Virus record (IMG/VR): IMGVR_UViG_3300038657_000134
Location: 1 to 33,089 of that record
Direction: 5' to 3' (one strand)
DNA from: a virus
Length of the DNA stretch: 33,089 nt
Below the pieces are notes generated by a model, which was not told the origin of the DNA, did not search any database, and saw only the letters and a list, made by a program, of their open reading frames with translations. Shown here piece by piece: positions 1-33,089 of the stretch. The position numbers were made by a program, and so were the translations under genes. The number at the start of each line of letters is the position of its first letter. The first letter of the stretch is position 1.

Positions 1-2
1 AT

Positions 3-73
3 TCAAGGTGGGAGGAATCGAACCTCCGCCGCTTCCTTCCAAGGGAGGCATGATACCACTTCAAAACACCTAG
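3..73 (-). tRNA. tRNA-Pro (TGG), probable
   Basis: The T arm has a perfect GGAGG/CCTCC stem with a TTCGATT loop. The seven-base anticodon loop CTTGGAA places TGG at positions 34-36. The acceptor stem pairs at 6 of 7 positions and the anticodon stem has one C-A mismatch. No CCA is encoded. A better-paired Pro(TGG) tRNA lies at 3883-3958, so this copy may be degenerating. Confidence 0.65.
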
Positions 74-86
74 ATATCTTTTTTGG

Positions 87-158
87 ATGGCCGCCTAGGG
101 CTCGAACCTAGCTTTCCAGAACCAAAAACTAGCATCCTACCTGATAGACGACCGGCAA
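87..158 (-). tRNA. tRNA-Gln (TTG), divergent copy
   Basis: The T arm is CTAGG/CCTAG with TTCGAGC. The anticodon loop TTTTGGT is the form known from cyanobacterial and plastid tRNA-Gln and reads TTG. Two acceptor pairs are mismatched and the discriminator is T, so aminoacylation is uncertain. A second Gln(TTG) of different sequence lies at 402-476. Confidence 0.68.
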
Positions 159-314
159 TAATTTTGTAGTATACCGCCTTATAGTGGTACACTTCCGCTT
201 TTCTAAACTCAGTGCTGCGGCGCCAGGCTTACGCTCTATCACAGTGCCCGCAAGCCTAATCGCTAGGACCGATCGCTCACTGCTTGTATATACTACAAAA
301 ATTCGATTAATTGG

Positions 315-386
315 TGGAGTGCCGGGGAATCGAACCCCGAATTCCTGCTTGCAAAGCAGGTGTGTTCCCGTTAGCACTAGCGCCCC
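315..386 (-). tRNA. tRNA-Ala (TGC)
   Basis: The anticodon stem CCTGC/GCAGG is perfect, with loop TTTGCAA and anticodon TGC. The T arm is CGGGG/CCCCG with TTCGATT. The acceptor GGGGCGC/GCACTCC pairs with one C-A mismatch and the discriminator is A. Confidence 0.9.
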
Positions 387-401
387 GTTATTTGCGACGG
401 G

Positions 402-476
402 CTGGGGGAGAAGGAATCGAACCTCCCAAAAATCAGCTTCAAAGGCTGATGCATCACCATTCTGCTACGTCCCCCA
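402..476 (-). tRNA. tRNA-Gln (TTG)
   Basis: The acceptor TGGGGGA/TCCCCCA is fully paired with discriminator G, as expected for Gln. The anticodon loop CTTTGAA gives TTG and resembles the T4 tRNA-Gln loop. The T loop is TTCGATT. No CCA follows. Confidence 0.88.
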
Positions 477-491
477 ACGTTGTTCATTTAC

Positions 492-796
492 TCATTTTTT
501 ATAAAATTCACCAGCTATCATACTATGCCCATATTCAGTTGGATGGCCACAAGCATGATGATACTCTTTTCCAAGATCTACAAGATGATTATTTATTTGA
601 CAATCAAAAAATGTAATATCGTTTAAGTTTTCATATTGTGGTCTTAACGCGTCATATACGTTGTTGCTTATGTGATTTTTTCCATCAGCAAATGACCAAT
701 ATATGTTGTTGTAACCAAGGTTATGAATTGTGTTTATATATACAATACGTAACCGTTCAATCCATAACTACATGCATGTACTATTAATTTTGACAT
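492..796 (-). pseudogene. Frameshifted small gene, SGNH-like C-terminal motif
   Basis: Translation from the ATG at 796 gives a protein starting MSKLIVHACSYGL that stops after about 20 codons. The frame one base away stays open to a TGA at 492 and gives an uninterrupted, protein-like sequence including YNNIYWSFADGKN and ending GHPTEYGHSMIAGEFYKK. The span is 305 bases, one base short of a whole number of codons, so a single-base loss within about 30 bases (roughly 730-765) splits one gene of about 101 codons. The HP-x3-GH-x3-A pattern near the end resembles the last conserved block of SGNH/GDSL hydrolases, but no catalytic serine block is visible. It lies between tRNA-Gln and tRNA-Leu. A sequencing deletion or programmed -1 frameshifting could also explain it. 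Confidence 0.6.
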
Positions 797-823
797 CTCT
801 ATTGAACCACAGTCTTAATATTT

Positions 824-901
824 TGGTGCCCCTGGAGGGACTCGAACCCCCAAAACTTCCGGACCTAAACCGGACGACTTTACCAATTTGCCCACAGGGG
901 C
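824..901 (-). tRNA. tRNA-Leu (TAG) with short variable region
   Basis: The acceptor GCCCCTG/CAGGGGC is perfect, with discriminator A and an encoded CCA. The anticodon stem TCCGG/CCGGA carries loop TTTAGGT, identical to the E. coli Leu(TAG) loop, and the D arm AAATTGGTA also matches Leu. Only about six bases separate the anticodon and T stems, whereas bacterial tRNA-Leu normally has a long variable arm. Confidence 0.85.
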
Positions 902-1015
902 TATATTGAATCGATTAATTTATATTAGAACAGTACTTTTTTACAGTACCGGCACTACACCAATTATACCCTAATTCTTTCAATGTAGCATTCATACTAC
1001 CGCATATCTTTTTAT

Positions 1016-1213
1016 TTATTCTTTAACTTCGGCCTCAGCCAGCTTTGCTTTTGCAAGCTTCTTTGAAACTTTAGTAAGAAGTTTGCTATAACGCTTGACT
1101 TCCTTCTTACCTATTTCGCTTTCCATTTCAGCATTATAGTCATCAGTGATGTAAATGCTTTGAAGATTAATATATTCCATCAAGTCTTCTACGTCTTTGG
1201 TATTAAGTTTCAT
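1016..1213 (-). CDS. Small charged protein, unknown function (65 aa)
   Basis: This 65-residue protein begins MKLNTKDVEDLMEYINLQ and ends in a Lys/Ala/Glu-rich stretch (KVSKKLAKAKLAEAEVKE) likely to form an amphipathic helix. No family is recognised. A sigma70-type promoter (TTGACA, 17 bp, TAATAT) lies 30 to 58 bases upstream of the ATG, which supports an independent gene inserted in the tRNA array. The ribosome binding site is weak (AGAAAGC about five bases before ATG). It has no cysteines and no membrane segment. Presumably it is expressed early and made as a lone product between tRNA-Leu and tRNA-Gly. Confidence 0.7.
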   Translation of the reverse strand: MKLNTKDVEDLMEYINLQSIYITDDYNAEMESEIGKKEVKRYSKLLTKVSKKLAKAKLAEAEVKE

Positions 1214-1242
1214 CGTGTTGCTTTCTGATTGGTTGTTAAGTT

Positions 1243-1271
1243 ATATTACACTAAAATTTAGATAGTGTCAA
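1243..1271 (-). promoter_or_regulatory. Sigma70-type promoter for the 65-aa gene
   Basis: On the minus strand TTGACA (1271-1266) is separated by exactly 17 bp from TAATAT (1248-1243), about 30 bases before the ATG at 1213. The -10 context (AGTGTAATATA) is the same as in the promoter at 6876-6904. Confidence 0.75.
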
Positions 1272-1409
1272 CTTTTATTTTAACACTAGACCCTTATACT
1301 ACATGGCTGACGCCAAGCCGATCAAGCAACCCCCGGATCTTTCGCGTATGAGGCGACCGTATTATCGACTGCTCGTCAAAACAGTACAGCTCTTAGTCGT
1401 TTCAGCCAC

Positions 1410-1429
1410 AGTATAGTTGACGCTATACT
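1410..1429. repeat. Inverted repeat in a gene-free stretch
   Basis: AGTATAG and CTATACT form a perfect 7-bp stem around a 6-base loop. It lies in the 1272-1525 spacer, where I see no coding frame or tRNA. There is no U-tract on either side, so it is not a canonical terminator. Confidence 0.4.
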
Positions 1430-1525
1430 CCGACCTAGTGCGTTGTTGTTGGCAGTCAAACATGCGTTCTCTTAGCCTATCTGCCCTATGTCGTTACATT
1501 TGACGTTGGATAGGTACCGTTATTT

Positions 1526-1608
1526 TGGAGCGGATATGGAGAATCGAACTCCTTACTCACAGCTTGGAAAGCTGCTGAAGACACCAGTCTCCATGAAGTT
1601 ATACCCGC
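1526..1608 (-). tRNA. tRNA-Gly (TCC) with enlarged D arm
   Basis: The acceptor GCGGGTA/TATCCGC, discriminator T and encoded CCA match tRNA-Gly of T4-like phages. The anticodon loop TTTCCAA gives TCC. The D region is about 24 bases, roughly seven longer than usual, and is bounded by a direct repeat of CTTCA, suggesting a slippage duplication. Confidence 0.85.
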
Positions 1609-1721
1609 AATGTGGTTGGCACTACCTCCTGGTCAAGGCGTTTTAACTGAGTCTTGGCTCCTCAGTACCGTATTTGTTGTGTTTACAATAGCATTTATTC
1701 TAATGCTTGTCAACACCTATT

Positions 1722-1797
1722 TGGTGCCGCACCAGGGGATCGAACCCTATTCTCTGGTGCTTCAAACCAGCGCTTTGACCGACAAAGCTAGAGCGGC
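1722..1797 (-). tRNA. tRNA-Phe (GAA)
   Basis: The anticodon stem CTGGT/ACCAG is perfect, with loop TTGAAGC giving GAA. The acceptor GCCGCTC/GTGCGGC has one mismatch, discriminator A and an encoded CCA. The T loop is TTCGATC. Confidence 0.92.
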
Positions 1798-1817
1798 AAA
1801 TATTTTAACCAACAAAA

Positions 1818-1889
1818 TTATACAAGCGGGGATCGAACCCACGTCTCTAGCGTAACTGCTAGCGTCCTTGTCCATTAGACCGTTATAGC
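1818..1889 (-). tRNA. tRNA of unclear identity, six-base anticodon loop
   Basis: The D stem (GTC/GAC with TAATGG in the loop), anticodon stem CTAGC/GCTAG and T arm GTGGG/CCCGC all form. The anticodon loop is only AGTTAC, one base short and without a T at position 33. If that T is lost the anticodon would be GTT (Asn), but this cannot be decided. The two outer acceptor pairs are also mismatched and no CCA is encoded. Confidence 0.65.
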
Positions 1890-1959
1890 AAATTATATTG
1901 CACAGTTGCAGCCATGCCAAATAACCGTTTGTTGGTTGAGGTCCTGCAAGACCTATCTT

Positions 1960-2047
1960 TGGAGCAGAAGCGAGGTTTCGAACCCACGGTAGCGAACCGC
2001 GATGTCCCGGCGGACACTGCTTTCCATTTAGCGTTAACTACTTCTGC
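1960..2047 (-). tRNA. tRNA of unclear identity, long variable arm
   Basis: The acceptor GCAGAAG/CTTCTGC is perfect, with discriminator T and an encoded CCA. A variable-arm hairpin (CGGT/ACCG) is present. The anticodon stem GTGTC/GACAT encloses only six bases (CGCCGG) without a T at position 33, so the anticodon is uncertain. The D region carries several extra bases and the T stem has mismatches. It may be non-functional. Confidence 0.6.
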
Positions 2048-2130
2048 ATATAATTCTAGTAGGGCAGTTTGCCGCTTTGACCAATCTCTTGGGTCACCCT
2101 CACAAGGGGTGATTATATCACTACTAACTT

Positions 2131-2215
2131 TGGTGGGTAAGTGTGGAGTCGAACCACACGCTTTTACACTCCGGTTTTACAGACCATCTGCCGATACCCT
2201 CGACTGAACCTACCC
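2131..2215 (-). tRNA. tRNA-Tyr (GTA)
   Basis: The acceptor GGGTAGG/CTTACCC, discriminator A and CCA are present. The anticodon loop CTGTAAA gives GTA. The extended variable arm and D arm are typical of bacterial tRNA-Tyr. The T arm TGTGG/CCACA is perfect. Confidence 0.92.
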
Positions 2216-2395
2216 AAATTCTTTTGATCCTCCTAAACCCCAAACGGGGAAACTCTTGGATCTCTGATAGAGTTTGGAATGGTAGCGCGATCACGCGCAA
2301 CTGTTTAGATACTGTAGATGATTTCACGAACGAACAAGTGAGCGCTATTGTCTCGTGTGTCTTTCCAAGACAGTTGTGTTAACAGTATCTAACTT

Positions 2396-2470
2396 TGGTC
2401 GTCCTGGGAAGAATCGAACTTCCGACCCAAGAGTTATCAGCTCTTTGCTCTCCCACTGAGCTACAGGACG
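2396..2470 (-). tRNA. tRNA-Ile (GAT)
   Basis: The acceptor CGTCCTG/CAGGACG is perfect, with A73 and encoded CCA. The anticodon stem AAGAG/CTCTT with loop CTGATAA gives GAT. The D arm (TAGCTCAGTGGGAGAGC) is canonical. Confidence 0.93.
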
Positions 2471-2484
2471 TAATTTCTAGGGAT

Positions 2485-2557
2485 TGGCACCCCCGGGATG
2501 AGTCGAACATCCGTAAGCAAGCTTCGTAGGCTCGCCACCAGATCCGCTGGCGGAGGT
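2485..2557 (-). tRNA. tRNA-Arg (ACG)
   Basis: The acceptor ACCTCCG/CGGGGGT pairs throughout (one G-T), with G73 and encoded CCA. The anticodon loop CTACGAA matches E. coli Arg(ACG). The A34 would need host TadA-type deamination to inosine. Confidence 0.9.
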
Positions 2558-2572
2558 ATAGGTCGTTATAAT

Positions 2573-2645
2573 TGGTTGCGAGGGCTGGAAACGAGCCAGC
2601 GAAGTTTTGCTTATGAGACAAAACGGGATACCAATCCACCGCGCA
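2573..2645 (-). tRNA. tRNA with CAT anticodon (Met or Ile2)
   Basis: The anticodon loop CTCATAA gives CAT. The acceptor TGCGCGG/CCTCGCA has one mismatch, followed by A73 and CCA. The 3' end (CTCGCAACCA) and 5' region (GGTGGATTGG) recall initiator tRNA, but the three G-C pairs typical of initiator anticodon stems are absent, so elongator Met or lysidine-type Ile is as likely. The T loop begins CTCG rather than TTCG. Confidence 0.83.
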
Positions 2646-2715
2646 ATATAGGAGTACAGTTATTTATCTAATCACAGCCTAGTGAGTTGCCCTGAACTCT
2701 AATCTGCGTCAATTT

Positions 2716-2790
2716 TGGAGCGGGTAGAGGGTAACGATCCCTCTTCTACTGATTGGCAACCAGTCGTAATAACCTGTATACTATACCCGC
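2716..2790 (-). tRNA. tRNA-Gly (GCC)
   Basis: The acceptor GCGGGTA/TACCCGC is perfect, with discriminator T and CCA. The anticodon loop TTGCCAA gives GCC. The T arm is GAGGG/CCCTC with loop ATCGTTA. Confidence 0.92.
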
Positions 2791-2919
2791 AAAATTCGGC
2801 CCACCGTTGACTGTTCTTTGCTTTACGACACTTTGGACCAGGCACGGTGGGGACACGAGGTGGTCGATCCATTGGAATAGTTTATCGCGCGAACCACTAA
2901 ACTCAACGTATTCTATTTT

Positions 2920-3006
2920 TGGCAAGGGTGGAGGGAATCGAACCCACTAAGCGATTAAGCACTGGTTTTGGAAACCAGCCCAACTCTCCAACGTTGGCGC
3001 ACCCCT
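2920..3006 (-). tRNA. tRNA-Trp (CCA) with expanded variable region
   Basis: The acceptor AGGGGTG/CACCCTT, G73 and encoded CCA resemble E. coli tRNA-Trp (also AGGGG at the 5' end). The D stem CCAA/TTGG and anticodon stem CTGGT/ACCAG are perfect and loop TTCCAAA gives CCA. The variable region is 14 bases and is a tandem duplication (GCTTA, ATC, GCTTA) rather than a paired arm. If read as a class II Ser-type body instead, it would be a serine tRNA with a Trp anticodon; the duplication makes Trp simpler. Confidence 0.78.
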
Positions 3007-3062
3007 ACAATTAATTGGCTTTCCAGCTACCTTGGAAGTAGGATTTTCTCACTTGTACTTTA

Positions 3063-3096
3063 CATTACGACAGCTTTTAACTGAGAGATCGTAATG
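3063..3096. repeat. Stem-loop between tRNA genes
   Basis: CATTACGA and TCGTAATG form a perfect 8-bp stem around an 18-base loop in the spacer between tRNA-Trp and the next tRNA-like element. It could act in processing of the polycistronic tRNA precursor. No U-tract follows. Confidence 0.4.
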
Positions 3097-3112
3097 ACCA
3101 AGACTGGAATTA

Positions 3113-3190
3113 GTACCTAGGCAGGACTGTTACCTGCATCTCCACGGTTCAGAGCCGGGCGGGTGGGTTCTAATATTACCCTACTAGATA
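3113..3190 (-). tRNA. tRNA-like element, CTG anticodon (possible Gln)
   Basis: The acceptor TATCTAG/CTAGGTA pairs fully with one G-T. The T stem GCAGG/CCTGC is perfect, but its loop TAACAGT lacks the conserved TTC. The anticodon loop CTCTGAA gives CTG. The D arm is atypical and the discriminator is C. It is probably a decaying or unusually diverged tRNA. Confidence 0.42.
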
Positions 3191-3193
3191 TTC

Positions 3194-3269
3194 TGGTGCT
3201 GCTTCGAGGACTTGAACCCCGCACCTCCTGCTTACAAAACAGATGCTCTACCTGATGAGCTAAAGCAGC
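3194..3269 (-). tRNA. tRNA-Thr (TGT)
   Basis: The acceptor GCTGCTT/AAGCAGC is perfect, with A73 and CCA. The anticodon loop TTTGTAA gives TGT. The D arm TAGCTCATCAGGTAGAGC is canonical and the T loop is TTCAAGT. Confidence 0.9.
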
Positions 3270-3275
3270 ATAATT

Positions 3276-3419
3276 TTAACTGAGAATTAAGATTGTTGCC
3301 ATGATAGTAACACCTAGCACTACGTAAACCCAGTTTTGTGGTAGTTTTCCAAGTACCCAGCCAAATAGGCCGCCGTATAGTATTAATAGTCCAGGTAGCA
3401 ATGCGATATCTGCAAACAT
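3276..3419 (-). CDS. Small hydrophobic membrane protein (47 aa)
   Basis: The 47-codon frame starts at an ATG at 3419 preceded by GGAGAAATATA, a strong ribosome binding site. The product begins MFADIALLPGLLILYGG. It has two hydrophobic segments (about residues 4-20 and 29-46) separated by a short KLPQNW turn, so a two-helix hairpin in the inner membrane is likely. A perfect T4-type late box TATAAATA lies 21 to 28 bases upstream, which argues for late expression as a lone gene between tRNA-Thr and tRNA-Cys. No family is recognised. A holin-like or other membrane role is possible on size and timing, but nothing in the sequence proves it. Confidence 0.75.
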   Translation of the reverse strand: MFADIALLPGLLILYGGLFGWVLGKLPQNWVYVVLGVTIMATILILS

Positions 3420-3439
3420 TATATTTCTCCAATGTACAT

Positions 3440-3447
3440 TATTTATA
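3440..3447 (-). promoter_or_regulatory. T4-type late promoter box for the 47-aa gene
   Basis: The minus strand reads TATAAATA, an exact match to the T4 late promoter consensus, ending 21 bases before the ATG at 3419 with a GGAG ribosome binding site between them. Confidence 0.7.
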
Positions 3448-3506
3448 CATCGATCGCAATCTAATTTTGGCGCCGCAGGCTGGGCACAAACATGTACAAT
3501 TATTCT

Positions 3507-3590
3507 TGGAGTAGACGGCGAGAATTGAACTCGCTAACTTTCGTTGCCTGGGATTTGCAATCCCGCCCCTTACCATCCGGGCCCGTCTAC
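3507..3590 (-). tRNA. tRNA-Cys (GCA) with extended variable arm
   Basis: The acceptor GTAGACG/CGTCTAC is perfect, with discriminator T (as in Cys) and CCA. The anticodon loop TTGCAAA gives GCA. About 15 bases lie between the anticodon and T stems and can form a small arm (AAC, GAAA tetraloop, GTT); most bacterial tRNA-Cys have only 4-5. Confidence 0.87.
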
Positions 3591-3670
3591 ACTGTGTAGT
3601 TGGCTCAACCCGGGCTATGTCGGGCGACTTGGCTACTTCTTCAATAAGGCCGAAGTAGTACCGTAATTTT

Positions 3671-3745
3671 TGGCGATCTATACGGGACTCGAACCCGTCT
3701 TCTCCGGTAGACAACCGGGTCCCTTCCCTGATAGGATAATAGACC
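3671..3745 (-). tRNA. tRNA-Asp (GTC)
   Basis: The acceptor GGTCTAT/ATAGATC has one G-T, with G73 and CCA. The anticodon stem CCCGG/CCGGA carries loop TTGTCTA, anticodon GTC. The T arm GACGG/CCCGT has loop GTTCGAGT. Confidence 0.92.
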
Positions 3746-3882
3746 AATTTCAGCCGGATAATTCTTTGATATGCGTCCGGATCCGCATGATTTTCGGTGC
3801 TAGGTCATTTGCAGTAGCCCTAGCCATTCCACATTTTTCAGGCCACACTTGACGTCCGTGTTGCCCTTTTATACCGAAATTT

Positions 3883-3958
3883 TGGTCTCTCAGGCAGGTC
3901 TCGAACCTGCGCTCTTCCCGCCCCAAACGGGATGACTTACCACCTAGCCTACTGAGAG
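3883..3958 (-). tRNA. tRNA-Pro (TGG)
   Basis: The acceptor CTCTCAG/CTGAGAG is perfect, with A73 and CCA. The anticodon stem TCCCG/CGGGA and loop TTTGGGG give TGG. The T arm is GCAGG/CCTGC. Confidence 0.92.
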
Positions 3959-4201
3959 ATATTCGTAAATTAGTGCTAAACATCCTGGCTCGTCAAGTAC
4001 AATACTTGTTCCACAGTCCCCACTGCCAGCTAGACAGTAACCCACGTTTAGCTGTGGTTCGGTGCCTCGGATGATCTTTCGATCAAATTCTTTTGCACAA
4101 CACAAGGCGGTCCATATATCTTTAAGATACCGCTCTTCGGGCAGAGTAAAGGTTCCGGTGCCCCGATTAAGTGTTCTTTCTGTAAATAACCAAGCATATT
4201 T

Positions 4202-4293
4202 TGGCAGATAGAGTGGGATTCGAACCCACGGAGGGCGGTAAAACCCTCGCTGGTTTTCAAAACCAGAGCCTTCGTCCACTCGGCCACCTATCC
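4202..4293 (-). tRNA. tRNA-Ser (TGA)
   Basis: The anticodon stem CTGGT/ACCAG with loop TTTGAAA gives TGA. A long variable arm (GAGGG...CCCTC type), G73 and CCA are typical of tRNA-Ser. The acceptor GGATAGG/TCTATCT pairs with two G-T. Confidence 0.93.
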
Positions 4294-4302
4294 ACATCTT
4301 TA

Positions 4303-4673
4303 CTAATCACCAATGTAATCAGCTAAATAAAGTTTACCATCTCGGTCTTCAACAACAGCAAACGCAACACCAGTGTCATATGTATCTTCATCAAGGTAAA
4401 AACCGCGCTCTGATACAAAGTCTGATACTGCTCTTTTTGACATTCTACCGTAGCCCATTCGTGCTACTGTTGCATTTTCGTCAAAAATAGAATACTCGTC
4501 AAATTCATAATCGACTCCGCCTGGCTTGCACTTATACCGGCGCTTCCATTTCTTAGGATCAGTTGCATCGTTAATTAGTCCAGGAATTTCTTCTCCATAT
4601 ATCGAAACAACTATGCTTTTATTTTTCTTAACAAAATTAGCAATAAAGTTTTACATTCTGCAGTAGTAGCCAT
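4303..4673 (-). pseudogene. Frameshifted gene of about 123 codons, unknown function
   Basis: An ATG at 4673 with a good ribosome binding site (AGGAAAG) starts MATTAECK and then runs into a stop in that frame. After a one-base shift at a run of four A (about 4649-4652), the frame stays open to a TAG at 4303 and gives a coherent acidic protein including IVVSIYGEEIPGLIND, RRYKCKPGGVDYEFDE, SDFVSERGFYLDEDTYDTG and the end KLYLADYIGD. The span is 371 bases, one short of whole codons. The A run fits a single-A deletion, a homopolymer sequencing error, or -1 slippage. No family is recognised. It lies between tRNA-Ser and a truncated tRNA-Trp. Confidence 0.68.
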
Positions 4674-4698
4674 ATTCTTTCCTAATTGTTATCGATTT

Positions 4699-4764
4699 TG
4701 GCGGGGGAAAGGGATTCGAACCCTTGGCAGTTCTGATTGGACCCAGTCCACTTGGTAAGCCCCC
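4699..4764 (-). tRNA. Truncated tRNA-Trp-like element (CCA anticodon)
   Basis: The T arm AAGGG/CCCTT with TTCGAAT is perfect, followed by five C, G73 and encoded CCA. The 5' side has five matching G. The anticodon region (GTCCAA between CTGG and TCAG) reads CCA but has a six-base loop. Only about 11 bases replace the D arm and one acceptor base seems missing. It is likely a decayed tRNA or a minimal, D-arm-less one. Confidence 0.45.
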
Positions 4765-4773
4765 AAATACTAT

Positions 4774-4850
4774 TGGCTCTGCACAAAGGATTCGAACCTT
4801 TCACTAAACGGTTAACAGCCGTTCGCCCCCGCCTAGAGGGCCCGTGCAGA
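4774..4850 (-). tRNA. tRNA-Asn (GTT)
   Basis: The acceptor TCTGCAC/GTGCAGA is perfect, with G73 and CCA. The D stem GCCC/GGGC and anticodon stem AACGG/CCGTT are perfect, and loop CTGTTAA gives GTT. Confidence 0.93.
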
Positions 4851-5011
4851 GCAAATAGTACATTTATTGTATTTGCGCTAATACCCAATCTCTACTCCTC
4901 CGGTCCGGTTTTATGTTTCGATGGGGTCGCTATTAGACTAGCCATTAAAACATTACTCGGGACCAGTATGCTGTCGTACACGCAATGCCTAACTTCCTGT
5001 GCACCTGTGCA

Positions 5012-5088
5012 CCACTATGACGGGAATCGAACCCGCTCTCGGTCGTTAAAACATCACTACATATTCTATACACCAGTCTAGCTTTGTT
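5012..5088 (-). tRNA. tRNA-like remnant with a perfect T arm
   Basis: GCGGG/CCCGT with TTCGATT is a clear tRNA T arm, but I could not build a convincing anticodon or acceptor stem upstream. The loop region contains GTTTTAAC. No CCA is encoded. It is best read as a degenerate tRNA. Boundaries are approximate. Confidence 0.35.
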
Positions 5089-5089
5089 A

Positions 5090-5670
5090 ACTGCGTCGAC
5101 TCAGTAATCGGATATTAGCGAAAATACAATCTACTTCGTTGCCCCATTTTTATAAGTGGTCCTATATGCCCAGGGTCATTTGGGCAGCCCACTCACGATA
5201 ATCTCAGGCTATCGCAACCTAGTCCGATTTTTTTGCAACGATCTAACGTCACGCCATCCTCAAACACGCCCATTCGATCTTATTTAGAGTGGATGATCGC
5301 AGTCGCGTTCCGCATCCCACTATTACTACAAAGTCTTATAAGCTACTAACTTTGCTCTGTCTTGTTCCTTACAGTAGCGCATCTATTTCTAGTTGTCAAC
5401 TACTTTTTACTTTTCTTTTTTTGCATCTGCGTCTTCTAAACTTGCGTTTGATCTGCGTCTGCTTCGTTACTATAAGTAATGCATCTTGTCTACAATGTCA
5501 ACTACTTTTTTATAAAATTTCCAACTTTTTGAAACTTTGTAAAAACTTGGTTAGTGTGTCGTTGCTTAGTAGTTGTAACAGCGTTAGTTTATAGTGTCAA
5601 GTGCTAAATTATTTTATTTTGCGTTACTAACATAACCTCTGTTAGTGTGCATCTTTGTGTTAGTGTCAAA
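5090..5670. other. Gene-free stretch below the homing endonuclease
   Basis: I see no convincing gene on either strand here. It holds the TTGACA motif cluster, a repeated AAATTATTTTATTTT block (near 5605 and 5668), a repeated ATCTGCGTCT pair (about 5424 and 5450) and a hairpin-like GCCCA/TGGGC near 5168. It is probably regulatory and repeat-expanded. Confidence 0.5.
5371..5600 (-). promoter_or_regulatory. Cluster of TTGACA -35 motifs upstream of the tRNA array
   Basis: On the minus strand TTGACA occurs at 5600-5595 (17 bp before TACAAC at 5577-5572), at 5501-5496 (poor -10, TACTTA) and at 5399-5394 (17 bp before TACTGT at 5376-5371). A further TTGACA at 5669-5664 has no good -10. All point toward the tRNA array below. 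The copies share context such as AAAGTAGTTGACA and AAAATAAAATAATTT, so they look duplicated. The 5600 copy is the most credible promoter. Confidence 0.5.
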
Positions 5671-6291
5671 TTATTTTATTTTTCTTCCTTTGATCCATCC
5701 ATTTGGTATAATATCATCCTTTGCTATCTTTTTGTTTATCGTATTATCTGTAATCCACATTGTTCCAAATTGACTGTTTTTTCTTCCTGTTGCTTTTCCT
5801 CTTGAATTCTGACTCATTAGTTCTTTTGTTTCGTTTGTATGTCTTTTTCCTTTAAAGGATGGAGGCATCGGTTTGTTTCCATCTTGGTATAACTTAGCAT
5901 TTGCTGCATGACAATAGAGACCTGGTTTAATTCCTTGTCGCTTGCATGTCTCTGACAATGATTTGCGTGACTCTGGTGTATGTAATGATCTTAAATTGTG
6001 TCTATTAATATAACTGAAACCGCCTTGTCCACCAACACATAAATTGTATGTATCAGTCCTCATACAAAATTCTTCTGTTACTAACTCTTTTTCTTTGTCG
6101 TTCATCTCCTGTTCAGTGTTGTAATCAAATAATATTTCTTTAATAAACGCTGCTTTGCCATATTTGGTAATTGCATGTTGTAAATATTTGCCTGATCCTA
6201 AATAGTTATCGTTTGGGTTATTTGTTTGGTGCTTTCCAATATAGATTTTAGTGCTGGCGATGTGGGTCGTCTTGTAAATAGTGTAGTGCAT
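5671..6291 (-). CDS. GIY-YIG homing endonuclease
   Basis: The 206-residue protein starts MHYTIYKTTHIASTKIYIG, showing the two GIY-YIG signature strands (YTIY at 3-6, YIG at 17-19) followed by GKHQT and DNYLGSGKYL. A helix rich in Glu (about residues 58-73) supplies the usual acidic position. The C-terminal half has short repeated DNA-binding motifs of the SegA/NUMOD kind, including SRGKATGRKNSQFGT and IPNGWIKGRK. Such enzymes cut DNA lacking the element and so spread between phages. A ribosome binding site (TAGGA) and an exact late box TATAAATA lie upstream, consistent with late expression of free-standing phage endonucleases. It sits within the tRNA array, a common home for such genes. Intact length suggests activity. 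Confidence 0.9.
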   Translation of the reverse strand: MHYTIYKTTHIASTKIYIGKHQTNNPNDNYLGSGKYLQHAITKYGKAAFIKEILFDYNTEQEMNDKEKELVTEEFCMRTDTYNLCVGGQGGFSYINRHNLRSLHTPESRKSLSETCKRQGIKPGLYCHAANAKLYQDGNKPMPPSFKGKRHTNETKELMSQNSRGKATGRKNSQFGTMWITDNTINKKIAKDDIIPNGWIKGRKIK

Positions 6292-6323
6292 AGTTTATAT
6301 TCCTAGTTTTACGCCGTTGCTAC

Positions 6324-6331
6324 TATTTATA
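6324..6331 (-). promoter_or_regulatory. T4-type late promoter box for the endonuclease
   Basis: TATAAATA on the minus strand, exact to the T4 late consensus, lies 33 to 40 bases upstream of the endonuclease ATG. Confidence 0.7.
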
Positions 6332-6346
6332 TAAACTATGCAAATG

Positions 6347-6422
6347 TAGCCCCGACCGGATTCGAACCGGCACCCTCCTGATTGAAAGTCAAGCGTACAT
6401 AAACCATTTATACCGCGGGGCC
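6347..6422 (-). tRNA. tRNA-Glu (TTC)
   Basis: The acceptor GGCCCCG/CGGGGCT pairs with one G-T. The anticodon loop CTTTCAA gives TTC. The T arm GCCGG/CCGGT has loop TTCGAAT. The discriminator is A and only CA of the tail is encoded. Confidence 0.9.
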
Positions 6423-6441
6423 ATACTAAAACATGTGTTTT

Positions 6442-6518
6442 TGGTAGCGCACCCGGGTTTCGAACCCGATTCTCTAGCTTGAGAGGCTAGCGACCATCAC
6501 CAAGTAGTCCTCTGCGCC
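6442..6518 (-). tRNA. tRNA-Glu (CTC)
   Basis: The anticodon stem CTAGC/GCTAG is perfect, with loop CTCTCAA and anticodon CTC. The acceptor GGCGCAG/GTGCGCT has one mismatch, then A73 and encoded CCA. It is the first tRNA of the array in transcription order. Confidence 0.85.
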
Positions 6519-6593
6519 ACGATTGTCTCTTCGTGTTCTCGTGATGTTTCGTGTTCTCGTTCCATTTTCTTTCCTTCTCCTTGTTTGTTCAAT

Positions 6594-6626
6594 AAAAAAC
6601 CCTCCTAAGCTGCTGCTTGGAGGGTT
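6594..6626 (-). terminator. Rho-independent terminator
   Basis: On the minus strand AACCCTCC pairs with GGAGGGTT (8 bp, with further pairing inside the loop) and is followed directly by a run of T. It ends the 50-aa gene unit. Confidence 0.88.
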
Positions 6627-6657
6627 ATCAAAAAATTAGTGTTTATTCTAGTTACAC

Positions 6658-6810
6658 TTAATTCCTTGCACCCTCCCTGGCTGGTTCAATACGATCTGAT
6701 CCACCAAGTTGCGCCGCGCGGCATACATAATTCAACGCCCAGCTTTTAAAGCTGGATACGACTATTGCCACTGTGGACATTTTCGTGATATGTTGATACG
6801 ATGTTTGCAT
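6658..6810 (-). CDS. 50-aa protein with its own promoter and terminator
   Basis: The frame starts at an ATG at 6810 after AAAGAGAATA, a good ribosome binding site, and encodes 50 residues beginning MQTSYQHITKMSTVAIVVSS and ending IEPAREGARN. It has a short hydrophobic stretch (VAIVVSS) and a basic, glycine-containing tail. No family is recognised. A near-ideal sigma70-type promoter lies 66 bases upstream and a strong terminator follows 32 bases after the stop, so the gene is a complete monocistronic unit between the tRNA array and the Smr gene. The anticodon-arm-like palindrome inside it (CCAGC, loop, GCTGG) lies in the coding sequence. An alternative is a structured small RNA of about 275 bases. 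Confidence 0.65.
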   Translation of the reverse strand: MQTSYQHITKMSTVAIVVSSFKSWALNYVCRAAQLGGSDRIEPAREGARN

Positions 6811-6875
6811 TATTCTCTTTAGTTGTTTAACTCGACACTCTGTGTCTTGTTACGTTTATTTATCTTCTTAAAACT

Positions 6876-6904
6876 ATATTACACTTAAAAAGGGCTGTTG
6901 TCAA
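6876..6904 (-). promoter_or_regulatory. Sigma70-type promoter for the 50-aa gene
   Basis: TTGACA (6904-6899), 17 bp, TAATAT (6881-6876) on the minus strand. The -10 context AGTGTAATATA is shared with the promoter at 1243-1271. Confidence 0.78.
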
Positions 6905-7075
6905 CAACTTTTTCAAAGTTTTTTTAGTTTTTATTTCAAACTCTTGACCGCCCTGTTACACCATGTATTTAACACTAAGTTCTAATGCGCCATAGCGGGT
7001 ATTAATTCACAGGGCCAATTACGACCAAGAGTTAGAAATAAAAATTCCCAAGTAGTTGTTGTTCGTTACCATATC

Positions 7076-7104
7076 AATATAGTGTGTACATGCCCGGTTG
7101 TCAA
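7076..7104 (-). promoter_or_regulatory. Sigma70-type promoter at the end of the Smr gene
   Basis: TTGACA (7104-7099), 17 bp, TATATT (7081-7076). It overlaps the last codons of the Smr gene. Downstream I see only a possible 17-codon frame and a potential 66-base structure closed by GCCCTGT/ACAGGGC (about 6953-7018), so its product is unclear. Confidence 0.6.
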
Positions 7105-7340
7105 TAGCTCTTTTTGGTTTTTTTGAATTTAATCGTCCAGCTTCCTGGATTGTGCTTGTGTTGGATCGCACTGTTGACTCTAGGGTGCAAGCGGCACCAT
7201 GTCTCAAATTCTGTCATCATCTGACCTTGACCAATTATCACTGTCATGCTGCGGGCACCTGTATGGTATGCAGTCTCTGCACTGTCGTTGAACCGGTGCC
7301 ACGCAGTATGAATTTGATATCCGTGTAAGTCTAATGCCAC
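7101..7340 (-). CDS. Smr-domain protein (79 aa)
   Basis: The protein is essentially a stand-alone Smr domain, the fold found at the C-terminus of MutS2 and in small bacterial endonucleases acting on branched DNA or stalled mRNA. The LDLHG motif is at residues 3-7, followed by a helix and strand ending in VIIGQG (34-39), which replaces the usual HGxG, and the closing GSWTIKFKK strand (66-74). Loss of the second motif histidine may alter or abolish nuclease activity while keeping nucleic acid binding. The start is a GTG six bases after the stop of the upstream gene, with a weak ribosome binding site, so translation is probably coupled. A promoter overlaps its 3' end. Confidence 0.8.
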   Translation of the reverse strand: MALDLHGYQIHTAWHRFNDSAETAYHTGARSMTVIIGQGQMMTEFETWCRLHPRVNSAIQHKHNPGSWTIKFKKTKKSY

Positions 7341-7346
7341 GGCTAG

Positions 7347-7964
7347 TCAGTCTGGTGAGTTGTCGAAAAACTTTAGCTTGTACATCGCGGAATGCTCTTT
7401 TTTACGAAATGCGATACTGACATCTCCACCAAACTTGCTATAGATTTGATAGTCACGTAGTTCACAATTATCATATAGCCACTTTGCTACTTGTTCATAG
7501 TACTTGCGTTCCAGCATATAACTGGTGATGAAATTCTTTCTCTTAATGAGGAAGAGCTGGACCATCTTAGATAATTTAGGAGGTAATTTGCGTTTGGTCT
7601 TCAAGGTGTCTATATACTCTTCAACCTTACAGGCAGTATAATATCCATGCGTGTTACTATCAAATCTAACACTGAAACTGAAACTGTACGGTTTAATATC
7701 AGAAAATGTACTAGTTTCATGTTCCACCGTGAATTTGTCTTGACAATCTGTTCTCACCTGGAGAATGAATTTGAATAGTTCTGCCATGACAGCTGGTGAA
7801 ACACTGTCAAATCTGGGATAAGCTGTACCCAGTAATGGTTTCAGTTTGTCAGGATTGACATCTAACTTGAATAACATGCCGGATTGTCCTTTAGGGTTAA
7901 GTGGTTGAACCGATTGCCACATCGTTTGATAGATGGCTCGGCCATAATATACATTTGGGACCAT
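7347..7964 (-). CDS. Unknown protein (about 205 aa)
   Basis: I place the start at the ATG at 7964, which follows the stop of the chimeric mini-ORF by 16 bases and gives MVPNVYYGRAIYQTMWQ. The frame is open further upstream, where a TTG at 8051 would add 29 residues of a Leu-rich segment, but that part overlaps the mini-ORF in another frame. The protein is basic in its second half (KTKRKLPPKLSKMVQLFLIKR) and rich in aromatic residues, with no membrane segment and no motif I recognise. The closing stretch includes YSKFGGDVSIAFRKKE. The ribosome binding site is weak. A late-type box at 8169-8177 could drive it. The next gene, Smr, follows after 6 bp. Confidence 0.75.
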   Translation of the reverse strand: MVPNVYYGRAIYQTMWQSVQPLNPKGQSGMLFKLDVNPDKLKPLLGTAYPRFDSVSPAVMAELFKFILQVRTDCQDKFTVEHETSTFSDIKPYSFSFSVRFDSNTHGYYTACKVEEYIDTLKTKRKLPPKLSKMVQLFLIKRKNFITSYMLERKYYEQVAKWLYDNCELRDYQIYSKFGGDVSIAFRKKEHSAMYKLKFFDNSPD

Positions 7965-7980
7965 CGCCCCAGATGTTTGG

Positions 7981-8145
7981 TTAATTGTAGGCACGTCGAC
8001 TGGACTCCACTCGACCGTTTGCAACAGCGTCAGCGCCAAAGCTAGCAGCAAAGCTATCTGTAGTTAGTTTACGAAATCCATAATAATATCGTTCATCACT
8101 GTCAGGATGATAACATGTAATACGATACACATAAAATACTTGCAC
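7981..8145 (-). pseudogene. Chimeric mini-ORF: GIY-YIG-like start joined to a YkuK-type C-terminus
   Basis: From a GTG at 8145 the frame encodes 54 residues and has no ATG. The first part (FYVYRIT...YYYGFRK) has the spacing of a GIY-YIG N-terminus. The second part, DSFAASFGADAVANGRVES, nearly repeats the C-terminus of the preceding YkuK-type gene, DSFAASFGADRAANGKIES. The two copies differ at the DNA level almost only at third codon positions: 9 of the first 10 codons differ in sequence but not in amino acid. This means both copies were under protein-level selection. It lies directly after the YkuK gene and a stem-loop. I infer a residue of an endonuclease insertion that displaced the original gene end. 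It could still be a small functional gene. Confidence 0.55.
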
Positions 8146-8174
8146 AATCGATCTTCTTTGTCGTGCAAGTATTT
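8134..8174 (-). repeat. Perfect 12-bp stem-loop after the YkuK-type gene
   Basis: AAATACTTGCAC and GTGCAAGTATTT pair perfectly around a 17-base loop. The upper arm overlaps a late-type box and the lower arm contains the GTG start of the mini-ORF. It could be a processing or attenuation hairpin. Only four T follow, so it is a weak terminator at best. Confidence 0.6.
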
Positions 8175-8177
8175 ATC
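8169..8177 (-). promoter_or_regulatory. Late-type promoter box GATAAATAC
   Basis: The minus strand reads TGATAAATAC, the same nine bases found upstream of the genes at 12103 and 13805. It could start a late transcript of the 205-aa and Smr genes. Confidence 0.45.
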
Positions 8178-8192
8178 ACTTAGACATCAATA

Positions 8193-8684
8193 CTAGGCTT
8201 TACTCTCTATTTTACCGTTTGCCGCCCGATCTGCTCCGAAACTAGCCGCGAAACTGTCTGGCTTTAGTTTGATGTGCTCTGTTGGTAGGCCGGTCACGCC
8301 AAGAACATAACCTGCTGCTTCTGCCGCTGCGCAATTAGACCCATGTTTTGGATCCTGCGAAATATCAAGGTGCACCTCAATGTCAAACTCATCGATGAAC
8401 GGGATAAGCTGTGTGTACATTTCACACACTTTTTGCACTTCCTTCATCATTCGCATCTTGGGACGACTAATTTTGACATCGTAATCAGGTTCTGAGCTTA
8501 GGTGACTAAAAAGACGGCAACCGTGCTTTCCGTTGATGTGCACAATAAACACAGTCGCGTATGTCGCGATCCAACGTCCATTTTTACGTGATCTAACACT
8601 GTCGCAACCAAAATAAATCTTTGTGCTGGTGTCTAATGTAGCGAGCAATTCTACAATTTCTTCTACTCGTTCTTGACTGAACAT
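8193..8684 (-). CDS. YkuK-type (DUF458) RNase H-fold protein
   Basis: The 163-residue protein shows the pattern of the YkuK/DUF458 family, predicted RNase H-like nucleases. The first strand KIYFGCDSVRS (about 22-32) carries an Asp at the position of the first catalytic acidic residue, followed by WIATYATVFIVHI. A second acidic strand IEVHLDISQDPK comes near residue 105, then the conserved C-terminal block LKPDSFAASFGADRAANG. Length fits the family (about 160-170). The role in phage is unknown; nucleic acid processing is an inference from the fold. It is the first gene behind the promoter at 8762-8790, with a 5' leader of about 70 bases containing a direct repeat of AACTACCAAT. The ribosome binding site (GAGATAG) is weak. 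Its C-terminus is repeated in the following mini-ORF. Confidence 0.8.
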   Translation of the reverse strand: MFSQERVEEIVELLATLDTSTKIYFGCDSVRSRKNGRWIATYATVFIVHINGKHGCRLFSHLSSEPDYDVKISRPKMRMMKEVQKVCEMYTQLIPFIDEFDIEVHLDISQDPKHGSNCAAAEAAGYVLGVTGLPTEHIKLKPDSFAASFGADRAANGKIESKA

Positions 8685-8761
8685 TTTCTATCTCATTTCT
8701 TTTCCTATTGGTAGTTATTGGTAGTTACTGCACGACACTATTGCCGTACAATATAACTTGC

Positions 8762-8790
8762 ATTGTAGCACATGTTCCAACATGTCACAA
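8762..8790 (-). promoter_or_regulatory. Sigma70-type promoter with an embedded operator-like palindrome
   Basis: TTGTGA (8790-8785), 17 bp, TACAAT (8767-8762) on the minus strand. The spacer contains the perfect palindrome ACATGTT-CC-AACATGT at 8770-8785, where a bound dimeric repressor would block polymerase. It drives the YkuK-type gene. Confidence 0.65.
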
Positions 8791-8810
8791 CACTTTTTTA
8801 TTTAGTCATG

Positions 8811-9089
8811 CTAATATATTTTGACTACGTTGGGCTTGAATTTGTACTGATACTTGTTTGTCGTGCCCATCAGTGCGAAGTGATCGTGTTCATCAACAGC
8901 GTACACCATCGCGCAACGGCAAGCGACTTGGTTGATGTCTTGGTATACATTCTCCGCGAATTCAATCGCGTCACCGAGATCTGGAGACGAAAAATGTATA
9001 CGACTATTCTGTTGAGCAGCGTGAAGCACTACATTGTAATAGCTAGCGTTGTGACGAACCAGTTCGTCAGCCACATCTTGTTCACTCAT
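8811..9089 (-). CDS. Small unknown protein (92 aa)
   Basis: I choose the ATG at 9089, one base after the TGA of the upstream gene, with GGGGTGA as ribosome binding site; this 1-bp spacing recurs in the operon. An in-frame ATG at 9107 would add six residues (MPRRGE) and overlap that gene by 17 bases. The product begins MSEQDVADELVRHNASYY and contains helical acidic segments and a Cys-rich strand (VACRCAMVYAVDEHDHF). It may be a small alpha/beta protein. No family is recognised. It is the last gene of the operon beginning at 11074 and ends just before the promoter at 8762-8790. Confidence 0.7.
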   Translation of the reverse strand: MSEQDVADELVRHNASYYNVVLHAAQQNSRIHFSSPDLGDAIEFAENVYQDINQVACRCAMVYAVDEHDHFALMGTTNKYQYKFKPNVVKIY

Positions 9090-9090
9090 T

Positions 9091-9300
9091 TCACCCCGTC
9101 GTGGCATGTTTTTGGTCCCTATAATGTGCGTTTGAACAATCAGCACCACAAAAGTAATGCGTTGCTTCTTGTGGACGATGTGGTGATGGACAATACATAT
9201 ATAACGGCCAGTAACCCAGCATCGCACCTTCCTGTGTGTAATACATTGTTTGGTTGCTGATGTCAAGTGCATTGCACTGACTACATTTAAATTTTGTCAT
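9091..9300 (-). CDS. Cys-rich putative zinc-binding protein (69 aa)
   Basis: The short protein has a CxxC pair near the start (CSQC, residues 6-9), a cysteine at 37 and a second pair, CGADC, at 51-55, with histidines at 41, 48 and 59. This looks like a zinc ribbon or treble-clef type finger, which in phages often serves in DNA binding or as a transcription or host-protein interaction module. The start at 9300 is one base after the previous stop. No family can be named from the sequence. Function by homology is unproven. Confidence 0.72.
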   Translation of the reverse strand: MTKFKCSQCNALDISNQTMYYTQEGAMLGYWPLYMYCPSPHRPQEATHYFCGADCSNAHYRDQKHATTG

Positions 9301-9301
9301 A

Positions 9302-9598
9302 TTATCCCCACCGTAATTTGAACATCATTACTTGTTCAGGGGTATCAAACCAGAATGAACATCCATTTGTTGCATAAGCATAGCCTTCACCATAGTTTTG
9401 TTCACACCATTTTCGTGCGGCTCTTATCTGTTTGTCTTTTGAATCTTGTACTTGTCTATAATTTGTTCCGTTGTAATGTTCTACAGATGGGGTTAATGTG
9501 GCTTTAGGATATCCTGCCATATCCAATACGTCTGGTGTTAACATACCAGATGAAGACTCCATAAATTTAAGTAAAGACATTTGTTTGGCCACTGTCAT
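9302..9598 (-). CDS. Unknown protein (98 aa)
   Basis: The start chosen is the ATG at 9598, one base after the upstream TAA, giving MTVAKQMSLLKFMESSSGML. An earlier in-frame ATG at 9631 would overlap the preceding gene by 32 bases. The C-terminal part, RAARKWCEQNYGEGYAYATN then FWFDTPEQVMMFKLRWG, reads as a compact alpha/beta fold in which the last strand is aromatic. No transmembrane segment or known motif is visible. It belongs to the tightly packed accessory operon. Confidence 0.72.
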   Translation of the reverse strand: MTVAKQMSLLKFMESSSGMLTPDVLDMAGYPKATLTPSVEHYNGTNYRQVQDSKDKQIRAARKWCEQNYGEGYAYATNGCSFWFDTPEQVMMFKLRWG

Positions 9599-9599
9599 A

Positions 9600-9818
9600 T
9601 TAGATTCCCAGGATGCGAGCAGTGGGTTCACTTAGGCCTTTTTCAGGGTGGTGCTGGATATATTCTGCTAACTGTTCAAAGTAAAATGCAGCATCCTCTT
9701 GTCCTTCACTCTGTAACAGCCGTGCGGCTTCCTCTGAAAACTGCTTGAGTCTAGAGATATTGACATTGCCTTCTGTTTGCATGGCGGCACGGTATGTCTT
9801 GGCTGGTCGCTGATTCAT
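9600..9818 (-). CDS. Small helical protein, unknown (72 aa)
   Basis: It starts at an ATG overlapping the TGA of the upstream gene (ATGA, 4 bp), with AGGAAAAGAA as ribosome binding site. The product MNQRPAKTYRAAMQ is followed by a strongly helical stretch (LKQFSEEAARLLQSEGQEDA) and LAEYIQHHPEKG. It is probably a small all-helical protein. No family is recognised. The 1-bp and 4-bp junctions on either side indicate coupled translation. Confidence 0.75.
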   Translation of the reverse strand: MNQRPAKTYRAAMQTEGNVNISRLKQFSEEAARLLQSEGQEDAAFYFEQLAEYIQHHPEKGLSEPTARILGI

Positions 9819-10024
9819 TTTCTTTTCCTAAATAGCCTAGCAAAGAATCCAGGCGGGTTTTCAGTTTCGTAAGTCCACTCAATGCCCTTGTCCTCGAAGA
9901 ACTTTTGTCGGACTTTCTTTTCAAGGTCTGTCTTTGCATCAAAGAAGCTGCTCCGGTATCCGTTTACAAAGAGTATCGCATCACCAATTACCCACGCCCC
10001 TAACAGTATTGCAAAAATTTCCAT
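9815..10024 (-). CDS. Small membrane-anchored protein (69 aa)
   Basis: The N-terminus MEIFAILLGAWVIGDAILFV is a clear single membrane helix, followed by a charged cytoplasmic-type domain (AKTDLEKKVRQKFFEDKGIE) and a basic end FFARLFRKRK. The ATG directly follows the previous stop and has the ribosome binding site AAAGGAG inside the upstream gene. Topology by the positive-inside rule would place the tail in the cytoplasm. Function is unknown. Confidence 0.78.
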   Translation of the reverse strand: MEIFAILLGAWVIGDAILFVNGYRSSFFDAKTDLEKKVRQKFFEDKGIEWTYETENPPGFFARLFRKRK

Positions 10025-10372
10025 TTATTTCTCCTTTGAGAATTTTTTAGCAAGCGTTTCGTATTGCTTGCGATCACGCGCTTCTTGTTCTGCTTGTCTG
10101 TCTCGGGCTGCTTGCAAAATTGCTTCAAACTCTTCGTCAGTCTCTTCACGATAACCTTCTACATAGTATGTAGTGTATTCTGCATCGCTGTACTGTTCGA
10201 AATGTGTTTCGGGTTCGATTCTCAATTGTTCAAATTGATCACCGTGCTCTTCTTCAATTCTATCCATCTGTTCACGAAGATCTTCAAATGTAATGCCGTA
10301 CTGAATTTCGATGTATTGGTTAAAGCTTTTCTGCTTGTTGATAGGAACCGAAATTCGATACCAGCGCTTCAT
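10025..10372 (-). CDS. Unknown acidic protein (115 aa)
   Basis: The protein begins MKRWYRISVPINKQKSFNQ, with a beta-strand-like start, then a highly charged helical region with long Glu/Gln runs (LREQMDRIEEEHGDQFEQLR) and a likely coiled-coil C-terminal third (RDRQAEQEARDRKQYETLAK). It overlaps the upstream gene by four bases (ATGA). No family is recognised. Such charged small proteins are common among early phage genes that act on host functions, but nothing specific can be said. Confidence 0.78.
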   Translation of the reverse strand: MKRWYRISVPINKQKSFNQYIEIQYGITFEDLREQMDRIEEEHGDQFEQLRIEPETHFEQYSDAEYTTYYVEGYREETDEEFEAILQAARDRQAEQEARDRKQYETLAKKFSKEK

Positions 10373-10653
10373 TTTTTCATCCAGTCTGGTACGTCTGAGT
10401 GGGTACCGTTAAGCATCTGTTCCAAAATTGTTGCAGCCTTGGTCTCGTATGGAGGAAGATTTTCCAACTTTTCCAACATAGCCCGATGCTGCTTTCGATT
10501 TCGTATGCTTGCGGCACACTCAATTGTAAGATCATACAGGCCATCAAGTGCTTTGCGCAGTTCAAGATTGGGCGTTTGTTTCCGCTCATGATCAAGCTTT
10601 AGTGCGAATGCAATTAATTTGGTTTTTCGAAATAGAACAAATTTAGGTCTCAT
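10369..10653 (-). CDS. Unknown basic helical protein (94 aa)
   Basis: The start is well supported by AGGAAGTAAT before the ATG. The product opens MRPKFVLFRKTKLIAFALKL and continues with helices rich in Arg, Lys and Leu (IRNRKQHRAMLEKLENLPPY). It has a single Cys and no membrane segment. No motif is recognised. It is the second gene of the 11074 operon, 13 bases after the preceding stop, and overlaps the next gene by four bases. Confidence 0.76.
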   Translation of the reverse strand: MRPKFVLFRKTKLIAFALKLDHERKQTPNLELRKALDGLYDLTIECAASIRNRKQHRAMLEKLENLPPYETKAATILEQMLNGTHSDVPDWMKK

Positions 10654-10666
10654 ATTACTTCCTAGA

Positions 10667-11074
10667 TTAAGCTCTGTATGTAGCGGAGATCTCCGCTACA
10701 TACATTGGATACATTCTGGCAGCGATGCCTTGTCTGAAGAGAAAAAACTCAATCTCTTGTGTTGCACTGCCATGATACTGGATAGCGCTATCCATGTCAA
10801 GGTCAAAGGCTTCTGCGTCCCAACGGACTGCGTCAGCGCGGGTGATGTCATAATCAGCAACCATGCCCCCGATGCGAGTCTCGTACTCACGCTGAGCGTC
10901 AAGCTCTTGGCGGGCTTCATCAGCTTCGCGGTCATCCATTTCCTGAGTTAAGGCGTCCCATGTATCCAGCTGGGCTACATCAGACTGACCATTAAAGATC
11001 TCCATCCAACCTTGGCTGGGACGGAAACCACGTGCATCTTTATGTAGATCACTGATAAGTTCGAAATTTGTCAT
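10667..11074 (-). CDS. Unknown acidic protein, first gene of the accessory operon (135 aa)
   Basis: The start is preceded by the strong ribosome binding site AAGGAGAG and a near-consensus promoter 26-54 bases upstream. The protein begins MTNFELISDLHKDARGFRPS and has a central Asp/Glu-rich helix (ALTQEMDDREADEARQELDA) followed by IGGMVADYDITRADAVRWDA. The N-terminal half, with GFRPSQGW, recalls small phage proteins of the marine T4-like group, but I cannot name a family. The last codons (AEISATYRA region) form one half of a 30-bp perfect DNA palindrome, so codon choice there may be constrained by an RNA hairpin. Confidence 0.78.
   Translation of the reverse strand: MTNFELISDLHKDARGFRPSQGWMEIFNGQSDVAQLDTWDALTQEMDDREADEARQELDAQREYETRIGGMVADYDITRADAVRWDAEAFDLDMDSAIQYHGSATQEIEFFLFRQGIAARMYPMYVAEISATYRA
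10675..10704. repeat. Perfect 30-bp palindrome at the end of the 135-aa gene
   Basis: Two 15-base arms (TGTATGTAGCGGAGA and its exact complement) meet without a loop. The sequence is inside the coding end of the gene. There is no U-run, so it is more likely an mRNA processing or stability hairpin, or a protein binding site, than a terminator. Part of the arm (ATGTAGC/GCTACAT) recurs at 12126-12143. Confidence 0.75.
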
Positions 11075-11099
11075 GTTGCTCTCCTTGGCTTACTCTTAG

Positions 11100-11128
11100 T
11101 TTATACAGTAACCCACTTGGGATGTCAA
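11100..11128 (-). promoter_or_regulatory. Near-consensus sigma70-type promoter of the accessory operon
   Basis: TTGACA (11128-11123), 17 bp, TATAAA (11105-11100) on the minus strand. The spacer contains CCCA-AG-TGGG. It overlaps the 3' end of the hydrolase gene. The promoter and leader share blocks with the plus-strand promoter at 28424-28452. Confidence 0.85.
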
Positions 11129-11814
11129 GCACTATTTTGATGTTCTTCTGAACTTCTTAGGATATTTCTTCCAAGCGACTGGATCAAGTCTGGACTCAAC
11201 AATACCTCGTAATGCGTTGCATCAATATATGTAGTAAATAGATCCTTGCGTTTTTCCATAGACTCAAGTGTCAAGACACAATCATTCTTACCACCTACAC
11301 CGGGCACGTTGCCTTGTGTGGTTACAAAATTTGTCCACCTGCCTGGCAGTTCAAAGTTACGAGCGTCTTGGATGATTTTTGATCGTGTGCCTACTTCTCT
11401 GTATAACGGATACCCAGGTGACATATATCTAATAATGTCCGCTGCTCGGCTGCCGCCCCAAGGGGCGCTAAGTGCAGATCCACCTATGCATTCAACCTGC
11501 TGTGAAAGATGTGCTCCATAGATTGATCCCATGCTGTGACCTACAATATAGACAGGTCCAGACTGTTTGACTGCCTCGATCATTTCTGCTAGATTGTTTT
11601 CAAATCCTGCAGATGCTGACCAGTCTATATTGATATAGCGAAATACAGGCAAGGCATGACGAATAAATTCAAATGAAGTATTTGTCTGGTTTGCACCGTG
11701 TATTAGTACAACGCTGGGTGTTATGCCTTGTTCTATGTTGTGTCTTGGCGGGTCGACCTCGACAGTGATTGGTCGAGGTGCCATCCACTGCCAAGGTTTG
11801 AATATGTTATGCAT
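11125..11814 (-). CDS. Alpha/beta hydrolase family protein (229 aa)
   Basis: The fold is recognisable by the VVLIHGANQ strand and oxyanion turn (HG at 39-40), the nucleophile elbow GHSMG (92-96, Ser94), and a late catalytic histidine in DATHYEVL (His201). An acidic third member is probably the Asp near residue 179 (KNDCVLTLE), though its position is tentative. The short N-terminus and lack of a signal peptide suggest a cytoplasmic or virion-associated enzyme. Substrate cannot be told; esterase, lipase or depolymerase-like activity are options. The ATG follows the upstream stop by one base, so it is co-translated with the 95-aa gene, and the late box at 12146 suggests late expression. Confidence 0.85.
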   Translation of the reverse strand: MHNIFKPWQWMAPRPITVEVDPPRHNIEQGITPSVVLIHGANQTNTSFEFIRHALPVFRYINIDWSASAGFENNLAEMIEAVKQSGPVYIVGHSMGSIYGAHLSQQVECIGGSALSAPWGGSRAADIIRYMSPGYPLYREVGTRSKIIQDARNFELPGRWTNFVTTQGNVPGVGGKNDCVLTLESMEKRKDLFTTYIDATHYEVLLSPDLIQSLGRNILRSSEEHQNSA

Positions 11815-11815
11815 A

Positions 11816-12103
11816 TCAGCCTTTTTTATTCACAAATAATAGATACTGCTCTGCAATCTTTAGCACTTCCTCAGATCCTGGAATTTTAGGAAGGTCGACA
11901 CTGTGTACATTTGTGCCTTCATCGACAGTGCCCTTCATTTTGAGATTACCAAGTTCAAAATGGTAGTTATTAACAGCTTGTTCTTGTGCCATTGCGAGTA
12001 TTTGTGTGCGGATCTCATAGCCAGTTGGTGTTGTTTTTACCTGTGGCATATGCTCTTGCATGTACTTGACAAACTCAAGTGGGTTTTTTGGATAATTTTC
12101 CAT
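11816..12103 (-). CDS. Unknown protein (95 aa)
   Basis: I place the start at the ATG at 12103, preceded by TAGGAAATACA; upstream in-frame codons as far as 12157 lie in the leader hairpin and are unlikely to be used. The product begins MENYPKNPLEFVKYMQEHMP and includes YEIRTQILAMAQEQAVNNYH, a helical pattern seen in short proteins of marine T4-like phages, and ends in a hydrophobic helix (SEEVLKIAEQYLLFVNKKG). No function is known. It is the first gene after the late box at 12146-12154 and is followed after one base by the hydrolase. Confidence 0.75.
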   Translation of the reverse strand: MENYPKNPLEFVKYMQEHMPQVKTTPTGYEIRTQILAMAQEQAVNNYHFELGNLKMKGTVDEGTNVHSVDLPKIPGSEEVLKIAEQYLLFVNKKG

Positions 12104-12125
12104 TGTATTTCCTATGTGTGTGTGT

Positions 12126-12143
12126 ATGTAGCTAGCGCTACAT
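12126..12143 (-). repeat. Leader hairpin ahead of the 95-aa gene
   Basis: ATGTAGC and GCTACAT form a perfect 7-bp stem with loop TAGC between the late box and the ATG. The arms match the core of the palindrome at 10675-10704. Confidence 0.55.
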
Positions 12144-12145
12144 GG

Positions 12146-12154
12146 GTATTTATC
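12146..12154 (-). promoter_or_regulatory. Late-type promoter box GATAAATAC
   Basis: It lies 43 to 51 bases before the ATG at 12103 and is identical to the boxes at 8169-8177 and 13839-13847. Confidence 0.6.
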
Positions 12155-12209
12155 CACTAGTGAAATAACTGTTAGAATGTAGTGTAATTAACATACCTTG
12201 TGGTAGACG

Positions 12210-12607
12210 TCAAGTAAAGCTGAATTGCGGTCCGCTCCACATACCAAATTGAAACGCACCAGGCTCAAATATAAGATGAAGATTTCCACTACCATAATTT
12301 CCTAAAACTAATAACCATCGTCGACTTGTAGATATTACATCTATATTAAACCAAATATCTACAGTAACGGTTGATTTCCTGATATAGAAGAATTTGTAGA
12401 TGTTGCATAAGCGCCTGCACCATTAAGATCAAACACGCCGCCGCTATTATTGCTATTATAAGTAGTATTTAATAATGTTGCATTGGTTTTACTTGGGCTA
12501 ATATCACTCCAAGTAGGTCCAGTACCGGGATATGATTTTACATTAGCCGGATCTAAATGTAATACTAACCCATCACGTACTATAGTTGTATTATAAGACG
12601 TTCCCAT
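12210..12607 (-). pseudogene. Frameshifted LamG/concanavalin-like tail tip gene
   Basis: The frame from the ATG at 12607 (ribosome binding site AAGGAG) gives 82 residues starting MGTSYNTTIVRDGLVLHLDP, the typical opening of phage LamG/concanavalin-like adhesin domains, then stops after GNQPLL. One base back, the frame continues with TVDIWFNIDVISTSRRWLLV to a TGA at 12210, which is the expected next strand of the fold. The span is 398 bases, one short of whole codons. Even when joined the protein is only about 132 residues, shorter than full LamG domains (about 150-200), so the 3' end may also be lost. It follows the fibre-like gene and is likely a receptor-binding or decorating module in decay. 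Programmed -1 frameshifting or a base-calling error are alternatives. Confidence 0.65.
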
Positions 12608-12617
12608 TTATTTCTCC

Positions 12618-13805
12618 TTATACAACAATTAAGTGCTTAGTTACGTTATACGTTGTGTTGTTAGCCGAAGCGGCTGTTGCAAGTACACGAACATTTCCTG
12701 CATTTATATCTACATCGTATGTTGCTAACGGACTTGCTCCAGTATGAATAGCAACATATTCGGTGGCAGATGCTGTTGTTCCATTGTGGACAACCAGCAG
12801 TTCAGTAATATGAACTTCTCCTGTCACAGTATCTGTCGCTTGTATTGCAAATTTACCTGACGAATAAGAAGTTGCAACAAACGAAGCAATTGCCGTCTGT
12901 GTTATAGCGGTAGTAGAACCAGTCTCACCTGACAAATCAAACAGCGAGGTGACTGAAATGGTATTTGGTAACTCAACTGTGACAGTTGCTACACCACTTA
13001 CATCCGTTACAGTAACCATTGAGCCAACAAAATTGGCCGTTGCACTTGTTACTACGGCCACACCTTCTTCTTGCCATGCAGTAGATCCGCCACCACCTGC
13101 TGCATCAAGTGTAAGTGTATTCCCTACATCATCATATGTTAGCGTAACATTTGTGCCTCCGACTAGTAATGCTGCAATGCGATCATCAACCCGTTCGTTT
13201 GTAAAATACTGGTTAACGCCTTCGCTTAGGTTGGTAGTTGACTTAGCTGTAAATGCTGAGTTAAATCTACTTTGGGTAAAGTAAAAATTTTGCCCCTCAG
13301 TTAGATCGGTAGTTGACTTAGCTGTGAGTGCAGAATCAAATCTTGCTTGGCTAAAGTATAAATTTGCACCTTCGCTCAAATCAGTAGTTGACTTAGCTGT
13401 AAATGCACTATCAAATCTTGCTTGAGTGTAATAAAGGTTAGTGCCTTCAGCAAGATCAGATGTCGTTTCACCTGTCAAATTACTTGCTATCGTAACAGTG
13501 GCAATCCCGTTGATATCTATTACAGACACGTTAGCACCTACAAAGTTAATATAGTTGGGCAATTCATTTATTATTATGCCTTCATCTTGAACACCAGTAG
13601 TAGTGCTAAACGCAAGGTTTTGAATGTCTGAAATTAATTTTTGTACATTCTTAACATTTGATCCCAATCTAGTGGTAACTAATCCAGGTGCCGGTCCACT
13701 TGAAGTGCTAGTGGCAGAATCATTTGCAATGGCAGCAAGTACCTGTGCGTCGATGTCTACTTCATTTAGCAATGTAGTGAGATCAGTTAGTGTATTTACT
13801 GGCAT
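12618..13805 (-). CDS. Tail-fibre-like protein with tandem EG-N-YF repeats (395 aa)
   Basis: Residues about 110-210 contain four tandem copies of a module of the form TTDLxEGxNxYFTQxRFDSAFTAKS, widespread in T4-like fibre and neck-fibre proteins, where it forms elongated trimeric stalks. A Gly-rich linker (AAGGGGSTAWQEEG) separates this from a beta-rich C-terminal half with Val/Thr strands (VVTSATANFVGSMVTVTDVS, VTVELPNTIS). A short N-terminal part (MPVNTLTDLTTLLNEVDI) is probably the attachment region. The protein is likely trimeric and surface exposed. The ribosome binding site is GAAGGATATAAC and a late box lies 34-42 bases upstream. The LamG-like gene follows after 10 bp. Confidence 0.82.
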   Translation of the reverse strand: MPVNTLTDLTTLLNEVDIDAQVLAAIANDSATSTSSGPAPGLVTTRLGSNVKNVQKLISDIQNLAFSTTTGVQDEGIIINELPNYINFVGANVSVIDINGIATVTIASNLTGETTSDLAEGTNLYYTQARFDSAFTAKSTTDLSEGANLYFSQARFDSALTAKSTTDLTEGQNFYFTQSRFNSAFTAKSTTNLSEGVNQYFTNERVDDRIAALLVGGTNVTLTYDDVGNTLTLDAAGGGGSTAWQEEGVAVVTSATANFVGSMVTVTDVSGVATVTVELPNTISVTSLFDLSGETGSTTAITQTAIASFVATSYSSGKFAIQATDTVTGEVHITELLVVHNGTTASATEYVAIHTGASPLATYDVDINAGNVRVLATAASANNTTYNVTKHLIVV

Positions 13806-13838
13806 ATGTTATATCCTTCGCCCTTTATTATATTTATG

Positions 13839-13847
13839 GTATTTATC
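13839..13847 (-). promoter_or_regulatory. Late-type promoter box before the fibre-like gene
   Basis: GATAAATAC on the minus strand, with a second box-like CATAAATAT directly downstream, lies between the stop of the giant gene and the fibre-like gene. Confidence 0.6.
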
Positions 13848-13852
13848 CTATA

Positions 13853-16800
13853 TTATATTTGTGACCAGTACACCTCAATTAGTTCTGATAACTGATTCTC
13901 GAAAGTTTCAATTGCGTCTGCAGTTGCACCATCTGTTAGCCATTGCTGTAATTGAATATCTCCATACAATTCAATTGTACCAAATTCTCCATTACGTATT
14001 ATAGTACCTATAGGATCAGTATTGGTAATTTCTAATAGTCCGTCTCCGAGATCATTCCAAGCTGGGACAGGAGTATCTAATTCAATAATATTTAAATCAG
14101 GCTCTACTTCAAACTCGACTACGTCAAGGAATTTATGAAACTTATTTAGTGTACCTTGTGTGGCACGAGCTGTTATCTGTATTACAAACAAGTTTAGCCC
14201 GCTGCCGGCTAAGCCACCACCTGATCCGAGGTTGATGTATTCAATACGTTCGGAGTTAATCCACAGTGCACCGGAATCTGGTATATCGTTTACATCATTA
14301 TCTAGTAGGTACATAAATTCACCATCTGGTGAAAGGCTTTTTCCTAGTAATTGCTTACGACTATTTTCAATACTGCTCGTCCATTTTATTCCATCAGTAC
14401 CAGTATGTAATCTAAACGCTCTAGTTTCGGTTTCATCAACTGCACTACCAGCTGGATTAGTTTGTATGCGTATTTCAGCATAATCAAGTGGCTCCATGTC
14501 ATATTCTTCATCTGCAACTTTGCGCACAATACCATCACGCAACTTACTGTGGAATGGCTTGACTTCTGTAATAAAGTCAAAGAAGTCTTCCGGGCTTTCT
14601 GTGAAATATTTGTTGTATTGCTTTTCTAGCTGATCTTGAACAAGCATCTTGAAATAGCTTGTCTTTACAATCCAATCTACTTCTTGTTGCTCAGCCAAGA
14701 CATACTTGGCCATATGGAACCATAAATCAGTATAGTATGAACTGCGCTGGCCGGACCAAATACGATTATAGAAGCTTGAGAATATCTCTACTGTTACAAG
14801 GCTAGAGCTCTTGTCCCATTCTCGTGTATCCCAGCCTTCTACATCCCAACCAGTGTCAGCTTGTGAATTATCCCAAAGCAAGTTATTAAATCTAATGGTG
14901 CCACGCTCTTTATAAATTATCGTCCATGCACCAGACTCATAACGCCACACACTGCGACGGTTTCTGTTATCAATATCATTACTGCGCTCAACTTGTGCAA
15001 TTGCGCCTTCCATAATGGAATCCAGGTCAGCCAAATCACCGATAAACTCTACAAAATAATCGCCTACCCCGCGCTGAAATTTAAATCCATCACGTGACCA
15101 ATCTGCGAAATTCCAATAATCAGTTAGATCGTACTCGAGGTCACCACGACGTATAACTCTTTCAAATTCACCCTGCCAATCAATATCACTGTTGAGTAGA
15201 TTTATTCCTGACAGCTGGTCATTTATCTTTTCTACTAGAGCGCGGCGGGCAGCTTCAAGATCAACAAACCAAGTCTGGTGTGGCCTGGTTTCAATTCCAT
15301 AGCGCACGAATGGATGCAGTTCAAGATCTGGTATCATTTGTGGAGTTCTAATACTAACTGTGTCATTACCATTAAAAATTCCATCTGGGTTAATTTCATC
15401 TGCTTCAAGTATCATCCATGAATTGCCTGTTGTAGTGTCAGGATTTGCAGGTTGAAATAGACCTGCAGATGATGTTGCCAAATAAGCACGGTAAAAATCG
15501 CCATTTGCGCTCTGAACTACATCGCCAGGTTGATATTCAGTCGTGTCATTCCAGAATGTCCATTCCACAATTTCTGTATCTTGAGTAAATCCTGCAAGAC
15601 TATCGCGCAGGCTGATATGCAACCATTCTGGTATAAGCTGAACAGGATCGTTTTCTGCCAGCAAAATAAATTCCTGATGATAGTCGCTTTCATTTTTATC
15701 AAAATTGACTTGCATTACAATTTCATCGTATCCTAGTGCTTTGGCAAGACTACTAACCAACAAGGTATTATCACTAGTTGCTGCAATCCAATCAAGTTGC
15801 TGTGATTCAGGATCTAGAATGATATCTGCTATCTGTAATACAGAATAAATTCTGTTTAAATCAGGCGTTGTGGTCTTATTTCTAACCCAAAAGTAAAAAT
15901 AAGTCTCAGTCTGATTTGTATTTCGGTTCACCTCAATTTCTTCAGACCAGTTATATTGTACTTCACCATATTGATCTACAATTACATACGGTGAACCTGA
16001 CAGCTCTGTACCATCAATTACAGTACCTGCTTCCGCGGCAGCAAGATATTCATCAGGTGTAACCGGGCTCTTGGTCCATTCGTACACATCTATTGTTGAT
16101 GTTGGGAATAGCTTGCCCCAATATTCTTGACGATAGGCTGGCGTGCTTTGATCATAATCGAGGTAGATAGCGTTACTTAGATCCCACCATACAGTGCCTA
16201 CTTTTTCCTGTCCCCATGCTAAATTGTCACGGGTCTCAGTATCAATATCTGTTGTGTTATTATAGTAAGCGTAATCAACATCACTGCGTATATCAATCTC
16301 ACGGGCAGCGATTCCAGGGATAATTCCTTTAAGTGGATCAAATACTTCAAACCTTAATACAGTCTCTTCTGTTTTATTACTAAACAGTACACCATTTTTA
16401 ATTTTTGAGTTGTCAGTCTTTTGATCTTCAAGTCTTACTAGTTCAGTTTCAAGTCCAAACTCATTCCGAGATACACGATATACAGCACCGCGATTTTGAC
16501 TTACACCATCAATTTGATACTCGTCAACATATACAAGTGTACTAGAGCGAATACCCAATGTACCTTGAGAATATTCGCTATCTGATAATTGAGATAGTTC
16601 TTGTGTACTAGGGAAGCGAACTGAACGCAATGGTATTACTTTTCCAGTAAATCCCTTTTCTTCAATATAACGATCAATATAAAAATCACGATCACTGTCC
16701 GTTCTAGTGATTTGATGAATTCCATCAAGACTGGGAACACAGCTTGAGTTGATAATTAACACATATTCGTCGGCACTTAATGTGTGATCCTTATCGCAGC

Positions 16801-19800
16801 GTATTAATGCATCATCACCAGCTTCAGCACCAGCACATATTTCAAGCACGCCAATTTCAAAATCTATCGTCTTTAATACATTATAACGATTACTTGTGGT
16901 AAGTGAACCACTCGGGTCACTGCCAACATTATCAATTATCCAGATATTAAAATCTGCTGGCTCAATTGTTTTAATCCAGTTAGTCAAATTGAATGCATTT
17001 TCAACTTCATCACTAATTGATTCGTATGTAGTTTCACTTAAACCTATTTCACTATTAGCGGTACCATCACCTATTACCAATGTTTCACCGATATAATTTA
17101 AAATTAGTGTACCTTCAACTTGACTTGCAGTTAAGTTAGGTATTGCCGCATTATTAATTTGTGTAACTACATCACCAATTTGCAAGTCGACTGGTACAGT
17201 GGTAGTGTTTGTAGTAGCAATATAAGAGCCAGCATTTATTAATAGATCACTATTGGCACTGCCATTACCTATTACCATTGTCTGATTCGTACTTTGGATT
17301 CGTAATCTGCTATTAATAATTTGAGCAGTTACTCCTGGTATGAAAAAGTTATTTATTTGAGTTACGACCTCTGACAATGTTAGATTTTGAGCCACAACCT
17401 GAGTGGATCCACTTGTAATTTCATCTTGATCATTTTGGTCAAACCCTAATTGGTTAGTGCTGTCAACTACACCCAGTCGGTATCCATTTGTATTATTTAC
17501 TCGTTCAATATTTACTACATTATTATCAGCAAATACCGAAATATTACTTGGTGCACCGTTTGCTATTAACGACGCATTAAGTTTGTTTACAATTTCACTT
17601 AATTCGTCAGTTACATACTCAGTTGAATTTGGTACAGCAATTGGCAGTGCCAATGTAATATCTACGCTACCGTTTGTTTCAAGATAAAGAACAAACTCAG
17701 CTAGACTTTCATTAGCCACAGTCGAATTGATATTATTATCAAGTAAACTGTTAACTGTACTAAGAGCATTATCAAAATCGGTAATATCAGCAGCAAGCCA
17801 AGTAGTTCTTCCATTTACCATATCAAGTTGCGTCAATGAATTAAATCCAGTTACATCAAATAGCAAATCTAGATCAATATCAATTAAATTACGAGCTGCA
17901 AATTCCCAAGCACTTCCTGAATTAGCCAGCACCTGTTCACCAAGGTATTCAGGATTAATAAATGTATCAGGATTTTGAGTTTGATCAAAGTAACCGCCAA
18001 TAAATGTTTCCCAGTCACTGGCAGTATTAAGTATACTTAGATATTCAGTGCGCAGTGCTTCTAGTGCCGTAATACGGGCAGTTGCTTTTTGGTTTGCCAC
18101 AATGGCAGTAATATTTGTCAATTGATCAAACGCATTTGCTATAATTGATTGACTAATTTGAGTAGGTTTAACTTCATCAAATATAGTAACAATATTGGTA
18201 AGTGATCCGCCACTAGTATTTGCATAGCCTATTGTAACTGCTTTTCCTGGTCCATTAAGAATTTCAGGATTAAATACGTTACCAATCAAAGTAATGTCTG
18301 AATAGGTAGTTACGGTAGCTGTTTTAATGAAGTCAATATTGACACCGTCAATTATCAGTCTATCACCACTGGTAACTGGTGATGGAATACCGGTACTATC
18401 TACAAAAATTGAATTAAAGTTAACGTTTTGACTTAGCTTAGTGAATACAACTGTTTCTCCATTTGCAATAAACGTTGTGCCATTTGGTACTAGAGGTCTA
18501 ACCTGTGTACCGCGCACAACAATGTCATTACTAATAATTGTAATTCCTGTTGAGTCAATACCAAGGCGATAAACTTCACCACTGAATCGTACACGATCGT
18601 CTTTTACATAACTGGTAACAGATGACCAATTTGGTATTAATGCATAATCTTCAGTTGGACTATATACCGTATCGATATTATCGATTGTTTTTAAGAAATA
18701 ATCAATTTCTGTTACGAGTGGTAATCCAGAACTTTGTGTAAAGGTTTGGCGAATTTGTTGTGCTGCAATACTTGTGTTATTGAGAGGCAGCAAATCATAC
18801 AAGTCAAACGGTGTATCAAAGTCACCACTGATAGCATTTTTTGAATTTTTATGTAAATCAATTATTAAATCAGAACTACTGTCGCTGCGAAATTCTGAGT
18901 TAAATCTAAAGTGCTGTGGGTCTGTTTTGACAGTATTCGGATCAACTTCGAATTGAATTGGATCGCGTTGGGAAATATCTCCATAATCACCCATGCGCAC
19001 CATCCATTCTTCATACAATGAGTGCTCAAATCCTGAGCCAAAGATATTCTTGTTGCGAGCCATAGCTGCTATTGATTCAGGTGTACCCTTATACTTGCGA
19101 AGGCCTTGTTCAAAGCGGTAAGCGCTCTTGTCGCTAACGAACAAGTTGGTCATGTAAGTTGGTTTACTGTACCCTACGTTGTAGCCAATTGTCTGGCGTG
19201 TCAAACGTTCTAGTGCCTTACTTTCACTTGTTACCCATTCAGTCTCTAATTCATGAACACTGTTTTCCATGTTAAGAACCAGACCGCGGTCTTGTACAAG
19301 ATATCCAGGCGCTTCAACACGTCCATTCCAGTTACGAGTTATTTCACCCAATACACGGGCGCGGTTTTGTCCAACACCAAGCGCAGGCTGATAAATTGGA
19401 TCATTGAATGTAGTTATATTGTCTATTGTAACTATATGCTCAAATTCCACAACACGAACACCGAGGCCGTAAATACGGTCATCACCATTCTTTAATGTAT
19501 ATTCAGTTGTTGTATCATCACGCAATACTTGTAATTCGTTACGACGAATGAGTTTTAGTTTTGAATCAAGCACATTTGGTACACCATCATAATTGATGTC
19601 AACCGTTTGTACAACGCCACTTTCACCTTGGTGGTAAATTAATGTGTCATCAATACCATTTACAAAATGGTTATCAGTTTGCTTGTTGTCAAGTGCCCAT
19701 AGTATTGCCTCACGTGCCTCAATTTCCCACTGAGTAAACGCTTCGAAACCTAGAGATTCGTAATACTTGCCTAGTCCTAGTAGGAATTGATATAAATCCT

Positions 19801-22800
19801 GTCGCTTGCGCAATACAGTACGATATGGTGTGCGACTGACTTCGTTTCTCCAGTTCAAGTGTTTAACGACTTCAGTGTTGCCAACAGCGATGCTTACGCA
19901 ATTTCCCGAAGTTGATGGAGCAAAATAGTTGAATACTTTACTGTCTAGATCAAATCCGTCAATGCGATAACCTACATCTAATTTTTCAATCTTTACACCA
20001 GAGTAAAATAATGTCTTGACAGGTGCGTTTCTATCTAATAATATATCATAACTAGTTTGTGGTACACGAATCAGTCCGCTTTGATAATCACCATCAATGT
20101 CGATGTTGATAATACGTTTATCGCTAAATCCACCCAAGTGCATCATATATGAAAGTTCTAGATTATCTAGTCTAGTTACAAGATCATTTGTATTAGGGCG
20201 GCCTGTGCGCCATTCTTCAGCTGGTAGGGAGTTGAACCCCAAATGTGTAACTATGAAATCAAAATCAATTTGATATTCTAATTCTGCACCAGATGAAGTA
20301 GGTGGTCCTAGCACTAGGGCGTTAGGTGCATTTGCAAATCCACGTCCTGGGTTTGTAATTCTTACATTTGTAACCTGACCATCTTTTAATAGTGGAATTG
20401 CAGTAGGCGTACGATAATTTGTCGATTCTGTCTGGAATATAACAGTCAAGTAATTATAACCCAATCCTGGTTCAACAACCGTGATCTTGGACACAATACC
20501 TTCTGTTATATTTTGGTTATGCATTTCAGTTATATGTTTACGCTGGAACGTTTCAGAATCAATCCATTGGTCTTGTGTAACTGCGCGATTAATGTACCAA
20601 CTATCAAGTGTCCAAAAGCTTTCGTGTGTTCTATACGGCTTCAATTGCAAGAACACCTCAGCTAGGGCATATAGATATTCACTACTCTTACGCCACACGT
20701 TTTCGACATCACTCCAATCGCCAAATACAAAATCACGGCTTGCGTCAACTGGTGCAGGCGCACCAATTACATTTGCAGTAACTGGTGGATTCAACGTTGC
20801 AGTCCCATCATCAGTGACCAAGATATCTGTCGTCCAATTATAATTTGGTCGAGCATACCTAATATCAATGTGATTTGGTGTTGCTGCATTACCTGTTATG
20901 CCGTTCTGCAATGCATTGAGTAATGCATCACGTTTCGGTCCAGCTGTCCAACTATATGTGTCTTTCCACCAATTTGGCCTTACGAAGTGACCTAACATTT
21001 CCCATGGGTGTGTATGTGGTCGGTCCGTTCCAAAATTGTAAACATAAAGTGAACGCCAGCTACCTAAATTAGGACCAATTGAATTATAGTTCCATGTAAA
21101 TTCATCTCCAGCATCATAATTATTTTGGTCGATTTCTACAACGTTATTACGGACTGCCCAACGGTTATACCAGTCATCCAATCTTGAGTTTAGATCATCA
21201 ATGCTGTATGAAAATTCACCAACTGGGTTAGGATAAAATTCAACCATTGACAATCCTAAATCTTGATCTACAAAGTGACTGTCAACTAGATTGTTAAAGA
21301 CTCTTAATTCAAAGTCTAGTAGCGCCGCAGTAACCACATCAAATCCATCGCTGAAGAAATCAGTAACAGTGTTGCCACTCATTGTATGTCTACTACCATC
21401 ATGCCCAATTAGTTCGCCGTCAACTATTTCCACCCGTGTTGGCTTAAAAAAGCCCAATTTAACTGCACTAAACGGAACGTTGCTAATCTGTTTATAATCG
21501 TACCAGCGCACGGTCAAAATTGCAGCCGTTGTTGGATCTCTTTCTCCACCCAACTTGATAACGACATTGTCAGGACCTTCTACTACATTTTCGATATTAT
21601 TAATAACATTTGAGCTACCCAATACAGCTGGAGGAATAAAGATGGATTCACCATCAGTGTAATACTGACGAACGGCTTCTAACGGACGTTCGTATCCAAT
21701 AGGAGCATTATCTCTGAAATCTTCTAGAAATACTTGGATGTGATTTTGCGTGTCACCATAACGGTTAATTGGTTCTGGTAACTTAAATTCAGTTACACCT
21801 TCCTCGTTAATGATATAGGTAATACTGCGAGCCTGTTTGTAATACAACATATCACTATGTGCATACTTAAATCCTTCATTCTTACCGATGTTGATATCTG
21901 TTAATGCACGATCTACGATTTCACGTACATTGTTCCAGCTTTCAGTTGTCCATAGCTGACGTACTTTGTTCTTAAAGTATTGCTTGAAATCTGCATAGTC
22001 TTGACTAAAGGTCTTTAATGCACGAATTGGATTAATATCTTCTTGATCCAATAGATGCTGTACGTTTTTAGTACGGAATATTTGCTGTCTAATTAAACCA
22101 TCATATGTATTCAATCGCATAGTTTTATGGTAATTATTTTGTCCTAGTAATTCACCATTAAACCCAGGCATTGCTGACATTTGACGTGTTAAGTGATTAA
22201 TAAGATCGTCATATCCTGCCACCTCAAAAGGATTATTATCACTGTTATAGAAGTGCACTGGTGCAACATCATATACGACATTTTGTAAATCTGCATCTGC
22301 AATATAGCTGAGTTCAATTACGTCATTTTCAGTCATTGATATTGTAACGTCAAGAGTAGTACCAGTTATAGTGTAATCAATATTTTCGCGCAAGTTTTGT
22401 CCATTACGACTTAACCTAATTCGCTTTTGGTTATCATTGTTTAAGAATATCTCACCCAAAACAGTATTATCATCTATTCTACGATATATTACTTTATCAT
22501 AGATATAGTCACTATTGACACGGAATGTCTTGACAGTATCTGTACCTGTGTACGTGATATCATTATCAATATCTCCATATGGATTAACCATTTCGATTTT
22601 GCTTGCCGGGTCAGCAATTAAGTCATTGATTGTATAATCAGTATCATACTTAAATACAAATTCCGGGTTTTCATGACCGACTGGAGTACGGTCAATATAA
22701 CTGTGCTCATACCAACGGAATTTACCATTTTGTAATGAAACTGTATACTCAGTGCTGTATTCTATATTTGTCGTGCCAAGCTCGAAGGAGATTGGAGTTT

Positions 22801-24586
22801 CACCATCATATACCTGTGTCTGTATAAGTGGGACACGTTGGCCGCCGCGCACGTTACTCCATCCATTATGGTATTCATCTTTTACCCAATTACGGAAAAA
22901 GTATTGGCCTTGAATTTCTTCAGTTGCTTCTACTGTAATATTTTGGTTATAGCGTCGATTACCAAGTGACCATTCAAATTCGAAATTACTGAAGGATCCT
23001 TGATCTGTAAATGTCGGACTTAGTCCTAGTTCACGATCATATCTACTAGCAGTGCTGATTTTGTATGTGAACACTGGGTCACCTTGGAAGTCGTTATCGA
23101 ATCGATTACCCAGATATTCTGTGTCCTGATCATACAGATTAAATAATGGTGCAGACCCACGAGTTGGTTTATTCTGAGATGTGCTCCATTTTTCACCTTT
23201 AAAGCAATAAATCAATCCTTTCTCTGTACCCTTACCAACAACGACATAATCATCTTCTTGGTAGGTATTATATGGCGTTAATGTTATACCTGTACCTACA
23301 CCAGAAACTACGTATGCGTTAGAGAAAAATTGTGTTTGAGAACCAATACCACCAGGTGCCTGTTTAGCAACTAGTACAATATCACCATTTTGTACAGCAT
23401 TTTCGCTGTCAATTAAATAGCTGTCAACACCTGACAGAAGTAACGTTGCTTGGTCAAGTGTTATTACGTAGTCAACTACTTCTGCAAAGTTTTTGCATGA
23501 ATCATATAACTCTATATCTGCATAAAATTCAATAATAGGTCTATCTGCACGAGTACGTACATTTACATATGCCTCAAGATCTAATTCATTGAATTCTACC
23601 GCAGCGCGTAACGCATGTATACTAAACCAATTATTTGATCGTGCCCAAGGGTTTTTATCTCGGGCCCAACGTTCCATTACTATAAAGCTTTTATTAATAA
23701 TTAAATCGTGTCTAGTAGCTGACGTTACAATATTGTATTCTTCAAAGTTGGAAACACCATCCCATAGTGTAGAATCCCAAGGCTCGCCATCCCAGCCTGC
23801 GCGAGGTTGTATATAATATGGTGTTACTTGCGGGAATAGGTCAGCACCATCTCCTCGTTTAACTTCTAATAATTTGATGCCGCCTTCTCCGCCTACATTT
23901 TCAACGTAGTAAACGGAATCCAATGGATAATCTCCACTTGAGCTTGTTACAAAATTGCCTGAAAAGGTTATACGTAACCCTGTTACAAATTCAATACGCT
24001 TATCATTCAAAAGAAATGGTGTTGAGTACTGTGAACGTGATACAATGTCGTCAATATCAATCGGGCCAGACTCAACCGCTTCAATTACTACTAATGGTAC
24101 ATCTCCTTCAAGCCAGTAGTAGTTTGAATAATTTACAAACATATCAGAGTTGATAGGCAAGTCTAACACATATCCCGGTTCACTAAATACGCGGTCGTGA
24201 TTAGATAAATCTGCACCAAGCCCTTGAATTCGGTCTAACCAATTAATATATGATGTGGTTTGAGCAGCTTGATTTCCGATTTTGCTTACAACGCCAGGTT
24301 GGAATTGATAATTTAAGCGATTCGCAGTTGATTCAGGCCGGAACAGTTCATTATCAGGATTATAATTACGTCCAGCAAGACGTCCCCAATAAGCATCAAC
24401 ACTTTGGGTACTTCCGCTGCTCAACAGTTGATTTACTGTTGCGCCAAAGAATCTCTGTAGTGATTCAGTACGATTGATAATTGGTAAAAATTCACTGTAA
24501 TCTTGAATATTTTGATCAAGATTGACTTCTGAGCTCGTTGTGAAGTTCTTTACGTCTGTTGGGTCGGCACCGTAGTCTTTAGCCAT
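13853..24586 (-). CDS. Giant baseplate/virion structural protein (3577 aa)
   Basis: It directly follows gp6, the place of the wedge genes gp7 and gp8 in T4, and begins MAKDYGADPTDVKNFTTSSE. At 3577 residues it is more than three times T4 gp7 (about 1030), so it may combine wedge and fibre roles; this is inference. Visible parts: repeated structural segments rich in Trp, Tyr and Asp in the first 1900 residues; a Gly-rich segment near 1430 (ITNPGRGFANAPN) resembling one in gp6; two short carbohydrate-binding-like modules (about 1984-2006, VTSYVKDDRVRFSGEVYRL, and 3009-3055, TTEYQPGDVVQSANGDFYRA); and three tandem repeats near 2315-2530 (VVTQINN..., VIGNGSANS, VIGDGTANS). The C-terminus is ENQLSELIEVYWSQI. 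The ribosome binding site is AAGGTAAG. The 10.7-kb frame is unbroken. Confidence 0.85.
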   Translation of the reverse strand: MAKDYGADPTDVKNFTTSSEVNLDQNIQDYSEFLPIINRTESLQRFFGATVNQLLSSGSTQSVDAYWGRLAGRNYNPDNELFRPESTANRLNYQFQPGVVSKIGNQAAQTTSYINWLDRIQGLGADLSNHDRVFSEPGYVLDLPINSDMFVNYSNYYWLEGDVPLVVIEAVESGPIDIDDIVSRSQYSTPFLLNDKRIEFVTGLRITFSGNFVTSSSGDYPLDSVYYVENVGGEGGIKLLEVKRGDGADLFPQVTPYYIQPRAGWDGEPWDSTLWDGVSNFEEYNIVTSATRHDLIINKSFIVMERWARDKNPWARSNNWFSIHALRAAVEFNELDLEAYVNVRTRADRPIIEFYADIELYDSCKNFAEVVDYVITLDQATLLLSGVDSYLIDSENAVQNGDIVLVAKQAPGGIGSQTQFFSNAYVVSGVGTGITLTPYNTYQEDDYVVVGKGTEKGLIYCFKGEKWSTSQNKPTRGSAPLFNLYDQDTEYLGNRFDNDFQGDPVFTYKISTASRYDRELGLSPTFTDQGSFSNFEFEWSLGNRRYNQNITVEATEEIQGQYFFRNWVKDEYHNGWSNVRGGQRVPLIQTQVYDGETPISFELGTTNIEYSTEYTVSLQNGKFRWYEHSYIDRTPVGHENPEFVFKYDTDYTINDLIADPASKIEMVNPYGDIDNDITYTGTDTVKTFRVNSDYIYDKVIYRRIDDNTVLGEIFLNNDNQKRIRLSRNGQNLRENIDYTITGTTLDVTISMTENDVIELSYIADADLQNVVYDVAPVHFYNSDNNPFEVAGYDDLINHLTRQMSAMPGFNGELLGQNNYHKTMRLNTYDGLIRQQIFRTKNVQHLLDQEDINPIRALKTFSQDYADFKQYFKNKVRQLWTTESWNNVREIVDRALTDINIGKNEGFKYAHSDMLYYKQARSITYIINEEGVTEFKLPEPINRYGDTQNHIQVFLEDFRDNAPIGYERPLEAVRQYYTDGESIFIPPAVLGSSNVINNIENVVEGPDNVVIKLGGERDPTTAAILTVRWYDYKQISNVPFSAVKLGFFKPTRVEIVDGELIGHDGSRHTMSGNTVTDFFSDGFDVVTAALLDFELRVFNNLVDSHFVDQDLGLSMVEFYPNPVGEFSYSIDDLNSRLDDWYNRWAVRNNVVEIDQNNYDAGDEFTWNYNSIGPNLGSWRSLYVYNFGTDRPHTHPWEMLGHFVRPNWWKDTYSWTAGPKRDALLNALQNGITGNAATPNHIDIRYARPNYNWTTDILVTDDGTATLNPPVTANVIGAPAPVDASRDFVFGDWSDVENVWRKSSEYLYALAEVFLQLKPYRTHESFWTLDSWYINRAVTQDQWIDSETFQRKHITEMHNQNITEGIVSKITVVEPGLGYNYLTVIFQTESTNYRTPTAIPLLKDGQVTNVRITNPGRGFANAPNALVLGPPTSSGAELEYQIDFDFIVTHLGFNSLPAEEWRTGRPNTNDLVTRLDNLELSYMMHLGGFSDKRIINIDIDGDYQSGLIRVPQTSYDILLDRNAPVKTLFYSGVKIEKLDVGYRIDGFDLDSKVFNYFAPSTSGNCVSIAVGNTEVVKHLNWRNEVSRTPYRTVLRKRQDLYQFLLGLGKYYESLGFEAFTQWEIEAREAILWALDNKQTDNHFVNGIDDTLIYHQGESGVVQTVDINYDGVPNVLDSKLKLIRRNELQVLRDDTTTEYTLKNGDDRIYGLGVRVVEFEHIVTIDNITTFNDPIYQPALGVGQNRARVLGEITRNWNGRVEAPGYLVQDRGLVLNMENSVHELETEWVTSESKALERLTRQTIGYNVGYSKPTYMTNLFVSDKSAYRFEQGLRKYKGTPESIAAMARNKNIFGSGFEHSLYEEWMVRMGDYGDISQRDPIQFEVDPNTVKTDPQHFRFNSEFRSDSSSDLIIDLHKNSKNAISGDFDTPFDLYDLLPLNNTSIAAQQIRQTFTQSSGLPLVTEIDYFLKTIDNIDTVYSPTEDYALIPNWSSVTSYVKDDRVRFSGEVYRLGIDSTGITIISNDIVVRGTQVRPLVPNGTTFIANGETVVFTKLSQNVNFNSIFVDSTGIPSPVTSGDRLIIDGVNIDFIKTATVTTYSDITLIGNVFNPEILNGPGKAVTIGYANTSGGSLTNIVTIFDEVKPTQISQSIIANAFDQLTNITAIVANQKATARITALEALRTEYLSILNTASDWETFIGGYFDQTQNPDTFINPEYLGEQVLANSGSAWEFAARNLIDIDLDLLFDVTGFNSLTQLDMVNGRTTWLAADITDFDNALSTVNSLLDNNINSTVANESLAEFVLYLETNGSVDITLALPIAVPNSTEYVTDELSEIVNKLNASLIANGAPSNISVFADNNVVNIERVNNTNGYRLGVVDSTNQLGFDQNDQDEITSGSTQVVAQNLTLSEVVTQINNFFIPGVTAQIINSRLRIQSTNQTMVIGNGSANSDLLINAGSYIATTNTTTVPVDLQIGDVVTQINNAAIPNLTASQVEGTLILNYIGETLVIGDGTANSEIGLSETTYESISDEVENAFNLTNWIKTIEPADFNIWIIDNVGSDPSGSLTTSNRYNVLKTIDFEIGVLEICAGAEAGDDALIRCDKDHTLSADEYVLIINSSCVPSLDGIHQITRTDSDRDFYIDRYIEEKGFTGKVIPLRSVRFPSTQELSQLSDSEYSQGTLGIRSSTLVYVDEYQIDGVSQNRGAVYRVSRNEFGLETELVRLEDQKTDNSKIKNGVLFSNKTEETVLRFEVFDPLKGIIPGIAAREIDIRSDVDYAYYNNTTDIDTETRDNLAWGQEKVGTVWWDLSNAIYLDYDQSTPAYRQEYWGKLFPTSTIDVYEWTKSPVTPDEYLAAAEAGTVIDGTELSGSPYVIVDQYGEVQYNWSEEIEVNRNTNQTETYFYFWVRNKTTTPDLNRIYSVLQIADIILDPESQQLDWIAATSDNTLLVSSLAKALGYDEIVMQVNFDKNESDYHQEFILLAENDPVQLIPEWLHISLRDSLAGFTQDTEIVEWTFWNDTTEYQPGDVVQSANGDFYRAYLATSSAGLFQPANPDTTTGNSWMILEADEINPDGIFNGNDTVSIRTPQMIPDLELHPFVRYGIETRPHQTWFVDLEAARRALVEKINDQLSGINLLNSDIDWQGEFERVIRRGDLEYDLTDYWNFADWSRDGFKFQRGVGDYFVEFIGDLADLDSIMEGAIAQVERSNDIDNRNRRSVWRYESGAWTIIYKERGTIRFNNLLWDNSQADTGWDVEGWDTREWDKSSSLVTVEIFSSFYNRIWSGQRSSYYTDLWFHMAKYVLAEQQEVDWIVKTSYFKMLVQDQLEKQYNKYFTESPEDFFDFITEVKPFHSKLRDGIVRKVADEEYDMEPLDYAEIRIQTNPAGSAVDETETRAFRLHTGTDGIKWTSSIENSRKQLLGKSLSPDGEFMYLLDNDVNDIPDSGALWINSERIEYINLGSGGGLAGSGLNLFVIQITARATQGTLNKFHKFLDVVEFEVEPDLNIIELDTPVPAWNDLGDGLLEITNTDPIGTIIRNGEFGTIELYGDIQLQQWLTDGATADAIETFENQLSELIEVYWSQI

Positions 24587-24595
24587 ATTCTTACC

Positions 24596-27500
24596 TTATA
24601 ATGTGTTTAATGAGTCGACAATGTCAATGTCGCGTAGTGTTACGTCTGGGATGAATAGTTCGTTACTGTTGGGGGTAATCTGAAATAAATCTCCAAATAC
24701 ACTGCTAGTTTGAATAGGAACAATAACCATGCTACTAATAACACCTGGCAATTCCTGATGTATGTATGCACTAAGTTCAGTAAAGTAAAATACTTCGCCA
24801 AAATCCCAATTGTCAATATTAAAAAATTCATTAATTGCAGTCAAGATTCTTGACTTTATTTCATTATCTGTTAATGTTGTTCCTGACACTTTCACAATCT
24901 TAAATTTTCCTTGTAGTTCAATTTCAGCTAGTTCACCAAAAAGAACTCTATATTCTGCGGCGCGGTATATAATAGAATCGCTTACTGCTTTCTTACTCTC
25001 AATGCTTGCAAACTGTGCAGCAAGATCAATCTCTGTAGGAGGTTGAGGACGAGTTGCAGCAAGACGACTATTAGATGTCCACTCTCGATATTTAGTATCA
25101 TAATTTTGGTTAAGAACGAAAATATCAATAATATTTGATAGGCTGGGATCAATTCTGAAATTACTGGTTGAGATTCGACGCCAAACAAATGCAAGATCTT
25201 GTCTGCCTAGAGTAGGAGTACCTGTATCACTTAATACTGTATACTCATGGCCATCTTGATTTGCAGTGTCTAAACGAATAATATCTGTCCCTACAAGTTT
25301 TTGAAATGCTAATGGATCATCAGGGTAATTGTCGTTGTCAATATCGGCAATAGTAACGATTACTTTGCGATTATCTGTATATCCATCTGCCCCTGCATAA
25401 TAGCGATATGTGTAAAATGGTAAAGACTCACCAATTGGATAAAAGCTTCCTCCCGGAAGCGTGTTTACACTATTCACAACGACTCGATCTCGGTCTGGTT
25501 GATTTGTATCTTGATTAAATCGACGTTTGCCGTTTTGATTGAAGAATCTAATTCGATCTTTACTGCCAAATACAATTCTAGAACGTCTTGATACAATAGA
25601 CCATGAGTTTGCTGTGTAATCTACCCTAATAAGCCAACTTTGATCTAGGTTGTTGCTTGTCTTATTCCCAGCATTAGCTAAACTAAAATTGTCAGGACTA
25701 TTGAGGTTTACTGGAGGAAGATCTCCTGCCGCGACGATTTTCCACTCAGCACTAGCAGTATCAAATCGTAGACCAAATGAATTAAGTGATCTAATATCAT
25801 TTAAAATAGACTCTTTTTCACTAGTGAACACTGATTTATATGCAGGGAAAATTTTACTTATCCGTGCCGTGTTTGCAATACTTTTATTCAAGATTACAGC
25901 ACCCTGCCCTTTGGGTGACAATCCTGTAGGATTACCATTGCGGTCAATTATGCCTTGGCCTTCGTTTACAATATCAACTACTCTGGCCCAGGTACGTTTT
26001 GCATCTGTTGCACTTGCTACCGCTCTTGCACCACTACCACTACCACCAACTATCTCAACAGCAACTGGATTTTGATAACCGCTGCCACCGTTTGTTAGTG
26101 TGACTGCTACTAATTGACCGGCACTTGTGGTTGCAACTGCTGTTGCGCCTGTGCCTGTTCCTCTTATTACTACAGATGGAGTGCTAGTGAACCCCGTACC
26201 TTTATTGATAACCGTCAAAGTGTCACCAGCTTCACCTAGTGTTCCAGAATTATATGGAGTTTCAATGAATTCAATTATTGCTCCTGGCTTGGCTGCATTT
26301 AACTCAGTTGTTGATGTTACACCTGTTTTTTGAATTGTACTGTCACGGGTCAAGTAACCTGTTGAACCACGATAGCCGCTTGTAATCTGCTGCCACTCAT
26401 AACTTGATGCCAAGTTATTAAACGGAACGTCGTTTACTTGATACTTGCTGTAAAATAGATTGATAATCTCAGGGTTTTCAATTAAGTCAGCTATGTAACG
26501 TTCATAAATCTGCTCTGCACTTAAATCACTTGGCAGGTTCAATGATGAACGATATGTTATGCCTTCACTATAAATGTAGCCATCATCTGACAAAATATCG
26601 ACATTTTGATATGTCGCTGTGGGATCCTGTGGACGGATGAAACGACTGTGCCCAGTGTATGTGCGGTTAATAGCTTTAATCTTTTGTACGTTTTCGCTAA
26701 CAGATAACGGATACACGCTGTAATCACTTGCTGTGATCATACGGTCCTGTGTAGCAAATACACGGCCAGCGTTGTTCTTGATGCTTGTCACGCTCTCCTG
26801 CGCACTGGCATTCGTAATCGGTTCCTGTAGTTCACATGTGAATGTTGCTTTATATGTGTTGTTGTCACCTGCCTTATAATCAATACTAAACGTCACGGTA
26901 CCAATATCATCACCGTCAATTGTGTAAGTTTGGTTAACGCCTGTACGGTACCAAATACGTATAACACCACGAGGAATTTCACTAAACACACCATCACCAA
27001 ATTGGATATTGATGTTATCTTGATCTAGAGTCTTTACTGTGTACAGTTTACGCTTATCTTGACGAATGTTATTGAATACAGTGTTTGCCCCGAACCCACT
27101 ATCAACTCTGGTCCATGTTGTTTTGATCGATCCATCTGTGTTGATTTCTTGTACATGAATGTCACTTTCGTTTACATTTGTCGTACTCAAATCAACAATT
27201 AGATTACTAATTGCCTCATCAGCGTTGATGTCTTTATACTGTAATGTGCCCTGCTTAAATCCCACAAAGAATCCTGTGGAATCACTGCCTATACCTTGTC
27301 CGTCATTTTTATATACAACATTAAAACTTGACTGCGGATCTGGCTCAGATTCTGCTAGCTGTTTAGTCATATTGTTAACGTCTACACCATGTATTTCAAA
27401 TGGGCGGCGGATACCATTTATCTCGCCCCGCACATTGAACACAACACTGCGGCCGATTACTACGTTAGTTGAATAAATATCATTCTTGACATTTCCAATT

Positions 27501-28018
27501 GTTATAGTATTATTTGGACGACCAAATTTGTTTGTCTGATTTAGAGCTTCATTCATTACAAGAAGAAAATTTTGATATGTATCTTGAAAATCAATTGTTG
27601 TGTTCTTTAGGTTGTCACCATTGATATCAAATACGTCTTGTGTTGTGCGTATAGCAATAACCTTTAGCTGTCCTCGCGCAGGGCGATGGCGGCTGGGAGT
27701 GTATCCCAAAAAGTCTGCAATGCGTAGCACACTTGCGCGGCGTTCTGCTGTGCTTAAAAAATTCTCGCGTCCTGCTTGGTCAACACGAAATGCCAAGCTG
27801 TGCGCAAGGAACGATAGGGTTTCGATTATTGCAACAAATTCACTTGACTGAATCCAGTCATTGAAGTTTTCTGGATATTTTTGTTGGATATAGTCTACCA
27901 ACGCACCACGGATTGTATCATAATCATATGCTTGGAAGTTTGCTTGCTTAAAACTGTCGTAAACAATACGGTAGTCTTCTGCTGCAAAAAGGTTACGTTG
28001 TCTAATAGATTGGCTCAT
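24596..28018 (-). CDS. Baseplate wedge protein gp6-like (baseplate J family)
   Basis: The 1140-residue protein begins MSQSIRQRNLFAAEDYRIVY and carries the baseplate J/gp6 pattern near residues 60-120 (SSEFVAIIETLSFLAHSLAF, then NFLSTAERRASVLRIADFLG). Two gp6 molecules form the wedge dimer that makes the inner ring of a contractile baseplate. T4 gp6 is 660 residues, so this is nearly twice as long. The additional part includes a Gly-rich insert at about 595-670 (VVIRGTGTGATAVATTSAGQ, VEIVGGSGSGARAVASAT). The gene lies between gp25 and the giant gene, the order known from T4 (gp25, gp6, gp7). A ribosome binding site (GAAGAGATA) sits in the end of gp25, three bases before. Confidence 0.92.
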   Translation of the reverse strand: MSQSIRQRNLFAAEDYRIVYDSFKQANFQAYDYDTIRGALVDYIQQKYPENFNDWIQSSEFVAIIETLSFLAHSLAFRVDQAGRENFLSTAERRASVLRIADFLGYTPSRHRPARGQLKVIAIRTTQDVFDINGDNLKNTTIDFQDTYQNFLLVMNEALNQTNKFGRPNNTITIGNVKNDIYSTNVVIGRSVVFNVRGEINGIRRPFEIHGVDVNNMTKQLAESEPDPQSSFNVVYKNDGQGIGSDSTGFFVGFKQGTLQYKDINADEAISNLIVDLSTTNVNESDIHVQEINTDGSIKTTWTRVDSGFGANTVFNNIRQDKRKLYTVKTLDQDNINIQFGDGVFSEIPRGVIRIWYRTGVNQTYTIDGDDIGTVTFSIDYKAGDNNTYKATFTCELQEPITNASAQESVTSIKNNAGRVFATQDRMITASDYSVYPLSVSENVQKIKAINRTYTGHSRFIRPQDPTATYQNVDILSDDGYIYSEGITYRSSLNLPSDLSAEQIYERYIADLIENPEIINLFYSKYQVNDVPFNNLASSYEWQQITSGYRGSTGYLTRDSTIQKTGVTSTTELNAAKPGAIIEFIETPYNSGTLGEAGDTLTVINKGTGFTSTPSVVIRGTGTGATAVATTSAGQLVAVTLTNGGSGYQNPVAVEIVGGSGSGARAVASATDAKRTWARVVDIVNEGQGIIDRNGNPTGLSPKGQGAVILNKSIANTARISKIFPAYKSVFTSEKESILNDIRSLNSFGLRFDTASAEWKIVAAGDLPPVNLNSPDNFSLANAGNKTSNNLDQSWLIRVDYTANSWSIVSRRSRIVFGSKDRIRFFNQNGKRRFNQDTNQPDRDRVVVNSVNTLPGGSFYPIGESLPFYTYRYYAGADGYTDNRKVIVTIADIDNDNYPDDPLAFQKLVGTDIIRLDTANQDGHEYTVLSDTGTPTLGRQDLAFVWRRISTSNFRIDPSLSNIIDIFVLNQNYDTKYREWTSNSRLAATRPQPPTEIDLAAQFASIESKKAVSDSIIYRAAEYRVLFGELAEIELQGKFKIVKVSGTTLTDNEIKSRILTAINEFFNIDNWDFGEVFYFTELSAYIHQELPGVISSMVIVPIQTSSVFGDLFQITPNSNELFIPDVTLRDIDIVDSLNTL

Positions 28019-28021
28019 GTG

Positions 28022-28387
28022 TTATATCTCTTCTGAGTTGCGGTAATCAAGTACCAGTTGTTCTTGACTTAAATCTGGAACATATGTAAGTTGCACTGTA
28101 ATTGTAAGGCGTTGCTCGCCCTCTTGTATCCTGTAATCACGTAAATTCCACCGTGGATCCAGATCGATTATTGTACGTACATCTTCGTCCGCTGCATCAA
28201 TTACTAACTGATCGAACGGTTCAAAAATTAACTCTGGCAGTATGCTGCCAAAGGCTGGATTGCCCAGCCTTTCACCTTTACGTGTATAAAAATGGTTTAG
28301 CAAGTCGCGAATCGCTAACGCCTTATCTTCAAGGGTCTTTGTGCCTGTTCGCTTGCCTACTGATGAAAATCCAATGAATGATGTCAT
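28022..28387 (-). CDS. Baseplate wedge protein gp25-like
   Basis: The start is the ATG at 28387 (MTSFIGFSSVGKRTGTKTLE), giving 121 residues, close to T4 gp25 (132). The open frame extends up to 28555 but that part is not protein-like and crosses the divergent promoter. Typical GPW/gp25 features: AIRDLLNHFYTRKGERLGNP and FGSILPELIFEP near residues 26-57, DLDPRWNLRDYRIQ, and a C-terminal strand TVQLTYVPD. gp25 is the conserved sheath-initiating wedge subunit that joins gp6 and the sheath, and its fold is shared with type VI secretion TssE. There is no ribosome binding site: only about 4 bases separate a late-type CATAAATAC box from the ATG, so the message may be nearly leaderless. Confidence 0.93.
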   Translation of the reverse strand: MTSFIGFSSVGKRTGTKTLEDKALAIRDLLNHFYTRKGERLGNPAFGSILPELIFEPFDQLVIDAADEDVRTIIDLDPRWNLRDYRIQEGEQRLTITVQLTYVPDLSQEQLVLDYRNSEEI

Positions 28388-28391
28388 ACAT

Positions 28392-28400
28392 GTATTTATG
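28392..28400 (-). promoter_or_regulatory. Late-type promoter box at the gp25 start
   Basis: CATAAATAC on the minus strand, ending five bases before the gp25 ATG. With a T4 late start site about six bases downstream, transcription would begin at or just inside the start codon. Confidence 0.5.
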
Positions 28401-28423
28401 TTGTAGAAATACTCACTTTTTGC

Positions 28424-28452
28424 TTGACATCCCGGACGTCTTGTTGTATAAC
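28424..28452 (+). promoter_or_regulatory. Sigma70-type promoter for the embedded plus-strand gene
   Basis: TTGACA (28424-28429), 17 bp, TATAAC (28447-28452) on the plus strand. Its sequence TGCTTGACATCCC and leader (GAGTAAGC, AAGGAGA, CAACATG) closely match the promoter of the 11074 operon. Confidence 0.88.
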
Positions 28453-28482
28453 TGCGGAGTAAGCTGGAAAAGGAGATACAAC

Positions 28483-28740
28483 ATGATTTTACATATTGAT
28501 ACAGCCGGAGAGCAGGCACTGCGTGACGCAGGGTTTGCAGTACCACAAAAGCCAATTCCCGGCAAAGTGTTTTATTTCGACATTGAAGTAGGATTTGTCG
28601 ACAATTTTACAGGTTTGGTGGTGCGTGACGAATATCAAGACGCTGTACTCAAAGTTATTGAAGTTTCAAAAACTTCCCCAATGGGCATTTGGAACCCGCC
28701 ACCTTACGCTCGTGAAGTTATGTCAAAGACTGCGGAGTAG
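28483..28740 (+). CDS. Plus-strand early-type gene, unknown function (85 aa)
   Basis: It is the only credible plus-strand gene in the window. The ATG at 28483 follows AAAAGGAGATACAAC, a strong ribosome binding site, and a near-consensus promoter. The product begins MILHIDTAGEQALRDAGFAV and continues with a beta-rich middle (KVFYFDIEVGFVDNF, VVRDEYQDAVLKVIEVS), ending PPYAREVMSKTAE. No cysteine, signal or membrane segment is visible and no family is recognised. It lies convergent with the lysozyme-fold gene and their ends overlap by 23 bases. Its use of an early-type signal inside the late block suggests an accessory gene inserted there, and its transcript would be antisense to the 3' end of that gene. 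Confidence 0.85.
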   Translation: MILHIDTAGEQALRDAGFAVPQKPIPGKVFYFDIEVGFVDNFTGLVVRDEYQDAVLKVIEVSKTSPMGIWNPPPYAREVMSKTAE

Positions 28741-29449
28741 ACTGAGCTACAATACGTCGTTGACGTAATTGACTCATACCAGGTAAAAATGAACCAAGCT
28801 GGCGGTAGTATACAAACTCCGCCTGCTTCTTTTCAAATTCATTAGAGATACCATTGACATACGATTTTCTTAAACGTTGGACGCCTTGAATATACTGCTG
28901 GTTCCTAGATTTGTCATATGTATAATCAGCTAAATTAACTACTCTTGCCTCTGACCTGCGCAATTCTGGATTTACATTTCCACGGGATAATATATCAGCT
29001 ATTAGATTTTGATTGCCTGATTTAACAGCACTAGCTAAATCGTATGTACCTTCTTGTGCTTCAAGTGTGCGCCATGTCCCAGTATCAATATAAAGGCTGA
29101 GTAGTGCATCAAATGTTGTTTGGTTAATTCCAACCACTATGTTTAACAATTGTATTTGTAGTTTACGCTGTTCATTTCTAATAAAACCTACCCATTCAGC
29201 ATACGCTTCTTCTTCAGTATACCCTTGCTGTTTGTCAGGGTCTCCAATACCATAACCAATTTCAAATTCACCACTATTAGGATTCACGTTACGCACCCCT
29301 GACCATGATACGTTTGATGTTATAAGATCAATTATACCTTGACTTGGTATGACAGAGGAGGTAGGTATATTAAAGTTTTTTGCAAATTTATCTTGTACTG
29401 TAAAAGTTTCCCATTGGATAGATCTGTTTCTAGGTGGAAATTTTAACAT
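28718..29449 (-). CDS. Lysozyme-fold protein with degenerate active site (243 aa)
   Basis: The central 150 residues match the layout of T4 lysozyme (GH24): EFEIGYGIGD in place of the YYTIGIGH loop, QTTFDALLSLYIDTGTW as the long central helix, and PELRRSEARVVNLADYTYDK as the RRxExxL end. The active-site acids are not conserved: the Glu11 position is a TSNVS stretch without Glu, Asp20 aligns with Pro or Asn (NPNSG), and Thr26 aligns with Glu. It is therefore probably a structural, non-hydrolytic baseplate protein. The first 40 residues (MLKFPPRNRSIQWETFTVQD) are extra. It sits between the gp5-like spike and gp25, where hub or wedge genes are expected. The ribosome binding site is TAGGGGGG. Confidence 0.75.
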   Translation of the reverse strand: MLKFPPRNRSIQWETFTVQDKFAKNFNIPTSSVIPSQGIIDLITSNVSWSGVRNVNPNSGEFEIGYGIGDPDKQQGYTEEEAYAEWVGFIRNEQRKLQIQLLNIVVGINQTTFDALLSLYIDTGTWRTLEAQEGTYDLASAVKSGNQNLIADILSRGNVNPELRRSEARVVNLADYTYDKSRNQQYIQGVQRLRKSYVNGISNEFEKKQAEFVYYRQLGSFLPGMSQLRQRRIVAQSTPQSLT

Positions 29450-29451
29450 TG

Positions 29452-31188
29452 TTAAACCCCCCTAACTCGTTGAGGACCAGTGAATTTACCAGCTATATGC
29501 TTGTCTATTGTAGATTTTGCATAGACTGGTACACTAGGGTATTTGTAACTACTGCCCCATCCTGCGCGGCCACCAGTTCGGTTATCAAAGTGCAAACTTC
29601 CTCCATTATATACACCAATTCCCCGGATTCCTGCGCGACTTGCTATTTCTACTAGACGCAGTCTATCATTATCAGATAGTCCACCACTACTTATGTCAAC
29701 TGCTTTACCTAAAATGTGTTGACTTTCTTTTGCCCCTTTCTTTAGCTTATTGTAGGCGCTGTCTCTATGTCCACTTATAATAACCAACGGTCTACCAAAT
29801 ATCTTAGCAACCTTTTCAACAATTTCAATTAATGCAGGATCAATTTTTTTATCAACATTGCTATTAAACCGCAACCATCTACCATCAAAAGTAGATGGGT
29901 CAAAGTCATTTTCTCCAGTCTGATTATCACTATCACCTGAAGGGACGTTGTCATAAGTACTTACACTTGCCCCACGTGAATCAGACGTTCTAAAATCTAA
30001 ATGGCCAGACCATGGCTCTGCTTCTGGTACTCGTCGTGCTATGCTTTCTGTGACACTGGTGTTTGACACTAATTGAGTAACGTCAGGTACAGATGCAGCA
30101 AGTGCTCCAGGGCCATTCATATCAATTCTTGCGGCCGATTCACGATAGTTACCTGCAATTCTGAGATTGCCGTTTCCATCAGCCTGTAAATTCATGTTTG
30201 CAGCACATTTCATATTAAACGAACCGTTTGCAGCTTCCAGTTTGATTCCTACTGCACCTAGTGATTTAAAATTAATATTTCGGGATGCTTGCAGATTAAA
30301 ATCTCCACCACAGTGCACATTAAAATCACCTTCAGTGTGGTAATTTATACTTTTTGCAGCATATATATCCAAGTCACCAAGTCGGTTCATCTCTATCCAT
30401 ACATTGCCTTCACGGTTAATAATATACGTAAATCCGTTTGTGTCATCCATTAAAATTTGTGCGCCACCTGCGGTGCGAATTCTCGCACCAAGTCCAGTAC
30501 TATCTTCAAGACTTCCGTCATCAAGAACAATGGAGTGTCCTGCAGGACTACTAAATCCACTTGTTCTTGATGACGGGTCCCGTGTAGGACTACTATTATT
30601 TTGGCCACGCAGGATGTCATCCTCTAGTCCTTGGGCGCGAATTCTTGCCGCTTGAGGATGTTCATCTGGTAAATCACTTTTTGAATCAGAAGTTTTTGAT
30701 GGGGTTTGTGCCAATGTTTCCTTTCCATCTGCAGTTTGACCTGTAATAGCACCAAGAGCATTCCGAAAGGTTGACGGATTAGGTAGAACACCCAACACAA
30801 TACCACTGTGCGTATCTTCACCGAATGCAACTACTACTTCGTTATTAAGTTGTGGTGGACTTCCTAAAAATCCATAAGTATTCTGACTTACAACACCAGT
30901 TGGGCCAGCAGATGGAGGGGTGTTCCCTCCGGACGGAATTATCATTCGGCACCACATTGCACCTTTGTATTCTTCAGAACTTACATTGCCGCTAGTCACT
31001 TGCCCTGGTTTAAAGGTACCATAAAATTTAGCAATTTGTACTTGTACTCTACCTTCTTTATTGGGATCTTCGTTGTTGACCACAATACCACGGTATATGC
31101 CGGCAGGAATTTTAAGCCCTTTTTCCATGCTATTTTGGTTAAAATGATCTCTTACTTTTCGACTTCTTGTATCTAAATTGCGTGCCAT
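29452..31188 (-). CDS. gp5-like baseplate spike with C-terminal M15-type peptidase
   Basis: The N-terminal OB-fold (about residues 25-135; GIYRGIVVNNEDPNKEGRVQ, then YGFLGSPPQLNNEVVVAFG) is typical of gp5/VgrG-type spikes. A beta-helical midpart (about 220-345) has repeated strands such as GDLDIYAAKSINYHTEGDFN and GDFNLQASRNINFKSL that form the needle. The T4 spike carries a lysozyme; this one instead ends in a domain (about 440-560) with the D-Ala-D-Ala carboxypeptidase/M15 motifs SGHRD (near 469), SQHILGKAVD (His and Asp zinc ligands) and SLHFDNR (third ligand). The peptidase would cut peptide bridges in the cell wall during injection. Neighbours are the hub and the degenerate lysozyme protein. 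The ribosome binding site is AGGACCC. Confidence 0.87.
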   Translation of the reverse strand: MARNLDTRSRKVRDHFNQNSMEKGLKIPAGIYRGIVVNNEDPNKEGRVQVQIAKFYGTFKPGQVTSGNVSSEEYKGAMWCRMIIPSGGNTPPSAGPTGVVSQNTYGFLGSPPQLNNEVVVAFGEDTHSGIVLGVLPNPSTFRNALGAITGQTADGKETLAQTPSKTSDSKSDLPDEHPQAARIRAQGLEDDILRGQNNSSPTRDPSSRTSGFSSPAGHSIVLDDGSLEDSTGLGARIRTAGGAQILMDDTNGFTYIINREGNVWIEMNRLGDLDIYAAKSINYHTEGDFNVHCGGDFNLQASRNINFKSLGAVGIKLEAANGSFNMKCAANMNLQADGNGNLRIAGNYRESAARIDMNGPGALAASVPDVTQLVSNTSVTESIARRVPEAEPWSGHLDFRTSDSRGASVSTYDNVPSGDSDNQTGENDFDPSTFDGRWLRFNSNVDKKIDPALIEIVEKVAKIFGRPLVIISGHRDSAYNKLKKGAKESQHILGKAVDISSGGLSDNDRLRLVEIASRAGIRGIGVYNGGSLHFDNRTGGRAGWGSSYKYPSVPVYAKSTIDKHIAGKFTGPQRVRGV

Positions 31189-31238
31189 TATTAGGGTCCT
31201 ATTCTTAATCCAGCATCTTCTTGGATCTGTGCAAAATC

Positions 31239-33089
31239 TCAGTCGCGAGCAGCGATGTCAGCAAGACCGGAATTTCGTATTGCAACATCATCATTTACTA
31301 ACTGATTCCAAATAGTTGAAGTATTTGAAGCCATATCACGAGTTGCTTTAAGATGTTGTGTGAACTGCCCATTTTGAAACCGACTAATACAGTTCAACAC
31401 CCTGAATATCCCACTTAGTTGATAATCAGGACTAGGAGGTCTTCTACCTGTCGCATCTTCTTCACTGACTGGTAGACCAACATTTAAGAAAAAGTTAGCT
31501 GAACCTGACTCATAATTTACCAAATCATCAGTGTTTTGGGTAAGATTTGTGAACGAGCTAGGTACACCCATCCAATAAGGGTCTCCGCGAATACCTAATT
31601 CTATAGTATGAAAATCTGCTGATGTTTCCAAATTAACTTTGACTGCGCCTGCTTTAAGTGTACCACTTTTTGTATCATTGTCACTTCCCGACGCATCTTG
31701 ACCGCCTACAGCATCTTGAACCCAACGCAATTGGTAGGAAATTTCTTGTGGATTTAATCCGTATTCTGATTGTAAAAATGAGATTTCCTCTTGTATGGCT
31801 GAATTAAGAACTGTGCGTTTGTTTTCATTGATTACTCGTTGAGCACTTAATTCTGTTGCACCTTCTGGACCATTCAAATTGGCTTTGGCAGCAATCACAT
31901 TTTGTGCTGCAACAGAAAGTTCTTGTTGCATTGCACCAATTTGACTCAATCTTGATATCACTTCTTCGCCATCTTTCAGTATTACTGGGCTTTGAACATC
32001 AGGGTCACCAAAATAACCTTGACCGTATGGTAAAATCTCGTAATACGAAAAATTAAAATCCATTTCAAGATCTAGAATTTCAGTATTGCGTCCAGTATAA
32101 ATGTAATCATAACGCTTGCGTAAATATCCATTCGAAATTAAATTTTTAATTCTATTAGACTGTATAGAAGCATTTGTAATGCCACGTGAATATAGACCAC
32201 TATCAATTACCATTCCGGTCACAGTATAGGCTTTAAGTTTAAAAACTGTTGTTTTAGAATACTCTCCTGCGAGTACGTCGAAATCTCCAAATTCAACATT
32301 TGTTAATACCTTCATAAAAACAGGGAATGAATCTAATTCTATATTTTCAGCAAATTCAGTTGGAGACTTTCTAGCAAAAGTATTATTGCTGCTTGATTTT
32401 CCTTGCTCAACCAAAATATTTTTGTATTCAGCCGTTAACTGCAACACATAGGAAAAAATTGATGAAATGTCTGAACCGTTATTGACTGTTACCTGTAATT
32501 TAGGGCTTCCTTCTGGAAGACCTATAAAGTTTGCAGTTCCTACAGAAAACGGGTTATCAAGAACTTGAAAGCGCCAATTTTTCCAACCCGCAGCTGAGTC
32601 ATCAAACTCAAATCGGACCTGAGCTGGATATTGATTTGCAACAGGATTGGTTGCCCATAAATCAAGCAATGATGCATTCATGCTGTCTTCAAATTTTTCA
32701 AAAAATTCACCCACCGTTTCTGCAACAATAGTAATTTGGCTTCTAACTTGGTTGGTTGTATAACGATATCCATTTGCAAATTGTTCAACCATTGCGATAT
32801 GATATCTAGAACCACCTTCATCTACTTTAAAAGTAAAATCAGTTATAATTGCGCCATAATAGAATACTTGGTTATATCTCTTTGCTGCACCGTTTGGCAT
32901 ACGTCCGTTAAATTCAATTACAATAAGATATCCTGCGTGTATATGATTACCTATTCCGAGGCTGGACGCTGCTTTTTTTATAGTCGATAATAATGTAATT
33001 CCATTGGGTTCTAAAATGGTTAAATTAAATTGATTACCTATAGCTTCTCTTACTTGGCTATGCCCAACCATAAACACATGTTCCATATC
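31239..33089 (-). CDS. Baseplate hub-like protein, cut by the window edge
   Basis: The open frame runs to the last base of the window without a stop, and the first ATG inside it (33086) begins MEHVFMVGHSQVREAIGNQF, which reads as the middle of a domain, so the real start lies outside. At least 616 residues are visible. It includes FNLTILEPNGITLLSTIKKA and YNQVFYYGAIITDFTFKVDE, patterns of gp27-like hub proteins that hold the spike trimer in T4, and a middle region with a coiled-coil-like stretch (LSQIGAMQQELSVAAQNVIA). The C-terminus is NSGLADIAARD. It lies immediately before the gp5-like gene (51-bp gap), the usual place for the hub. A different hub or tail-tube component is possible. Confidence 0.72.
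   Translation of the reverse strand, partial: DMEHVFMVGHSQVREAIGNQFNLTILEPNGITLLSTIKKAASSLGIGNHIHAGYLIVIEFNGRMPNGAAKRYNQVFYYGAIITDFTFKVDEGGSRYHIAMVEQFANGYRYTTNQVRSQITIVAETVGEFFEKFEDSMNASLLDLWATNPVANQYPAQVRFEFDDSAAGWKNWRFQVLDNPFSVGTANFIGLPEGSPKLQVTVNNGSDISSIFSYVLQLTAEYKNILVEQGKSSSNNTFARKSPTEFAENIELDSFPVFMKVLTNVEFGDFDVLAGEYSKTTVFKLKAYTVTGMVIDSGLYSRGITNASIQSNRIKNLISNGYLRKRYDYIYTGRNTEILDLEMDFNFSYYEILPYGQGYFGDPDVQSPVILKDGEEVISRLSQIGAMQQELSVAAQNVIAAKANLNGPEGATELSAQRVINENKRTVLNSAIQEEISFLQSEYGLNPQEISYQLRWVQDAVGGQDASGSDNDTKSGTLKAGAVKVNLETSADFHTIELGIRGDPYWMGVPSSFTNLTQNTDDLVNYESGSANFFLNVGLPVSEEDATGRRPPSPDYQLSGIFRVLNCISRFQNGQFTQHLKATRDMASNTSTIWNQLVNDDVAIRNSGLADIAARD

Follow-up and report, generated by a model that had tools for sequence, protein, structure and literature searches.

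In the 33,089-base stretch of viral DNA analysed here (IMG/VR virus record IMGVR_UViG_3300038657_000134, hereafter the window), the 3' end of a ykuK gene is followed, in the next open reading frame, by a second copy of itself, which raises the question of how one gene came to leave two ends in tandem. The best explanation, to which we give a probability of roughly 0.88, is that the window carries an inactive, decayed scar of a GIY-YIG homing endonuclease which would have travelled together with a substitute ykuK 3' end.

The ykuK gene, its duplicated tail and the endonuclease stub

The window YkuK matched the Pfam RNaseH_like family (E=6e-13; 49.4 bits against a curated cut-off of 25 for PF04308) and phrog_11311 (E=1e-44), and its relatives in loci L001-L003 were 81-87% identical, with L001 the closest at 87%. 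Structure prediction was poor (pLDDT 61, with the C-terminus <50), and a sequence search of the PDB returned nothing useful. On the minus strand, a short ORF (8145-7981) comes after ykuK (8684-8193) and is itself succeeded by a conserved gene from ~7877 (Table 1). This last gene lies in a 234-aa ORF, of which the alignment with L003 starts only at residue 54, and since its start codon is probably the ATG at 7877, it would not overlap with the endonuclease stub described below. A small Smr-domain protein is encoded two genes past ykuK (7101-7340, minus strand; Pfam E=2e-7), with a homologue near ykuK in L003 too.

Table 1. Positions of the features at the ykuK locus of the window
Feature	Position	Strand	Description
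ykuK/DUF458 gene	8193..8684	-	163 aa; PF04308, RNase H-like
Copy A of the tail, DSFAASFGADRAANGKIES	8202..8258	-	inside ykuK; the tail that YkuK now uses
Possible late promoter, GATAAATA	8170..8177	-	differs by one base from the T4-type late promoter element TATAAATA
Stem-loop of the endonuclease leader	8134..8174	-	3' arm holds the stub start codon; fold z=-2.45
GIY-YIG homing endonuclease remnant	8059..8145	-	first 29 codons, with the GIY-YIG motif and the Arg after it; rest deleted
Copy B of the tail, DSFAASFGADAVANGRVES SRRAYN, stop	7981..8058 (DSFAASFGADAVANGRVES = 8058-8002)	-	ykuK 3' end in frame with the endonuclease stub
Next gene, conserved, function unassigned	7347..7877	-	homologues directly after ykuK in clean-site L002 and L003

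The surroundings of ykuK are rich in tRNA genes, with a cluster of 18 at positions 1-6518 of the window, all on the minus strand. The gene also stands among tRNA genes in the named phages RpAliso, DSS3P8, MD18, MAL1, DLP_6 and X1, in two of which an annotated peptidyl-tRNA hydrolase adjoins it, and this neighbourhood hints at a role of ykuK in tRNA or RNA processing. Inside the tRNA cluster there is a second GIY-YIG homing endonuclease, apparently intact (5671-6291, minus strand; phrog_314 E=2e-41; NUMOD3 below cut-off), with relatives in L001 and L012 and with TATAAATA at 6331, 40 bases before its start.

The short ORF behind ykuK comprises 54 codons and reads first as a GIY-YIG-like segment, FYVYRITCYHPDSDERYYYGFRK, and then as copy B, DSFAASFGADAVANGRVES, which stands behind FYVYRITCYHPDSDERYYYGFRKLTT. 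The initial annotation had reported the ykuK end as repeated in this ORF, and both copies were indeed found there; when 126 ykuK loci were scanned, the window duplicate scored 86, against a maximum of 42 for 252 reversed or reverse-complement controls, so the duplication is not due to chance. Downstream duplicates in L055-L057 scored 83 in the same scan. Of the 19 codons of copies A and B, 15 specify one and the same residue in both, and ten of these 15 are different codons: nine of the ten in DSFAASFGAD and only one of the last five. The statement that nearly every codon of the core differs at its third base is thus accurate for the core and does not extend to the whole tail. The further claim of a recoded, cleavage-resistant tail gained no support, as 51-58% of synonymous codons differ between ordinary ykuK genes of the group and 10/15 is no significant excess over this background (P=0.21 at 53%; P=0.34 at 58%); the core alone gave P=0.02-0.04, uncorrected for its having been picked. 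Synonymous differences between A and B therefore give no sign of deliberate recoding, and ordinary divergence of the imported tail from the native one may itself protect against cutting.

Residues 4-29 of the stub were 73% identical over 26 residues to an intact endonuclease at the same place in contig L004 (E=1e-9), as expected from the earlier proposal that the front of the mini-ORF is the start of a GIY-YIG enzyme. The GIY-(N)-YIG motif and the following Arg are present (YVYRIT..YYYGFR aligns with L004 and L016), while the catalytic Glu and Asn and the DNA-binding region are absent through a deletion after residue 29. In profile searches the stub, too short for a confident match by itself, gave phrog_314 at E=0.11, which does not reach the family threshold, and no Pfam match, and among named phages there was neither a nucleotide match nor a match to the mini-ORF. 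The stub starts with GTG and has a weak ribosome-binding site. Judged by its sequence, the window holds an endonuclease remnant and not an active member.

The stub is preceded by a leader with a predicted stem-loop, of which 12 pairs are common to L001, one of them changed on both sides (C-G to U-A) with pairing kept. Stem-loops were likewise predicted in L016, L053, L054 and L088, and a weak one in L004 (z=-1.1); L016 repeats the arrangement of the window and L001 around its ribosome-binding site, and in the leaders of HNH endonuclease genes the stem-loop shortly precedes that site and has two pairs in which both bases have changed. At the sequence level, TATAAATA was found in all six intact element leaders of relatives. 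As a mark of the mobile element this motif was rejected, as it also follows ykuK in L061, where there is no endonuclease. Further copies of GATAAATA occur on the minus strand at 13847 and 12154, the former 42 bases before ORF 12618-13805, which suggests that late promoters of the window have the form NATAAATA.

Full, empty and eroded sites among relatives

IMG/VR contig L004 carries, directly behind ykuK, a complete GIY-YIG ORF of 213 aa starting MSYYYTYRITCHHPDSIEKYYYGFRKSKT, which matched the phrog_314 homing endonucleases (E=2e-21) and contains NUMOD3 and the candidate catalytic residues E74/E79 and N91. With 29 codons kept in the stub, most of the endonuclease has been lost from the window, as the initial annotation had supposed. 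Contig L012 is the empty-site counterpart of L004, and the nucleotide identity of their ykuK genes falls along the gene, with 93% in codons 1-100, 81% in codons 101-130 and 64% in codons 131-153 (Fisher P=1.5e-7 for codons 1-130 versus 131-153). The native end of L012, beginning ATTGCTCATGGCCGAGG, and its downstream DNA resume in L004 16 nt past the endonuclease stop, with 87% identity over 180 nt. The ykuK gene of L004 is therefore a mosaic, which gained a foreign end together with the endonuclease while its native tail was pushed downstream; this before-and-after pair supports the proposal of an endonuclease that arrived at the ykuK end with a tail of its own. A donor of the imported tail was not found, L032 and L040 being similar to it in the protein tail and not in DNA. 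The stranded native tail begins ~11 codons later in the gene in L004 than in the window, and so either the insertion points differ or later changes have blurred them. Of the relatives that carry an intact element, the nearest reaches only 69% identity to the window in YkuK, and all element-bearing relatives are metagenomic assemblies.

Empty alleles were found in L002, L003, L012 and L061. Among the closest relatives, L002 and L003 have no stub, the next gene directly following ykuK, and L001 has a further-eroded remnant which retains the leader and ~16 codons before a different continuation. Full endonuclease, eroded remnant or clean site was thus what relatives showed, and none had the mini-ORF as an independent conserved gene. 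Alternatively, the mini-ORF could be a domesticated small gene or a leader, composed of stem-loop and short peptide, that regulates ykuK or the next gene. A stem-loop kept, with its two-sided change, in both remnant carriers and a stub frame open for 54 codons would agree with such a function, but the short and differently continued frame of L001, the GTG start with its weak ribosome-binding site, and the absence of the stub from L002 and L003 make it unlikely.

Many endonuclease-free genomes of a distant ykuK clade end their gene with ADRLKEILAA and a stop, or similar. Within this clade L016 has a new end, RLKEVLYNQQKKLHVG and stop, followed by a GIY-YIG gene and then by the displaced tail GRLKQVLAA and stop in frame, and L053 has RLKEILYNQQKIA and stop, an HNH gene, and the displaced ADRLKHVLAA and stop in another frame. 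An endonuclease behind the host gene with the 3' end of that gene duplicated downstream was thus found in L004, L016 and L053 and, as a remnant, in the window. HNH genes also stand directly behind ykuK in L054, L088 and L062, and the ykuK genes of L062 and L068 are 93% identical in the body and 74% in the tail. Three contigs, L055-L057, have two gene ends in tandem without an endonuclease, as in the window, and their ykuK is 100% identical to that of L061 in the body and 79% identical over the last 25 aligned codons. At the DNA level these contigs are identical to L061 up to the last ~25 codons, after which they continue with a tandem pair of foreign gene ends and with unrelated DNA downstream, which by all appearances is a very recent swap of tail and flank. 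In L177, only the C-terminal part of an HNH endonuclease (2179-2700; ending KKWHGDKCKLRVY and stop) directly follows a ykuK with the unusual end ICADKFPELQSEKY and stop, evidently another decayed element. In total, 84 non-redundant loci and further loci yielded six intact elements and several remnants, a tally that gives no estimate of frequency as some loci came from searches with the elements. None of 10 named phage records has an endonuclease annotated directly behind ykuK.

Origin of the two tails in the window

We infer that copy A, upstream and within ykuK, is the imported tail and copy B the displaced native one, because it is the upstream tail that is the import in L004. Few residues bear on this in the window itself. 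Copy A has ADR.ANGK.E in common with the other remnant carrier, L001, with which it shares the residues R and K, and copy B shares residues A and R with the clean-site relatives. Compared over 57 nt, L003 is identical to copy B at 44 positions and to copy A at 37, and L002 gives a near tie (39 for A, 37 for B). A diverged imported tail combined with a downstream tail like that of the empty relative was found for L004 versus L012, and the window is suggestive only.

The near symmetry of these counts would also suit the opposite polarity, in which the native tail is copy A and copy B arrived with the element, as an endonuclease that settled behind ykuK with a recombined ykuK fragment of another phage at its own 3' end, so that no rescue of the host gene was needed. 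We regard this as improbable, as the foreign tail of L004 lies upstream and its downstream tail agrees with the empty-site relative, and the downstream tails of L053 and L016 are the short LAA-and-stop end of endonuclease-free relatives. A plain duplication of part of the ykuK 3' end inside a single genome, with coincidental likeness to GIY-YIG enzymes, has a precedent of sorts in the tandem tails without endonuclease of L055-L057, but is highly improbable given that a full endonuclease matching the stub occupies this locus in a relative, that 10/15 differing codons are too many for a recent copy, and that L004/L012 and L053 show the inserted intermediate.

Proposed mechanism and comparison with known systems

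In the preferred reading of a decayed homing endonuclease with a substitute gene end, the enzyme would cut ykuK alleles near the codons of the conserved FGAD motif, and repair from an element-bearing genome would bring in the element along with some adjoining ykuK sequence. The reading frame of the host gene would then run on through the imported tail to the stop codon there and so stay intact, the endonuclease would follow with its own leader, consisting of the stem-loop over its start codon and possibly a late promoter, while the native 3' end would be left stranded downstream. A later in-frame deletion in the window would have left 29 endonuclease codons joined to the stranded tail.

Phage endonucleases in genes are usually tolerated by means of an intron, an intein, a split gene or an intergenic position, and a replacement tail would be a further route. 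At ykuK, two enzyme families occur at a single gene, whose sites can be compared in the full, empty, eroded and scar states, and the pairs L004/L012 and L055/L061 form a testable before-and-after series. Such events would account for some short, odd phage ORFs, which would be scars, and for some reshuffled gene ends, which would stem from homing and not from point mutation.

Engineered home-and-rescue gene drives use a nuclease cassette that rebuilds the end of the targeted gene in altered codons. The arrangement at ykuK is natural in contrast, and its codon changes show no excess over ordinary divergence. We consider it probable, with less confidence than the reading of the window itself, that in large phages the ykuK 3' end has been targeted repeatedly by two unrelated endonuclease families, GIY-YIG and HNH, each bringing a substitute gene end, and that this would be a natural form of home-and-rescue new for phages.

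The free-standing seg and mob endonucleases of T4-type phages (PMC2988022) are similar in being GIY-YIG or HNH enzymes beside conserved genes, with conversion of flanking DNA, and in having a late-promoter element and a stem-loop that covers or closely precedes the ribosome-binding site, both of which are seen here at the sequence level. They sit between genes or split a gene in two (mobE in Aeh1 nrdA, mobA), and the passages of that review consulted mention no replacement gene end for seg or mob (PMC2988022). Unlike the seg type, insertion at ykuK alters the host coding sequence, whose 3' end is duplicated or replaced.

The closer likeness is to the mobile ORFs (mORFs) of fungal mitochondria, in Allomyces macrogynus atp6 and in atp6, atp9, cox2 and nad3 of Glomus sp., in which an endonuclease gene has likewise entered a conserved gene at its 3' end, a foreign C-terminal segment replaces the native one, and the native segment is left downstream (PMC3630166). 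There, identity to the empty relative is 64-81% for imported ends and 91-98% for native displaced ends, and, as here, the native copy is nearer in DNA to empty relatives than the imported copy is (PMC3630166). In contrast to the mORFs, which are mainly LAGLIDADG, the present, putatively mobile elements involve GIY-YIG and HNH enzymes at a bacteriophage nuclease gene and have a leader with a stem-loop and a T4-type late promoter element. A phage description of tail replacement was not found in the open-access literature, which leaves out most subscription papers. Tail replacement by mobile endonucleases is thus known from fungal mitochondria, and, judged against the open-access literature, its occurrence in phages appears to be new.
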